DNA of 64,000 nt from Pseudomonas sp. DTU_2021_1001937_2_SI_NGA_ILE_001 (lineage in GTDB: Bacteria > Pseudomonadota > Gammaproteobacteria > Pseudomonadales > Pseudomonadaceae), in assembly GCF_032463525.1 (NCBI RefSeq), contig NZ_CP135971.1:5458501-5522500 (forward strand), written 5' to 3'. The first letter of the stretch is position 1. Each line of letters begins with the position of its first letter. Shown here piece by piece: positions 1 through 64,000 of the stretch. The translations under genes and the position numbers were made by a program. The notes under the pieces were generated by a model. It had not been told where the DNA came from. It saw nothing but the letters and a program-made list of their open reading frames with translations, and made no database searches.

Positions 1-242
1 GCGCTCGAAACACCTGGAAGCGACTGCACCTTGTGAACTGGCCGTGGGTTCTGCGCTCTGGAAGGCGAGTCTCGACTCTGCGATCCGGCGTATTTCAGGC
101 CTCATGTCACCCGCGCTTGTTACGTTTCCTGATGCCTTCGTTGTCACCGAAAGCCTTGCAGGGCGGCCTCCCGCCCGGTGAATTGCGTGGGTCAGGGCCG
201 GTTGTCAACCGTTTGTGCGCTGCCCGTCCGCTTTTGGCGGCG
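1..242 (-). promoter_or_regulatory. probable rne (RNase E) 5' untranslated region
   Basis: No convincing gene lies in this stretch. A good sigma-70 promoter reads leftward at 277-249, so a transcript would start near 242 and run off the left edge. In Pseudomonas and enterobacteria rluC is divergent from rne, whose long structured 5' UTR serves RNase E autoregulation; pseudomonads have a named motif there (rne-II). Several GC-rich inverted stretches support structure. The rne coding region is not in the window, so the identity rests on gene order. Confidence 0.5.
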
Positions 243-248
243 TTCGCG

Positions 249-277
249 ACTATAGCAGCAATCATTAAGTGCTTCAA
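249..277 (-). promoter_or_regulatory. sigma-70 promoter reading leftward (probably rne)
   Basis: On the - strand, TTGAAG (277-272) is separated by 17 bp from TATAGT (254-249). It overlaps the rluC promoter region, so the two divergent genes share control DNA. Confidence 0.6.
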
Positions 278-290
278 ATCCATAAAAAAT

Positions 291-299
291 TGTTATGAT
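291..299 (+). promoter_or_regulatory. extended -10 promoter of rluC
   Basis: TGTTATGAT gives TG-N-TATGAT, an extended -10; no good -35 is seen at 17-18 bp. The rluC ATG at 307 is only 8 nt beyond the -10, so the transcript would be essentially leaderless. Confidence 0.5.
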
Positions 300-306
300 T
301 CGCCGC

Positions 307-1263
307 ATGACGACTAACACCCCCCCAACCCCCGGCGTTCAGCTGGTCGAGGTTGCCCCGGAATATGCCGGTCAACGCATCGATAATTTCCTGATCACGT
401 ACCTCAAGGGCGTACCCAAGACGCTGGTCTACCGCATCCTGCGCAAGGGCGAAGTGCGAGTGAACAAGGGGCGCGCCAAGCCGGAGTACAAGCTGCAGGC
501 GGGCGACATCGTGCGCATTCCGCCGGTGCGCGTGCCCGAGCGCGACGAGCCGGTGCCGGTCGCCCAGGGCCTGCTGCAGCGTCTGGAAGCGGCCATCGTT
601 CACGAGGACAAGGCACTCATCGTGCTCAACAAACCGGCCGGTATTGCCGTGCATGGTGGCAGTGGCCTGAACTTTGGCGTGATCGAAGCGTTCCGTCAGC
701 TGCGCCCCGACGCCAAGGAGCTGGAGCTGGTGCATCGCCTGGACCGCGACACGTCTGGTCTGCTGATGATCGCCAAGAAGCGCAGCATGCTGCGCCATCT
801 GCACGAAGCCCTGCGCGGCGACGGTGTCGACAAGCGCTACATGGCGCTGGTGCGCGGCCACTGGGCGACATCCTGCAAGCAAGTGCGCGCGCCGCTGCTC
901 AAGAGCAACCTGCGTTCCGGCGAGCGCATGGTCGAGGTCAACGACGAAGGTAAGGAGGCGTTGACGCTGTTCAAGGTGCTGCGCCGCTTCGGTGACTTCG
1001 CCACGATGGTCGAGGCGCGGCCGGTGACCGGGCGCACCCACCAGATCCGTGTGCATGCCCTGCATGCGGGGCATTCGATCGCTGGCGATCCCAAGTACGG
1101 CGATGAAGATTTTTCCCGCGAGATCCGCGAGCTGGGCGGCAAGCGCCTGTTCCTGCACGCCTACATGTTGACCGTGCCGCTGCCCGATGGCGGCAAACTC
1201 GAACTGCAGGCCCCTGTCGACGAGATGTGGGCCAAGACCGTGGAGCGTCTGAGTGCGCCGTAA
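307..1263 (+). CDS. rluC: 23S rRNA pseudouridine synthase RluC
   Basis: RluC converts uridines 955, 2504 and 2580 (E. coli numbering) of 23S rRNA to pseudouridine in the cytoplasm. The 318-residue protein has an N-terminal S4 RNA-binding domain (about residues 15-75, with GQRIDNFL and GEVRVNKGR). A RluA-type catalytic domain follows, with the HRLDRDTSG signature whose first Asp after Leu is the family nucleophile, and the later GRTHQIRVH motif. An in-frame ATG at 295 lies inside the -10 element, so the ATG at 307 (MTTNTPP) is preferred. The stop overlaps the next gene by 11 bp, which suggests translational coupling. Confidence 0.95.
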
Positions 1264-1909
1264 TTACGATCTGCTGATCTTCGACTGGGACGGCACGCTG
1301 GCCGACTCCATTGGTCGCATCGTCCAGGCCATGCGCGAAGCGGCCATCAATGGCGATGTGCCGGTGCGTGACGACGAGGCCATCAAGGGCATCATCGGTC
1401 TGGGCCTGCCCGAAGCCATTCGTACCCTGTACCCGCACTTCACCCCCGATGCGCTGCTGGCGTTCCGTCAGCGCTATGTCGACAGCTACATGGCCATGGA
1501 TGAAGTGGCCTCGCCGCTGTTCGAGGGGGTGTTGGAGTCGATCCATGCGTTCCGCGAGCAGGGCTATCGCCTGGCGGTGGCCACTGGCAAGGCCCGGCGT
1601 GGTCTGGATCGGGTGCTCGAGGCGCACGGCTGGCGGGAGTTCTTCGACATCACGCGTGCTGCCGATGAAACCGCCAGCAAGCCGGACCCGCTGATGCTGC
1701 ATGAAATCATGGCGCATTGCGATGTGCCGGCCGAGCGCTCGCTGATGATCGGCGATTCGTCCTTCGACCTGCTGATGGCGCGCAATGCGGGTATGCACAG
1801 CGTGGCGGTGGGCTATGGTGCGCAGTCGCTGGATTCATTGCGTGAGTTCGGTCCGCAACTGGCCATCGAACACTTTTTCGAGTTGGGTGTCTGGTTGGGC
1901 AGGCCCTGA
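1253..1909 (+). CDS. HAD-family hydrolase (phosphoglycolate phosphatase-like)
   Basis: A cytoplasmic HAD-superfamily phosphatase of 218 residues with a GTG start inside the end of rluC. Motif I is DWDGTLADS (nucleophile Asp near residue 11). A helical cap of the PGP/beta-phosphoglucomutase type follows. Motif II/III residues are at ATGKAR, and KPDP leads into the motif IV segment IGDSSFD. It resembles Gph-like phosphatases found behind rluC throughout Pseudomonas. The physiological substrate is unknown, so I give no gene symbol. It is probably co-transcribed with rluC and possibly with the S49 peptidase 27 bp downstream. Confidence 0.85.
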
Positions 1910-1936
1910 ACGTCTTGCAGTCGAGGTGAGTGAGAA

Positions 1937-2926
1937 ATGTCTGATCAATGGAAGGCGCCAGACTCGCAGAGTGGTGGGTCGGCGGAAGATGCCAAGAGTT
2001 GGAAGCTGCTGGAAAAGACTCTGCAGGCCAGTATCCAGGAACAGCGCCGGTCGCGGCGCTGGGGGATTTTCTTCAAGTTCCTGACCTTCGCCTACCTGTT
2101 CGGCGCGCTGCTGCTGTTCACGCCGCTGCTCTCGGAGACCAAGGCCGCGCGCGGCACCGAGCATACGGCGTTGATCGACGTGCAGGGCATGATTGCCGAC
2201 AAGGAGTCGGCCAGTGCCGACAATATCGTGGGTGCGCTGCGTGCGGCCTTCGAAGACAGCAAGACCAAGGGTGTGATCCTGCGCATCAACAGCCCTGGCG
2301 GCAGTCCGGTGCAGTCGGGCTATGTGTACGATGAAATTCGCCGCCTGCGTGCCGAAAAGCCGGCGATCAAGGTGTACGCAGTGATCACCGATCTCGGTGC
2401 CTCCGGTGCCTACTACATCGCCAGCGCAGCCGACCAGATCTACGCCGACAAGGCCAGCCTGGTCGGCTCCATCGGTGTGACGGCAGCCGGCTTCGGCTTC
2501 GTCGGTGCCATGGAGAAGCTGGGCGTCGATCGTCGTACCTACACGTCGGGTGAGCACAAGGCGTTCCTCGATCCCTTCCAGCCGCCCAAGGAAGATGAAA
2601 CCCGCTTCTGGCAGGGGGTGCTGGACACCACGCATCGGCAATTCATCGCCAGCGTCAAGCAGGGGCGTGGCGAGCGTCTCAAGGACAAGGAGCATCCCGA
2701 GCTGTTCTCGGGGCTGGTCTGGACTGGCGAGCAGGCCGTCGGCCTGGGTCTGGTGGATGCCCTGGGCAGCTCCAGCTATGTCGCCCGCGAAGTGATCGGC
2801 GCCAAGGATATCGTCGATTTCACCGTGCAGGAGTCGCCGTTCGACCGCTTCTCCAAGAAGCTGGGAGCCAGCATGGCCGAGCGTCTGGCGATGTGGGCAG
2901 GCTTCAGCGGACCTGCTTTGCGTTAA
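1937..2926 (+). CDS. sppA: S49 family signal peptide peptidase (SppA/SohB type)
   Basis: This is a membrane-anchored serine protease of the ClpP-like S49 family, which degrades signal peptides and other membrane peptides. The 329-residue protein has a cytoplasmic N-terminus and one membrane anchor (about 44-65, FFKFLTFAYLFGALLLF). The single S49 domain has Ser156 in GASGAYY and Lys208 in GEHKAFLDPF, the expected Ser-Lys dyad. The length fits the short SppA form rather than the duplicated 618-residue E. coli enzyme. The start is ATG 1937, preceded by a GAGTGAG purine stretch. A bidirectional terminator follows. Confidence 0.9.
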   Translation: MSDQWKAPDSQSGGSAEDAKSWKLLEKTLQASIQEQRRSRRWGIFFKFLTFAYLFGALLLFTPLLSETKAARGTEHTALIDVQGMIADKESASADNIVGALRAAFEDSKTKGVILRINSPGGSPVQSGYVYDEIRRLRAEKPAIKVYAVITDLGASGAYYIASAADQIYADKASLVGSIGVTAAGFGFVGAMEKLGVDRRTYTSGEHKAFLDPFQPPKEDETRFWQGVLDTTHRQFIASVKQGRGERLKDKEHPELFSGLVWTGEQAVGLGLVDALGSSSYVAREVIGAKDIVDFTVQESPFDRFSKKLGASMAERLAMWAGFSGPALR

Positions 2927-2943
2927 GGGCTGTCGCGCTGAAG

Positions 2944-2969
2944 AAAAACCCGACCTTTCGTCGGTTTTT
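2944..2969. terminator. bidirectional terminator between sppA and yceF
   Basis: AAAAACCCGAC and GTCGGTTTTT pair with one bulged C around a CTTTC loop. The A-run and T-run make it work on either strand between two convergent genes. Confidence 0.8.
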
Positions 2970-2974
2970 CATGC

Positions 2975-3553
2975 TCAGGGAATGCTCACGCCTTCCTTTA
3001 TTAGCATGTCCACAAGGCGGATGAGTGGCAGGCCGACCAGGCTGGTGGCATCGCTGCCTTCCGTGCTGCGAAACAGGCTGACGCCCAGGCCTTCGGCCTT
3101 GAAGCTGCCAGCGCAGTCGTAGGGTTGTTCGGCGCGCAGGTAGCGTTCAAGGGTGGCAGCGTCCAATTGCCGCATGTGCACGGTAAAGGGCACGCAGTCG
3201 ATCTGACACTGGCCGGTGCGGGTATTGAGCAGTGCCAGGCCCGTGAGGAAGCTCACGCTCTTGCCGCTGGCAGCAGACAGCTGCGCCAGGGCGCGCTCGA
3301 AATCGTGGGGTTTGCCGAGTATTTCGCCGTCCAGCACGGCGACCTGGTCCGAGCCGATGATCAGGTGGTCGGGGTGGCGGTCCGCCAGGGCCTGGGCCTT
3401 CTGCTGTGCCAGACGCTGTACCAGAGCCGTAGCGTCTTCGCCCGGCTGGCGGCTTTCGTCGATGTCGGGCGAGCTGCAGGTGAATGGCAGGCGCAGGCGG
3501 GCGAGCAGTTCGCGGCGGTAGGGCGAGCTGGAGGCGAGAAGCAGGGAAGGCAT
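2975..3553 (-). CDS. yceF: Maf/YceF-type nucleotide pyrophosphatase
   Basis: A Maf-family nucleotide pyrophosphatase, thought to hydrolyse modified nucleoside triphosphates; YceF acts on 7-methyl-GTP. The 192-residue protein begins MPSLLLASSSPYRREL, the canonical Maf N-terminus (S-SPxRxxLL), and carries the ESR/DIDE region, IIGSDQVA and a C-terminal GLPLIRL segment. The open frame extends 25 codons upstream, but the ATG at 3553 has a good GGAGA site 7 nt before it and fits family length. It is convergent with sppA and divergent from yceD. The YceF rather than Maf subgroup is inferred from location beside yceD-rpmF. Confidence 0.88.
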   Translation of the reverse strand: MPSLLLASSSPYRRELLARLRLPFTCSSPDIDESRQPGEDATALVQRLAQQKAQALADRHPDHLIIGSDQVAVLDGEILGKPHDFERALAQLSAASGKSVSFLTGLALLNTRTGQCQIDCVPFTVHMRQLDAATLERYLRAEQPYDCAGSFKAEGLGVSLFRSTEGSDATSLVGLPLIRLVDMLIKEGVSIP

Positions 3554-3621
3554 GCGTATCTCCTTGGGCTGAGCGATGATTCTAATGAGCGTGCACGCAG
3601 GCGAACAGGCCCGAATTTCCT

Positions 3622-3650
3622 TTGACATGCCAAGGGGGCATCCCTAGAAT
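3622..3650 (+). promoter_or_regulatory. strong sigma-70 promoter for yceD-rpmF-plsX
   Basis: A consensus TTGACA (3622-3627), 17-bp spacer and TAGAAT (3645-3650). Transcription should start at about 3657, only two or three nucleotides before the yceD ATG at 3660. Confidence 0.8.
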
Positions 3651-3659
3651 GCTGCGCCT

Positions 3660-4187
3660 ATGTTGAATGACCCGATTCCATCTCATATTGACCCGCGCAA
3701 ACTGGCTGATCGCGGCACGACCCTAGAGGGTGAAGTGCAGCTGGCCGGCTTGCAGAGACTCTGTGACCCGCTGGCCGATGACGCCGGTGTGGTGCAGGCC
3801 AGGTTCGCCTTCGAACGGGACGAGCGCCGGGCCGTGGTTTTCCACAGCCACCTCGACGTTACCGTGAAGATGGTCTGCCAGCGTTGTCTCGAGCAGGTTA
3901 CCCTGCCGATCCACAGTGAATGTACTTACGTGGTGGTGAAGGAGGGTGCGAACACCCAATCGTTGCCGAAAGGCTATGACGTGTTGGAACTGGGCGAGGA
4001 TCCTTTGGATCTGCTGGCATTGATCGAGGATGAGCTGCTGCTCGCCTTGCCGATTGTGCCTGCTCATCATCCTGAAGAATGCCAGCAACCGGCGGGTCTC
4101 GATGAGCCCGAACCGAGCGTGGACGAGGTAGCACGGTCCAACCCGTTCAGTGTATTGGCGCAATTAAAGCGTGACCCAAACGTTTAG
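3660..4187 (+). CDS. yceD: YceD family protein (DUF177), 23S rRNA accumulation
   Basis: DUF177 protein of 175 residues. In E. coli and chloroplasts YceD homologues are needed for 23S rRNA accumulation. The central CQRCLE motif (about residues 79-84) with the following acidic region is typical of the family. The C-terminus ends in the conserved NPFSVLAQLK segment. It sits 9 bp upstream of rpmF, as in most proteobacteria. No Shine-Dalgarno precedes the ATG, and the promoter position implies a leaderless message. Confidence 0.92.
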   Translation: MLNDPIPSHIDPRKLADRGTTLEGEVQLAGLQRLCDPLADDAGVVQARFAFERDERRAVVFHSHLDVTVKMVCQRCLEQVTLPIHSECTYVVVKEGANTQSLPKGYDVLELGEDPLDLLALIEDELLLALPIVPAHHPEECQQPAGLDEPEPSVDEVARSNPFSVLAQLKRDPNV

Positions 4188-4196
4188 GAGTTAACT

Positions 4197-4379
4197 ATGG
4201 CTGTTCAGCAGAACAAAAAATCCCGCTCTGCTCGTGACATGCGTCGTTCGCACGACGCTCTCGAAGCGAACGCTCTGTCCGTGGAAAAAACCACTGGCGA
4301 AGTTCACCTGCGCCACCACGTTTCGCCAGAAGGCGTATACCGTGGCCGCAAAGTGATCGACAAGGGCGCTGACGAGTAA
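4197..4379 (+). CDS. rpmF: 50S ribosomal protein L32
   Basis: A 60-residue basic ribosomal protein beginning [20 protein letters not shown]. It has no cysteines, so it is a zinc-free L32 form. A strong TTAGGAGTTAAC ribosome-binding site is at 4184-4195. It lies between yceD and plsX, linking ribosome and phospholipid synthesis in one transcript. The ribosome-binding site matches the anti-Shine-Dalgarno loop of the RgsA sRNA encoded at 13.8 kb (see findings). Confidence 0.97.
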
Positions 4380-4383
4380 TTTC

Positions 4384-5409
4384 TTGTCCGCTCCGATCAT
4401 CGCGATCGACGCAATGGGCGGGGACTTCGGTCCCCGCAGCATTGTCCAGGCTAGTCTTGCCTGTCTCGCTTCTACCCCCTCGCTTCACCTGGCCCTTGTC
4501 GGCCAAGCTCCCCTGATCGAAGACCTGATATCCCGTCATCCTGGCGTGGATCGCGCGCGCCTGCATGTCGTGCATGCCAGCGAGGTCGTCACGATGGACG
4601 AAAAGCCCTCCCAGGCGCTGCGTGGCAAGCCCGACTCCTCGATGCGGGTGGCGCTCGGCCTGGTGGCTGACGGTCAGGCACAGGCCTGCGTCAGTGCCGG
4701 CAACACGGGTGCGCTGATGGCCCTGTCGCGCTTCGTGCTCAAGACCCTGCCGGGCATCGACCGCCCGGCCATGGTGGCCGCCATTCCGACCCGAGCCGGG
4801 CATTGCCATCTGCTGGACCTTGGGGCGAACGTCGATTGTACGGCGGAGAATCTCTATCAGTTCGCGGTGATGGGGGCGGTGACTGCCGAGGCGGCAGGGG
4901 TGGACCGGCCCCGGGTCGCGCTGCTCAATGTCGGTACCGAGGACATCAAGGGCAATCAGCAGGTCAGGCAGGCGGCAGCGCTGCTGCAGCAGGCCCGGGG
5001 GCTCAACTACATTGGTTTCGTCGAAGGTGACGGCCTGTATCGGGGCGAAGCGGACGTGGTGGTGTGCGACGGTTTCGTCGGTAACGTGCTGCTCAAGTCC
5101 AGCGAGGGCCTGGCGACCATGATTGCCGAGCGCATCGAAACCCTGTTCACCCAGGGCCTGTTCGGGCGTGCCGCCGGGCTGCTGGCCTTGCCGGTGCTGC
5201 GCCGCCTGCGCGGCGAGCTGGCACCGGCACGGCACAATGGCGCCAGCCTGCTGGGCCTGCAGGGCATCGTGGTGAAGAGTCACGGGGCGGCGGGCGTCGA
5301 CGGATTGCAGAGTGCGATCCAGCGTACCGTGACCCAGGTGCAGGAAAACCTGCCGCAACGCTTGCGCGGGCGACTGGAGGCGTTATTGCCGGGACCGTCT
5401 AAAATGTGA
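4384..5409 (+). CDS. plsX: phosphate acyltransferase PlsX
   Basis: PlsX converts acyl-ACP plus phosphate into acyl-phosphate, the donor for PlsY in phosphatidic acid synthesis; it is a peripheral membrane enzyme. The 341-residue protein starts at TTG 4384, four bases after the rpmF stop, giving the conserved N-terminus [17 protein letters not shown]. The segments SAGNTGALM and LGANVD are family-typical. There is no independent ribosome-binding site, so translation is probably coupled to rpmF. Length is normal. Confidence 0.95.
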
Positions 5410-5515
5410 CGCTGCCTGCCAGAGCGTCATCCAAACGTCAGTCATAACCAATCGAATCACTGCCGCCGGCAAGACCGGAGGCGCATTTCAAGAAAACCAA
5501 TCAGGGGCCTGTAAC

Positions 5516-6460
5516 ATGTCTGCATCCCTCGCATTCGTCTTCCCGGGTCAAGGATCGCAATCGCTCGGCATGCTCGCCGATCAAGCGGCGCAGCATCCGT
5601 TGATCCTCGATACCTTCGAGCAGGCGTCCGACGCCCTGGGTTACGACCTGTGGGCTTTGACCCAGCAGGGGCCTGTCGAACAGCTCAACCAGACCGACAA
5701 GACCCAGCCGGCCATCCTCACCGCATCCATCGCGTTGTGGCATGTGTGGCTCGCCGAAGGTGGTGCGGTGCCGGCCTATGTCGCCGGCCACAGCCTGGGT
5801 GAGTACAGCGCCCTGGTGGCCGCTGGCAGCCTGGCACTGGAAGACGCCGTCAAGCTGGTCGAGCGTCGTGGTCAGCTGATGCAGGAAGCCGTGCCGGCCG
5901 GGCAGGGTGGCATGGCAGCGATTCTCGGCCTGAGTGACGACGACGTGCGTGCCGCCTGCGCCGAAGCGGCTCAGGGTCAGGTGGTCAGCGCGGTGAATTT
6001 CAACTCGCCGGGCCAGGTGGTCATCGCCGGTGCCGCCGATGCGGTGGCGCGAGCCATCGAACTGTGCAAGGCGCGTGGCGCCAAGCGTGCCCTGCCGCTG
6101 CCGGTCAGCGTGCCGTCGCACTGCGAGCTGATGCGCCCGGCTGCCGAGCGCTTCGCTGCATCGGTCGAGGCCATCGACTGGCAAGAGCCGCAGATCGCCC
6201 TGGTGCAGAATGTCAGTGCCGCCGCCGTAAGCGATCTGGCGACCCTCAAGCGTGATCTGCTCGAGCAGCTGTACAAGCCTGTTCGTTGGGTGGAGTCCAT
6301 TCAGTGCCTGGCCGGCCTGGGTGCGACCCAACTGGTGGAATGTGGTCCCGGCAAGGTGCTTGCCGGTCTGAACAAGCGCTGCGCCGATGGCGTGGTGACC
6401 TATAACCTGGATACCCCTGACCCTGACGCCTTTGCCGCCATCCGTGCGGCACTGGCCTGA
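5516..6460 (+). CDS. fabD: malonyl-CoA:ACP transacylase
   Basis: FabD transfers malonate from CoA to ACP, supplying extender units for fatty-acid elongation. The 314-residue protein has the GHSLGEY nucleophile motif with Ser93, Arg118 in VERRGQ and His202 in SHCELM, matching the Ser-Arg-His set of E. coli FabD. The N-terminal FPGQGSQ is canonical. ATG 5516 follows a 106-bp gap after plsX with only a weak purine stretch before it. FabG follows after 17 bp with a good AAAGGAG site. Confidence 0.96.
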   Translation: MSASLAFVFPGQGSQSLGMLADQAAQHPLILDTFEQASDALGYDLWALTQQGPVEQLNQTDKTQPAILTASIALWHVWLAEGGAVPAYVAGHSLGEYSALVAAGSLALEDAVKLVERRGQLMQEAVPAGQGGMAAILGLSDDDVRAACAEAAQGQVVSAVNFNSPGQVVIAGAADAVARAIELCKARGAKRALPLPVSVPSHCELMRPAAERFAASVEAIDWQEPQIALVQNVSAAAVSDLATLKRDLLEQLYKPVRWVESIQCLAGLGATQLVECGPGKVLAGLNKRCADGVVTYNLDTPDPDAFAAIRAALA

Positions 6461-6477
6461 ACAAAGGAGAAACCTGC

Positions 6478-7218
6478 ATGAGTCTGCAAGGTAAAGTTGC
6501 ACTGGTGACCGGTGCCAGCCGTGGTATCGGCCAGGCCATCGCCCTGGAGCTGGGCCGCAACGGTGCCGTAGTCGTTGGCACCGCCACGTCTGAGGCCGGT
6601 GCAGAGCGCATCACCGCGACCCTCAAGGAAAACGGCGTCGAGGGCTTTGGCCTGGCGCTGGACGTTTGCAAGGCCGAGTCCGTGGACGCCGTGCTGGCGA
6701 CCATCGCCGAGCGCGTCGGCGCCCCGTTGATCCTGGTCAACAATGCCGGCATCACCCGGGATAACCTGATGATGCGCATGAAAGACGACGAGTGGAACGA
6801 CGTCATCGACACCAACCTCAACAGCCTGTACCGCCTGTCCAAGGGTGTACTGCGCGGCATGACCAAGGCGCGTTGGGGGCGGATCATCAATATCGGTTCG
6901 GTTGTCGGTGCCATGGGCAACGTCGGTCAAGTAAACTACGCTTCCGCGAAGGCAGGGCTGGAAGGTTTCAGTCGTGCCCTGGCGCGTGAGCTGGGTTCGC
7001 GTGCAGTGACCGTGAATGCGGTGGCGCCAGGCTTCATCGACACCGATATGACTCGCGAGCTGCCTGAAACCCAGCGCGAAGCCCTGCTGACCCAGATTCC
7101 CCTGGGGCGTCTGGGCCAGGCACAGGAAATCGCCAATGTGGTGGCTTTCCTGGCGTCCGAAGGTGCAGGTTACGTGACCGGGGCCACCATTCCGGTCAAC
7201 GGCGGTATGTACATGTAA
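6478..7218 (+). CDS. fabG: 3-oxoacyl-ACP reductase FabG
   Basis: An NADPH-dependent reductase that reduces 3-ketoacyl-ACP in each elongation round. The 246-residue SDR protein has TGASRGIG (11-18), the NNAG motif (88-91) and the catalytic Ser141-Tyr154-Lys158 triad. The C-terminus, with VNGGMYM, matches FabG. It is preceded by AAAGGAG. Its position between fabD and acpP makes FabG a firm assignment rather than a generic SDR. Confidence 0.96.
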   Translation: MSLQGKVALVTGASRGIGQAIALELGRNGAVVVGTATSEAGAERITATLKENGVEGFGLALDVCKAESVDAVLATIAERVGAPLILVNNAGITRDNLMMRMKDDEWNDVIDTNLNSLYRLSKGVLRGMTKARWGRIINIGSVVGAMGNVGQVNYASAKAGLEGFSRALARELGSRAVTVNAVAPGFIDTDMTRELPETQREALLTQIPLGRLGQAQEIANVVAFLASEGAGYVTGATIPVNGGMYM

Positions 7219-7337
7219 AACGGCTTTTTGTCGGTTCGTTTCAGAAAAATGTCATACGGGCTGACTAAAATCCGTTATAAAGCTGCAATCTTTTCATAGG
7301 CCTGTGGTCGCTGGGGAGCCGGAGGGGAGCTTTGAGC

Positions 7338-7365
7338 TTGAAAAGCGCAAAACCTCTTCTATACA
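7338..7365 (+). promoter_or_regulatory. sigma-70 promoter of acpP
   Basis: TTGAAA (7338-7343), 16-bp spacer, TATACA (7360-7365) within the 199-bp fabG-acpP gap. It predicts a leader of about 45 nt. An independent acpP promoter fits the very high demand for ACP. Confidence 0.6.
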
Positions 7366-7395
7366 CTTACCCACCGGCCAGATGCCTGAACATTT

Positions 7396-7412
7396 CCACT
7401 AGGAGTTAAAAC
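7396..7412 (+). promoter_or_regulatory. acpP ribosome-binding site and predicted RgsA pairing site
   Basis: The 17-nt segment around AGGAGT in the acpP leader can pair at 15 of 17 positions with nucleotides 13841-13825 of the RgsA sRNA (blocks of 3, 7 and 5 pairs with two mismatches). RgsA is reported to repress acpP in P. aeruginosa, which agrees with this. Confidence 0.6.
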
Positions 7413-7417
7413 TAGGT

Positions 7418-7654
7418 ATGAGCACCATCGAAGAACGCGTCAAGAAAATCGTTGCCGAGCAACTTGGCGTCAAAGAAGAAGAAGTAAAACCTGAATCTTC
7501 TTTTGTTGAAGACCTGGGCGCTGACTCCCTGGACACCGTTGAGCTGGTGATGGCTCTGGAAGAGGAATTCGAGACCGAAATCCCTGACGAAGAAGCCGAG
7601 AAGATCACCACCGTTCAGGCTGCCATCGACTACGTGAACAGCCACCAGGCCTGA
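7418..7654 (+). CDS. acpP: acyl carrier protein
   Basis: A small acidic carrier of fatty-acid intermediates, 78 residues. The phosphopantetheine attachment site is Ser37 in GADSLD, followed by the acidic recognition helix [12 protein letters not shown]. Codon use is strongly biased, as in highly expressed genes. It has its own promoter and is closed by an intrinsic terminator at 7685, so it can be made as a monocistronic message. The ribosome-binding site overlaps a predicted RgsA sRNA pairing site. Confidence 0.98.
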
Positions 7655-7684
7655 TTTTTCGTAATCGCTGATTGCTGTCATGGG

Positions 7685-7717
7685 AAAACCGCACTGCTTA
7701 CCGGCGTGCGGTTTTTT
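7685..7717 (+). terminator. intrinsic terminator after acpP
   Basis: A perfect 10-bp stem, AAAACCGCAC / GTGCGGTTTT, with an 11-nt loop, running into a T-run. Confidence 0.9.
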
Positions 7718-7765
7718 CTTTAAAAAGATGAAGATGTTTCGCCAACGAGAGAGAAGGAGAGTCCT

Positions 7766-9010
7766 GTGTCGCGTAGACGCGTCGTGGTCACCGGGATGGG
7801 AATGATATCGCCACTGGGCAATGATGTGCCCAGCAGTTGGCAAGGCATTCTGGCAGGGCAGAGTGGCATCGGTCTGATCGAGCACACCGACCTGTCGGCT
7901 TTCACCACTCGTTTCGGTGGTTCCATCAAAGGGTTCGATGTCAGCCCGTACCTGGCGCCCAAGGAGGCGCGGCGGCTCGACCTGTTCATTCAATACGGCC
8001 TGGCGGCCAGTTTCCAGGCGGTGCGCAATGCCGGACTGGAAGTCACCGACGCCAATCGTGAGCGTGTAGGTGTCGCCATGGGGTCGGGCATTGGTGGCCT
8101 GACCAACATCGAGGCCAGCAGCCGTCTGCTGCACGAGCAGGGGCCGGGGCGGATTTCGCCGTTCTTCGTGCCAGGCTCGATCATCAACATGATTTCCGGT
8201 TTCCTGTCCATCCACCTGGGTGCACAGGGGCCTAACTACGCCATTTCCACCGCCTGCACCACCGGTACCCACTGCATCGGCATGGCCGCGCGCAACATCG
8301 CCTATGGCGAGGCCGACGTGATGATCGCCGGTGGCGCCGAGATGGCCGCCTGCGGGCTGGGCATGGGCGGTTTCGGCGCAGCGCGCGCCTTGTCGACCCG
8401 CAATGATGAGCCGGCTCGCGCCAGCCGTCCGTGGGACAAGGACCGTGATGGCTTCGTGCTGTCCGACGGCTCCGGCGCCATGGTCCTGGAAGAACTCGAA
8501 CACGCCAAGGCGCGTGGTGCGACCATCCTCGCCGAACTGGTGGGCTTCGGTATGAGCGGCGACGCCTTCCACATGACTTCGCCGCCGGACAACGGTGCCG
8601 GCGCTGCGCGCTGCATCGTCAATGCGCTGCGTGACGCACGCATCGACCCACAGCAGGTGCAGTACATCAACGCCCATGGCACATCGACCCCGGCCGGTGA
8701 CCTGGCCGAAGCCCAGGCGATCAAGAGCGTGTTCGGCGATCATGCGCTGAAGCTGGCGGTCAGCTCCACCAAGTCGATGACCGGTCACCTGCTGGGTGCC
8801 GCCGGTGCGGTCGAGGCGATCTTCAGCGTGCTGGCCCTGCTCGACCAGGTGGCACCGCCGACCATCAACCTCGACGAACCTGGCGAAGGCTGCGACCTGG
8901 ACTTCGTGCCGCACGAAGCCCGGCAGATGCCGATCGATGTCGTGCTGTCCAACTCCTTCGGGTTTGGCGGCACCAACGGCTCCCTGGTGTTCCGTCGGTT
9001 CAGCGAGTGA
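7766..9010 (+). CDS. fabF: beta-ketoacyl-ACP synthase II
   Basis: Condenses malonyl-ACP with acyl-ACP to extend fatty acids. The 414-residue protein starts at GTG 7766 after an AAGGAGA site. The catalytic Cys164 is in STACTTGTH, with His304 (NAHGTST), Lys336 and His341 (KSMTGHLLG), a full KAS II set. C-terminal [10 protein letters not shown] is conserved. The stop overlaps the pabC start by one base. The acpP terminator upstream means fabF transcription depends on read-through or a local promoter that I cannot pinpoint. Confidence 0.95.
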
Positions 9011-9825
9011 TGCCCGCGTGGGTCGACGGCCTGGCTGCTGACAGCCTAGCCCTGGGTAACCGGGGCCTGGCCTATGGCGACGGGGTATTCGAAACCCTCG
9101 CCGTAAAGGCCGGCGTGCCGTTGCTGTTCGAGCGGCACCTGCAGCGCTTGCAATCCTCCTGCGAGCGCCTGGCCATCGATCTGGACCTGGCGCTGATTCG
9201 CGACGAGATGACCCGTTTTGCTGCACAGGCAGGCGACGGCGTCATGAAGCTGATCATCACCCGCGGCGACAGCCAGCGCGGCTATGCACCGCTGGCCGGC
9301 GCCATGCCCCGGCGCATTCTCCAGATGTCGCCAGCGGCGTCCTATCCGCCCGGCCACGCCCGGGAGGGTATTCAGCTTTTCGAATGCCAGACCCGCCTGG
9401 CCGAGCAACCGCTGCTGGCGGGTATCAAGCACCTCAACCGCCTGGAGCAGGTCATGGCTCGTGCCGAATGGCAGGACCCCGGGTTTGCCGAAGGGCTGAT
9501 GCGCGACATGTCGGGCCGGCCCATCGAAGGGGTGTACAGCAACCTGTTTCTGGTGCGAGATGGCAAACTGCTCAGCGCCGACCTGGCGCGCTGTGGCGTG
9601 GCCGGGGTGATGCGTGCCGAACTGCTCGATCAGGCACGAACCCTGGGGATCGTGGTCGAAATCCGCGACCTGTCGATGTCTGACCTGCAGCAGGCGGACG
9701 AACTCTTCGTATGCAACAGCGTATATGGTGTCTGGCCCGTTCGCGGCTATGCCGGCCTGAACTGGCCGGTAGGGCCGCTCACCCGTACACTGCAGGCTGT
9801 TGCGCACTCACTACTGGGTGGCTGA
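9010..9825 (+). CDS. pabC: aminodeoxychorismate lyase
   Basis: A PLP-dependent fold-type IV enzyme releasing pyruvate from 4-amino-4-deoxychorismate to give p-aminobenzoate for folate synthesis. The 271-residue protein has GNRGLAYGDGVFET near the N-terminus and the PLP lysine Lys140 in AGIKHLNRLEQV. EGVYSNLF and the region ELFVCNSVYGVWPV complete the family pattern. ATG 9010 overlaps the fabF TGA (TGATG); a GTG one codon earlier is possible. It is translationally coupled between fabF and mltG, the usual proteobacterial arrangement. Confidence 0.93.
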   Translation: MPAWVDGLAADSLALGNRGLAYGDGVFETLAVKAGVPLLFERHLQRLQSSCERLAIDLDLALIRDEMTRFAAQAGDGVMKLIITRGDSQRGYAPLAGAMPRRILQMSPAASYPPGHAREGIQLFECQTRLAEQPLLAGIKHLNRLEQVMARAEWQDPGFAEGLMRDMSGRPIEGVYSNLFLVRDGKLLSADLARCGVAGVMRAELLDQARTLGIVVEIRDLSMSDLQQADELFVCNSVYGVWPVRGYAGLNWPVGPLTRTLQAVAHSLLGG

Positions 9826-9828
9826 TTC

Positions 9829-12575
<2,747 letters not shown>

Positions 12576-12608
12576 ACTCAGCCGTGAACTTCATTCCGAG
12601 GAGCTGCA

Positions 12609-12965
12609 ATGAGCCTGCCGATCAACCCCGGCCCGCGTAACGGCATTCTGTCTCTGACCATCAAGGACAAGTCGGTGCTCTATGCCGCCTATATGCCGTT
12701 CATCAAGCATGGCGGCCTGTTCATCCCCACCGGCAAGAGCTACAAGCTGGGCGATGAAGTGTTCATGCTGCTTAACCTGATGGATGAGCCGGAGAAGGTG
12801 CCGGTGGCCGGGCGAGTTATCTGGATCACCCCCAAGGGCGCCCAGGGCAACCGTACCGCAGGCGTCGGCGTGCAGTTCAATGACGGTGACAATACCGCCC
12901 GCAACCTGATCGAAACCCACCTGGCTGGCGCCCTGAAGGCCGACCGTCCCACCCATACGATGTGA
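12609..12965 (+). CDS. pilZ: type IV pilus assembly protein PilZ
   Basis: PilZ-domain protein of 118 residues needed for type IV pilus biogenesis and acting with PilF/FimX. The N-terminal RxxxR motif that binds cyclic di-GMP is absent. The later segment GRVIWITPKG and GVGVQF match the domain. This agrees with canonical PilZ, which does not bind the nucleotide. The start ATG 12609 has a GAGGAGC site. It overlaps the extended upstream reading of tatD. Confidence 0.93.
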   Translation: MSLPINPGPRNGILSLTIKDKSVLYAAYMPFIKHGGLFIPTGKSYKLGDEVFMLLNLMDEPEKVPVAGRVIWITPKGAQGNRTAGVGVQFNDGDNTARNLIETHLAGALKADRPTHTM

Positions 12966-12979
12966 TTGTGCGTTTTCCC

Positions 12980-13774
12980 ATGCTTGTAGATTCCCATTGC
13001 CACCTTGATCGTCTCGACCTGGCCCAGCACCAGGGTTCTCTGGATGCTGCACTGCAGGCCGCGCGCGAGCGCGGTGTCGGCCATTTCCTGTGCATCGGCG
13101 TAAGTGCCGACAACGCCGCAGCCGTAAAAAGCCTGGCCGAGCGCTACGATGATGTCGATTGCTCGGTGGGTATCCACCCGCTGGACCTCAAGCCGGGCGA
13201 AGAGCCAGCCCTGGACTGGCTGCTGCGCGAGCTGGATCACCCTCGCGTGGTGGCGATTGGCGAGACCGGTCTGGATTATCACTACGAGCCCGAGGCCGCC
13301 GAGTTGCAGCAGGCGTCGTTCCGTCTGCACCTGCAGGCCGCTGGCGTGACGGGCAAGCCGGTCATCGTGCACACCCGTGCCGCGCGGGCCGACACCCTGG
13401 CGCTGCTGCGCGAGGCGGCCTTGCCGCAGGCGGGTGTGCTGCACTGTTTCACCGAAGACTGGGAGATGGCCAAGGCCGCCCTGGACCTGGGTTTCTATAT
13501 TTCCCTGTCGGGCATCGTGACTTTCCGCAACGCCGATGCGCTGCGCGACGTTGCGCGCCAGGTGCCGGCCGACCGCCTGTTGGTAGAGACCGACTCGCCG
13601 TATCTGGCGCCGATACCTTACCGTGGCAAGCCCAACCTGCCGCAGTACGTGCGGGAGGTCGCCGAGTTCCTGGCCATGCTGCGCGGCGAATCGTACGAAC
13701 GCTTCGCCGAGCAGACCACGGCCAATTTCGCCCGGCTGTTCCCGCTGGCCCACGTAGGCCTGCCCCAGGCCTGA
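12980..13774 (+). CDS. tatD: TatD family metal-dependent hydrolase
   Basis: A metal-dependent TIM-barrel hydrolase with 3'-5' exonuclease or deoxyribonuclease activity in characterised members. The 264-residue protein begins MLVDSHCHLD (metal ligands His6 and His8). It then shows GETGLDYHYE, PVIVHTRAA, VLHCFTED and ETDSPYLAP, the full metal-site pattern. The frame is open back to a GTG at 12962; ATG 12980 gives the conserved N-terminus. It is the last gene of the fab-pilZ block and is convergent with the sRNA rgsA. Confidence 0.9.
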   Translation: MLVDSHCHLDRLDLAQHQGSLDAALQAARERGVGHFLCIGVSADNAAAVKSLAERYDDVDCSVGIHPLDLKPGEEPALDWLLRELDHPRVVAIGETGLDYHYEPEAAELQQASFRLHLQAAGVTGKPVIVHTRAARADTLALLREAALPQAGVLHCFTEDWEMAKAALDLGFYISLSGIVTFRNADALRDVARQVPADRLLVETDSPYLAPIPYRGKPNLPQYVREVAEFLAMLRGESYERFAEQTTANFARLFPLAHVGLPQA

Positions 13775-13783
13775 ATCGCGGGC

Positions 13784-13902
13784 AAAAAGAAACCCGGGTT
13801 CTGGGGGGTGAATCCGGGCCAAGACCATTAGGAGTAAAAACAAAGGCGCGCCATCCATGACTGCCCTTATTGGCGCAGCACTTGGGGGGAGTGCGTGCCA
13901 AC
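13784..13902 (-). ncRNA. rgsA: small regulatory RNA RgsA (P16)
   Basis: In P. aeruginosa the RpoS-dependent sRNA RgsA lies between the tatD homologue and the next gene. Here the same gap has, on the - strand, a sigma-S-like GCAATACTT (13916-13908), a predicted start near 13902, and a terminator. The terminator stem is CCCGGATTC / GAACCCGGG (13818-13810 and 13801-13793, one mismatch) followed by TTTCTTTTT. The product is about 120 nt, matching the known size. A single-stranded ACTCCTAATGG segment is an anti-Shine-Dalgarno-like seed, complementary to the acpP leader. Identification is by synteny and features, not by alignment. Confidence 0.8.
13793..13818 (-). terminator. intrinsic terminator of rgsA
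   Basis: On the - strand a 9-bp stem with one A-C mismatch closes an ACCCCCCA loop and is followed by a T-rich tract (13792-13784). On the + strand there is no T-run, so it belongs to the leftward transcript. Confidence 0.75.
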
Positions 13903-13907
13903 ACTTC

Positions 13908-13916
13908 AAGTATTGC
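13908..13916 (-). promoter_or_regulatory. sigma-S-type -10 of rgsA
   Basis: GCAATACTT matches the RpoS consensus KCYATACTT at 8 of 9 positions. No clear -35 is seen, which is acceptable for sigma-S. Confidence 0.6.
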
Positions 13917-14063
13917 CGAGGATGGTCAGTCGTCCAGTCGCTGTTGGTTATTTTTTAAACAGTTTTGGAATACTAAAACGAACAGTCAGTGCTCGATGAA
14001 AGCATGCCCGTCTGGGCGGCTACGAGCGCTTCGCGATCCTGCAGGTCGTCAAGAGGGTGTGGC

Positions 14064-14717
14064 ATGGAGTTTTCCAACGGTTTTCTATTGAGCCTTTCGT
14101 TATGCCTGGACATCGGTCTGGCCAACATCGCGATGATGACCCTGGCCATGCAGCGCGGTTTTTCCAAGGGCTTGTGGCTGGGTGTCGGCACCTGCTTCGG
14201 CGACCTGGCCTATGCGCTGTTGGCCATGACCGGCATGGCGGTGCTGCTGCAGTACGAGACGGTGCGCTATGTACTGTGGCTGGGGGGTACTGCGGTGCTC
14301 ACCTGGTTCTGCATCAAGATGATTCTCAGTGCCCTGTCGGCCACGCCGGCCTTGCAGGTTCAGGAGCAACGAAGCGCCGACAGCAATCGCAGCCTGTTCC
14401 TGCGCGGGGTATTCCTGGCGATGTCGTCGCCGACCGCGATTCTGTGGTTCGCGGCAGTCGGTGGCGCGATCATCGCTCGACAGGGCGCCGACCTGGCTGG
14501 CGCCTCGGCCTTCCTGAGCGGCTTTTTCGTTGCCGGGCTGGTCTGGTCCGTCGGCCTGTGCGCCGTGGCCCACCAGGGTGGTCGCCTGCTGGGTGAGCGG
14601 ATGCTGAAGTGGTCCTATGTCGCTTCGGCTGCGATCTTTGCCTACTTCGCCCTCTACGTGGTGGTTAGCGGCTACCAGGAGTTCATCCTGGCGCCGACGC
14701 CGTCTTTCGAGCACTGA
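14064..14717 (+). CDS. LysE family amino-acid exporter
   Basis: A polytopic inner-membrane protein of 217 residues, LysE/RhtB superfamily, exporting amino acids or related metabolites. Hydrophobic segments lie at about 6-27, 37-62, 68-86, 112-137, 145-170 and 183-205, giving the usual six. The G-x3-G-x8-GD pattern near residue 40 (GVGTCFGDLAYAL) is typical. The frame is open from 13989, but ATG 14064, with an AAGAGGG stretch before it, gives the family N-terminus. The substrate is unknown. Confidence 0.85.
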   Translation: MEFSNGFLLSLSLCLDIGLANIAMMTLAMQRGFSKGLWLGVGTCFGDLAYALLAMTGMAVLLQYETVRYVLWLGGTAVLTWFCIKMILSALSATPALQVQEQRSADSNRSLFLRGVFLAMSSPTAILWFAAVGGAIIARQGADLAGASAFLSGFFVAGLVWSVGLCAVAHQGGRLLGERMLKWSYVASAAIFAYFALYVVVSGYQEFILAPTPSFEH

Positions 14718-14881
14718 TCGCGTGTGGGTTGCCTGCGCCGGCGGCGGGCGCTAGCCTTGCCGGGCGTGGGCGAAGCCAGGGCTGGCGTCGCCAAATGACT
14801 GGAAAAGGATGTTTCGTGCATTTTTGTATCAGTTAGGCATAATGTGTCGCTTCGATCCAGGCCCTTGCAGATCCTCTCACC

Positions 14882-15544
14882 ATGCAAAAAGAACCTCGAA
14901 AGGTCCGTGAATTTCGCCGTCGTGAACAGGAAATTCTCGATACTGCGCTGAAACTGTTCCTGGAACAGGGTGAAGACAGCGTCACTGTCGAGATGATCGC
15001 GGATGCCGTTGGCATCGGCAAAGGGACCATCTACAAACACTTCAAGTCCAAGGCCGAGATCTATCTGCGGCTGATGCTCGATTACGAGCGCGACCTGAAC
15101 GAGCTGCTGCACTCGGCCGATGTCGACAAGGACAAGGAGGCCCTGTCGCGCGCCTACTTCGAATTTCGCATGCGCGACCCACAGCGCTACCGGCTGTTCG
15201 ACCGCCTGGAAGAAAAGGTGGTCAAGGGCAGCCAGGTGCCGGAGATGGTCGAGGAGCTGCACCGCATCCGCGCGTCGAATTTCGAACACCTGACCCTGCT
15301 GATCAAGGGGCGTATCAACGAAGGCAAGCTCGAAGACGTGCCGCCTTATTTCCATTACTGCGCGGCCTGGGCCTTGGTGCATGGCGCGGTGGCGCTGTAT
15401 CACTCGCCGTTCTGGAGCAACGTGCTGGAAGACCAGGAAGGCTTCTTTCACTTCCTGATGGACATCGGTGTGCGCATGGGCAACAAGCGCAAGCGCGACA
15501 GCGACGTTTCCGGCGAATCCAGGCGCGACCCGGTTGCCGAGTAA
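14882..15544 (+). CDS. TetR family transcriptional regulator
   Basis: A 220-residue repressor-type protein. An N-terminal helix-turn-helix of TetR type spans about residues 10-58, with the ILDTALKLFLEQG, MIADAVGIGKGTIYKHFKSK and LYLRLML-like segments. The C-terminal ligand-binding domain is highly helical. It corresponds by context to PA2957 of P. aeruginosa, near pilZ-tatD, a regulator of unknown ligand. It could act on itself or on the lipoprotein gene downstream. Confidence 0.88.
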   Translation: MQKEPRKVREFRRREQEILDTALKLFLEQGEDSVTVEMIADAVGIGKGTIYKHFKSKAEIYLRLMLDYERDLNELLHSADVDKDKEALSRAYFEFRMRDPQRYRLFDRLEEKVVKGSQVPEMVEELHRIRASNFEHLTLLIKGRINEGKLEDVPPYFHYCAAWALVHGAVALYHSPFWSNVLEDQEGFFHFLMDIGVRMGNKRKRDSDVSGESRRDPVAE

Positions 15545-15650
15545 GGCTTTCGCCGTCGTCTGAAGCCATCCTTGTGAAAAATGGCGCGGAAGCTGCATCC
15601 GACGGCCATTCGCCGGTTTTTCGTCACCGGCTCACGGGAGGAAGAGGGTA

Positions 15651-16256
15651 ATGATGCGTAGCCTGGTTATGCTACTGGCGTTCGTCGCGCTGAGTGGCTG
15701 CATGAAAGTCAGCGACATGGGGGAGGGCGTGCGCGAGCAGTTCAGCGACGCGGGTCTGCTGGACCACAGTGAAACCCGACGCACCGCCAACTTCCGCCTG
15801 CAGCCCGACTCGTTCATCTATATCGCCCAAGGTGCGTTCGTGCCGCCCGGCAAGGCCTACCCGCGTCCGAACGTGGTGGCTGAAGAGGCGTTCAACAACT
15901 TCGTCGAGTTCTTTCCGCTGGTCCGCCGCGCCCGTGCTCCGGCGGGCCTCGACGAAGCGCTCACCGAGGCGCGCAGCGCCGGCGCCCATTACCTGCTGTA
16001 CACCCGTTTCGCCCGCGCCGACGACCGGATCGGCACCTGGGACCAGTGGGCTGACGAAGAGGCGCTGGACCGCTTCGGCATCGACAGCGGTGTCATTCAG
16101 ATGATGCTGATCGAGACCAGTACCCGCTACCTGATCGACAGTGCGCGGATTCGCAGTCGTGGCGGTTTGCTGACGCTGTACGACACCCGTCCCGAAGATT
16201 TGCTTGGCCCGCCCATGGAGCAATATGCTCGCAGCCTGATGGGTTTTTCACGCTAA
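15651..16256 (+). CDS. DUF4823 lipoprotein
   Basis: A 201-residue predicted lipoprotein. The signal peptide ends in the lipobox LSGC with Cys17. The residue after Cys is Met-Lys, not Asp, so it is probably sorted to the outer membrane. The mature domain resembles DUF4823, a family known mainly from Pseudomonas and without assigned function. An ATG-ATG start follows GGGAGGAAGAGG. It lies 9 bp from the DUF1285 gene, so the two are likely co-expressed. Confidence 0.8.
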   Translation: MMRSLVMLLAFVALSGCMKVSDMGEGVREQFSDAGLLDHSETRRTANFRLQPDSFIYIAQGAFVPPGKAYPRPNVVAEEAFNNFVEFFPLVRRARAPAGLDEALTEARSAGAHYLLYTRFARADDRIGTWDQWADEEALDRFGIDSGVIQMMLIETSTRYLIDSARIRSRGGLLTLYDTRPEDLLGPPMEQYARSLMGFSR

Positions 16257-16265
16257 GGGTCGAGG

Positions 16266-16826
16266 ATGAGTGACGCCGACAAGACTTCCGAGCTGCTGGC
16301 ACAGCTTCCCAAGGGCCGGGGGCCGGCGCCGGTGCACCTGTGGAACCCGGCATTCTGCGGTGATATCGACATGCGCATCGCCCGCGACGGGACCTGGTAC
16401 TACCTGGGCACCCCGATCGGGCGCAAGGCCATGGTGAAACTGTTTTCCAATATCCTGCGCCGCGATGGGGATGACTGGTTCCTGGTCACGCCGGTCGAGA
16501 AGGTCGGCATCCGCGTCGACGACGCGCCGTTCGTGGCAATCTCCATGCAGGTGCAGGGCGCGGGCGAAAGCCAGGTGCTGCGCCTGACTACCCAGGTCGA
16601 CGACGAATTCGACCTGGGGCCCGAGCACCCGCTACGCGTACACAGCGACCCGCATACTGGCGAGCCTTCTCCCTACGTGCGGGTGCGCAGCAATCTGGAT
16701 GCGCTGATTCATCGCAATGTGTTCTATCAGCTGGTCGATCTGGCCGTGCCGCGCGAACTCGATGGGCAGCGCTGGCTGGGTGTGTGGAGCGCTGGCGAAT
16801 TCTTCCCCATCGGCCTGGAGCCTTGA
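16266..16826 (+). CDS. DUF1285 protein
   Basis: A 186-residue soluble protein of the DUF1285 family, with the conserved CGDIDMRIARDGTWYYLGTPI segment's core pieces (DIDMRI, WYYLG) and YVRVRSNLDALI later. Structures of relatives show a two-domain beta fold of unknown role. No catalytic motif is evident. It is coupled to the DUF4823 gene. Confidence 0.85.
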   Translation: MSDADKTSELLAQLPKGRGPAPVHLWNPAFCGDIDMRIARDGTWYYLGTPIGRKAMVKLFSNILRRDGDDWFLVTPVEKVGIRVDDAPFVAISMQVQGAGESQVLRLTTQVDDEFDLGPEHPLRVHSDPHTGEPSPYVRVRSNLDALIHRNVFYQLVDLAVPRELDGQRWLGVWSAGEFFPIGLEP

Positions 16827-16912
16827 GCCAGACGCATCGCGCTGTCGATTGCCTGGCGTTCATGGCGCGGGTAAAGTGCCGCTCCCCCCGTTTTCCCGCC
16901 TGAGGTCTACCC

Positions 16913-17923
16913 ATGAGCCAGCCCTTTGCTATTGCCGTGATCGGAGCCACTGGCACGGTCGGCGAAACCCTTGTCCAGATTCTCGAAGAGCGCGATTTTC
17001 CCCTCACTGAATTGCACCTGCTGGCCAGTGCCGAGTCTGCTGGCAGTTCGGTAGCGTTCAAGGGCCGGAACCTGCGTGTACGAGAGGTCGATGCGTTCGA
17101 TTTTTCCAAAGTGGGCCTGGCGTTCTTCGCTGCTGGCCCGGCGGTGAGTCGCAGCTTCGCATTGCGCGCCGTCAAGGCGGGTTGCTCGGTGATCGACCTG
17201 ACCGGCACCTTCGACCAGCAAGAGGCGCCGCTGGTGGTGCCGGAAATCGACGCGCAAGGGCTGGCTGGCGCAAACGGTCCGCTGCTGTTGTCCACCCCCG
17301 GGCCGAGTGCCACGGCGGTAGCGCTGGCGCTGGCGCCGCTGCGCGAGCTGCTGACCCTGCAACGGGTCGATGTCACCGGCTGCATGGCGGTGTCCACCCT
17401 GGGCCGCGAGGGTGTCAGCGAACTGGCGCGGCAGACCGCCGAACTGCTCAACATGCGCCCGCTCGAGCCGCGTTTCTATGATCGTCAGGTGGCCTTCAAC
17501 CTGCTGGCTCAGGTCGGCACACCGGACCAGGAGGGACATGCTGCCGTGGAGCGGCGTCTGGTGCGCGAGTTGCGCGAATTGCTCGGGCTGCCTTTACTCA
17601 AGGTCTCGGCCAGTTGCATCCAGGTGCCGGTGTTCTTCGGCGACAGTTTCACTGTTTCGCTGCAGAGTGCTGAAGCCATTGATCTGCAGCAGGTTCGCGA
17701 TTGCCTGGAAGCCGCGACCGGCCTGGAGCTGGTGGAAGAGGGCGACTACCCGACTCCGGTCGGTGACGCGGTGGGTCAGGACGTGGTTTACGTGGGGCGT
17801 GTGCGCGGCGGTATCGACGATCCTCACCAGCTCAGCCTCTGGCTGACGGCGGACAACGTGCGCAAAGGTGCCGCGCTGAATGCAGTGCAGGTGGCGGAAT
17901 TGTTGATAAAAGGCCATGTGTAA
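16913..17923 (+). CDS. aspartate-semialdehyde dehydrogenase-like protein lacking catalytic residues
   Basis: A 336-residue homologue of aspartate-semialdehyde dehydrogenase, Usg type. The NADP-binding motif GATGTVG (residues 11-17) is intact. The catalytic cysteine motif (N-C-T/S) is replaced by PGPSA, so Cys becomes Pro. The substrate Arg and catalytic His of the R-x-P-V-x4-H-S block become Gln and Asp (SCIQVPVFFGDS). It is therefore probably not an active dehydrogenase. E. coli Usg lies near truA, and here the gene sits upstream of fimV-truA. Its role is unknown; it may act in regulation or as a scaffold. Confidence 0.85.
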   Translation: MSQPFAIAVIGATGTVGETLVQILEERDFPLTELHLLASAESAGSSVAFKGRNLRVREVDAFDFSKVGLAFFAAGPAVSRSFALRAVKAGCSVIDLTGTFDQQEAPLVVPEIDAQGLAGANGPLLLSTPGPSATAVALALAPLRELLTLQRVDVTGCMAVSTLGREGVSELARQTAELLNMRPLEPRFYDRQVAFNLLAQVGTPDQEGHAAVERRLVRELRELLGLPLLKVSASCIQVPVFFGDSFTVSLQSAEAIDLQQVRDCLEAATGLELVEEGDYPTPVGDAVGQDVVYVGRVRGGIDDPHQLSLWLTADNVRKGAALNAVQVAELLIKGHV

Positions 17924-18011
17924 AAGATACTTGGCAGCGATTTGTCAAAATGATTCTAGCGGCAACACGCCTTACTCCGGGTTCGGAGAGTCTTCAAACA
18001 AGGGATGGGCT

Positions 18012-20903
18012 ATGGTTCAGGTTCGTAAACTGGTAGTAGCGATGGCTGCGGCTTCGGCGTTGTCATCGGGAATGGCCCATGCGCTGGGGCTCGGCGAGTT
18101 GTCGGTCAAGTCGACCCTGAACCAGCCTCTGCTGGCCGAAATCGAACTGACCGATGCGCGTGGCATCAATGCCTCGCAGATCGTGCCCAGCCTGGGTACG
18201 ACCGCCGATTCCGCACAGGCCGGCGTGACTCGCCAGGCCCTGCTCAGCGATCTGACCTTCACCCCCGTGGTCAACCCGGATGGCAAGAGCGTGCTGCGCG
18301 TCACTTCCAGCAAGCCGGTGCAGGACCCTTACGTGAAGTTCCTGGTCCAGGTCCTGTCGCCCAACGGACGTGCCCAGCGCGAATACAGCGTGTTGCTCGA
18401 CCCGCCGCGTCACTCCCCGGAAGCCGCCGCAGCGGCCGCGCCCGCCCAGGCGCCCGCTGCCGCACCGGCACAGCTGCCTTCGGTGGCGCCGCCCACCACC
18501 GTGCAGGCACCTGGAAGCAACCCGCCGGCCGCCGCGCCCGCCCAGCCTGCGCTGCCACCGCCGGCGGCAGACAAGCCTGCCCAATACGTCACCGTCAATA
18601 ACGACACCCTTTGGGAAATCGCCGAAAAGGTCCGCAACGGCGGTTCCGTGCAGCAAACCATGCTGGCGATCCAGGCCTTGAATCCCGGCGCCTTCGTGGG
18701 CGGCAATATCAACCGTCTGAAGAAAGGCGAGGTACTGCGCCTGCCGACCCCGCAACAGGCCACGGCTCTGCCGCAGAGCCAGGCCATTGCCGAAGTCGCC
18801 CGCCAATATCAGTCCTGGCGTGAAGGGCGGCGTGGTGCCGCCGGTGTGCGTCAGGTCGATGCCACGCGTCGTGCCCAGGCCGGTGCCGCGCCGGCACAAG
18901 TGACTACCGGCGATAACCTCAGCCTGGTGTCGGCTGGCAAGTCGACCGGCCGCCCCGGCGCTGCCAGCGACAACGACCTGGCCAACAAGCTGGCGGTCAC
19001 CCAGGAAGCGCTGGATACCTCACGGCGTGACAATGCCGAACTCAAGAGCCGCCTGAACGACCTGCAGAGCCAGCTGGACAAGCTGCAGCGCCTGATGGAG
19101 CTGAAAAACGACCAGTTGGCGAAGATGCAGGCCGCCGGCGCTGTGGGTGCCGCAGGTGCTGCCGGCGCCGCGCCTGCCGCCCCGGCAGGCACTGCCCCGC
19201 TTCCGGCCACCGCCGTGGATGCCAGTGGTGCACCGATCAAGCCGGCTGGCGAAGTCGCCCCCGAAGATGCCCTGCAGGCTGGTGCCGCCCAGCCCGCCAC
19301 GCCGCCGGCCGAACAGCCGTTGGCCGTCGAGCCGGTGCCGGCGCCGGAGCAGAGCGACCCGTTCAAGGCCATTCTTTCCAACCCGGTAATGCTGGGTCTG
19401 ATCGGTGGCTCCACCTTGCTGGTGCTGGCGCTGCTTCTGCTGTTCCTGGCGCGTCGGCGTGCCGCCAAGGCTGAGGAAGAAAAACACAAGCGCATGGCCC
19501 GGGCTCTGGCCGAAGAGTCGCAGTTCGTTTCCGACATGGACCTCAATGCACCGGCCGACAGCTTCGGCGGTCTGGACAGCGGCTCGCCTAGCTACACCAT
19601 GGCACCTGCAGCCGTCGCCGCTGCGGCGGCCAACGCCTCTCGCGAGCGACCGACCGATCCGTTGGTACAAGCCGAGATCCACATCGCCTACGGCCGCATG
19701 AACCAGGCTGTCGAACTGCTCGAAGAGTCGGTCAAGGAAGATCCGGCGCGTGACGATATCCGCCTGAAGTTGATGGAAATCTACGCCGAGCAGGGCAATA
19801 ACAAGGCATTCGCGGCCCACGAGCGCAAGTTGGTGGCTGCGGGAAAGCATCAAGCTGAGGTCGAGCAGCTAAAAGACAAATACCCGACCATGATCGGCCC
19901 TGCCAGGGTGGTGGAACCTGTCGTCGCTCCGGCGCCTGCGCCTGAGCCCGTCAAGGCCGCTGCTGTCGCAGCAGCACCGGTCGTTGAAACGCCTGAGAAC
20001 AAGTCGGAATCCGTAGCACCCGTGGCAGCCGCCGCGGCGGCAGTGGCAGCCACCTCGGCCGCGGCCATGGCCGCCGAACTGGATGAAAAGTACCTTGAGC
20101 AGTTGCTCGCCGACGACGAGCCGGCGACAGACGAGCCTGAAGCTGCATCGGTCGAGGCTGAGCAGCCGCTTGCTGCCGAAGCGCCGGAAGATGACTTCGA
20201 CCTGAGCCTGGACGACTTCGAAGCGCCGGCCAGCGATGAGGTGGTCACCCTCGATAACCTCGACGACCTGCTGCTCGATACCGAGTCCGAGCGCTCCGAG
20301 CCGGGGCTGTCGGAGCCTTCGCTGTCGGAGCCTGCGCTGGCCGAGCCGGTCGACCTGGATGAAGTGCTGTCTGAGCCTGTGTCCGTTGCGGTCGACGAGC
20401 CGCAGAGCCTCGAAGACTTCGATCTGGGCCTGGCCGAGGATGATCCGCAACTGAATTCCGAGGACGATCTGCTCCTGAGTCTGGGTGAAGACCCGCTGGA
20501 CCTGGGCGCCTCCGAGCCGCCGGTGGCGGAGCACGACCTGGAGCTGCCGGAAGATTTCGACCTGTCGCTGGCCGACGAGATCGAGACCGACTCGGCCACC
20601 CAGGCCTTCGCTTCCGAGATCGACGATGTCAACGCCGAACTCGATCGTCTGTCCCAGGAACTGGAAAGCCCGCCGCTCGAGGAGCCAAGCTTCACTGCCG
20701 AGGATGCGGCGACGCTGGATGATGACCTGGAATTCGACTACCTGTCCGGTACCGATGAAGCCGCGACCAAGTTGGACCTGGCGCGGGCCTACATCGACAT
20801 GGGCGATGCCGACGGCGCGCGTGACATCCTCGGTGAGGTGGTTAGCGAAGGCGACGACGCCCAGAAGAGCGAAGCTCGCGAAATGCTCGCGCGCCTGGCC
20901 TGA
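18012..20903 (+). CDS. fimV: pilus assembly/polar hub protein FimV
   Basis: A large inner-membrane organiser of the pole, needed for type IV pilus assembly and twitching. The 963-residue protein has a signal peptide (about 1-24), an N-terminal FimV domain and a Pro/Ala linker. A LysM peptidoglycan-binding domain (about 191-245) and a coiled coil (about 320-373) follow. There is one membrane segment (about 458-480), TPR-like helices (about 546-616), a long highly acidic region, and the C-terminal FimV motif (about 915-963). The frame is open from 17916; ATG 18012 starts the signal peptide. Length is close to the P. aeruginosa protein. Confidence 0.95.
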   Translation: MVQVRKLVVAMAAASALSSGMAHALGLGELSVKSTLNQPLLAEIELTDARGINASQIVPSLGTTADSAQAGVTRQALLSDLTFTPVVNPDGKSVLRVTSSKPVQDPYVKFLVQVLSPNGRAQREYSVLLDPPRHSPEAAAAAAPAQAPAAAPAQLPSVAPPTTVQAPGSNPPAAAPAQPALPPPAADKPAQYVTVNNDTLWEIAEKVRNGGSVQQTMLAIQALNPGAFVGGNINRLKKGEVLRLPTPQQATALPQSQAIAEVARQYQSWREGRRGAAGVRQVDATRRAQAGAAPAQVTTGDNLSLVSAGKSTGRPGAASDNDLANKLAVTQEALDTSRRDNAELKSRLNDLQSQLDKLQRLMELKNDQLAKMQAAGAVGAAGAAGAAPAAPAGTAPLPATAVDASGAPIKPAGEVAPEDALQAGAAQPATPPAEQPLAVEPVPAPEQSDPFKAILSNPVMLGLIGGSTLLVLALLLLFLARRRAAKAEEEKHKRMARALAEESQFVSDMDLNAPADSFGGLDSGSPSYTMAPAAVAAAAANASRERPTDPLVQAEIHIAYGRMNQAVELLEESVKEDPARDDIRLKLMEIYAEQGNNKAFAAHERKLVAAGKHQAEVEQLKDKYPTMIGPARVVEPVVAPAPAPEPVKAAAVAAAPVVETPENKSESVAPVAAAAAAVAATSAAAMAAELDEKYLEQLLADDEPATDEPEAASVEAEQPLAAEAPEDDFDLSLDDFEAPASDEVVTLDNLDDLLLDTESERSEPGLSEPSLSEPALAEPVDLDEVLSEPVSVAVDEPQSLEDFDLGLAEDDPQLNSEDDLLLSLGEDPLDLGASEPPVAEHDLELPEDFDLSLADEIETDSATQAFASEIDDVNAELDRLSQELESPPLEEPSFTAEDAATLDDDLEFDYLSGTDEAATKLDLARAYIDMGDADGARDILGEVVSEGDDAQKSEAREMLARLA

Positions 20904-20979
20904 TTCCTGTCCTGCCTGGCGGTCGGCATCACGCGACCGCCAGAGGTCTCCCACCGCTGGCGTCCTGCCGCGCGCCCCG

Positions 20980-20985
20980 TATAAT
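20980..20985 (+). promoter_or_regulatory. -10 element upstream of truA
   Basis: A perfect TATAAT, without a good -35 at 17 bp. It predicts a start near 20992, which excludes the ATG at 20984 as the truA start. Confidence 0.45.
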
Positions 20986-21022
20986 GGCCGCCCTTTTTCG
21001 CAACCCAACGGGCTGTAACACC

Positions 21023-21874
21023 TTGGCCAACATAGACAACCCGGCTGCCGAAATGGCTGCCGAGGGCTTTCACCGCATTGCACTGGGCGTCGAATACAAA
21101 GGCTCGCGCTACAACGGCTGGCAGCGCCAGGCCGGTGGTGTGCTCACCGTTCAGGAAACCCTGGAAAATGCCCTTGGCAAGGTCGCGGCCTCTCCCATCG
21201 GCTTGATGTGTGCCGGGCGTACCGACGCCGGTGTGCATGCCTGTGGGCAGGTGGTGCATTTCGACACGCCGGTGGAGCGTTCGGAGAAAGCCTGGGTCAT
21301 GGGTGCCAACGCCAGCCTGCCGCACGATATCAGTGTGACCTGGGCGCGTGCCATGCCAGCGCACTTCCACGCGCGCTTCAAGGCGGTCGCCCGGCGCTAC
21401 CGCTACGTCATCTACAACGACCAGATCCGCCCGGCGCACATGGGCCAGGAAGTGACCTGGAACCATCGCCCGCTGGACGCTGAGCGCATGGCCGAGGCTG
21501 CGCAGGCGCTGCTGGGCAATCATGACTTCAGCGCCTTTCGCGCTGGGCAGTGCCAGGCCAAGTCGCCAATCAAGCAGATGCACCACCTGCGCGTCACTCG
21601 CCACGGCCAGATGATCGTCCTCGACGTGCGGGCCAATGCCTTCCTGCATCACATGGTGCGCAACATTGCCGGCGTGCTGATGACCATCGGTGCGGGAGAG
21701 CGCCCGGTGGAGTGGGCCGCCGAGGTGCTGGAAAGTCGCCAGCGGCGTAACGGCGGGGTCACGGCCCATCCTTATGGCCTGTATCTGGTGCAGGTCGAGT
21801 ATCCGGAGGAGTTCGCCCTGCCGCAGCGCTACGTGGGGCCACATTTCCTCACGGGTTTCGCCGGCCTCGGCTGA
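21023..21874 (+). CDS. truA: tRNA pseudouridine(38-40) synthase TruA
   Basis: Modifies uridines 38-40 in the tRNA anticodon arm. The 283-residue protein has the catalytic Asp68 in AGRTDAGVHA and conserved YRYVI, FLHHMVRNI and GLYLVQVEY segments. The open frame begins at an ATG at 20984, but this overlaps a TATAAT box. TTG 21023 or ATG 21053 are better starts; TTG is given here with modest certainty. It follows fimV and precedes trpF, the standard Pseudomonas order. Confidence 0.93.
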   Translation: MANIDNPAAEMAAEGFHRIALGVEYKGSRYNGWQRQAGGVLTVQETLENALGKVAASPIGLMCAGRTDAGVHACGQVVHFDTPVERSEKAWVMGANASLPHDISVTWARAMPAHFHARFKAVARRYRYVIYNDQIRPAHMGQEVTWNHRPLDAERMAEAAQALLGNHDFSAFRAGQCQAKSPIKQMHHLRVTRHGQMIVLDVRANAFLHHMVRNIAGVLMTIGAGERPVEWAAEVLESRQRRNGGVTAHPYGLYLVQVEYPEEFALPQRYVGPHFLTGFAGLG

Positions 21875-21933
21875 CGTCCGGAGAAGCTTTTGTTAACATC
21901 CGGGGCTTTCCGCCATGACGGAGGTTCGGCGAC

Positions 21934-22554
21934 ATGTCTGCCGTTCGCAGCAAAATCTGCGGGATTACCCGCATTGAAGATGCATTGGCCGCCGTCGAGG
22001 CGGGTGCCGACGCGATAGGCTTCGTGTTCTATGCGCCCAGTCCGCGGGCTGTCAGCGTGGCGCAGGCCAAGGTGATCATGGCCGCCTTGCCGCCTTTCGT
22101 TACGACGGTCGGGCTGTTCGTCGATGCCAGCCCCTGCGAGCTGCACGAAACCCTCGAGGCACTGCCGCTGGATTTGCTGCAGTTTCACGGCAATGAGTCG
22201 CCGCAGGCCTGCGAGGGCTACCACCGGCCCTACATCAAGGCGCTGCGGGTCAAGCCAGGCGATGACCTGCTGGCGGCCTGCCGAGCCTACGCACGGGCCC
22301 GTGGCATCCTGCTGGATGCCTATGTGCCGGGCGTACCGGGGGGCACTGGCGAGCGTTTCGACTGGTCGCTGATTCCTGCGGATCTGCCCAAGCCGGTGAT
22401 CCTGGCCGGCGGCCTCGACCCGGACAACGTGGCGCAGGCCATCGCCCGGGTCAGGCCCTATGCCGTGGATGTCAGCGGCGGGGTAGAGCGTAGCAAGGGC
22501 ATCAAGGACCACGACAAGGTGCGTGCGTTCGTCGACGCCGTGCGCGGGGCCTGA
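21934..22554 (+). CDS. trpF: phosphoribosylanthranilate isomerase
   Basis: Catalyses the Amadori rearrangement in tryptophan synthesis. A stand-alone TIM barrel of 206 residues with the catalytic Cys9 in KICGIT, GFVFY and the phosphate-binding AGGLDPDNV and [11 protein letters not shown] 21934 follows ACGGAGG. As in other pseudomonads trpF is separate from trpC and is placed next to accD. Confidence 0.95.
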
Positions 22555-22805
22555 TGTGACGGCTGGGAAACTGCCGCCGTCCATTAGCCTGTTCCCGGCA
22601 TATTGTGTTCGCGGTTTGAATTGAACGGGCCAGGCTTCGATGCGCCTGGCGGGATTTTGCAGAGTACGGTTGAGCCCGTGCAGGTCTGGCCAGGCACCGA
22701 CCGCAGGCTGCACGGCCAGCCACCATTTACGAAATTAGCTGAGGGCATGTGCCCGGCGCGTTGGCGCCAGGCACGGGAGCCGCACCGGTACTGGAGAAAG
22801 AAAGC

Positions 22806-23723
22806 ATGAGCAACTGGTTGGTAGACAAACTGATCCCTTCGATCATGCGTTCCGAGGTCAAGAAAAGCTCGGTCCCTGAGGGTCTGTGGCACAAGTGCCC
22901 ATCCTGCGAAGCAGTGCTGTATCGCCCTGAACTGGAAAAGACCCTGGACGTCTGCCCCAAGTGCGACCATCACATGCGCATTGGTGCGCGTAGCCGCCTG
23001 AACATCTTCCTCGATGCCGAAGGCCGTAACGAGCTGGGCGCCGAGCTGGAGCCGGTCGACCGCCTCAAGTTCCGCGACAGCAAGAAGTACAAGGACCGCC
23101 TGGTGGCGGCGCAGAAGCAGATTGGTGAGAAAGACGCGCTGATCTCCATGAGCGGTACCCTGCTGGGTATGCCGGTGGTGGCTTCGGCCTTCGAGTTTTC
23201 CTTCATGGGAGGGTCGATGGGCGCCATCGTCGGCGAGCGTTTCGTGCGCGCTGCCAACTACGCGCTGGAGCACCGTTGCCCGATGATCTGCTTCTCGGCT
23301 TCCGGTGGTGCGCGCATGCAGGAAGCGCTGATCTCCCTGATGCAGATGGCCAAGACCTCTGCAGTGCTTGCACGCCTGCGTGAAGAAGGCATTCCGTTCA
23401 TTTCGGTACTGACCGACCCGGTCTACGGTGGTGTATCGGCCAGTCTGGCGATGCTGGGTGACGTGATCGTCGCCGAACCCAAGGCGCTGGTCGGCTTTGC
23501 CGGTCCTCGCGTGATCGAGCAGACCGTGCGCGAAAAACTGCCTGAAGGCTTCCAGCGCAGTGAATTCCTCATCGAGCACGGCGCCATCGACATGATCATC
23601 CCGCGCAGCGAAATGCGCGAACGTCTGGGCCGCCTGCTGGCGCAGATGATGAATCTGCCGACGCCCAAGACCGTCAAGCCGGTCTTCGAGGCGGTAGAGG
23701 TCCCTGCGCCGGCCGCCGTATGA
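22806..23723 (+). CDS. accD: acetyl-CoA carboxylase carboxyltransferase beta subunit
   Basis: Forms the carboxyltransferase with AccA, making malonyl-CoA. The 305-residue protein has the N-terminal zinc ribbon Cys31-x2-Cys34-x15-Cys50-x2-Cys53 and the crotonase-like carboxyltransferase fold with [11 protein letters not shown] and [12 protein letters not shown]. The frame is open upstream to 22749, but ATG 22806 is preceded by a GGAGAAAG site and starts the conserved MSNWLVDK. The stop overlaps folC (ATGA). Confidence 0.97.
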
Positions 23724-25000
23724 CCGCCAGGTCGCTGGGCGACTGGCTCGCCTATCTGGAGCAGTTGCATCCGTCGGCCATCGATATGGGGCTCGACCGC
23801 TCGCGGCAAGTCGCCCGGCAGTTGGGCCTGAGCCGCCCGGCGGCGCGGGTCATTACCGTGACCGGCACCAACGGCAAGGGCTCGACCTGTGCCTTCCTGG
23901 ACGCGCTGCTGCAGGCCCAGGGGCTCAAGGTCGGGGTCTATAGTTCGCCGCACCTGGTGCGCTACAACGAGCGCGTCCAGGTACAGGGCGTACAGGCCAG
24001 CGATGCCGAACTCTGCGAAGCCTTCGCCGCCGTCGAGGCGGCGCGTGGCGATATAACCCTGACCTATTTCGAGATGGGCACCCTGGCGGCGTTCTGGCTG
24101 TTCCAGCGCGCCGGGCTGGATGCTGTGGTGCTTGAAGTCGGTCTGGGTGGCCGTCTGGATGCGGTCAACCTGGTCGACGCAGACCTGGCCCTGGTCACCA
24201 GCATCGGCCTGGACCACGCCGACTGGCTGGGCGATACCCGCGAATCGGTGGCCTTCGAAAAGGCCGGGATCTTCCGTGCTGGCAAGCCAGCGCTGTGTGG
24301 CGATCTCGATCCGCCGGCGCCATTGCTCGAACAGGCTGCCGAACTCGGCTGCCCACTGTCGCTGCGTGGTCGGGACTTCGACCTGCAGATCGAGGCGACG
24401 GCCTGGCATTGGCAGGGGCATGACCGCACAGGCCAGCCGTTGGCGCTGCGCGATCTGCCGTTGCTCGACCTGCCCATGGAAAACGCCGCGCTGGCGCTGC
24501 AAGCCTATGCCTGGCTGGACCTGCCCTGGCAGCCCGAGGTGCTGGCCGAGGCGCTGAACGGTACCCGTATCGTCGGGCGTCTGGACCGGCGGGTGCTGCG
24601 CTGGCAGGGCAAAACCCTCAAGCTGCTGCTGGATGTGGGGCATAATCCGCACGCCGCCGCTTTCCTGGCCCGGCGTCTCGCCCAGCGGCCCTTGGCGGGG
24701 CGGCGCCTGGCGGTCTTCGGCTTGTTGGCAGACAAGGACCTGGCTGGCGTGACGGCCGAGTTGGTGCCAGTGCTGGCGCACTGGGCGGTAGCGCCTTTGC
24801 CAACGCCGCGTACCCGTCCGGTTGGCGAGTTGCACGCCGCGTTGCAGAACCTTGCTGCCAGCGTGACGTCCTATCAGGACGTCGTTCAGGCGCTGCAGGC
24901 GCAGTGCGAGCGGGCGACGGACGACGATGAGATCCTGGTGTTCGGGTCTTTCTATTGTGTAGCCGAGGCTCTGGAATGGCTGGATCGGCACGCTGATTGA
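23720..25000 (+). CDS. folC: bifunctional folylpolyglutamate/dihydrofolate synthase
   Basis: Adds glutamate to dihydropteroate and to folates. A 426-residue Mur-ligase-type ATPase with the P-loop TGTNGKGST (48-56), the omega-loop region [14 protein letters not shown] and the C-terminal [14 protein letters not shown] motif. Coupled to accD by a 4-base overlap and followed by the SPOR protein gene, the classic accD-folC-dedD order. Confidence 0.95.
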
Positions 25001-25017
25001 GGATTGAGGTGGCTGCG

Positions 25018-25728
25018 ATGCTGGACAAGGCTTACAAACAGCGGATGGTAGGGGCCCTGGTGCTGATCGCGATTGCGGTGATCTTCCTGCCCATGCTGTT
25101 TACTCGCCAGGACGAGACCCGTAGCGTACGGGTCGACGCGCCGGCAGCGCCCGACGCGCCGGCCATGCAGCCGGTGCAGATCGAGCCGGTTGCCGTGCCC
25201 GAGCAGCAGCCGCTGGCGCAGACCGAGTCGACCCCGCCGACACAGCCCATCGGACCTGCGCCGACCCAGGCCGTCCCGGCTGCGCCTGCCCAACCTGCCA
25301 CCAGCAACGCCGCTGCGACGACCGCGCCCGCCACCAAGCCGGCAGCGGCTGCAACGCCAGCGCCTGCCGCGAAACCAGCGGCAAAGCCCGCGCCGACCCC
25401 GCCGGCCAATGCTGCCGGCAACCAGGCGCCCACCCAGTCCTCTACGCAAGCCAAGGCGGCAACGCCGGCCGGTGTCGATGCCAACGGGCTTTCGGTGAGC
25501 TGGTCCGTGCAACTGGCCAGCATGTCCAACCGCGCCAATGCCGACAACCTGCAGAAGACACTGCGTGCCCAGGGCTACAATGCCTACATTCGCACCTCCG
25601 AGGGTGTGAACCGCGTATTCGTCGGGCCGCTGATCGAGCGTGCCGAAGCCGACCGGCTGCGTGACCAGCTCGACAAGCAGCAGAAGCTCAAGGGTATCGT
25701 GGTGCGCTTCCAGCCCGAGCGGGGCTGA
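25018..25728 (+). CDS. SPOR-domain protein (DedD-like)
   Basis: A 236-residue single-pass inner-membrane protein. It has a short cytoplasmic N-terminus, a membrane segment at about 15-33, a long Pro/Ala/Thr-rich periplasmic linker and a C-terminal SPOR domain (about 160-236). SPOR domains bind denuded septal peptidoglycan. By position and architecture it is the DedD equivalent, an accessory cell-division protein. ATG 25018 is chosen because it follows GAGGTGG and starts just before the membrane segment. Confidence 0.88.
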   Translation: MLDKAYKQRMVGALVLIAIAVIFLPMLFTRQDETRSVRVDAPAAPDAPAMQPVQIEPVAVPEQQPLAQTESTPPTQPIGPAPTQAVPAAPAQPATSNAAATTAPATKPAAAATPAPAAKPAAKPAPTPPANAAGNQAPTQSSTQAKAATPAGVDANGLSVSWSVQLASMSNRANADNLQKTLRAQGYNAYIRTSEGVNRVFVGPLIERAEADRLRDQLDKQQKLKGIVVRFQPERG

Positions 25729-25741
25729 TCCCGCGCCACGG

Positions 25742-25773
25742 CCTGCGCGCCAGACAACCGTCTGGCGCGCAGG
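25742..25773 (+). terminator. strong hairpin after the SPOR gene
   Basis: A perfect 14-bp stem (CCTGCGCGCCAGAC and its complement) with an AACC tetraloop, followed by TTTC. It could stop or pause transcription before cvpA. Confidence 0.65.
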
Positions 25774-25866
25774 TTTCAAGAAATTTCAACCTGCCGATAA
25801 TCGCAGCTTACCGACCGGCGGCCGCTCTGTTAAAATGCGCCGCCTTATCCGTCTGCAGGCTGCAAC

Positions 25867-26454
25867 GTGGCACTTACTCCGGTTGACTGGGCGATCCTCG
25901 CGGTCATCGCCATCTCCGCTCTGATCAGCATCAAGCGCGGCTTCGTCAAGGAAGCCCTGTCGCTGGTGATCTGGATCGTCGCAGGTGTGGTCGCCTGGAT
26001 GTTCGGTGCCGGACTGTCCTATTACCTGGCCGATTACATCGCCACGCCCTCGGCGCGGATCATCGCCAGTTGCATCATTCTGTTCGTGGCCACCCTGCTG
26101 GTCGGCGCCATGGTCAATTTTCTCATCGGTGAACTGATTCGGGTCACCGGGCTGTCGGGCACTGACCGGTTTCTCGGCATGGTCTTCGGTGCCGCGCGTG
26201 GTGCCTTGCTGGTCGTCGTCGCGGTCGGGCTGTTGAGCCTGGGGCCGGTGCAACAGGATCAATGGTGGCAGGACTCACGCCTGCTGCCGCAATTTCTCAT
26301 GGTCGCTGACTGGTCTAAAAACCTGATTCTCGGGATGTCCAGCCAGTGGTTCGCCAGCGGTATCAGCGTTCCCGCTGAACTACCGTTCAAGGAGCAGGTA
26401 CTGTCGCCGCAGATGGCGCAGGACGTGCTCGGTAAATCCAGTTCCACTAAGTAG
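25867..26454 (+). CDS. cvpA: CvpA family membrane protein
   Basis: A 195-residue inner-membrane protein with four predicted transmembrane segments (about 5-22, 27-50, 62-88, 103-122). CvpA is required for colicin V production and, in pathogens, bile-salt tolerance; its biochemical role is unknown. It starts at GTG 25867 (MALTPVDWAILAVIAIS). As in enterobacteria it lies directly upstream of purF, with 12 bp between them. Confidence 0.92.
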   Translation: MALTPVDWAILAVIAISALISIKRGFVKEALSLVIWIVAGVVAWMFGAGLSYYLADYIATPSARIIASCIILFVATLLVGAMVNFLIGELIRVTGLSGTDRFLGMVFGAARGALLVVVAVGLLSLGPVQQDQWWQDSRLLPQFLMVADWSKNLILGMSSQWFASGISVPAELPFKEQVLSPQMAQDVLGKSSSTK

Positions 26455-26466
26455 GGGTTGTGTCGC

Positions 26467-27975
26467 ATGTGTGGCATCGTCGGAATCGTCGGTAAGTCGA
26501 ACGTCAACCAGGCGCTGTATGACGCGCTCACCGTCCTCCAGCACCGCGGCCAGGATGCTGCCGGTATCGTGACCAGCCATGATGGCCGGTTGTTCCTGCG
26601 CAAGGACAACGGGTTGGTGCGCGATGTGTTCCAGCAGCGCCATATGCAGCGGCTGGTCGGGCACATGGGTATCGGTCATGTGCGTTATCCCACGGCGGGC
26701 AGCTCCACTTCGGCCGAAGCCCAGCCGTTCTATGTCAACTCGCCCTATGGCATCACCCTGGCACACAACGGCAACCTGACCAACGTCGAGCAGTTGGCCA
26801 AGGAAATCTACGAGTCCGACCTGCGCCACGTGAACACCAATTCCGATTCGGAAGTGCTGCTCAACGTGTTCGCCCACGAGCTGGCCGTGCGTGGCAAGCT
26901 GCAGCCGACCGAAGAGGACATCTTCGCGGCGGTGGCCGACGTGCACAAACGCTGCCGTGGCGGCTATGCCGTGGTGGCGATGGTCACCGGTTATGGCATC
27001 GTCGGCTTCCGTGACCCGGATGCGATCCGTCCGATCGTCTTCGGTCAGCGCCACACCGACGAAGGCGTGGAGTACATGATCGCCTCCGAGAGCGTCGCGC
27101 TGGACGTGCTGGGCTTCACCCTGATCCGTGACCTGGCGCCGGGCGAAGCGGTGTACATCACCGAAGATGGCCGCCTGTTCACCCGCCAGTGCGCGCCGAA
27201 CCCGCGCTATGCACCGTGCATTTTCGAACACGTCTACCTGGCCCGCCCCGACTCGATCATCGACGGCATCTCGGTGTACAAGGCGCGCCTGCGCATGGGC
27301 GAGCGTCTGGCCGAGAAGATCCGCCGCGAGCGCCCCGACCATGACATCGACGTGGTCATCCCGATTCCGGACACCAGCCGCACCGCCGCCCTGGAGCTGG
27401 CGAACCACTTGGGCGTCAAGTTCCGCGAAGGCTTCGTGAAGAACCGCTACATCGGCCGTACCTTCATCATGCCCGGCCAGGCGGCGCGCAAGAAATCCGT
27501 ACGCCAGAAGCTCAACGCCATCGAGCTGGAATTCCGCGGCAAGAACGTGATGCTGGTCGACGACTCCATCGTGCGCGGCACCACCTGCAAGCAGATCATC
27601 CAGATGGCCCGCGAAGCCGGCGCCAAGAATGTCTATTTCTGCTCGGCCGCCCCGGCCGTGCGCTACCCGAACGTCTACGGCATCGACATGCCGAGTGCTC
27701 ACGAACTCATCGCGCACAACCGCACCACCCAGGAAGTGGCCGATCTGATCGGTGCCGACTGGCTGGTCTACCAGGACCTCAACGATCTCATCGAAGCGGT
27801 CAGCGGCAGCAAGAAGATCAAGATCGACAACTTCGATTGCTCGGTCTTCGACGGCAAGTACGTCACCGGTGATGTCGACGAGCACTACCTGAACCGGATC
27901 GAGGACGCTCGTAACGACGCGGCGAAGGTCAAGAACCAGGCCGTCAGCGCGATCATCGATCTGTACAACAACTGA
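26467..27975 (+). CDS. purF: amidophosphoribosyltransferase
   Basis: First committed enzyme of purine synthesis, making phosphoribosylamine from PRPP and glutamine. The 502-residue protein begins MCGIVGIVG; Cys2 becomes the N-terminal nucleophile after Met removal. The glutaminase (about 1-230) is followed by a type I phosphoribosyltransferase domain with the PRPP loop [16 protein letters not shown] 26467 is required by this chemistry, so the upstream GTG at 26458 is rejected. A TAGGGG site precedes it. Confidence 0.97.
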
Positions 27976-27995
27976 TTCGGACAAGGAAAACGTGC

Positions 27996-29207
27996 ATGTC
28001 TGAGCAATGGGATTCAGGCCGGCTGGACAGTGACCTGGACGGCGTGGGGTTCGACACTCTGGCCGTTCGCGCGGGCCAGCACCGCACACCGGAAAGCGAG
28101 CACAGCGATCCGCTGTTCTTCACCTCCAGCTACGTGTTCCGCACGGCGGCCGATGCCGCCGCGCGCTTCGCCGGCGATGTGCCGGGTAACGTCTACTCGC
28201 GCTACACCAACCCCACCGTGCGCACCTTCGAAGAGCGCATCGCCGCGCTTGAAGGCGCCGAGCAGGCAGTCGCAACCTCCACTGGCATGTCGGCCATCCT
28301 CTCGGTGGTCATGAGTCTGTGCAGCGCCGGCGACCATGTGCTGGTGTCGCGCAGTGTATTCGGTTCGACCATCAGCCTGTTCGAGAAGTACCTCAAGCGC
28401 TTCGGCGTCGAGGTCGACTACGTGCCGCTGGCCGAACTGGCCGGTTGGGATGCGGCAATCAAGCCCAATACCCGCCTGCTGTTCGTCGAGTCACCGTCCA
28501 ACCCGCTGGCCGAGCTGGTCGATATCGCCGCGCTGGCGGAAATCGCGCATGCCAAGGGCGCCATGCTGGTGGTCGATAACTGCTTCTGCACGCCTGCACT
28601 GCAGCAGCCGCTGAAGCTGGGTGCCGATGTCGTGGTGCATTCGGCCACCAAGTTCATCGACGGCCAGGGGCGCTGCATGGGTGGTGTGGTCGCTGGCCGC
28701 GCCGAGCTGATGAAAGAAGTGGTCGGCTTCCTGCGCACTGCCGGTCCGACCCTGAGCCCGTTCAACGCCTGGGTGTTCCTCAAGGGCCTGGAAACCCTCA
28801 ACCTGCGCATGCGCGCGCATTGTGCCAATGCCCAGGCCCTGGCCGAGTGGCTGGAGCAGCAGGATGGCGTGGAGAAGGTTCATTACGCCGGCCTGAAGAG
28901 CCACCCGCAGCACGAGCTGGCTCAACGTCAGCAGAAGGGCTTCGGCGCGGTGGTGAGCTTTGAGGTCAAGGGGGGCAAGGAGGGCGCCTGGCGCTTCATC
29001 GACGCCACGCGCCTGGTGTCGATCACCGCCAACCTGGGTGACAGCAAGACCACCATCACCCATCCGGCGACCACCTCGCACGGTCGTCTGACGCCCCAGG
29101 AGCGCGCTTCGGCGGGCATCAGTGATAGCCTGATCCGCCTCGCGGTGGGCCTGGAAGACGTCACCGACCTGCAGAACGACCTGGCTCGCGGCCTGGCAGC
29201 GCTGTGA
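27996..29207 (+). CDS. metZ: O-succinylhomoserine sulfhydrylase
   Basis: Uses sulfide to convert O-succinylhomoserine to homocysteine, the direct sulfhydrylation route of methionine synthesis in Pseudomonas. A 403-residue Cys/Met-metabolism PLP enzyme with the PLP lysine at about Lys219 in [18 protein letters not shown] and the [13 protein letters not shown] segment are also conserved. MetZ rather than MetB or MetC is inferred from sequence pattern and the purF-metZ neighbourhood. It overlaps the downstream SDR gene by 4 bases. Confidence 0.92.
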
Positions 29208-29983
29208 CCGATTGGGCCATGCAGGTCACCGGGCCGAGCAATGGCCGGGTGGCGCTGGTCACCGGTGCCGCCCGCGGCATCGGCCTGGGCATCGCCGCCT
29301 GGCTGATCAGCGAAGGTTGGCAGGTGGTGCTGGCGGATGTGGACCGCATTCGAGGTGCCACGGTTGCTGAAAGCCTGGGCGAGAACGCCTTGTTCATCGC
29401 CATGGACGTGGCCAGCGAGGACCAGGTGGTCGGCGGTGTGGCCCAGTTGCTGCGCCAGTTCGGTCGCCTGGATGCTCTGGTGTGCAACGCCGGGGTTGCC
29501 GATCCGCACAACGGCACCCTGGAAAGCCTGGGCGTGGAGCGCTGGAACCGGGTGCTGGCGGTCAACCTGACCGGGCCGATGCTGCTGGCCAAGCACTGTG
29601 CACCTTACCTGCGCGCCCATGGTGGCAGCATCGTCAACCTGGCCTCCACGCGGGCCCATCAGTCCGAGGCCGACACCGAGGCCTACGCGGCGAGCAAGGG
29701 CGGGTTGCTGGCGCTGACCCATGCGCTGGCGGTGAGCCTGGGCCCGCAAATCCGCGTCAATGCAGTCAGCCCTGGCTGGATCGATGCCCGTGACCCTTCT
29801 GTGCGACGTGCCGAACCGCTCTCGGAAACCGACCATGCCCAACACCCGGCGGGCAGGGTAGGGACGGTCGAGGACGTGGCAGCGATGGTCAGCTGGCTGT
29901 TGTCACGTAATGCCGGCTTCGTGACCGGACAGGAGTTCGTCGTCGATGGCGGCATGACGCGCAAGATGATTTACGCGCAATAA
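29204..29983 (+). CDS. SDR family oxidoreductase
   Basis: A 259-residue classical short-chain dehydrogenase. It has the cofactor motif TGAARGIG, the NAG motif (CNAGVAD), the Ser of LASTRAH and the YxxxK motif YAASK. Asp after the second strand (LADVD) predicts NAD preference. The substrate is unknown. GTG 29204 overlaps the metZ stop; ATG 29219 is an equally plausible start and would give 254 residues. Confidence 0.85.
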
Positions 29984-30126
29984 CCCGTTCGCTACATCTC
30001 GTTTTGTAAGTGCTGCTACTCGGCGCAGGCGATTTGAGCGCCGCCGTCAGGCGCGTTTTCAGAGGTGCCAAAAAAGCCTGAATAAACCCGTATCTCCCTG
30101 ATTTGAAAAATATTTCACTCAAGGTG

Positions 30127-30155
30127 TTGACTTAGGTAAGGGGGGTGCGTAAAGT
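30127..30155 (+). promoter_or_regulatory. promoter of the tRNA cluster
   Basis: TTGACT (30127-30132), 17-bp spacer, TAAAGT (30150-30155), followed by a GC-rich discriminator typical of stable-RNA promoters. Confidence 0.7.
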
Positions 30156-30176
30156 TCGCGGCCTCAGCGAAGCAAA

Positions 30177-30252
30177 GGGTGATTAGCTCAGCCGGGAGAG
30201 CATCTGCCTTACAAGCAGAGGGTCGGCGGTTCGATCCCGTCATCACCCACCA
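30177..30252 (+). tRNA. tRNA-Val (anticodon UAC)
   Basis: A 76-nt cloverleaf with acceptor stem GGGTGAT/ATCACCC, anticodon loop CTTACAA (TAC), TTCGATC T-loop and an encoded CCA at 30250-30252. It reads GUA codons. First gene of a three-tRNA transcript. Confidence 0.97.
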
Positions 30253-30295
30253 TCGTTGAGTTTGAAAGGCTGTTGAACTCAGTTTTCAAATATGC

Positions 30296-30372
30296 GCAGC
30301 GGTAGTTCAGTCGGTTAGAATACCGGCCTGTCACGCCGGGGGTCGCGGGTTCGAGTCCCGTCCGCTGCGCCA
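30296..30372 (+). tRNA. tRNA-Asp (anticodon GUC), copy 1
   Basis: A 77-nt cloverleaf with acceptor GCAGCGG/CCGCTGC, discriminator G, encoded CCA and anticodon loop CTGTCAC (GTC). Identical to the copy at 30480. Confidence 0.97.
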
Positions 30373-30479
30373 CTTTCAGATCAGTGTTTCTGGTCTGGGG
30401 TTGAAAAGCCAAGGCTCTTCAACAGTGTTACTGAAGCAACTTACTCGAAGTTTGTTTCAGTCAGGTTTACAAGCGATAC

Positions 30480-30556
30480 GCAGCGGTAGTTCAGTCGGTT
30501 AGAATACCGGCCTGTCACGCCGGGGGTCGCGGGTTCGAGTCCCGTCCGCTGCGCCA
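30480..30556 (+). tRNA. tRNA-Asp (anticodon GUC), copy 2
   Basis: An exact duplicate of the preceding tRNA-Asp, 107 bp downstream. The spacer differs, so the duplication is old or the gene copies are kept identical by gene conversion. Confidence 0.97.
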
Positions 30557-30598
30557 TATTCGGTTCCAGAGCCCATGAACTCTCTGGAACAAACAAGA

Positions 30599-30622
30599 AA
30601 GCGACCTTAGGGTCGCTTTTTT
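30599..30622 (+). terminator. terminator of the tRNA cluster
   Basis: An 8-bp perfect stem AAGCGACC / GGTCGCTT with a TTAG loop and six T's. Confidence 0.92.
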
Positions 30623-30783
30623 GCTTTCTGCGCTTGCCGATGGTCTTGGCGCCTTTGCCCGGGTAGCCAGCGAGCGGTCGGCGTTGTGTCAACAAGCCGA
30701 TACCAAGTCTGCGTTGATCCTCCGCCGACCTTGTTGCAGACTTATCGCCTTTTTCCGTCGCGCATTTTTCTCCGGGATTACCG

Positions 30784-31635
30784 ATGTTCAATGTTCTGAA
30801 TGTTCGCACCGCCTGCTGGGCCGCCGTCCTGCTGATGGCCGCAGGCTGTTCCTCGCCCAAGCAGGCGATCTATGATCATGAGCATTTCGACGATGCAGGG
30901 ACCTTCTCGCGCACCTACCCGGCCAGCGACACTGCCTCCTGCGAGGCGGCACGCCGGGCGTTGCTCAGTCAGGGCTACATCATCACCAGCAACGACCCGA
31001 AGATGATCAGCGGTCGCAAGAGCTTCCAGCAGACCGGTGACACCCACATCGAGATCAGTTTCAACGTGGTCTGTGCCGACGACGTCAAGCCCGGCACCTC
31101 CAGCATGTTCGCCAACGCCTTGCAGGACCGTTACGCGCTGAAGAAATCCAACACCTCCGCCAGTCTTGGCGTGGGTGTGCTCGGTTCGGTGTCGATGCCC
31201 ATCGGCTCCACCGACGACTCGATGGTCAAGGTCGCCAGCGAGACCGTGGCTTCAGACAAATTCTACGAGCGCTTCTTTGCCCTGGTCGAAAGCTTCCTGC
31301 CAGCGGAAGTGAAGCAGGCCGCGCATATCGTCGAGAAGCCCAAGGCCGACCTGGGCGTGCCAGAAGCCACCACTCCCGTGGCTCCTGCCGCTGCAGCTCC
31401 GGCAGCACCGACGCATCCCGCGGTCGAAGCGCCCGCCCCAGTTGCCGCACCGGCTCCGGCCGCCGCTACGGACAACGGCAGCCAACCTGTGGCAGCGCCT
31501 GTCGAGTCTGACGGTTTCAAGGTCGAAAGCACCGAGAGCCAGCCTGCTGCAACGCAACCAGCCCCCGAGCCAGCAGCCCAACAGGCCCCGGCCGAGCCGA
31601 CACCAGCGGTCGAGCCGTCCCCACCCGCCCAATAA
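30784..31635 (+). CDS. DUF2242 lipoprotein
   Basis: A 283-residue predicted lipoprotein with a signal peptide ending at the lipobox MAAGC (Cys22). The mature globular part (about 25-180) resembles DUF2242, unknown function. The C-terminal 100 residues are a low-complexity Pro/Ala/Glu tail, probably disordered. The upstream gap 30623-30783 holds no gene. It is convergent with topoisomerase IB. Confidence 0.8.
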   Translation: MFNVLNVRTACWAAVLLMAAGCSSPKQAIYDHEHFDDAGTFSRTYPASDTASCEAARRALLSQGYIITSNDPKMISGRKSFQQTGDTHIEISFNVVCADDVKPGTSSMFANALQDRYALKKSNTSASLGVGVLGSVSMPIGSTDDSMVKVASETVASDKFYERFFALVESFLPAEVKQAAHIVEKPKADLGVPEATTPVAPAAAAPAAPTHPAVEAPAPVAAPAPAAATDNGSQPVAAPVESDGFKVESTESQPAATQPAPEPAAQQAPAEPTPAVEPSPPAQ

Positions 31636-31650
31636 GTCCAGCCCGCTTGC

Positions 31651-32694
31651 TCAGGGTGCCGTCCTGGCGCTCTGCGCATGCAGTTGCTGCAGGAAGGCTG
31701 CCAGGGCGACTTCCTCGGCGCTCAGGCCCTTGCGCTTCCTGGCGCGTGGCAGCTTGGCCAGCTCCCCCAGCAGAAAGCCCTCCAGGACCGCCGGGTGGAT
31801 GTAACACTTGCGGCACACCGCCGGCGTGTTGCCCAACTGGCGGGCCACATTCTTGACCATCTCCACGATATGCTTCTTGGCGTCGGCCTCCGGCTCCCAC
31901 TGCAGCTTGCGCAGGGTCGCCAGGGCCAGCACGCTGCCAGCCCAGGTGCGATAGTCCTTGGCGGTGAAGTCTGCGCCGGTCAGGGAGTGCAGGTAGGCGT
32001 TGACGTCGCTAGAGCTGATGCCATGGCGCTGGCCGTCGTCATCCAGGTACTGGAACAGGTTCTGCCCTGGCAACTCCATGCAGCGCTTGATGATCTTCGC
32101 CATGCGCCGGTCCTTGATACTGATCTGGTGCTCGACGCCGCTCTTGCCGCGAAACTGGAAAAGGATCTCGCTGCCCTTGATGTCCACGTGCTTGTTGCGC
32201 AGGGTGGTCAGGCCGAAGGAGCGGTTGTCGCGGGCGTAACGTGAATTGCCGATGCGAATCAGTGTGGCGTCCAGCAGGCTGACCACGGCGGCGATGACCT
32301 TGTCGCGGCCCATGCCGGGCTGGCTCATCTGCGCTTCCAGTTGCTTGCGCACCTTGGGCAACGCGCCGCCGAAGGCGATCATGCGCGCGTACTTGTTCTC
32401 GTCACGGATCTCACGCCAGCGCGGGTGGTAGCGGTATTGCTTGCGCCCGCGCGCGTCGCGACCGGTGGCCTGCAGGTGGCCCTGCGGGTCGGCGCAGATC
32501 CACACATCGGTATAGGCCGGCGGTATGGCCAGGGCGTTGATGCGCTGGATCTCGGCCGGGTCGCGAATGCGCTGGTCGTTACGGTCGAAATAGGCGAACT
32601 TGCCGCGCAGCCGTTTGCGGCTCAGGCCCGGTTCGCTGTCGTCGACATAGTGCAGGTCGGGAGGTAGCTGTTCGGCGGCGATGGCATCTGGCAT
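31651..32694 (-). CDS. DNA topoisomerase IB
   Basis: A 347-residue poxvirus-type topoisomerase IB, which relaxes supercoils through a 3'-phosphotyrosyl intermediate. The N-terminal beta domain includes RGKFAYFD. The catalytic domain has RDNRSFGLTTLRNKHV, Arg249 in YRTWAGS and the nucleophile Tyr298 in CRKCYIHP. The family is found in many pseudomonads and mycobacteria. ATG at 32694. No operon partner; ilvA lies upstream on the same strand, behind a hairpin. Confidence 0.93.
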   Translation of the reverse strand: MPDAIAAEQLPPDLHYVDDSEPGLSRKRLRGKFAYFDRNDQRIRDPAEIQRINALAIPPAYTDVWICADPQGHLQATGRDARGRKQYRYHPRWREIRDENKYARMIAFGGALPKVRKQLEAQMSQPGMGRDKVIAAVVSLLDATLIRIGNSRYARDNRSFGLTTLRNKHVDIKGSEILFQFRGKSGVEHQISIKDRRMAKIIKRCMELPGQNLFQYLDDDGQRHGISSSDVNAYLHSLTGADFTAKDYRTWAGSVLALATLRKLQWEPEADAKKHIVEMVKNVARQLGNTPAVCRKCYIHPAVLEGFLLGELAKLPRARKRKGLSAEEVALAAFLQQLHAQSARTAP

Positions 32695-32769
32695 GAGCGT
32701 AACGTCCGTGTGGATGTACCTTCATTGACCGTCGCCGCTTTTACAGGTGCGATAAATCTGCAACCCGGC

Positions 32770-32797
32770 CTGGGCAACCTCGCGCGGGGTTGCCCAG
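32770..32797 (-). terminator. hairpin after ilvA
   Basis: A perfect 10-bp stem CTGGGCAACC / GGTTGCCCAG with an 8-nt loop, just beyond the ilvA stop. The following T content is modest, so termination is likely but not certain. Confidence 0.6.
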
Positions 32798-32804
32798 AGG
32801 CCTC

Positions 32805-34336
<1,532 letters not shown>

Positions 34337-34340
<4 letters not shown>

Positions 34341-34423
34341 CGCGTCGGTTCCTTGTGCAGGCTGAGGACACGGCAATGCAGCTGGCTGGCGAACGGGGCG
34401 ATGGAGCGGGGGATGGCGATCAT
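34337..34423 (-). CDS. 28-residue ORF coupled to ilvA
   Basis: ATG at 34423 follows a strong CAGGAG site and encodes a peptide starting MIAIPRSIAPF and ending HKEPTR. The TGA (34339-34337) overlaps the ilvA ATG, a typical coupling arrangement. It lies just beyond the attenuator hairpin. It may deliver ribosomes to ilvA rather than make a functional peptide. Confidence 0.55.
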
Positions 34424-34466
34424 GTCTGACTCCTGGTTCAAGCGCTTGGCGCCCGGGAGACAGAAG

Positions 34467-34489
34467 AAACCCGCCTCCAGGGCGGGTTT
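34467..34489 (-). terminator. attenuator terminator of ilvA
   Basis: On the - strand AAACCCGCC (34489-34481) pairs perfectly with GGCGGGTTT (34475-34467) around a CTGGA loop, followed by a pyrimidine-rich CTTCTGTCT. The 5' arm can instead pair with an upstream GGCGGGTT (34513-34506), giving a competing antiterminator. Confidence 0.75.
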
Positions 34490-34513
34490 TTTGCAAACGT
34501 CGGCTAACCCGCC
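34481..34513 (-). promoter_or_regulatory. antiterminator hairpin of ilvA leader
   Basis: GGCGGGTT (34513-34506), made of the last two sense codons and the stop of the leader peptide, pairs over 8 bp with AACCCGCC (34488-34481), the 5' arm of the terminator. The intervening loop is 17 nt. A ribosome reaching the leader stop would cover the upstream arm and allow termination. Confidence 0.7.
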
Positions 34514-34569
34514 ATGACTGGAATGACGGTAATAATAATCTGGCCGACGGAATGCTTTGAGGTGTTCAT
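34504..34569 (-). CDS. ilvA attenuator leader peptide
   Basis: A 21-codon ORF, too short for usual ORF calling, whose product ends VGQIIITVIPVMAG. It contains three consecutive Ile codons (all ATT), a fourth Ile, plus Thr and three Val. It precedes threonine ammonia-lyase, the isoleucine-pathway entry enzyme, and its stop codon sits inside the antiterminator arm. No Shine-Dalgarno is visible before the ATG. The nearest promoter would start transcription about 3 nt upstream, so it may be translated leaderless. Confidence 0.7.
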   Translation of the reverse strand: MNTSKHSVGQIIITVIPVMAG

Positions 34570-34578
34570 GGGCCGGAG

Positions 34579-34606
34579 CGTATGGCGTATCGCCAGGCAA
34601 AGTCAA
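34579..34606 (-). promoter_or_regulatory. candidate ilvA promoter
   Basis: On the - strand TTGACT (34606-34601), 16-bp spacer, CATACG (34584-34579). The -10 is weak. It predicts a start near 34572. Confidence 0.45.
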
Positions 34607-34748
34607 CAGGCCTGATGAGCGAGCGTCGAATTTAGCCGCGCTCGACACCTTTTCGTCACATGTGAACCTTAGTCTGGTTGGCAAGGTCAGTACCTGTGGG
34701 GCAATTGTCTGCCCCAGCTTTGTTGAATTGCCACAGGAGTCTCCAGTA

Positions 34749-34835
34749 ATGGACGAATACCAGGAAGAACTGCTCGAATCTCGCGCCTTCGAACTCGATA
34801 TGCCGGAACCGGCCGATGATGCCACTGAGCTGTGA
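34749..34835 (+). CDS. 28-residue acidic small protein
   Basis: A short ORF starting MDEYQEELLESRAF and ending DDATEL, with an ACAGGAG site about 11 nt before ATG 34749. It is very acidic, soluble and without recognisable domain. A 7-bp hairpin (TGGGGCA, 34697-34716) precedes it. The stop abuts the end of the convergent AraC gene. Function unknown. Confidence 0.5.
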   Translation: MDEYQEELLESRAFELDMPEPADDATEL

Positions 34836-34838
34836 CGC

Positions 34839-35882
34839 TCAGCGGGTACCGAGCCGCTGACGGCGGCGAAAGGTTCCCGGTGTTTCCCCGCTCCAACGCT
34901 TGAAGGCCCGCTGGAAAGCCTCTGCCGAGGCGAAACCCAGCAGGTAGGCGATTTCGCCGAACGCCAGTTCGGTATCACGAATGTAAGTCATGGCCAGGTC
35001 GCGGCGCGTGTCATTGAGAATGGCGCGAAACTGCGTGCCTTCTTCGGCCAGCTTGCGGCGCAGCGTCCAGCTCGGCAGCTTGAGCAGGGCCGCCACTTCC
35101 TCCAGGTCGGGTTCCCGGCCACCATTGAGCAGCGGGCCGAGCATGCCGATGATGCGTTCGCGCAGGCTGCGCGTGCGAGTCAGGCGCTCCAGTTCCAGTT
35201 CGCAGAGTTGCAGCAGGTGTTGCCAGGTGCTGGGGCAGTGTTGCGGGTTGCGCAGCGCCAGGCTGGCGTTGCTCAGGCGCAGCTGGTTGGTCTCGGCGGT
35301 GAAAGCCGCTGCTTGCTCGCTCAGGGAGGTATAGCTGGCCGCGTAGCCGGGCGCAGCGAACTCGATTTCCAGCCGCTGCGCCTGTACAGGGCTGCCGACG
35401 ATCCACGACAGCTGCGCCAGCCAGCCGCTGAGCAACGAGTCGACCACGAAGCGGTTGTAATCGTTGTAGGGGCTGATGGAGTAGAAGCGCAGCCAGGCGC
35501 CTTCGGCGTCTTCATGAAAGCTCGACTGGCCACGGTAGTTGGAGCCATACAGGGGTTCGAAACGCAGCAGGGTGCGTGCGGCTTCTCGCAGGTTGGGGGC
35601 CTGGGCCGCGGTGACCCCGGCCAGGCCGGCCTGGCCGGGGCGGCTGAAACGCCCCATGAGCAGGCCCAGCGCCGGCTCGCCGCTGAGCTGGATCGCCGCA
35701 TGGCCCAGGCGCATGTAGCGGGCGATGCTCAGCCGTGCGCCGGCCTGGCCGAGGCGCTCGGTGTCCAGCCCGAAGCCTTGCAGCAAGGGCTCCGGGTCAT
35801 GGCCAAGGCTGCGCAGGGCCTGATCCAGGCACTGCACGAAGCCCACCGACAGGTCACCCAGGCGCAGGGCAGGGCGGCTCAT
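34839..35882 (-). CDS. AraC family transcriptional regulator (OruR-like)
   Basis: A 347-residue regulator. The N-terminal part (about 20-205) is the arabinose-binding-like domain found in OruR/ArgR-type AraC proteins. The C-terminal two helix-turn-helix AraC domain (about 240-343) includes EEVAALLKLPSWTLRRKL and the GFASAEAFQRAFKRWSGETPGTFR signature's core GFASAEAFQRAFKRW. It is two bases from the nitrilase-fold gene upstream and probably in the same transcript. The target is unknown. Confidence 0.9.
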   Translation of the reverse strand: MSRPALRLGDLSVGFVQCLDQALRSLGHDPEPLLQGFGLDTERLGQAGARLSIARYMRLGHAAIQLSGEPALGLLMGRFSRPGQAGLAGVTAAQAPNLREAARTLLRFEPLYGSNYRGQSSFHEDAEGAWLRFYSISPYNDYNRFVVDSLLSGWLAQLSWIVGSPVQAQRLEIEFAAPGYAASYTSLSEQAAAFTAETNQLRLSNASLALRNPQHCPSTWQHLLQLCELELERLTRTRSLRERIIGMLGPLLNGGREPDLEEVAALLKLPSWTLRRKLAEEGTQFRAILNDTRRDLAMTYIRDTELAFGEIAYLLGFASAEAFQRAFKRWSGETPGTFRRRQRLGTR

Positions 35883-35884
35883 GG

Positions 35885-36994
35885 CTACAGCCAGAGATTG
35901 ATCAGCCGCGCCCCGCCAGGCGAGGCCGCCGGTGCGGGCTGGCGGTGCAGGAAGCTGTTCCCGGAACTGCCTTGGTCCCAGAACTGGCCACGCATGAACA
36001 CGCTGATGCCGGCTTTGGCGTGGCTGCGGGGGGCTTGCCCGGTGAGCGTCAGGCGTTGCCAGGCCTCGCCCTCACTGAGGTGAGCGGGTTGCTGGAGATC
36101 TTCGCCCTGATGATGTTCCCAGGCCTGCTCCCAGCGCTGTCGGCCGGGCACGAACGCGGGCACGGCGATCAACTGCGCGCCGCTGGCGTCGAGCCGCGCA
36201 TAGTTGCCCGGTTGCCAGCTGTCGCTGCCGATCAGCACGCCCAGGCGTCCAGCCGGTGTGTCGAAGACCTGCAAGGGCGCCGAGCCGCCAGGCTGGATAT
36301 AGCCGCCCTGATGAACGCTGGGTGACAACTGCCGCTGCGGTTCGCCGAGAATCTTGCCGTTGGCACCGAACACCAGGCTGACGTTGTACAGCGGCCCGCT
36401 GCCGGTGTGCAGCCGCCCCTGTTCCACGGTCGGCTCGGGAAGCACGATGGAGCCGGCCACCAGGGTGACGCCGAACTCCGCCGCCAGGCCGCCGAACAGC
36501 TGCTGATACTGGGCGGCCATGTCGTCGGCCTTCATGCGCAGGTGGGCATCGTCCAGGCGCTGTTCGCCGCGGGCCTGCAGCAGGGCGGTGACGAACTTCA
36601 GCGGGTTGCTCCAGGCCAGCCAGTCCATTGCCGCATCCACGCTGGGGGCCTGGTAGAACTGGTTCTTCTCGCCAACGGCGAACAGCCAGGTGCCGATGTG
36701 CTCGGGCAGCACCACCAGGGTCTTGTCGTTGACCAACCCCAGGTCGCTGGCCTGCTGCAGCCAGGCGGCCAGCTTGCGATGCAGGCGGCCGAGGTCCTGA
36801 TAGTCGGTGGGGTACAGCTCGGTCTCGATGCCCAGCAGGTTGCCCCGCCCGGCTGCTTCGCCCTGGCTGACGGCCAGGCGGATGCGCAGGTCGGACAGGT
36901 AATGGCCCATCGGACGCTGGGTGGTCCATACGCCGTAGCTGACCAGCAGGGCGACGGCCAGGGCGGCCAGGCAGAGGCCGAAGAATTTGCGCAT
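35885..36994 (-). CDS. membrane-anchored nitrilase-fold protein lacking catalytic Cys
   Basis: A 369-residue carbon-nitrogen hydrolase-like protein with an N-terminal signal anchor (about 5-24) and a periplasmic domain. The catalytic Glu is present (Glu98 in VVLPEHIG). The nucleophile block that should read I-C-x-D-x-x-x-P is LIGSDSWQPG, so Gly256 replaces Cys. The usual Lys block is Gln/Arg-rich (EPQRQLSP) without the expected Lys. It resembles the C-N hydrolase domain of apolipoprotein N-acyltransferase but is unlikely to be catalytic. It is coupled to the AraC regulator gene. Confidence 0.75.
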   Translation of the reverse strand: MRKFFGLCLAALAVALLVSYGVWTTQRPMGHYLSDLRIRLAVSQGEAAGRGNLLGIETELYPTDYQDLGRLHRKLAAWLQQASDLGLVNDKTLVVLPEHIGTWLFAVGEKNQFYQAPSVDAAMDWLAWSNPLKFVTALLQARGEQRLDDAHLRMKADDMAAQYQQLFGGLAAEFGVTLVAGSIVLPEPTVEQGRLHTGSGPLYNVSLVFGANGKILGEPQRQLSPSVHQGGYIQPGGSAPLQVFDTPAGRLGVLIGSDSWQPGNYARLDASGAQLIAVPAFVPGRQRWEQAWEHHQGEDLQQPAHLSEGEAWQRLTLTGQAPRSHAKAGISVFMRGQFWDQGSSGNSFLHRQPAPAASPGGARLINLWL

Positions 36995-37183
36995 AGGTCC
37001 TGCGGCACGGTGAACGGGATGCCGGCTAGGTTAGGGGCGCGCGCCGTGCTTGCCAACCCCGCCGCTGTGCATTTGGATCAATAAGTTGTCAGTTTCGGTC
37101 ATTGAGCGCCTCGTGGCGCCTCATTACTGTGGTCGACATACCGAAAAGGGGCCTGCCTGCACGGTCCCGAACAATCACCGTGA

Positions 37184-39241
<2,058 letters not shown>

Positions 39242-39294
39242 AGCGCCGAGCAGAAAAGCACGGCCCGCCCTGGTCAGTCCTGGTAGGGAGCGGC

Positions 39295-39322
39295 TTCAGC
39301 CGCGAACAGCATCGCGGCTGAA
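39295..39322. repeat. REP-like palindrome after fadH
   Basis: TTCAGCCGCGA and TCGCGGCTGAA form a perfect 11-bp stem with a 6-nt loop, preceded by GGTAGGGAGCGGC. This resembles the repetitive extragenic palindromes of the P. putida group. Only one copy is seen in the window. Confidence 0.6.
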
Positions 39323-39398
39323 ACTGCTGCGTTCGGGTGCACAGCTGGCTGGCGCCGATTGGCGCTAGACTGGCGGCCCTCGCTCCCTGGAATGCGCC

Positions 39399-40310
39399 AT
39401 GCTCGCCCATGCCCTGACCTGGCAACCCGATGCCCCCTTGCAACCCCTGAACCTGCCCTGGCTGCACCAGGCCGGGGTCGAGGTGGCGGTGCTGCGCCTG
39501 GACCTGCTCGATGCGCTGATCAGCGGCAACAAGTGGTTCAAGCTGATCGGCCACTTGCACACCGCCGTGGGGACCGGCGCCGCAGGCGTCGTCAGCCTGG
39601 GCGGTGCGCATTCCAACCACCTGCATGCCCTGGCGGCGGCAGGCAAGCGCTTCGGCTTCGCCACGGTCGGTCTGCTGCGCGGGCATGAGCAACTCACGCC
39701 CACGGTGCAGGACCTGCATGACTTCGGCATGCAACTGCACTGGCTCGGTTACGGCGGCTATCGGCAGCGCCATCAGGCGGATTTCTGGCAACCCTGGCAG
39801 CAACGCTACCCGCTGCTGTACCCGATCGCCGAAGGCGGTGGCGGCCTGCCGGGCCTGGAAGGCTGCGCGTTGCTGTTGCCGATGGTGGCGCGGCAGTTGG
39901 CGTCGCTGGGCTGGGACAGTTACCACGGCTGGTGGTTGGCTGCCGGCACCGGCACCACGCTGGCCGGACTGGTGAGCGCCGAGGCGGGACGGCGCCCGGT
40001 GCATGGCGCGTTGGCGGTGCCGGCCGATCATGGCGTGACCGGCAACCTGGAGAGTTTGCTGCAGTCTGCCGCTGGCTATCGGCTGGTCGACGCCAGCCGT
40101 GGCGGCTTCGCCAAGCTCGATGCGCACTTGCTGGCCTTCATCGAGGCTGCCGAACGCGACGCCGGCGTGCCGCTGGAGCCGCTGTACACCGGCAAGGCTC
40201 TGCTGGCCCTGCATGACGCCGTGAGCCAGGGCCAGTTCCCGCCCGGTACCCGGCTGATCTTCGTGCACACCGGCGGCCTGCAAGGGCGTCGCGCCCTCTC
40301 GAGGTCTTGA
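39399..40310 (+). CDS. PLP-dependent D-cysteine desulfhydrase/ACC deaminase family protein
   Basis: A 303-residue fold-type II PLP enzyme with the PLP lysine Lys45 in SGNKWFKL, the LGGAHSNHLHALAAAG phosphate/substrate loop and GTGTTLAG. It is shorter than true ACC deaminase (about 338) and lacks its full N-terminus. It belongs to the DcyD-like group common in gammaproteobacteria. The substrate is not established; D-cysteine desulfhydration is a guess from family. Stand-alone gene. Confidence 0.82.
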   Translation: MLAHALTWQPDAPLQPLNLPWLHQAGVEVAVLRLDLLDALISGNKWFKLIGHLHTAVGTGAAGVVSLGGAHSNHLHALAAAGKRFGFATVGLLRGHEQLTPTVQDLHDFGMQLHWLGYGGYRQRHQADFWQPWQQRYPLLYPIAEGGGGLPGLEGCALLLPMVARQLASLGWDSYHGWWLAAGTGTTLAGLVSAEAGRRPVHGALAVPADHGVTGNLESLLQSAAGYRLVDASRGGFAKLDAHLLAFIEAAERDAGVPLEPLYTGKALLALHDAVSQGQFPPGTRLIFVHTGGLQGRRALSRS

Positions 40311-40419
40311 CGGCCCGGTAATGTCGGCCTCGGATATGTCGACGCCCCTTTCAGAGTGAGCGGCGCGCTGCCAGCTTCGGATAATCGCTGTATTCCCCCT
40401 TCCGAACGCCGAGGTCAGC

Positions 40420-41757
40420 ATGACAACCCCCGCTGCCGAGCAGGTCGATCCTGCCACCCTGAGAAAAGTCATCGTCGCGGCCGCCATCGGCAACTTCGTC
40501 GAGTGGTTCGATTTCGCCGTCTACGGCTTTCTGGCCACCACCATCGCGCTGCTGTTCTTTCCCAGCGGCGACGCCAGCGTCGCACTGCTCAAGACCTTCG
40601 CGGTGTTCGCCGTGGCCTTTGCCTTCCGGCCCCTGGGCGGCATCGTCTTCGGCATGCTGGGTGACCGCATCGGTCGCAAGCGCACCCTGGCCATGACCAT
40701 CTTGTTGATGGCCGCCGCCACCACCCTGATCGGCCTGTTGCCGACCTACGCCAGCATCGGCCTGCTGGCGCCGGTGCTGCTGACCCTGATCCGCTGTGCC
40801 CAGGGCTTCTCGGCCGGTGGCGAATACGCTGGCGCCTGTGCCTATGTGATGGAGCATGCGCCCATCGGCAAGCGCGCCTGGTACGGCAGCTTCCTGCCGG
40901 TCTCGACCTTTTCCGCCTTCGCCTGCGCGGCGGTGGTGGCCTATGTGCTGGAGGCCAGCTTGTCGAGCGAAGCCATGACCAGTTGGGGCTGGCGTCTGCC
41001 GTTCCTGATCGCCGCGCCGCTGGGGCTGATCGGCCTGTACCTGCGCTGGCGTCTGGACGAGACCCCGGCGTTCCAGGCGGTCAGCGACGAGCATGAGGTG
41101 GCCCATTCGCCGCTGAAAGAAACCCTGGTGCATCACGCCCGGCCGATTCTCTGCCTGGGCGCCTTCGTGTCGCTGACGGCGCTGTCGTTCTATATGTTCA
41201 CCACTTATTTCGCCACCTATCTGCAAGTGGCCGGTGGCCTGAGCCGCTCGGCATCGCTGCTGGTGGCGCTGATCGCCCTGGGTTTCGCCGCGGCATTCTG
41301 CCCGCTGGCCGGGGCGTTTTCCGACAAGGTCGGGCGGCGCAAGACCGTCGTGGTCACCTGTGTCTGGCTGGTGGTCGCGGACTTGCCAGCGTTTCTGATG
41401 GCCAGCTCCGGTTCGTTCCTCGCCTCGGTGCTGGGCGTGATGCTGCTGGCGGTCGGTGCGGTGCTCAGTGGCGTGGTCACGGCAGCGCTGCTCTCCGAAG
41501 TGTTCCCGACCCGCACCCGCTACACGGCGTCGGCGATCACCTACAACATGGCCTATACGCTGTTCGGCGGTACCGCTCCCTTGATGGCCACCTGGTTGAT
41601 CTCCACCACCGGCAGCAACCTGTCGCCGGCCTTCTACCTGATCGCCGTGTCACTGCTGGCCCTGGTCGGCGGGTTGGCGTTGCCGGAAACCTCGCGGATC
41701 TCGCTGCACCAGGTGCCGTCGATGGATGCCAAGGTGCCGGCCGGTTCGCTGGCCTGA
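40420..41757 (+). CDS. MFS transporter, metabolite:H+ symporter family
   Basis: A 445-residue 12-TM transporter of the MHS subfamily (ProP/KgtP/CitA-like). It begins with the family pattern IGNFVEWFDFAVYG. The cytoplasmic loop signature GDRIGRKRTL follows, then RCAQGFSAGGEYAGA. Substrates of the group include proline, betaine, citrate and 2-oxoglutarate; none can be assigned here. ATG 40420 follows a GAGGTC site. It is separated from the fosmidomycin-type exporter by 150 bp with a palindrome. Confidence 0.9.
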   Translation: MTTPAAEQVDPATLRKVIVAAAIGNFVEWFDFAVYGFLATTIALLFFPSGDASVALLKTFAVFAVAFAFRPLGGIVFGMLGDRIGRKRTLAMTILLMAAATTLIGLLPTYASIGLLAPVLLTLIRCAQGFSAGGEYAGACAYVMEHAPIGKRAWYGSFLPVSTFSAFACAAVVAYVLEASLSSEAMTSWGWRLPFLIAAPLGLIGLYLRWRLDETPAFQAVSDEHEVAHSPLKETLVHHARPILCLGAFVSLTALSFYMFTTYFATYLQVAGGLSRSASLLVALIALGFAAAFCPLAGAFSDKVGRRKTVVVTCVWLVVADLPAFLMASSGSFLASVLGVMLLAVGAVLSGVVTAALLSEVFPTRTRYTASAITYNMAYTLFGGTAPLMATWLISTTGSNLSPAFYLIAVSLLALVGGLALPETSRISLHQVPSMDAKVPAGSLA

Positions 41758-41840
41758 GCCCTGTCGGGCGGGGCGGGCGCCAGCCGGTCGAGGAAAGCCT
41801 GGCGCAGGCGCGGTGAAAAGTGGCACATTGTGGCCCCCTT

Positions 41841-41872
41841 GCGGCGACGACACATTTTGTAATCGTCGCCGC
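41841..41872. promoter_or_regulatory. perfect 10-bp inverted repeat upstream of fsr
   Basis: GCGGCGACGA and TCGTCGCCGC flank an AT-rich 12-nt centre containing TTTTGTAA, about 36 bp before the fsr ATG. The long symmetric arms suggest an operator for a dimeric regulator; a hairpin in the leader is the alternative. Confidence 0.5.
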
Positions 41873-41907
41873 CAGGGCTTTGCTACCTGCCGCTATGGAA
41901 GACCCTC

Positions 41908-43113
41908 ATGTCCAGTGCCCAATCCGCCCCTGCGGCGGCCTCGACCACCCCGCAGTCCAGCCCCCTGGTCATGCGCATCATCGGCGCCGTGGCGCTGGCG
42001 CACCTGATCAATGACCTGATCCAGGCGATCCTGCCGTCCATCTATCCGATGCTCAAGGACAGCTACGACCTGAGCTTCGCGCAGATCGGCCTGATCACCC
42101 TGACATTCCAGCTCACCGCCTCGCTGCTGCAGCCGTGGGTCGGCTATTACACCGACCGGCATCCTAATCCGCTGGTGCTGCCGCTGGGTTCGGTGTGCAC
42201 GCTGATCGGTATCCTGATGATGTCGATGGTCGGCAGTTTCCCGTTGATTCTGCTTGCGGCGGCGCTGATCGGCATCGGCTCCTCGACCTTCCACCCCGAA
42301 GCGTCGCGCATCGCCCGCCTGGCTTCCGGTGGGCGCTTCGGCCTGGCGCAATCGACCTTTCAGGTCGGCGGCAACACCGGGACGGCGATCGGCCCGTTGC
42401 TGGCGGCGGCGATCATCATTCCTTTCGGCCAGGGCAACGTGGCCTTCGTCGGCGTGATCGCGTTGCTGGCTCTGGGGCTGCTATGGGCCATCAGCCGTTG
42501 GTACAAGAACCACCTCAACCTGTTCAAGCTCAAGGCCGGGCAGAAAGCCACCCACGGCTTGTCGCGGCAGAAGGTGATCTTTTCGCTGGTGATCCTGGCG
42601 CTGCTGATCTTCTCCAAATTCTGGTACATGACCAGCCTGACCAGCTACTACACCTTCTACCTGATCGAGAAGTTCGACCTTTCGGTAGCCAGCTCGCAAC
42701 TGCACCTGTTCCTGTTTCTCGGTGCGGTAGCCGCCGGGACCTTCTTCGGCGGACCGATCGGCGACCGCATCGGGCGCAAGGCGGTGATCTGGTTCTCGAT
42801 CCTGGGGGCGGCGCCGTTCACCCTGGCGCTGCCCTATGCCGACCTGTTCTGGACCAGTGTGCTGAGCGTCATCATCGGTTTCGTCCTGGCCTCGGCGTTC
42901 TCGGCCATCGTGGTCTACGCCCAGGAACTGGTGCCCGGCAATGTCGGCATGATCGCCGGGGTGTTCTTCGGCCTGATGTTCGGCCTGAGCGGCATCGGTG
43001 CCGGTACCCTGGGTTACCTGGCCGACAGCCGTGGCATCGAGTACGTCTACCACCTGTGCTCGTTCCTGCCCCTGCTGGGCATTCTCACTATTCTTCTGCC
43101 GCGCACCCGGTAA
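41908..43113 (+). CDS. fsr: fosmidomycin-resistance-type MFS exporter
   Basis: A 401-residue 12-TM major facilitator protein similar to Fsr. It has NDLIQAILPSIYPMLKDSYDLSF in TM1 (core NDLIQAILPSIYP), GYYTDRHP in loop 2-3, SSTFHPEASRIAR and the central GDRIGRKAVIW loop. Fsr exports the antibiotic fosmidomycin in E. coli; physiological substrates are unknown. It may be governed by the palindrome at 41841. It is convergent with DUF1853. Confidence 0.88.
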   Translation: MSSAQSAPAAASTTPQSSPLVMRIIGAVALAHLINDLIQAILPSIYPMLKDSYDLSFAQIGLITLTFQLTASLLQPWVGYYTDRHPNPLVLPLGSVCTLIGILMMSMVGSFPLILLAAALIGIGSSTFHPEASRIARLASGGRFGLAQSTFQVGGNTGTAIGPLLAAAIIIPFGQGNVAFVGVIALLALGLLWAISRWYKNHLNLFKLKAGQKATHGLSRQKVIFSLVILALLIFSKFWYMTSLTSYYTFYLIEKFDLSVASSQLHLFLFLGAVAAGTFFGGPIGDRIGRKAVIWFSILGAAPFTLALPYADLFWTSVLSVIIGFVLASAFSAIVVYAQELVPGNVGMIAGVFFGLMFGLSGIGAGTLGYLADSRGIEYVYHLCSFLPLLGILTILLPRTR

Positions 43114-43129
43114 CCTTGGACTTGGCCCG

Positions 43130-44077
43130 TCAGCGCCTGCTGTCGGGCAGCTCCGGCCAGGCGTCGGCCACCAGGAACAGCCGTTCGGCTTCCTGCCAGT
43201 CGTCCTCGGCCTGCTGCTCCAGGCGCACCAGCAGTTGCGCCGGGGCCTGTGGGTCGAGCTGCTGCAACCATTCATCCAGTTGCGTTTCCGGCCAGGCCGT
43301 GGTGCTGCGGGCCGGTGCCAGCCAGGCCTGGCGCGGTAGGGGTTGCCAGCGCCCGGCGGGGCACTGCGCGGCATAGGCCGGCCAGTCGCGCTGGTGCAGC
43401 CAGCGGCCGCGCAGATGCCGCTCATCGGCGCCTCGCGGTGGCTGTGCCTGCCCCGGCCAGGGGTAGAGCAGGTAGCCACCCAGCCAGAATTCGGCACTGA
43501 AGGCTTCGATGCCCAGCGCCGCCAGGGCCGTCTGGGCCTGTGGGCGGCTGGACATGGGCAACTGGTGCTCGCTCAGGTGGGCGAGCTTACGCCCCAGCCG
43601 GTCGTGGGAGGCGGGGCCGAGCCACTGCGCCGGGTCAGTGCCATCGTCGTGTGCCGGGCCGAGGTAGAGCTTGATGGCCAGTTCCAGGTGGTGCACGCCG
43701 TCGCGGTCGCGCAGCAGCAGGTCCAGCTCGCCCAGGGTATGGCCCTGTTCGCGCACCGGCAGATTGGCGGCCAGTACCTCGACACCTGGCGCCTGCTGGG
43801 CGGCGAACTGCCAGAGCTGCTCGTAGTAGCGGCCCAGGCGCCGGCTGCTGGCCTGTTGCAGCCAATGCTCGAGGGGCTCGGGATGCAGGTCCAGAGTACA
43901 GAGGAACCGCCGCCATAGCTCCGGGTCGTCCGCCCAGTCGCTGGCGCTGAGCGGATGACGCTGCGGCCATGGAGCCTGGGCCAGCAGCGGGGGTGAGCAA
44001 ACCACCCAGGCGAGGTCACGTACCGCAGGGTGGTGCAGCTGGCGGGGCAGGTCGGCGAGGCAGGCGAAAGGTGTCAT
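43130..44077 (-). CDS. DUF1853 family protein
   Basis: A 315-residue soluble protein of DUF1853. The conserved core is GELDLLLRD then [12 protein letters not shown] (about residues 116-139), reminiscent of the acidic-plus-Lys cores of PD-(D/E)xK nucleases, although the spacing is not standard. No function is assigned. It is divergent from nadK; the 148-bp gap holds the nadK promoter. Confidence 0.82.
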
Positions 44078-44157
44078 GCAGCGGATGATAGCCTGGGTCA
44101 GGCCCGGCGCGGGCGTCTTCGGCAGGAACGGGCAGGCCGGTTCAGGTGTCTGCCGGT

Positions 44158-44186
44158 TTGCCGCTGGCCGGGCGTTTCGCCATAAT
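44158..44186 (+). promoter_or_regulatory. sigma-70 promoter of nadK
   Basis: TTGCCG (44158-44163), 17-bp spacer, CATAAT (44181-44186). It predicts a leader of about 33 nt before ATG 44226. Confidence 0.65.
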
Positions 44187-44225
44187 CCCCGGCATTACGC
44201 CGTTTCTACATTCAGCAGGAGCCTC

Positions 44226-45119
44226 ATGGAGCACTTTCGCAATATCGGCATCATCGGCCGCCTGGGCAGTGCCCAGGTGCTGGAGACGGTGCGCCGGCTC
44301 AAGAGATTCCTGCTCGACCGGCATCTGCACGTACTACTCGAAGAAACCATCGCCGAGGTCCTGCCGGGTCATGGCCTGCAGACCTCTTCGCGCAAGATGC
44401 TCGGCGAGGTGTGCGACCTGGTCATCGTGGTCGGCGGTGACGGCAGCCTGCTGGGCGCGGCCCGCGCGCTGGCGCGGCACAACGTGCCGGTGCTGGGCAT
44501 CAACCGGGGCAACCTGGGCTTTCTCACCGACATCCGCCCCGACGAACTGGAGACCAAGGTCGCCGAGGTGCTCGACGGTCATTACCTGGTGGAGAACCGC
44601 TTCCTGCTGCAGGCCGAAGTGCGCCGGCATGGCGAAGGCATCGGCCAGGGCGATGCGCTGAACGACGTGGTCCTGCACCCTGGCAAGTCGACGCGGATGA
44701 TCGAGTTCGAGATCTACATCGACGGCCAGTTCGTCTGCAGCCAGAAGGCCGACGGCCTGATCGTCGCCACCCCCACCGGTTCCACCGCCTATGCGCTGTC
44801 GGCCGGCGGGCCGATCATGCACCCCAAGCTCGACGCCATCGTCATCGTGCCGATGTACCCGCATACCCTTTCGGGACGGCCGATCGTGGTGGATGGCAAC
44901 AGTGAACTGAAGATCGTCGTGGCCAAGGACATGACCATCTACCCGCAAGTCTCCTGCGACGGGCAGAACCATTTCTCCTGTGCGCCGGGCGACACCATCA
45001 CGGTGAAGAAGAAGCCGCAGAAACTGCGGCTGCTCCACCCGCTGGATCACAACTACTACGAAGTGTGCCGGACCAAGCTCGGCTGGGGCAGCCGCCTTGG
45101 TGGGCGAGGAGACGACTGA
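44226..45119 (+). CDS. nadK: NAD kinase
   Basis: Phosphorylates NAD to NADP. The 297-residue protein has the GGDGS motif (70-74), the NLGFLTDI segment and TPTGSTAYALSAGGPI. The frame is open upstream to 44076, but ATG 44226, preceded by CAGGAGCC, gives the family start. It overlaps the next gene by one base and heads a tight run nadK-phosphoesterase-glpG-yeaC-DUF2797. Confidence 0.96.
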   Translation: MEHFRNIGIIGRLGSAQVLETVRRLKRFLLDRHLHVLLEETIAEVLPGHGLQTSSRKMLGEVCDLVIVVGGDGSLLGAARALARHNVPVLGINRGNLGFLTDIRPDELETKVAEVLDGHYLVENRFLLQAEVRRHGEGIGQGDALNDVVLHPGKSTRMIEFEIYIDGQFVCSQKADGLIVATPTGSTAYALSAGGPIMHPKLDAIVIVPMYPHTLSGRPIVVDGNSELKIVVAKDMTIYPQVSCDGQNHFSCAPGDTITVKKKPQKLRLLHPLDHNYYEVCRTKLGWGSRLGGRGDD

Positions 45120-46090
45120 TGGTCGATCCTGCGCGTAGCTTTGATCTTATCGGTGACGTGCATGGGTGTGCCCAGACCCTCGAACTGCTTCTGGAGCGGC
45201 TGGGCTATCGCCGTGAAGGCGGTGTATGGCGCCACCCCCGGCGTATGGCGTTGTTTCTCGGTGACATCGTCGACCGCGGCCCGCGTATCCGCGAGGCGCT
45301 GCACATCGTGCGCGACATGGTCCAGGCCGGACAGGCCCTGTGCATCATGGGCAACCACGAATTCAACGCGCTGGGCTGGGTCACCCCGGCGGCGCCGGAA
45401 AGTGGCCAGCGCTTCGTGCGCGAGCACACCCCGCGCCATGAAAAACTCATCGGCGAGACCCTGGCGCAGTTCGAGCGCTATCCCGATGAGTGGCGCGCCT
45501 TCCTCGACTGGTTCTACGAGCTGCCGCTGTTCATCGATGCCGGGCGCTTCCGTGCGGTGCACGCCTGCTGGGACCCCAACCTCATCGAGCCGCTGCGCGG
45601 CCTGCACGGCAGCGGCCTGATCGACCAGCATTTCATCCAGGCCTCGGCGGTGCCTGGCAGTTTCGCCAGCAACGTGTTCAACCGCCTGCTGCGCGGCACC
45701 GACATGCGTCTGCCACACGGCATGACCTTTACCGGTGGTGACGGCCTGACCCGTGAGTTCTTCCGCACCAAGTTCTGGGAAGACGACCCGCAGACCTACG
45801 GCGATGTGGTGTTCCAGCCCGACGCGCTGCCTGAAGGCGTGGCCAAGACGCCGTTGTCCACTTCCGACAAGAACGCCCTGCTGCGCTACGGCAGCGAAGA
45901 GCCGCTGCTGTTCGTCGGTCATTACTGGCGCAGCGGTACCCCGGCGCCGATCCGTCCCAACCTGGCCTGCCTGGACTACAGCGCGGTGCTGTATGGCAAA
46001 TTGGTCGCCTACCGATTGGACCAGGAAACCGTGCTCGACCCTGGCAAGTTCGTCTGGGTCGACGTGCAGCGTCCGGAGCTGAAGCCATGA
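45119..46090 (+). CDS. metallophosphoesterase
   Basis: A 323-residue calcineurin-type phosphoesterase. Metal-binding motifs are GDVHGC, GDIVDRGP and GNHEFNALG, with a later GHYWRSGTPAP supplying the last His. Substrate unknown; PPP-like serine/threonine or symmetrical dinucleotide phosphatase activity is possible. ATG 45119 overlaps the nadK stop (TGATG). The downstream rhomboid overlaps its stop (ATGA), so all three are coupled. Confidence 0.9.
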   Translation: MVDPARSFDLIGDVHGCAQTLELLLERLGYRREGGVWRHPRRMALFLGDIVDRGPRIREALHIVRDMVQAGQALCIMGNHEFNALGWVTPAAPESGQRFVREHTPRHEKLIGETLAQFERYPDEWRAFLDWFYELPLFIDAGRFRAVHACWDPNLIEPLRGLHGSGLIDQHFIQASAVPGSFASNVFNRLLRGTDMRLPHGMTFTGGDGLTREFFRTKFWEDDPQTYGDVVFQPDALPEGVAKTPLSTSDKNALLRYGSEEPLLFVGHYWRSGTPAPIRPNLACLDYSAVLYGKLVAYRLDQETVLDPGKFVWVDVQRPELKP

Positions 46091-46956
46091 ACCCGGTTGC
46101 CGTGCTACGCCTGCCGCTGTCCACCGACCTGAACGGCTTCGTCAGCCTGCTGCGGCGCCTGAACGTTCCGCACCGGGTCACCGAGGAGTCCGGCCAGCAG
46201 GTACTCTGGGTTCCGGATCACGCACAGTTGGCCGATGAGGTCCGCGAGCTTTACGAGCGGTTTCCCGCCGGCGATGACCAGTATCAGCCGCCCCAGTCGT
46301 TGGCACCGGCCGTGCAGCGCCCGAGTTTCGTCCAGCAACTGCGCCAGTCGCCGTTCACGGTGCTGGTGCTGCTGCTCACGCTGGTGGTGGCCGGGCGGAC
46401 CCTGCTGGGCGAGAACCTGGAAGCGGTGCGCTGGTTCACCTTCCTGGATTTCCATATCTACGGCGACTACGCCAGCTTCGTGCCCCTGGCCGACAGCCTG
46501 GCAGCAGGGCAGTGGTGGCGCCTGGTATCGCCGATGCTGATCCATTTCGGCATCCTGCACCTGGCGATGAACAGCCTTTGGTACTGGGAGCTGGGCCGGC
46601 GTATCGAGCGGCGCCAGGGCGGGCTGATGCTGGTGCTGCTGACCCTGGTGTTCGCCGCCGTGTCCAACTACGTGCAATACCGCTTCAGCGGGCCGACGCT
46701 GTTTGGCGGGCTGTCTGGCGTGCTCTACGGCCTGCTGGGCCATTGCTGGCTGTACCAGTGGCTGGCGCCCAACCCGGTCTACCACCTGCCACGCGGGGTG
46801 CTGGTGATGATGCTGGTCTGGTTGCTGGTGTGCCTCTCCGGGGTGGTCAGCCTGCTGGGCTTTGGCGAGATCGCCAACGGTGCGCACGTCGGCGGGTTGA
46901 TCATCGGTTGTGTCACGGGTCTGGTCGGGGGTGTCATGGCCCGCCGGACCGCTTAG
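46087..46956 (+). CDS. glpG: GlpG-type rhomboid intramembrane protease
   Basis: A 289-residue intramembrane serine protease. An N-terminal cytoplasmic domain (about 1-85) is followed by six transmembrane segments. The catalytic dyad is Ser210 in GGLSGVLYG and His267 in NGAHVGG. HFGILHLAMNSLW carries the conserved His and Asn of TM2. The N-terminal domain marks the GlpG subtype. It is one of two rhomboids in this window; the other is at 52.4 kb. Confidence 0.93.
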   Translation: MNPVAVLRLPLSTDLNGFVSLLRRLNVPHRVTEESGQQVLWVPDHAQLADEVRELYERFPAGDDQYQPPQSLAPAVQRPSFVQQLRQSPFTVLVLLLTLVVAGRTLLGENLEAVRWFTFLDFHIYGDYASFVPLADSLAAGQWWRLVSPMLIHFGILHLAMNSLWYWELGRRIERRQGGLMLVLLTLVFAAVSNYVQYRFSGPTLFGGLSGVLYGLLGHCWLYQWLAPNPVYHLPRGVLVMMLVWLLVCLSGVVSLLGFGEIANGAHVGGLIIGCVTGLVGGVMARRTA

Positions 46957-46985
46957 AATTTGCGGCTGTCTTTTTGGAGTACGCC

Positions 46986-47246
46986 ATGTCCTCGTTTATG
47001 GAAATGATCGAAAACATCACCCCTGACATCTACGAGAGCCTCAAGCTGGCCGTGGAAATCGGCAAGTGGTCCGATGGCCGCAAGCTGACCCAGGAGCAGC
47101 GCGAACTGTCGATGCAGGCGCTGATCGCCTGGGAAGTGCGCAACCTGCCCGAAGAGCAGCGCACTGGCTACATGGGGCCGCAGGAATGCGCGTCGAAGTC
47201 GGCACCGATCCCCAACATCCTGTTCAAGTCGGACGCCATCCATTGA
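46986..47246 (+). CDS. YeaC family protein (DUF1315)
   Basis: An 86-residue soluble protein of DUF1315, with GKWSDGRKLTQEQRE and the central EVRNLPEEQRTGYM. Function unknown. A candidate GTGTCA-17-TAGAAT promoter precedes it (46931-46959), so it may be transcribed apart from glpG. Its last bases overlap the TTG start of the DUF2797 gene. Confidence 0.88.
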   Translation: MSSFMEMIENITPDIYESLKLAVEIGKWSDGRKLTQEQRELSMQALIAWEVRNLPEEQRTGYMGPQECASKSAPIPNILFKSDAIH

Positions 47247-48076
47247 TCGAATTGGGCCGAGGTTCCGTCAACAAGATGGCGGCGCGTCAGTCGGACGCGC
47301 CACATGTGCAATACGCGTTTCGCCTGGGCGACGCGGAAATTCCGGTCAACCCGCTGATCGGCCAGAGCCTGCGCCTGGAGTACCTGGGCGCCATTCACTG
47401 CAGCCACTGCGGGCGCAAGACCAAGACCAGCTACAGCCAGGGCTATTGCTACCCTTGCATGCAGAAGCTGGCGCAGTGCGATATCTGCATCATGAGCCCG
47501 GAGAAGTGCCATCACCACGAAGGCACCTGCCGCGAGCCGGCCTGGGGCGAGCAGTTCTGCATGACCGACCACATCGTCTACCTGGCCAATTCGTCCGGGG
47601 TCAAGGTCGGTATCACCCGCGCCACCCAACTGCCGACCCGCTGGCTGGACCAGGGCGCCAGCCAGGCGCTGCCGATCCTGCGCGTCGCCACCCGCCAGCA
47701 ATCGGGCTTCGTCGAAGACCTGCTGCGCAGCCAGGTCGCTGACCGTACCAACTGGCGTGAACTGCTCAAGGGCGAGGCGCTGCCGGTGGACCTGGTGGCC
47801 ATTCGTGAGCAGCTGTTCGCCCAGTGCGCCGATGGCCTGGCGGCGCTGCAGGCACGTTTCGGCCTGCAGGCCATCCAGCTGCTCAGCGATGCCGAGCCGC
47901 TGACGTTCAGTTATCCGGTCGAGGCCTACCCGACCAAGATCGTCAGTTTCAACCTGGACAAGAACCCGGTGGTGGAAGGTACGCTGCTGGGTATCAAGGG
48001 CCAGTACCTGATCTTCGACACCGGCGTCATCAATATCCGCAAGTACACCGCCTACCAGATGGCCGTGCTTCAGTAG
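47243..48076 (+). CDS. DUF2797 zinc-binding protein
   Basis: A 277-residue protein with a cysteine-rich N-terminal half: CSHC, CYPC, then CDIC, a CHHH cluster and further Cys/His, enough for two zinc sites. A GIY-YIG-like segment follows (IVYLANSSGVKVGITR), which suggests a nuclease-related fold; no activity is known. TTG 47243 overlaps the yeaC stop. ATG 47276 is the alternative start. Confidence 0.82.
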   Translation: MIELGRGSVNKMAARQSDAPHVQYAFRLGDAEIPVNPLIGQSLRLEYLGAIHCSHCGRKTKTSYSQGYCYPCMQKLAQCDICIMSPEKCHHHEGTCREPAWGEQFCMTDHIVYLANSSGVKVGITRATQLPTRWLDQGASQALPILRVATRQQSGFVEDLLRSQVADRTNWRELLKGEALPVDLVAIREQLFAQCADGLAALQARFGLQAIQLLSDAEPLTFSYPVEAYPTKIVSFNLDKNPVVEGTLLGIKGQYLIFDTGVINIRKYTAYQMAVLQ

Positions 48077-48128
48077 TCTTGCCGCGTGCCGCCGGTGGGT
48101 GGCACGCCGAACCTCACAAGGATTCCGT

Positions 48129-50786
48129 ATGCGCACTGAACAACCGCAAGCGATCTACCTCAAGGACTATCAGGCGCCCGAGTATCTCATCGACGAGACG
48201 CACCTGACCTTCGAGCTTTTCGAGGATCACACCCTGGTGCATGCGCAACTGGTGATGCGCCGCAACCCGGAGCGTGGTGCGGGCCTGCCGCCGCTGGTGC
48301 TCGATGGCCAGCAGCTGGAACTGCTGGCACTGCAACTCGACGACCGTGAACTGCAGCCTGGCGATTACCAGCTGAGCGACAGCCACCTGACTCTGCAACC
48401 GGCCGGTGAGCGCTTCACCCTCGACAGCACGGTGCGCATCCACCCCGAGACCAACACCGCGCTGGAAGGCCTGTACAAGTCCGGCGGCATGTTCTGCACC
48501 CAATGCGAGGCCGAGGGCTTTCGCAAGATCACCTATTACCTCGACCGCCCGGACGTGATGAGCAGCTTCACCACCACGGTCAGCGGCGACAAGCAGAAGT
48601 ACCCGATCCTGCTCTCCAACGGCAACCCGGTGGCCAGCGGCGAAGAGGGCGATGGTCGGCACTGGGCGACCTGGGAAGACCCGTTCCGCAAGCCCGCCTA
48701 CCTGTTCGCTCTGGTGGCCGGCGACCTGTGGTGCGTCGAAGACAGCTTCACCACCCGCAGCCAGCGCGAAGTGACCCTGCGTATCTATGTCGAGCCGGAA
48801 AACATCGACAAGTGCCAGCACGCCATGGACAGCCTGAAGAAGTCGATGCGCTGGGACGAAGAGACCTATGGCCGCGAGTACGACCTGGACATCTTCATGA
48901 TCGTCGCGGTCAACGACTTCAACATGGGTGCCATGGAGAACAAGGGCCTCAACATCTTCAACTCCAGCGCCGTGCTGGCCCGCGCCGAAACCGCTACCGA
49001 CGCCGCGCACCAGCGTGTCGAGGCGATCGTCGCCCACGAATACTTCCACAACTGGTCGGGCAACCGTGTCACCTGCCGCGACTGGTTCCAGCTGTCGCTC
49101 AAGGAAGGCTTCACCGTGTTCCGCGACGCCGGGTTCTCGGCCGACATGAACTCGGCCACGGTCAAGCGCATCCAGGACGTGGCCTACCTGCGCACCCACC
49201 AGTTCGCCGAAGACGCCGGCCCCATGGCCCACCCGGTGCGTCCGGACAGCTTCATCGAGATTTCCAACTTCTACACCCTGACCGTCTACGAGAAGGGCTC
49301 GGAAGTGGTCGGCATGCTGCACACCCTGCTGGGCGCGGAAGGCTTTCGCCAGGGCAGCGACCTGTACTTCGAGCGTCACGACGGCCAGGCGGTGACCTGC
49401 GACGACTTCGTCAAGGCCATGGAAGACGCCAACGGTGTCGACCTGACCCAGTTCAAGCGCTGGTACAGCCAGGCCGGCACGCCGCGCCTGGACGTCAGCG
49501 AGGCCTATGACAGCGCCGCGCAGACCTACAGCCTGACCTTCCGCCAGAGCTGCCCGGCGACCCCGGACAAGCAGGAGAAGCTGCCCTTCGTAATTCCGGT
49601 AGCCCTCGGCCTGCTGGACGCGCAAGGGCAGGAACTGCCGCTGCGTCTGCTGGGCGAAGCGGCCGCTCAGGGCGGCAGCCGGGTGATTGCGGTCACCGAG
49701 GCCGAGCAGACCTTCACCTTCGTCGACGTGCCTGCCAAGCCGTTGCCATCGCTGCTGCGCGGCTTTTCGGCACCCGTGAGGCTGAGCTTCCCCTACGACC
49801 GCGACCAGCTGATGTTCCTCATGCAGCACGACAGCGACGGTTTCAACCGTTGGGAAGCCGGCCAGCAGCTGGCGGTGCAGGTGCTCCAGGAGCTGATCGG
49901 CCAGCATCAGGCCGGCCAGCCGCTGGTGCTCGACCCACGGCTACCCACCGCACTCGGCACGGTGCTGGGTGACGAGAGCCTGGACCCGGCCATGGTCGCG
50001 GAAATGCTCTCGCTGCCCGGCGAGGCCTACCTGACCGAGATCAGCGAAGTCGCCGACGTGGATGCCATCCACGCGGCCCGCGAGTTCGCTCGCCAGCAGA
50101 TCGCTGCCGCCCTGTTCGACGCCCTGTGGGCGCGTTACCAGGCCAACCGCGAAGTGTCGCGCAACACGCCATACGTGGCCGAAGCCGCGCATTTCGCCCG
50201 CCGTGCCCTGCAGAACATCGCCCTGTCGTACCTGATGCTCAGCGAGAAGCCACAAGTGCTGGCCGCGGCCATCGAGCAGTTCGATGCCGCCGACAACATG
50301 ACCGAGCGCCTTACCGCCCTGGCGGTGCTGGTCAATTCGCCGTTCGAGCAGGAGCGTGCCCAGGCCCTGGCGGTGTTCGCCGAGCACTTCAAGGACAACC
50401 CGCTGGTCATGGACCAGTGGTTCAGCGTGCAGGCCGGCAGCCCGCTGCCCGGCGGCCTGGCGCGGGTACGCGAGCTGATGCAGCACCCGGCGTTCAACAT
50501 CAAGAACCCCAACAAGGTACGCGCGCTGATCGGCGCCTTTGCCGGGCAGAACCTGGTCAACTTCCATGCCGCCGACGGCTCGGGTTACCGCTTCCTGGCC
50601 GACATCGTCATCCAGCTGAACGGCTTCAACCCGCAGATCGCCTCGCGTCAGCTGGCACCGCTGACGCGCTGGCGCAAGTATGACAGCGCCCGCCAGGCGC
50701 TGATGAAGGCTGAGCTGGAGCGCATTCGCAGCTCCGGCGAGCTGTCCCCCGATGTGTATGAGGTGGTCAGCAAGAGCCTGGCGTGA
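48129..50786 (+). CDS. pepN: aminopeptidase N
   Basis: A broad-specificity M1 zinc aminopeptidase in the cytoplasm. The 885-residue protein has GAMEN (267-271), the zinc site HEYFH (303-307) with Glu326 in LKEGFTVF, and a long alpha-helical C-terminal domain. Length matches E. coli PepN (870). ATG 48129 follows an AAGGA site. A strong terminator follows. Confidence 0.97.
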   Translation: MRTEQPQAIYLKDYQAPEYLIDETHLTFELFEDHTLVHAQLVMRRNPERGAGLPPLVLDGQQLELLALQLDDRELQPGDYQLSDSHLTLQPAGERFTLDSTVRIHPETNTALEGLYKSGGMFCTQCEAEGFRKITYYLDRPDVMSSFTTTVSGDKQKYPILLSNGNPVASGEEGDGRHWATWEDPFRKPAYLFALVAGDLWCVEDSFTTRSQREVTLRIYVEPENIDKCQHAMDSLKKSMRWDEETYGREYDLDIFMIVAVNDFNMGAMENKGLNIFNSSAVLARAETATDAAHQRVEAIVAHEYFHNWSGNRVTCRDWFQLSLKEGFTVFRDAGFSADMNSATVKRIQDVAYLRTHQFAEDAGPMAHPVRPDSFIEISNFYTLTVYEKGSEVVGMLHTLLGAEGFRQGSDLYFERHDGQAVTCDDFVKAMEDANGVDLTQFKRWYSQAGTPRLDVSEAYDSAAQTYSLTFRQSCPATPDKQEKLPFVIPVALGLLDAQGQELPLRLLGEAAAQGGSRVIAVTEAEQTFTFVDVPAKPLPSLLRGFSAPVRLSFPYDRDQLMFLMQHDSDGFNRWEAGQQLAVQVLQELIGQHQAGQPLVLDPRLPTALGTVLGDESLDPAMVAEMLSLPGEAYLTEISEVADVDAIHAAREFARQQIAAALFDALWARYQANREVSRNTPYVAEAAHFARRALQNIALSYLMLSEKPQVLAAAIEQFDAADNMTERLTALAVLVNSPFEQERAQALAVFAEHFKDNPLVMDQWFSVQAGSPLPGGLARVRELMQHPAFNIKNPNKVRALIGAFAGQNLVNFHAADGSGYRFLADIVIQLNGFNPQIASRQLAPLTRWRKYDSARQALMKAELERIRSSGELSPDVYEVVSKSLA

Positions 50787-50810
50787 CCGCCTTGGGTCAT
50801 GCTGAACCTC

Positions 50811-50844
50811 AAGGGCGCTTCCCGTTACGGGCAGCGCCCTTTTT
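50811..50844 (+). terminator. terminator after pepN
   Basis: A 9-bp stem AAGGGCGCT / AGCGCCCTT with a second CCCG/CGGG stem in the loop, ending in a T-run. Confidence 0.9.
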
Positions 50845-50897
50845 CATGGGGCGTCGACCCCTGGCTGGTCATGTTGTGATGCAATCAGCAAAAAATC

Positions 50898-50907
50898 TCA
50901 CATGTGA
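50898..50907. promoter_or_regulatory. TCACATGTGA palindrome upstream of the PspA island
   Basis: A perfect 10-bp palindrome 74 bp before the first gene of the island. The identical palindrome occurs at 34656-34665, also between genes. A regulator-binding site is possible; the binder is unknown. Confidence 0.35.
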
Positions 50908-50980
50908 TGACTATCGCGCCTGGGAAGCTTCTGTTAGCGTTCGCCATCACTGTGTCAACGAATTCAGGGAGCAGTGCCTC

Positions 50981-51634
50981 ATGCCTCGCCAGAACGGCAG
51001 CGACAACGCAGCTGGCTCGGGCCGGAGCCTGAAAAGCTCGACCGACTACATGCGCGAGATGCGCCAGCGTCTCAAGGACGCCGGCCTGGTCAAGCGCGAG
51101 TTCTGGATCCGGCCCGAGAACGTCGATGCCCTGCGTGGCATCGAGAAAGCCCTGCGCCAGCCCTACCTCGGTAAACGAATCAAACTGGAGGATTTCATGA
51201 CCGAGAACACCCAATGGACCATCCATTCGCTGCACAAGGCCCTGGCCGGGCTTGACCTGGTGATCCAGGGTCAGATCGAGCTGGCCCTGACCGAAGGTAC
51301 CGAGACCGGCATTCGCCTGATCCTCACCGAGTACGGTGATCTGCCGGTGTATCTGGCGGTGGAGGGCGAGCAGATCCTCGCCGATACCACCCTGATCGAA
51401 ACCCGCCGCGTCAAGGACCCGGCTGCGTTCAACGACCTGGTGCTGCGCAGTCGCGACCTGTTCCCGCTGTCCTCGGTGGGCATCGAGCGCCTGGCCGATG
51501 GCCAGGAGGTCTACTGCCTGTTCGGCGCGTTGAGCGCCGCGTCGAGCCTGACCGTGATCGTCCAGGAGATCCTCACCCTGGCCGACAACGTGATCCACGC
51601 CGCCGAAGCCTTCGAAGACCATTTCACCGCCTGA
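50981..51634 (+). CDS. yjfI: YjfI-like protein (DUF2170) with added N-terminal domain
   Basis: First gene of the yjfIJKLMC-like island. Residues about 75-217 match DUF2170, as in E. coli YjfI. Residues about 15-62 (YMREMRQRLKDAGLVKREFW then IRPENVDALRGIEKAL) look like the strand-helix part of ribbon-helix-helix/MazE-like small DNA-binding proteins. This would make it a fusion that could regulate the operon. ATG 50981 follows AGGGAGC; the frame is open further upstream, but without a site. Function of DUF2170 is unknown. Confidence 0.8.
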   Translation: MPRQNGSDNAAGSGRSLKSSTDYMREMRQRLKDAGLVKREFWIRPENVDALRGIEKALRQPYLGKRIKLEDFMTENTQWTIHSLHKALAGLDLVIQGQIELALTEGTETGIRLILTEYGDLPVYLAVEGEQILADTTLIETRRVKDPAAFNDLVLRSRDLFPLSSVGIERLADGQEVYCLFGALSAASSLTVIVQEILTLADNVIHAAEAFEDHFTA

Positions 51635-51660
51635 ACACCGCCATAGGCAGGAGAGCATTC

Positions 51661-52362
51661 ATGACCACAAGCATCTGGAAGAAACTGGTCACCGCCGTGC
51701 GCGGTGGTGCCTCGGAAGTCGGTGAAGCCATCGCCGATGCCAACGCCCTGCGCATTCTCGACCAGGAAATCCGCGACGCCGAGAACGCCCTGGCCAAGGC
51801 CCGCGAAGGGCTGATCGGCATCAAGGCCAAGCACAAGCTGTCGGCCCAGCGTCTCGAAGAGCACGCCACCAACATCGCCAACTGGGAAGGTCGCGCTCTG
51901 CAGGCGCTGAACAAGGGCGAAGAGGGCCTGGCCGTCGAATGCGCGGCGAAGATCGCCGAGATCGAAGCCCAGCGTGACCAGGAAAAGACCCTGGCCGACC
52001 AGTTCGGCCAGCAGGCTGAACTGCTGCAAGAGCAGGTGATCAAGTCCGAAGCACGCATCCGTGGCCTCAAGCAGCAGGTGGAAATGGCCAAGGCACGGGA
52101 AACCGTACAGCGTGCCCGGGTCGCCACCGCCAATGCCACTGGCGGTGCCAATGGTGCAGTGGAAACCGCCGTCGGCTCACTGGCGCGCCTCAAGCAGCGC
52201 CAGGACGAGCGCGATGCCAAGCTCGAAGCGGCCGAAGAACTGGCCAGCCAGGCCAACGGCGGTGACCTGGAGCGACGTCTGCAGGAAGCCGGTATCGGCG
52301 CCCGCAGTGGCGGTGCCGACGACGTACTGGCCCGCCTCAAGGCCCGCCAGACCCCGCAGTAA
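51661..52362 (+). CDS. yjfJ: PspA/IM30 family protein (YjfJ-like)
   Basis: A 233-residue ESCRT-III-like membrane-remodelling protein, almost entirely coiled coil (about 28-160), beginning with an amphipathic helix (IWKKLVTAVRGGASEVGEAI). PspA proteins bind stressed inner membrane and stabilise it. The surrounding genes identify the YjfJ branch rather than PspA of the pspABC operon; no PspF or sigma-54 promoter is seen. The C-terminal segment (GGDLERRLQEAGIG, DDVLARLK) resembles the small helix of YjfJ. Confidence 0.92.
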   Translation: MTTSIWKKLVTAVRGGASEVGEAIADANALRILDQEIRDAENALAKAREGLIGIKAKHKLSAQRLEEHATNIANWEGRALQALNKGEEGLAVECAAKIAEIEAQRDQEKTLADQFGQQAELLQEQVIKSEARIRGLKQQVEMAKARETVQRARVATANATGGANGAVETAVGSLARLKQRQDERDAKLEAAEELASQANGGDLERRLQEAGIGARSGGADDVLARLKARQTPQ

Positions 52363-52425
52363 CTCCCAGCGCTGCCCCCGGCTTCCCGGGGGGCAGCGGC
52401 ATGCCATTTCGTTAAGGACGACCCC

Positions 52426-52971
52426 TTGGCACTCTCCACCCGACTGCGTGTCATCCTCGGCCTGGCCCTGCTCATGCTGGCGGTACAGCTGTATAACGCC
52501 GCCAGTGGCTACAGCCTGGTCGGGCACGGTATCCTGCCGCGCCACCTGTGGGGATTGCAGGGCATCGTCTTCGCGCCTTTCCTGCATGGTTCCATGGCTC
52601 ATCTGCTGAGCAACCTGGTGCCGTTCCTGGTGCTCAGCTGGCTGGTGGCCACTGAAGGCGTCGGTCGCTACCTGAGGGTCGTGCTGCTGGTCTGTCTGGT
52701 CGGTGGCGGGCTGGTCTGGCTGGTGGGCCGCAGCAGCCTGCATGTGGGGGCCAGCGGCCTGATCTTCGGCTTGTGGACCTACCTGCTGGCCCGCGCCTGG
52801 TACCAGCGCAGCCTGGCCAGCCTGGGCCTGGCACTGATCGCCCTGGTGGCCTACAGCGGGATGCTGGCCGGTTTCGTGCCGGTGCCCGGTGTATCGTTCG
52901 AATCGCATATCGCCGGTGCGTTCGCCGGCATCCTCGCGGCCCGCTGGCTGCACGCGGGGCAGGGCACATGA
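52426..52971 (+). CDS. compact rhomboid intramembrane protease in the PspA island
   Basis: A 181-residue rhomboid without the cytoplasmic domain of GlpG: six membrane segments, HGSMAHLLSN in TM2, the nucleophile Ser110 in VGASGLIFG and His161 in ESHIAGAFAG. It begins at TTG 52426 with an AAGGA site 8 nt upstream; no better start exists. It is inserted between the PspA and DUF2491 genes, where the E. coli yjf operon has nothing. The substrate may be an island membrane protein; that is inference. Confidence 0.9.
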   Translation: MALSTRLRVILGLALLMLAVQLYNAASGYSLVGHGILPRHLWGLQGIVFAPFLHGSMAHLLSNLVPFLVLSWLVATEGVGRYLRVVLLVCLVGGGLVWLVGRSSLHVGASGLIFGLWTYLLARAWYQRSLASLGLALIALVAYSGMLAGFVPVPGVSFESHIAGAFAGILAARWLHAGQGT

Positions 52972-53011
52972 AGCGCCGAGTGGCGGGCGCGCGGTTTCAA
53001 GGAGAAACGCT

Positions 53012-53665
53012 ATGAGTTGGTTCAAGCGGGTCATGGGCCTCGAAGCCCCGGCCCCCAAGGGTGCGCTCAGCGCCAACGGCAGCCCGCTGGGGCTGCGCAA
53101 TGGCGGCATGCTGTGCCTGGATTCGTCGTTGAAGCTGCTGCTCGACGGCCATTCCTATGTGGTATTGCCGGGCGACGAGAAGATCTGGGCCACCGGCCGG
53201 ATCGACCTCGGCCAGGCCATGACCCTGTGGCGCTTCTACCTGGATGACGAAGACTACTTCCTGCAGGTGGTCAGCAACGGCCCGCAGCCTGAAGATGTCC
53301 AGGACATCATTCTCTTCGGCTACTACAGCGCCACGCCCATCAACAGCCGTGACGAACTGCTGCGCCTGACCGGGCCGGACTCGCCGATCGGCCTGCCCAC
53401 CTACGAACATGAAGGCGAAGTGTTCGAACGCCAATGGGGTAGCGAAGCCGGGCAGACCGAACTCACGCCCATGCTCGAACAGGTTGCCAGCCCCGACAGC
53501 CGCTACCAGGTCAAGCACCTGAGCATGCTCTATGCCCGTGAAACCGGTCTGATCGGCCGCCGTGAGTTCCTGCTGTTTTCGCTGGAAGAAGACGAGGAGG
53601 GGAACCTCACCCTGACCACGGCGGTCGGTGTGACGCTCGCTTCCACCGATATCACCGTTCTCTAA
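53012..53665 (+). CDS. yjfK: YjfK-like protein (DUF2491)
   Basis: A 217-residue soluble protein of DUF2491, N-terminus MSWFKRVMGLE, with the conserved RFYLDDEDYFLQVV and ILFGYYS segments. Function unknown; it always accompanies PspA-like YjfJ and DUF350. ATG 53012 has an AAGGAGA site. It is followed after 16 bp by the DUF350 gene. Confidence 0.9.
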   Translation: MSWFKRVMGLEAPAPKGALSANGSPLGLRNGGMLCLDSSLKLLLDGHSYVVLPGDEKIWATGRIDLGQAMTLWRFYLDDEDYFLQVVSNGPQPEDVQDIILFGYYSATPINSRDELLRLTGPDSPIGLPTYEHEGEVFERQWGSEAGQTELTPMLEQVASPDSRYQVKHLSMLYARETGLIGRREFLLFSLEEDEEGNLTLTTAVGVTLASTDITVL

Positions 53666-53681
53666 AGACAAGGAAATCTTC

Positions 53682-54107
53682 ATGATCGATGCGTTGCGCA
53701 TGTCGCTCGATGCCCAGGCGGTCTTCGGCTTCATCCTCTACATTCTGGTGGCTGCGGCACTGTTCGCGCTTTTCCAGTTCATCTACACCCGCATCACACC
53801 GCACAAGGAGTTCGCGCTGATCCGCGACAACAACCCGGCCGCTGCGCTGGCCCTGGGTGGTTCGCTGATCGGTTTCGCCTTGCCCGCCAGCAACGTCATC
53901 GCCTACAGCATCAATATCCTCGACGTCATCGTCTGGGCGCTGATCGCCGCTGTGGTGCAACTGCTGGCCTTCGGTGTTACCAGCCTGGTGCTCAGGGGCC
54001 TTTCGGCGCGCATCGCCAAGGGCGAGATGGCGGCAGCCATCTATGCCGCCAGCGTGGCGATCAGCGTGGGCCTGCTCAACGCGGCCTGCATGACCCCCGC
54101 GAACTGA
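53682..54107 (+). CDS. yjfL: YjfL-like DUF350 membrane protein
   Basis: A 141-residue inner-membrane protein with four predicted transmembrane helices (about 13-36, 52-75, 82-104, 113-137) and repeated DUF350 units. DUF350 proteins accompany glutathionylspermidine-synthase-like ligases and PspA in many bacteria; their activity is unknown. It is between DUF2491 and DUF1190 genes in the island. Confidence 0.92.
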   Translation: MIDALRMSLDAQAVFGFILYILVAAALFALFQFIYTRITPHKEFALIRDNNPAAALALGGSLIGFALPASNVIAYSINILDVIVWALIAAVVQLLAFGVTSLVLRGLSARIAKGEMAAAIYAASVAISVGLLNAACMTPAN

Positions 54108-54117
54108 GGGCGCCGCC

Positions 54118-54837
54118 ATGAGACGCAGCCCCACTCAACTGGTACTGGTCGGCACCCTGCCACTGGCCCTCACTGCCTGCGGAGGCTCGGACGACGAGCC
54201 GAACTTCAGCGCACAGACTACCTTCGCCTCGGTGCAGGAGTGCGCCAACGCCAAGGTGCCGGTGGATTTCTGTTCCGAGGCCTACATGAAGGCCCTGGCC
54301 GAACACCTGCGCATTGCGCCGACCTATGACGACCAGGCGTCCTGCGAGGCCGACTTCGTTCCCGACTACTGCCAGGCCACCTCCGACGGCAAGTACATGC
54401 CCAAGGTGGGCGGCTTCCAGCTGTCGTTCGAAGGCAACGTGCCCAAGGACGTGCTGCAGCAGACCAACCAGCAACTGGTGCAGTCCAACCCCGGCGCCAG
54501 CAGCAACTTCCTTACCGGCCTGCTGATCGGCAACCTGCTGAGCAATGGCTTTGGCAGCCGCTACGCGACGCAGCCGGTGTACATGAACCGCGATGACCGT
54601 GGCGGTTACTACAGTTCGACGCTGTACAGCCAGATCGACCGCGGCAAGACCTACAGCCGCTCGACCCAGGCGCGCTACAGCCCCGACAAGACCTACAGCA
54701 AGACCACCCTGGCACGCAGCCTGGGCGCCGGCTCCTCGGTTTCGTCCACGGTTTCGCGTGGCGGTTTCGGCAGCCAGGCCACCGCGCGCAGTGGCTGGGG
54801 TGGCAAGAGCAGCAGCCGCTCCAGCTTCGGCGGCTGA
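54118..54837 (+). CDS. yjfM: YjfM-like DUF1190 lipoprotein ending in Gly-Gly
   Basis: A 239-residue predicted lipoprotein: lipobox LTAC with Cys21. The mature domain has several cysteines (ECANAK, FCSEAY, SCEADF, YCQATS). A central hydrophobic Gly-rich stretch (LTGLLIGNLLSNGFGSRY) and a Ser/Gly-rich tail end the protein in SFGG. DUF1190 members (YjfM, YgiB) are always beside a GspS-type ATP-grasp ligase, here the next gene, which suggests an enzyme-substrate relation. Function is unproven. Confidence 0.88.
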   Translation: MRRSPTQLVLVGTLPLALTACGGSDDEPNFSAQTTFASVQECANAKVPVDFCSEAYMKALAEHLRIAPTYDDQASCEADFVPDYCQATSDGKYMPKVGGFQLSFEGNVPKDVLQQTNQQLVQSNPGASSNFLTGLLIGNLLSNGFGSRYATQPVYMNRDDRGGYYSSTLYSQIDRGKTYSRSTQARYSPDKTYSKTTLARSLGAGSSVSSTVSRGGFGSQATARSGWGGKSSSRSSFGG

Positions 54838-54857
54838 GACTCGGCAAGGACGGGGTC

Positions 54858-56015
54858 ATGAAACGGATCAGCATCGCAGAACGCCCGGACTGGCGGACCA
54901 CCGCCGAGCGCGAAGGCTTCGACTTTCACACCATCGAGGGTGAACGCTACTGGGACGAACGGCATTACTACCTGTTCAGCGAGGCGCAGGTGACCCGCGA
55001 CCTCGAAGCCCCCACCCGCGAGCTGCACCAGCTGTGCCTGGACGCCGTGGCGCGGGTCGTGGAAAGCGAAGCGCTGTTGCACCAGTTGGCGATTCCGCCG
55101 GCGTACTTCGACCTGATCCGCGACTCCTGGCGGCGCCGCGAGCCGCACCTGTATGCGCGCTTCGACTTTGCCTACCACGGCGATGGACCGGCGAAGATGT
55201 ACGAGATCAACGCCGACACCCCCACCAGCCTTATGGAGGCGGCGGCTTTCCAGCTGGTGTGGCTGGACGAACAGATCGCCCGTGGCGAGCTGCCGGCTGC
55301 GGCCAGCCAGTTCAATGCCATTGCCACCGACCTGGTCGCGGCTTTCGAGGCGTTTCGCGGCCCGGCGCCTTTCTATTTCTCGGCCATGTCCGGTTCGGCC
55401 GAAGACCGCGGCACCACCGAGTTCCTGCGACGCATGGCCGGGCACGCGGGGATCGCCACCCGGCATATCGACATCGAGGACATCGGACTGGACGCGGCGG
55501 GGCGCTTCGTCGACTTGCAGGGTCGCCCCATCGAGCGCTTGTTCAAGCTGCATGCCTGGGAGCACATCTTCCACGAGCCATTCGGCCAGCATGTGGCGGC
55601 CAGCGGCACGCAGTTCGTAGAGCCGGCCTGGAAAGCGATTCTCAGCAACAAGGGCATCCTGCCGCTGCTCTGGCAGTTCAACGAGGGCCACCCGAACCTG
55701 CTGCCAGCGTTTGTCGACGACCGTCCCGGGGCCGCAGTGCCCAAGGGGTGGGTGCGCAAACCGTACTTTTCCCGCGAAGGGGCGAACATCGAGATTCGTA
55801 CGCCAGGTGACGAGACCATCGCTGAAGACGGCCCCTACACCGATGCGCCGTACATCCTGCAGGCGTATTCGCCATTACCGCGCTTTGGCGACAGCTATAC
55901 GCTGGTCGGCGCCTGGGTGATCGGCGACCAGGCCTCGGGCATCGGCATTCGCGAAGATGACAGCCTGATCACCAAGGACAGCAGCCGCTTCCTGCCCCAT
56001 GTGGTGATCGACTGA
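54858..56015 (+). CDS. yjfC: glutathionylspermidine-synthase-type ATP-grasp ligase (YjfC-like)
   Basis: A 385-residue ATP-grasp protein equal to the synthetase half of GspS, without the amidase domain. It has RFDFAYHG near residue 101, the metal/nucleotide motif YEINADTPTSL (Glu116, Asn118, Asp120) and the C-terminal ATP-binding segment VGAWVIGDQASGIGIRED. E. coli paralogues YjfC and YgiC do not make glutathionylspermidine. The acceptor is unknown. It ends the island; the next gene has its own promoter. Confidence 0.92.
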   Translation: MKRISIAERPDWRTTAEREGFDFHTIEGERYWDERHYYLFSEAQVTRDLEAPTRELHQLCLDAVARVVESEALLHQLAIPPAYFDLIRDSWRRREPHLYARFDFAYHGDGPAKMYEINADTPTSLMEAAAFQLVWLDEQIARGELPAAASQFNAIATDLVAAFEAFRGPAPFYFSAMSGSAEDRGTTEFLRRMAGHAGIATRHIDIEDIGLDAAGRFVDLQGRPIERLFKLHAWEHIFHEPFGQHVAASGTQFVEPAWKAILSNKGILPLLWQFNEGHPNLLPAFVDDRPGAAVPKGWVRKPYFSREGANIEIRTPGDETIAEDGPYTDAPYILQAYSPLPRFGDSYTLVGAWVIGDQASGIGIREDDSLITKDSSRFLPHVVID

Positions 56016-56071
56016 GCGGCCCGCATGGCAGGGGGCGACCGGTCGCTTAACAAAACATAACGTCGCGTCGA

Positions 56072-56101
56072 TTGTCAGGCGTCGGCGTTGCCTTCTAGGA
56101 T
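56072..56101 (+). promoter_or_regulatory. promoter upstream of the YCF48-like gene
   Basis: TTGTCA (56072-56077), 18-bp spacer, TAGGAT (56096-56101). Confidence 0.5.
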
Positions 56102-56170
56102 GAACCGGCTTCCACAAAGCGTCGCGCGGCCCCCGGGTGTGCGCTGCATAACAAGAACAGGGAGAGTTTC

Positions 56171-57196
56171 ATGCACGAGCCCACCGCCCGGTGCCTGCGC
56201 CGCACCGCGCTCTGGCTGGCCACGCTGCTGGTCATGCCGTTCAGCGTTTCCCTCCATGCCGCCAGCGACACGGTCCAGGCCGATGTATATGCCATCGAGT
56301 CGAACAGAGCTGCCACGACCCTGTTGCTCGACGTGGCCCACGCCGGGCCGCGCGTGGTGGCCGTGGGCGATCATGGCCACATTCTCTATTCCGATGACCA
56401 GGGCCAGAGCTGGCAGCAGGCGCGGGTGCCCAGCCGCCAGCTGCTGACGGCGGTGTATTTCGTCGATGAACGACATGGCTGGGCCGTCGGCCACGATGCA
56501 CAGATCCTTGCCAGCAGCGACGGCGGGCAGACCTGGAGCAAGCAGTTCGAGGACCAGCAGCGCGAGGCGCCGTTGCTCGACGTGTGGTTCCAGGACCCGA
56601 ACACCGGCTTCGCGGTAGGTGCCTACGGCGCATTGCTGGCAACGCTGGACGGCGGGCGGCATTGGGACGATGTGAGTGCGCGCCTGGACAACGAGGACCA
56701 GTTCCACCTCAATGCCATCGCAGCGATTCCCGAGGCCGGGCTGTTCATCGTCGGCGAGGCGGGTGGCATGTACCGCTCCCGCGACCTGGGGCAGAGCTGG
56801 GAAAAGCTCGACAGCCCTTACCACGGTTCGTTGTTCGGGGTGATCGCCACCGGCCAGCCGCAGACCCTGCTGGTGTTCGGCCTGCGCGGCAACCTGCTGC
56901 GCTCCAGCGACTTCGGTGACAGCTGGGAGGCGGTGCAGGCGCAGGATGAGCGCGGCGCGCTGCAGGCTACCCTGGCCGGTGCCGGGCGGCTCGACGACGG
57001 TTCGCTGGTGCTGGTGGGCAACGCCGGCACCGTCTTGCGTAGCACGGACGCCGGGCAGAATTTCACCGTGTTCAATCGCCCGGACCACATCGCCCTGGCC
57101 GGGGTTACCGGCAATGCCAGGGGTGAACTGATTCTGGTCGGCCAGGGCGGCGTGCGCCTCGGCTCTTCAGACGGCGCGGCGCTCGAGCAGCGATAA
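56171..57196 (+). CDS. YCF48-related beta-propeller protein
   Basis: A 341-residue exported protein with a signal peptide (about 1-32, ending SLHAAS). Repeated blades follow of the pattern VGxxGxIxxSxDxGxxW (for example VGDHGHILYSDDQGQSW and VGHDAQILASSDGGQTW), as in the photosystem II assembly factor YCF48. In proteobacteria such proteins pair with RND/MMPL permeases, here 17 bp downstream. Role unknown. Confidence 0.87.
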   Translation: MHEPTARCLRRTALWLATLLVMPFSVSLHAASDTVQADVYAIESNRAATTLLLDVAHAGPRVVAVGDHGHILYSDDQGQSWQQARVPSRQLLTAVYFVDERHGWAVGHDAQILASSDGGQTWSKQFEDQQREAPLLDVWFQDPNTGFAVGAYGALLATLDGGRHWDDVSARLDNEDQFHLNAIAAIPEAGLFIVGEAGGMYRSRDLGQSWEKLDSPYHGSLFGVIATGQPQTLLVFGLRGNLLRSSDFGDSWEAVQAQDERGALQATLAGAGRLDDGSLVLVGNAGTVLRSTDAGQNFTVFNRPDHIALAGVTGNARGELILVGQGGVRLGSSDGAALEQR

Positions 57197-57213
57197 GCAC
57201 AAGGACCCCAGGC

Positions 57214-59601
57214 ATGAACGATCTCCAGCACCCGCGTACCGATGAGCGCGCCACCTTCCTTGAGCGGCTGATCTTCGACAACCGCCCCACGGTGATCATC
57301 CTCTGTCTGCTGACCAGCCTGTTGCTGGCCTGGCAGGCTCTGCAGGTCAGGCCGTCGACCAGTTTCGAGAAGATGATCCCGCTCGGCCACCCCTACATCC
57401 AGAACATGCTGGCCCACCGCAACGACCTGGCCAACCTGGGCAATACCGTGCGTATCGCGGTGCAGGCGCGCGATGGCGATATCTTTTCGGCGTCCTACAT
57501 GGAAACCCTGCGCGAGATCCATGACGAAGCCTTCTATATTCCGGGCGTCGACCGTTCGGGCCTGAAGTCGCTGTGGAGCCCCAGCGTACGCTGGACCGAG
57601 GTCACCGAAGAGGGCTTCGCCGGCGGCGAGGTGATACCCAAGAGCTACGACGGCTCACGCGACAGCCTCGATCAACTGCGCAACAACGTGCTCAAGTCCG
57701 GACAGGTCGGGCGTCTGGTGGCCAATGACTTCAAGTCGAGCATCGTCGAGTTCCCGTTGCTGGAAGCCTACCCGGACCCGAACGACCAGAGCGTGCTGCT
57801 CAACCTGGACTACCAGGGCTTCTCCCATCAACTCGAAGAGAAGATCCGCGACAAGTACCAGCTGAAGAATCCGCAGGTCAGTATCCACATCGTCGGCTTC
57901 GCCAAGAAGGTCGGTGACCTGATCGACGGGCTGTTCATGGTCGTGGCGTTCTTCGCCGTCGCCTTTCTCATCACCCTGGTGCTGCTGGTGTGGTTCACCC
58001 GCTGCCTGCGCAGCACGGTGGCGGTACTCAGTACCACCTTGATCGCGGTGATCTGGCAACTGGGCCTGATGCACCTGGCCGGGTTCGGTATCGACCCCTA
58101 TTCGATGCTGGTGCCGTTCCTGATTTTCGCCATCGGCATTTCCCACGGGGTGCAGAAGATCAACGGCATCGCCCTGCAGTCCGGCGAGGCCGACGGCCCC
58201 CTCACTGCCGCACGGCGCACCTTCCGGCAGCTGTTCCTGCCGGGCATGATCGCGATCCTTGCCGATGCGGTGGGCTTCATCACCCTGCTGATCATCGACA
58301 TCGGGGTGATTCGCGAGCTGGCCATCGGCGCTTCCATTGGTGTGGCGGTGATCGTCTTCACCAACCTGATCCTGCTGCCTGTGGCGATTTCCTACGTGGG
58401 GATCAGCAAACGTGCGGTGGTGCGCAGCAAGCAGGATGCGGTGTCGGAGCATCCGTTCTGGCGCTTGCTGGCCAACTTCGCCAGCCCCCGCGTGGCGCCG
58501 GTATCCATCGTCCTGGCACTGCTGGCCTTCGGTGGCGGGCTCTGGTACAGCCAGAACCTGAAGATCGGCGATCTCGACCAGGGTGCGCCTGAACTGCGTC
58601 CGGACTCGCGTTACAACCAGGACAACGCGTTCATCATCCAGCACTACGCGACCAGCTCCGACGTGCTGGTGGTCATGGTCAAGACCCCGAGCGAAGGCTG
58701 CTCGGCCTATTCGACCCTGTCGACCATGGGCGAACTGGCCTGGAAAATGGACAACACCCCTGGCGTGCAGTCGACCATCTCGATGGTCAATGTCTCGCGC
58801 CAGGTGATCAAGGGCATGAACGAGGGCAGCCTCAAGTGGGAGACGCTGTCGCGCAACAAAGACGTGCTCAACAGCTCCATCGCTCGCGCCGAGGGCCTGT
58901 ACAACGCTGACTGCTCGGTGGCGCCGCTGCTGATTTTCCTCAACGACCACAAGGCCGAGACCCTGGAACGCGCCGTGGCGGCGGTCAAGGCGTTCGCCGC
59001 CGAGCATGACGGCCCGCAGTTGCAGTTCCTCCTGGCGGCGGGCAACGCCGGGATCGAAGCCGCCACCAACGAGGTGATCAGGGAGTCCGAGCTGCTGATT
59101 CTGGTACTGGTCTATCTCTGCGTGGCCGGCATGTGCCTGATCACCTTCCGCTCCTGGGCAGCGACCTTGTGCATCGTCCTGCCGCTGGTGCTCACCTCGG
59201 TGCTGGGCAATGCGCTGATGGCCCTACTGGGCATCGGCGTGAAAGTCGCCACGCTGCCGGTGATCGCCTTGGGGGTGGGCATCGGCGTCGACTACGGCAT
59301 CTATATCTACAGCCGCCTGGAGAGCTTTCTGCGCGCGGGCCTGCCGTTGCAGGAGGCCTACTACGAGACGCTCAAGTCCACCGGCAAGGCGGTGCTGTTC
59401 ACCGGCCTGTGCCTGGCCATCGGGGTGTGTACCTGGATCTTCTCGGCCATCAAGTTCCAGGCCGACATGGGCCTGATGCTGACCTTCATGCTGCTGTGGA
59501 ACATGTTCGGCGCGCTGTGGCTATTGCCCGCCCTGGCGCGTTTTCTGATCAAGCCGCAGAAGCTGGCCGGGCAGGTGGGACACTCGCTGTTCTCCCACTG
59601 A
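57214..59601 (+). CDS. RND/MMPL family permease
   Basis: A 795-residue inner-membrane protein with about 12 transmembrane helices in two halves, each preceded by a periplasmic domain. The halves carry sterol-sensing-like repeats (GISHGVQKINGI, and LGVGIGVDYGIYIYSRL). It resembles hopanoid/lipid transport RND proteins (HpnN/MmpL) rather than tripartite drug pumps; no MFP or TolC partner is nearby. It pairs with the YCF48-like gene. In related species this pair often accompanies DUF1302 and DUF1329 genes, absent here. Confidence 0.88.
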   Translation: MNDLQHPRTDERATFLERLIFDNRPTVIILCLLTSLLLAWQALQVRPSTSFEKMIPLGHPYIQNMLAHRNDLANLGNTVRIAVQARDGDIFSASYMETLREIHDEAFYIPGVDRSGLKSLWSPSVRWTEVTEEGFAGGEVIPKSYDGSRDSLDQLRNNVLKSGQVGRLVANDFKSSIVEFPLLEAYPDPNDQSVLLNLDYQGFSHQLEEKIRDKYQLKNPQVSIHIVGFAKKVGDLIDGLFMVVAFFAVAFLITLVLLVWFTRCLRSTVAVLSTTLIAVIWQLGLMHLAGFGIDPYSMLVPFLIFAIGISHGVQKINGIALQSGEADGPLTAARRTFRQLFLPGMIAILADAVGFITLLIIDIGVIRELAIGASIGVAVIVFTNLILLPVAISYVGISKRAVVRSKQDAVSEHPFWRLLANFASPRVAPVSIVLALLAFGGGLWYSQNLKIGDLDQGAPELRPDSRYNQDNAFIIQHYATSSDVLVVMVKTPSEGCSAYSTLSTMGELAWKMDNTPGVQSTISMVNVSRQVIKGMNEGSLKWETLSRNKDVLNSSIARAEGLYNADCSVAPLLIFLNDHKAETLERAVAAVKAFAAEHDGPQLQFLLAAGNAGIEAATNEVIRESELLILVLVYLCVAGMCLITFRSWAATLCIVLPLVLTSVLGNALMALLGIGVKVATLPVIALGVGIGVDYGIYIYSRLESFLRAGLPLQEAYYETLKSTGKAVLFTGLCLAIGVCTWIFSAIKFQADMGLMLTFMLLWNMFGALWLLPALARFLIKPQKLAGQVGHSLFSH

Positions 59602-59677
59602 AACGCGATGGGGCAGGGCGCGGTAGCGCGCTTTGCCCTATCATGGGCGCTTTCTCCAACAGGCCTGTGATTTACCC

Positions 59678-59956
59678 ATGACCACTTCTACCTTTCTGCA
59701 CGCCCTGCAAACCACCACCATGCTTGAAATCGACGGGCTGCACGCCTGGGAGTTCAGCCTGGACAACGGGCTGCAGGTCGAATGCATGGACGGCCGGGCG
59801 CGCAAGGTCTGGGCCTTCACCCCGGCCCAGGTCGAAGCGGCCAGTTTCGATGAGTCACTGCAAAGCTGGGTGATCAGCGACGGCCAGGCCGACCATCGCG
59901 TGGTGTGCCTGGACGCCTTCAGCCCCGACGATGACGAGGAAACCGACCTGGATTGA
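59678..59956 (+). CDS. small conserved Pseudomonas protein (possibly DUF5629)
   Basis: A 92-residue acidic protein beginning MTTSTFLHALQTTTML, with DGLHAWEFSLDNG and an acidic DDDEETDLD end. It recalls the small DUF5629 proteins of Pseudomonas; I hold this assignment loosely. ATG 59678 gives the best start; the frame is open 15 codons upstream. Confidence 0.65.
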   Translation: MTTSTFLHALQTTTMLEIDGLHAWEFSLDNGLQVECMDGRARKVWAFTPAQVEAASFDESLQSWVISDGQADHRVVCLDAFSPDDDEETDLD

Positions 59957-60022
59957 TCCAGGTCAGTTCCCACGTCTGCCTGCGCCCTTAGACTCCGGGG
60001 GCGTGCCAGTCGTCCCGTCAGG

Positions 60023-60059
60023 GGCGAGCGGCATCGGGATGGTAGGGTGCCCGCTCGCC
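60023..60059 (+). repeat. inverted repeat in the gap before the glucose-dehydrogenase-like gene
   Basis: GGCGAGCGG (60023-60031) pairs with CCGCTCGCC (60051-60059). There is no T-run. The 59957-60190 gap contains no other feature I can support. Confidence 0.4.
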
Positions 60060-60190
60060 GTGGCGGGCACTACACACGGATGTGCTTGCCTTTTCTTGCT
60101 CCCCCGCTGGAGCAACGACCTTCATTCCGCCGGCTGCTGCCGGTATCCGCTCCATGGAAGCGAGCGAAGCACATTCAGGGAGATTGTCTT

Positions 60191-60736
60191 ATGCCTGTTC
60201 AAGGCGCGTTGAGCCGTGCGCGGCTGTTGTCGACTTTTCTCGGGGCTCTGCTGCTGGTGGCCGGGCTGGTGACCTTGCTGGCCGGCGTGCAGCTGGCCGA
60301 GCTGGGTGGCACCTGGTATTTCACCCTGTCAGGGCTGGGGCTCGCCGCCTGCGGGATATTGCTGATGGCGGCCCTGCGCTGTGCGCTGTGGCTGTTCAGC
60401 CTGTGCCTGGCCTGCGCCACGGTCTGGGCCTTGTGGGAGGTAGGGCTGGACCCCATGCAGCTGCCGCCGCGCCTGCTGGTCTGGTTCCTGGCCGGGCTGC
60501 TGCTGTTGCTGCCGGTCTTGCGCCGCGGCCTGCGGCCGGTCCGTCGGTCGTTTTCCCTGGCGCATCTGGTGGTGGCGCTGCTGCTGGCGGGGATCTGCCT
60601 GGATCCGCTGGCCCAGGTGCGTCTTTCCCGGGAATACGACAGGCCCTGGTATGGCGTGCTGCTGCCACCGGTGCTGAGTGTGGTGCTGGCGATGGACGAT
60701 GCCCTGGGCCGCGTTGCGCGCCTGGCCGAGGGTTGA
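60191..60736 (+). CDS. orphan N-terminal membrane domain of a quinoprotein glucose dehydrogenase
   Basis: A 181-residue inner-membrane protein with about five helices. It resembles the N-terminal membrane anchor of PQQ-dependent glucose dehydrogenase (Gcd), with blocks LGGTWYF, CALWLFSLCLACATVWALWEVGLD (core WALWEVGLD) and LLLLLPVLRRG. The catalytic beta-propeller is absent: the frame stops and the next gene is a lactonase. The AGGGAGA site before ATG 60191 and the intact frame argue for a functional stand-alone protein rather than a fragment. Confidence 0.7.
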   Translation: MPVQGALSRARLLSTFLGALLLVAGLVTLLAGVQLAELGGTWYFTLSGLGLAACGILLMAALRCALWLFSLCLACATVWALWEVGLDPMQLPPRLLVWFLAGLLLLLPVLRRGLRPVRRSFSLAHLVVALLLAGICLDPLAQVRLSREYDRPWYGVLLPPVLSVVLAMDDALGRVARLAEG

Positions 60737-60810
60737 GCTGAACCTTTGCCGGTTGCTCGCTGTCCGCATGCTCAACGGCTTGCAACGCCCCTATAAAAAG
60801 GAAGACCGCC

Positions 60811-61986
60811 ATGTTCCGGCCCCTGCTGTCTTGTCTGGCGATGGCCAGTATGTTCGGTGTGATGAACGTACAGGCCAGACAGGAATCGGACTTCGACCTG
60901 CTGGTCGGCACCTATACCCAGGGTGCCAGCCAAGGCTTCTACCGTCTTGGCTTCGATAGCCAGACCGGGCTGATCGACAGCCAGCCGCGCCAGGTGGTGC
61001 AAGCGGGCAACCCTTCCTGGCTGGCGCTTTCCCGAGAAGGCGGCTACCTGTTCGTGGCCAACGAGAACGGTCCCGGCCAGGCTGACGAGCGCGGCAAGGT
61101 CAGCAGCTACACTGTGGATGGGTCAAGCCATCAAGTGACGGCGATCAATCAGGTGGCCAGCCAGGGTGATGAGCCGACCCATGCCAATCTGACGCTCGAC
61201 CAGCGTTTCCTGCTGGTGGCCAACTATGCGGTACAACCCAGGCCCGGTGGCTCCCTCGCGGTGTTTCCCGTGGACAGCAGCGGACGCCTGGGTGACGCCG
61301 TGCAGGTGCTTGGTCCGAACCCGCCGAGCAAAGTGAATGCCGAGCGGCAGGCTTCGTCCCATGTGCATGCCGTGGTGCCGGCACCGGAAGGTGACTACGT
61401 GGTGGCGGCTGACCTGGGGGCCGATCGCCTGTTCGTCTACCGTTATGACCCCAGCCTTGCCCAGCCGTTGCGGCGCGCCGCACACCCGCAGGTGCGCCTG
61501 CCGCCTGGCAGTGGTCCACGGCATCTGTTGTTCAGTGAAGATGGCCGGCATGCCTGGCTGACCCTGGAAATGTCGGCACAGGTGGCGGTGTTCGATTATC
61601 AGAACGGTCAGTTCCGCCAGACCCAGCTGGTCGACCTCAAGGGTTCCGACAAGCGTCAGGCAGTCGGTGCCAGCGGCTTGCATGCTTCCGCTGATGGGCG
61701 CTTCCTGTATGTCGCCAACCGTGGGGATGCCAATCAGTTGCTGGTATTCGGCATCGACCCGGCCAGTGGTCACCTGAAGGAAATCCAGCGACGCTCGGTC
61801 GAGGGACGTGAACCGCGAGAATTCAGCATCGACCCCAGCGGTCGCTTTCTGCTGGTTGCCAATCAGAAGAGCAACCAGATTGTCACCCTGCGCCGCGACC
61901 CGCAGACCGGGATGCTGGGCGACATCGTCCAGGCGCTGGACATCGACTCGCCTTCGGCACTGGTGTTTCTCCCTGCTGCCCGCTGA
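60811..61986 (+). CDS. secreted lactonase family beta-propeller
   Basis: A 391-residue protein of the YbhE/Pgl lactonase family (seven-bladed propeller) with a signal peptide (about 1-24). Blade motifs include LLVGTYTQGASQGFYR, HVHAVVPAPEGDYVVAADLGADR core AVVPAPEGDYVVAADLG, GSGPRHLLFSEDG and PREFSIDPSGRFLLVANQ. It may hydrolyse gluconolactone or 6-phosphogluconolactone. The signal peptide favours the periplasmic sugar lactone, fitting the dehydrogenase-like membrane gene 74 bp upstream. Confidence 0.85.
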   Translation: MFRPLLSCLAMASMFGVMNVQARQESDFDLLVGTYTQGASQGFYRLGFDSQTGLIDSQPRQVVQAGNPSWLALSREGGYLFVANENGPGQADERGKVSSYTVDGSSHQVTAINQVASQGDEPTHANLTLDQRFLLVANYAVQPRPGGSLAVFPVDSSGRLGDAVQVLGPNPPSKVNAERQASSHVHAVVPAPEGDYVVAADLGADRLFVYRYDPSLAQPLRRAAHPQVRLPPGSGPRHLLFSEDGRHAWLTLEMSAQVAVFDYQNGQFRQTQLVDLKGSDKRQAVGASGLHASADGRFLYVANRGDANQLLVFGIDPASGHLKEIQRRSVEGREPREFSIDPSGRFLLVANQKSNQIVTLRRDPQTGMLGDIVQALDIDSPSALVFLPAAR

Positions 61987-62140
61987 GCCGGTCGCGGCTC
62001 GAAGCGGGCGGGGCGCCATTATCAATCTCGCTGATACACGCTAGTGGCCTAAAGGATTTTTGCCAGGCACGCCCCGGGAGTAAGTTTGATCCATGGCCAA
62101 CGAGGCCCTGAACCCAGACCGAATTCCAAGGAGCACCACC

Positions 62141-62329
62141 ATGAACTTCAATGTCTTTTCGCTGATCGCCGCTTCAGCCATCTCCGCGACCGTCGCCCTG
62201 CCTGCCAGTGCCAGTTCCGAAGTGGCGGAAAACAAGCTGCATGCCACCCAGAGCCAGAGCTACACCCCGCAGTACCTGCAACAGAGCGCCAAGTTCTACG
62301 CCGCCCTGGACCATAAAAGCGTTGAGTAA
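62141..62329 (+). CDS. small secreted protein
   Basis: A 62-residue protein with a signal peptide (cleavage likely after PASAS-like ASA) and a mature part of about 37 residues ending ALDHKSVE. A strong AAGGAG site is 7 nt before ATG 62141. No known domain. The 3' region is rich in inverted repeats and ends in a terminator. Confidence 0.65.
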   Translation: MNFNVFSLIAASAISATVALPASASSEVAENKLHATQSQSYTPQYLQQSAKFYAALDHKSVE

Positions 62330-62344
62330 GGCGAGACCCTGAGG

Positions 62345-62437
62345 CTTTCGCGAGTCAGTTTGCCCACCCCTGACTGACGACCCCTGCCCATGGCGCGGCA
62401 GACCCCGCAGATCCGGTCGCAAGCCTGCTCGCGAAAG
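62345..62437. repeat. inverted repeats in the 3' region of the small secreted gene
   Basis: CTTTCGCGAG (62345-62354) is complementary to CTCGCGAAAG (62428-62437), with a smaller GTCAG/CTGAC pair inside. The TCGCGA-rich arms resemble Pseudomonas REP elements. Confidence 0.5.
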
Positions 62438-62452
62438 TCTCTTCGTTGAACG

Positions 62453-62488
62453 ATCCCCGCCCACTTCACGGTTGGCGGGGATTTTTTT
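62453..62488 (+). terminator. intrinsic terminator
   Basis: A 9-bp stem ATCCCCGCC / GGCGGGGAT with a 12-nt loop and seven T's. Confidence 0.92.
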
Positions 62489-62621
62489 CGTCTTGCACGG
62501 GGTCGGAATCTTATCGACCGTGGCATCGAATTCATTGATGACCGCTATATGCAACGATGTTTTTTCATCTAAAGGGTTTTCAATGATGCTAGGGTCATCA
62601 AATCCCCGAGGAGCCAGACCT

Positions 62622-62801
62622 ATGGCCACCGCCATACTTCATTCGATCAGGCAGGGCGCCTATATCGCCATCGCTCTGTATGTCGTGTTCATCGCCGTCA
62701 TTACCCTGACCAGCGCCTACCCGCAGCTCACCGACAGCCAGGCACCGGCCGTGGTGCACGATGCGGGCAGCGCTCAGCCGGTGGCGCAGCACACCTCCTG
62801 A
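62622..62801 (+). CDS. small single-pass membrane protein
   Basis: A 59-residue protein with one hydrophobic segment (about 12-30, GAYIAIALYVVFIAVITL) and a polar, probably periplasmic, tail. A strong GAGGAG site precedes ATG 62622. No known family. Convergent with the Lrp gene. Confidence 0.6.
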   Translation: MATAILHSIRQGAYIAIALYVVFIAVITLTSAYPQLTDSQAPAVVHDAGSAQPVAQHTS

Positions 62802-62808
62802 GGCGCAC

Positions 62809-63291
62809 TTACAGGCTGACCAGCTCGCTCACCGGCAGGCGGTTGTCAGTCTTCAGTTCGCGCAGCGACAGGTTGGAGCGGATGCTCGACACCCCCGGCA
62901 GCGTGCGCAGCACCTTCTCGACGAAACGGCTGTAGCTGTCCAGGTCCCGGGCCACCACCTGCAGCAGGTAGTCCGCCTCACCGGTGGTGTTGTGGCAGCT
63001 GAGCACCTGTGGCGCGGCCTGGATGATGCGCTCGAATTGCGCGGTGACCTCTTCACTGTGCTCATGGCAGGAAATCTGTACGAAGGCCATCACCCCCAGA
63101 CCCAGCTTGCGGCGGTTGAGGATGGCCTGGTAGCCCTCGATGAGGCCGCGCTCCTCCAGGCGTTTCTGGCGTCGCCAGCAGGAGGCCTCGCTGAGCGCGA
63201 CCTGTTCGGCCAGGCGGGTGTTGGAAAGCCTGCCATCGCGCTGAAGGCGTTCGGCGATTGCAATATCCACTCTGTCCAGATCGCTGTCCAT
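62809..63291 (-). CDS. Lrp/AsnC family transcriptional regulator
   Basis: A 160-residue regulator with an N-terminal winged helix (LDRVDIAIAERLQRDGRLSN, core DGRLSNTRLAEQV) and a C-terminal RAM ligand-binding domain with GEADYLLQVV. ATG 63291 is preferred; GTG at 63306 is possible. It is divergent from the alcohol dehydrogenase, and the gap holds two matched palindromes, so it probably controls that gene in response to an amino acid. Confidence 0.9.
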   Translation of the reverse strand: MDSDLDRVDIAIAERLQRDGRLSNTRLAEQVALSEASCWRRQKRLEERGLIEGYQAILNRRKLGLGVMAFVQISCHEHSEEVTAQFERIIQAAPQVLSCHNTTGEADYLLQVVARDLDSYSRFVEKVLRTLPGVSSIRSNLSLRELKTDNRLPVSELVSL

Positions 63292-63321
63292 GAAAGGGGC
63301 CTGCACTGAAAGGGAAAAGAG

Positions 63322-63336
63322 TGAAAGGTAATTTCA
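63322..63336. promoter_or_regulatory. putative Lrp-type operator, copy 1
   Basis: TGAAAGGTAATTTCA: TGAAA-N5-TTTCA, flanked by G and C to give 6-bp arms. The second copy is 41 bp away, about four helical turns. Confidence 0.55.
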
Positions 63337-63362
63337 CCATTCGCCCAGCGTCAATCGCATTC

Positions 63363-63377
63363 TGAAAAGTAATTTCA
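63363..63377. promoter_or_regulatory. putative Lrp-type operator, copy 2
   Basis: TGAAAAGTAATTTCA: the same TGAAA-N5-TTTCA architecture as copy 1, on the alcohol-dehydrogenase side. Confidence 0.55.
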
Positions 63378-63459
63378 GGCGCTTGCGGCATACTTTTGCC
63401 AGCGCCCCGACCGCCTTTGGCGAGGGACCAATGCCTGCAGATCTTCAGAGGTGATACCC

Positions 63460-64000
63460 ATGAAAGCGGTCGTCTACGAAGCCTTTTCCCAACCGCCCCG
63501 GATCATGACCGTGGACGATCCGACTCCCGAGCGCCATGGCGTGGTGGTCCAAGTCAAGGGCACCGGCGTCTGTCGCAGCGACTGGCATGGCTGGAAAGGC
63601 CACGACCCGGACATCCAGCTGCCTCACGTGCCGGGCCATGAGCTGGCCGGTGTGGTGGCGGCGGTGGGCAAGGACGTCACGCGCTGGAAGGTCGGCGACC
63701 GGGTCACCGTGCCCTTCGTCGGTGGTTGCGGCGCTTGCCCGGAATGCCACAGCGGCAACCAGCAGGTCTGCTACAGCCAGTTCCAGCCTGGCTTCACTCA
63801 CTGGGGGTCGTTCGCCGAATACGTGGGCATCCATCAGGCCGACCTCAATCTGGTAGCGCTGCCCGAGCACATGGACTTCGCCACGGCCGCCAGCCTGGGT
63901 TGCCGTTTCGTCACCTCGTTCCGCGCCGTGGTCGACCAGGGCAAGGTCAGCGCCGGGCAATGGGTGGCGGTCCATGGTTGCGGTGGCGTGGGCTTGTCGG
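63460..64000 (+). CDS. zinc-dependent alcohol dehydrogenase (partial, 3' end outside window)
   Basis: The first 180 codons of a medium-chain zinc dehydrogenase. The catalytic zinc ligands are Cys in GVCRSDW and His-Glu in PGHELAG. The structural zinc cluster is [16 protein letters not shown]. The coenzyme domain begins at HGCGGVGLS as the window ends. An AGAGGTG site precedes ATG 63460. Likely NAD(P)-dependent; substrate unknown. It is probably regulated by the divergent Lrp protein. Confidence 0.9.

Follow-up and report, generated by a model that had tools for sequence, protein, structure and literature searches.

The enteric ilvGMEDA attenuator, with its ilvL leader, and the trp and his attenuators share a plan in which codon runs in a leader peptide are combined with RNA arms that pair as 1:2, 2:3 and 3:4 and with an intrinsic terminator before the biosynthetic gene. 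Proteobacterial attenuators are said to have been treated by Vitreschak et al. in 2004, and the kind of mechanism considered here is already known. In Gram-positive bacteria, ileS and ilv genes are controlled by T-box leaders, which bind tRNA directly. The Pseudomonas sRNA P9 was reportedly found by prediction and Northern blotting in a 2006 paper; it reportedly lies upstream of a threonine dehydratase, and it is not known to have an assigned function. In S. meliloti, rnTrpL is a small RNA whose first bases are the ATG of a short leader peptide, so that it may be a leaderless mRNA; attenuation at trpL releases a small RNA, and functions in trans are reported there for both the RNA and the peptide (PMC7298713).

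The element analysed here lies upstream of ilvA in a window of 64,000 nucleotides, the whole stretch of DNA under study. With a probability of roughly 0.9, this element attenuates the transcription of ilvA by means of a ribosome that translates a leaderless peptide ORF and senses isoleucine, and the P9 'sRNA' is for the most part the leader left by premature termination. The architecture, comprising the open reading frame (ORF), the Ile codons, four arms, an outer clamp, the promoter spacing and the target genes, is conserved; from it we infer the stalling of the ribosome, the switch and the response to isoleucine. A literature search, made largely outside the subscription journals, returned no description of this attenuator; an ilvA attenuator in Pseudomonas may have been predicted before. 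Three points were found in no searchable paper and appear to be new: that the element is P9, that its probable leaderless start extends across an order, and which genes it precedes.

Architecture of the ilvA leader

The features of the locus are, in order of transcription and followed by the family match and the gene:

34577 to 34606, minus strand: putative promoter, TTGACT (34606-34601), an 18-nt spacer and TACGCT (34582-34577), 7 nt before the leader ATG
34504 to 34569, minus strand: leader peptide ORF, MNTSKHSVGQIIITVIPVMAG and TAG, predicted to be leaderless with its start at or beside the A of the ATG
34543 to 34549, minus strand: outer clamp helix, 5' side, CGTCGGC (folding and partner-swap test, 26/31)
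34531 to 34539, minus strand: putative regulatory codons Ile11-Ile12-Ile13 (ATT ATT ATT), read directly, with adjacent Ile codons in relatives
34523 to 34529, minus strand: arm 1 (protector), CCGTCAT, in the covarying helix 1:2
34506 to 34515, minus strand: arm 2, ATGGCGGGTT, partner of arm 1 or arm 3, overlapping the last codons and the first stop base
34498 to 34504, minus strand: outer clamp helix, 3' side, GCCGACG (permutation, folding and swap tests)
34481 to 34489, minus strand: arm 3, AAACCCGCC, which pairs with arm 2 in the antiterminator or forms the 5' half of the terminator
34467 to 34475, minus strand: arm 4, GGCGGGTTT, then CTTCTGTC, 3' side of the terminator
34466 to 34539, minus strand: match to Rfam RF00624, whole model 1-74 (covariance-model search)
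32805 to 34340, minus strand: ilvA, biosynthetic threonine ammonia-lyase of 511 aa with a C-terminal regulatory domain (Pfam PALP and Thr_dehydrat_C; TIGR01124)

An earlier note on this DNA had proposed a 21-codon ORF at 34569-34504, a perfect 9-bp terminator at 34489-34467, and a perfect 8-bp complement of the terminator's 5' arm at 34513-34506, all upstream of ilvA, and each of these elements is present. Direct reading of the minus strand places the ATG at 34569 and the TAG at 34506-34504, with 21 codons for MNTSKHSVGQIIITVIPVMAG. The terminator, AAACCCGCC-CTGGA-GGCGGGTTT, has nine pairs, six of them G-C, and a loop of five; terminator-like sites number two in 601 bases, against 0.5 expected in shuffles. 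The segment GGCGGGTT (34513-34506) is the exact 8-bp complement of AACCCGCC (34488-34481). The downstream gene starts at 34340 and encodes a full-length biosynthetic IlvA, which scores 817.7 bits against TIGR01124 (cut-off 411.3).

The same note was mistaken in counting three arms instead of four. A protector arm at 34529-34523 (CCGTCAT) pairs with ATGGCGG (34515-34509) over 7 bp, one of them U-G, and an outer helix, in which CGTCGGC pairs with GCCGACG, joins the codons before the Ile run to the sequence after the stop. Since arm 1 and the clamp both exist and covary, the three-arm device is rejected in favour of four classical arms plus a clamp. The leader contains four Ile codons, the fourth at 34524-34522, together with three Val and no Leu codons, and the lack of Leu codons sets aside an enteric-type multivalent ilv attenuator.

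Two further small ORFs lie nearby. One, MIAIPRSIAPFASQLHCRVLSLHKEPTR (34423-34337, minus strand), has a Shine-Dalgarno sequence, sits between the terminator and ilvA, and overlaps the ilvA start in an ATGA, an arrangement in which translational coupling is possible. ORFs of 25-40 codons starting with MI (MIIIRPS..., MIVIPRS...) occur at 22 of 97 ilvA-class loci, all with window-like leaders. The other, MDEYQEELLESRAFELDMPEPADDATEL, is divergent (34749-34835, plus strand), with an SD-like AGGAG upstream; full-length matches occur at 21 of 113 loci, the window included, and four more are partial at the edge of the 500-nt search.

Identity with P9 and distribution

Between 33000 and 36500, RF00624 ("Pseudomonas sRNA P9") is the sole Rfam match at E<=1, covering 34539-34466 with 92.4 bits (cut-off 43, E 5.2e-20). 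The element therefore belongs to an RNA family that is already known and that Rfam lists as an sRNA, under the type Gene. The P9 model takes in the leader only from the first Ile codon onward; the 30 nt before it, start codon included, lie outside the model. No T-box or other known leader family besides P9 matched in this interval at the same limit, and a T-box leader is rejected for want of a covariance-model match.

At E<=0.001, RF00624 has matches in 299 of the 398 genus genomes, 290 of them above the cut-off. In the family, 139 of 298 genomes have a match, 129 of them above the cut-off, with 8 of 19 genera represented, and none of 14 control genomes has one; at the laxer limit of E<=0.1, two of the 14 controls have matches, both below the cut-off. 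In all, 126 loci were read: 86, including that of the window, came from searches, and the other 40 were retrieved by position. Thirteen low-scoring loci (L082-L086, L115-L120, L124 and L125) were dropped by eye as terminator-only, which left 113. Seven model matches (L165, L167, L174-L178) were dropped likewise, and L217, on a short contig with coordinates off the leader, was left out.

Conservation and coding character of the leader ORF

The alignment of relatives that had been proposed as a check retains a short Ile-rich ORF, in frame with the Ile/Met core, at all 113 kept Pseudomonadaceae loci, and arms 1:2 and 3:4 covary. The common pattern in the family is M-x(9-10)-IITAI-x(2)-(M/L)AG-stop. 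Because the starts at these loci had been picked in frame, the frame test was redone without using the frame. Among 105 distinct upstream regions, 87 have TTGAC, two of which lack an ATG at the expected distance; with the start thus chosen by the promoter, the first ATG 30-45 nt after TTGAC shares the reading frame of the Ile core in 84 of 85.

Across 138 distinct leader reading frames, Ile accounts for 510 of 2724 codons (18.7%; ATT 399, ATC 88, ATA 23), and adjacent Ile codons occur in 127. The eleven leaders without Ile-Ile are seven loci of genus g5, in which Ile-Met-(Thr/Ala)-Ala-Ile takes its place, together with L153, L179, L221 and L209. The last of these has a model start out of frame, so that it enters the codon tally without Ile and is excluded from the frame and promoter count; with a start further upstream it reads, by eye, ...ARIMSIIIREVMVV. 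L189 and L192 are absent from the codon and promoter counts, though both carry ordinary leaders. Judged by these features, the leader ORF looks coding.

Putative promoter and probable leaderless start

Of 153 distinct upstream regions, 130 have a TTGA whose first base lies 35-38 nt ahead of the leader ATG, and in 13 there is none in range. The base before the ATG is C in 127 of the 153. Four regions carry GGAG, AGGA or GAGG, taken as SD-like motifs, between -16 and -4, and 149 carry none. Among the non-redundant leaders, TTGAC is not in place in L067 and in the seven of the SnoaL/AAA class. The window conforms to the common spacing. A consensus promoter scan of the window called no promoter at the leader, so the window's -10 element is weak. 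Given the spacing of TTGA and a spacer of 17-18 nt, the +1 position would fall at about the A of the ATG. With the AUG at the expected transcription start and an SD-like motif mostly absent, the leader peptide is probably leaderless.

Covariation of the helices

Two sets of sequences were compared: A1, with 43 of the 113 leaders after thinning at 90% similarity, and A2, with 54 sequences, of which 31 come from the 43 of A1 and 23 from 25 leaders outside the family (L169 and L170 left out). The helices were named from the window sequence, which favours the percentages paired; slid versions of the helices, as a control, pair in 29.9-67.0% of cells.

In A1, helix 1:2 is paired in 90.0% of cells, seven of which changed on both sides (0/500 shuffles), as in the replacement of CCGCC/GGCGG by CCACC/GGTGG; two pairs show two-sided change, but 114 of 500 shuffles attain that count, and 23 of the 43 leaders lack the outermost pair. 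Helix 3:4 is paired in 92.8%, with six cells changed on both sides (4/500 shuffles). Helix 2:3 has no covariation support in A1, where 87 of 500 shuffles reach its percentage paired and 78 of 500 its score, because it is mostly invariant there; its seventh pair is missing in 27 of 43 leaders and its eighth in 8 of 43. In A2, 2:3 has five cells changed on both sides (12/500 shuffles; 31/500 for pairs with change), while its percentage paired is reached by 0 of 500 shuffles and its score by 4 of 500. Its sole varying pair is C-G in 25, U-G in 22 and U-A in 5 sequences, never C-A, with two rows misaligned at that point.

The clamp has a mean duplex energy of -11.1 kcal/mol, against -8.3 kcal/mol with permuted partners (0/5000). 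Since that permutation ignores relatedness, a swap between nearest neighbours was added, in which the clamp's own partner was better in 26 of 31 cases, worse in four and tied in one. Taken together, comparison of the sequences argues for mutually exclusive antiterminator and terminator helices and for a protector helix, with the support for 2:3 coming from A2 and not from A1.

Proposed mechanism

Transcription would begin at or beside the leader AUG, so that the ribosome loads onto the 5' end of the RNA. When Ile-tRNA is scarce, the ribosome would stall at 34539-34531, breaking the outer clamp and covering arm 1; arm 2 could then pair with arm 3, and RNA polymerase would continue into ilvA. 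When Ile-tRNA is plentiful, a ribosome at the stop codon would cover arm 2, leaving arms 3 and 4 to form the terminator. If the leader is not translated at all, the clamp and helix 1:2 would sequester arm 2, and 3:4 would again terminate transcription.

The predicted energies for the window are -8.6 kcal/mol for 1:2, -19.0 for the clamp with 1:2, -13.0 for 2:3 and -15.2 for 3:4. Stalling was modelled on the assumption that a ribosome held at Ile11-13 covers 15 nt beyond the start of the P site. With arm 1 masked in this way, the predicted fold of the RNA ending at arm 3 is 2:3, and that of the full-length RNA is the terminator. As the terminator is the more stable of the two at equilibrium, the switch must be kinetic, as it is in classical attenuators. 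On this reading, the simplest account of the P9 'sRNA' is that it is the leader after termination.

Threonine deaminase copies

An ilvA match lies downstream of the leader at 94 of the 113 kept Pseudomonadaceae loci. The window genome has a second IlvA, 97% identical, elsewhere. Searched genome-wide, the leader model R2, which was built with the window sequence included, gave one convincing match (E 5.5e-20; the next 0.025), and hence no second leader, the second IlvA included. In the genus, the 22 genomes examined that lack a P9 match each have one IlvA at E<=1e-60, and a leader core was found within 330 nt upstream of ilvA in none of them; five have sub-threshold P9 matches (E 0.006-0.02). 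The attenuated copy of ilvA seems to be absent from these 22 genomes, and the attenuator is therefore dispensable in the genus.

At 43 loci the leader-linked gene can be read to its stop, and in 42 of these it encodes fewer than 400 aa (333-361 in 41), the remaining one encoding 511 aa; among 56 that run off the locus, 28 can be followed without a stop over 435 aa or more. The short IlvA stops close to the point at which the regulatory domain of the window protein starts (residue 326). Since it lacks this domain, attenuation may stand in for feedback inhibition in many species; the window's own leader-linked IlvA keeps the domain.

As separate observations, a leader-linked IlvA of 333-361 aa, with no room for a C-terminal regulatory domain, is encoded at 36 loci between L017 and L076 and at L160, L161, L163, L205 and L209, and in genomes G083, G268 and G487 the other IlvA copy is full length.

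Leaders outside Pseudomonadaceae and their target genes

In the order, model R1, made from A1, matches 27 of 293 genomes and R2 matches 47 of 322; R1 also matches 9 of 321 genomes in the class, and R2 24 of 59 in the family of G908. The weak tail contains terminator-only matches, and many unread R2 matches cover model positions 57-110, the terminator part only. Forty-five leaders were read outside Pseudomonadaceae, 26 of them before ilvA, cimA or ileS. The genes behind them are:

short ilvA, 5 leaders: L160, L161, L163, L205, L209
cimA (citramalate synthase), 12 leaders: L152, L170, L218, L222-L228, L231, L233
ileS (isoleucyl-tRNA synthetase), 9 leaders: L162, L166, L169, L219-L221, L229, L230, L232
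P-loop protein of about 173 aa behind an Ile-run leader, 16 leaders: L147-L151, L153-L159, L164, L173, L189, L204
SnoaL-like protein, 2 leaders: L171, L172
GNAT protein, 1 leader: L179

Examples of such leaders are MNTNLTQKTARIIIIP (P-loop), MKISKTHTKGIIIRL (cimA) and MKYAQTFAIYRFIIQHRTVG (ileS). The name CimA rests on one protein, whose best NCBIfam score of 610.6 bits is below the curated cut-off of 950, and the name IleS on one truncated by the end of its locus (577.4 bits, cut-off 621.4); the remaining members were assigned by similarity to these two. The strongest indication that Ile-tRNA is the signal comes from the presence of the leader before both ileS and cimA, and the target genes outside the family thus point to isoleucine. 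The core of the earlier reading, namely an Ile leader peptide, competing arms and a terminator before ilvA, perhaps leaderless, gains support from the comparison and from the same kind of leader upstream of these two genes.

The P-loop class is the largest outside the family and has no known tie to isoleucine. One member of about 173 aa shows a weak likeness to 'DNA topology modulation protein' (NF005994, 82 bits, cut-off 215). The IleRS of L162 is best matched by TIGR00392, its next named relatives being the MupB and MupA types at 422 and 375 bits (cut-offs 1900).

Within Pseudomonadaceae, paralogous leaders precede a SnoaL-like gene at L077, L078, L080, L081, L107, L108, L113, L114 and L121, with an AAA_33-like gene after it at L107, and an AAA_33 gene lies directly behind the leader at L079, L122 and L123. 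A SnoaL-like gene stands between leader and ilvA at L035, L087, L089, L091-L093, L097 and L106. An Ile-type leader followed by a SnoaL-like (DUF4440) gene and an AAA_33-like P-loop gene was seen at L107, L127-L129 and L133, the last in a MAG labelled Proteobacteria with the leader MKFFYTQNSEIIRTIQTMVG.

A broader proposal, to which we give slightly less than an even chance, is that P9 represents, in Pseudomonas, a wider class of leaderless Ile leaders spread over the order and beyond. These would form an isoleucyl-tRNA-starvation regulon of threonine deaminase (in many cases a second IlvA that lacks the feedback domain, attenuation replacing allosteric control), citramalate synthase, isoleucyl-tRNA synthetase, and small kinase-, SnoaL- and GNAT-like proteins that would help in Ile shortage or under inhibition of IleRS.

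Alternative explanations

P9 could instead be a trans-acting sRNA with targets of its own, its position before ilvA and its small ORF being secondary. Rfam lists it under the type Gene, and an attenuator RNA can also act in trans, as does S. meliloti rnTrpL, which destabilises trpDC mRNA (PMC7298713); the two roles are compatible. Conservation, however, tracks the Ile codons, the reading frame and the mutually exclusive helices, and an ilvA match lies downstream at 94 of 113 loci in the family and an Ile gene behind 26 of 45 leaders outside it, which leaves a primarily trans-acting role improbable. Rather less probable still is an unregulated intrinsic terminator with chance complementarity, which we consider very remote: terminator-only sequences do score weakly against P9 (13 of 126 loci dropped), yet both the arms, with changes on the two sides of their helices, and the ORF persist in several families, and the window's genome has one convincing leader match.

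Two other proposals concern the cause of ribosome arrest and the identity of the signal. Both are unlikely, to a similar degree, and fall between the preceding two. In the first, the nascent peptide, and not a shortage of Ile-tRNA, would arrest the ribosome, which would fit the strong conservation of the core IITAIP or IITAI among many Pseudomonadaceae leaders; part of this conservation is explained by the arm sequence that overlaps the core, and the peptides outside the family differ (RIIIIP, GIIIRL, FIIQHRTVG), having mainly Ile runs in common. Threonine, the substrate of IlvA, or another branched-chain amino acid might be the signal in place of isoleucine, given that the core is often Ile-Ile-Thr-Ala-Ile and that the window leader has three Val codons. 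Against this, Ile replaces the core Thr in L041, L075 and L076, and the cimA and ileS leaders, by eye, keep Ile runs with no constant Thr or Val. Attenuation in response to isoleucyl-tRNA remains the preferred reading. Points that count against it are the greater equilibrium stability of the terminator, the pairs missing from 1:2 and 2:3 in part of A1, the Ile-Met leaders of g5, the weak -10 of the window, and the ilvA copies that stand without a leader, in the window's genome and in the 22 genomes without a P9 match.

Significance and comparison with known systems

An Rfam family filed as an sRNA gene would thereby gain a concrete, testable function, and P9 would be detectable as a short transcript because termination is one of the normal outputs of the device. 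Gammaproteobacteria would gain an Ile-codon attenuator whose start is conserved and probably leaderless, so that leaderless initiation under amino-acid stress can be tested directly. Such a leader may also serve as a guilt-by-association probe, in that uncharacterised P-loop kinase-like, SnoaL-like and AAA_33 proteins stand behind an isoleucine-type leader. In addition, the data suggest that two IlvA enzymes share the work, one under feedback regulation and one under attenuation, the latter without the feedback domain in many species.

The window element is a member of Rfam P9 over the whole model, filed there as an sRNA gene and explained here as an attenuator. With the enteric ilvGMEDA (ilvL), trp and his attenuators it has in common the leader codon runs, the arms and a terminator before a biosynthetic gene. 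It differs from enteric ilv in its runs of Ile, where the enteric leader has Ile, Val and Leu codons, and from enteric attenuators in its size of about 105 nt in all, in an arm 2 that reaches into the stop codon, in a leader without a Shine-Dalgarno sequence, and in an outer clamp that encloses the Ile codons. The S. meliloti trpL attenuator, which the window element would resemble in an RNA that starts with the leader ATG and in the release of a small RNA, responds to Trp and precedes trpE(G) in an alphaproteobacterium, whereas that of the window would respond to Ile and precedes ilvA; trans roles of the RNA and the peptide are reported for S. meliloti. T-box leaders follow the same logic of a response to uncharged tRNA and share some of the same targets, and the window type has a conserved short ORF instead.
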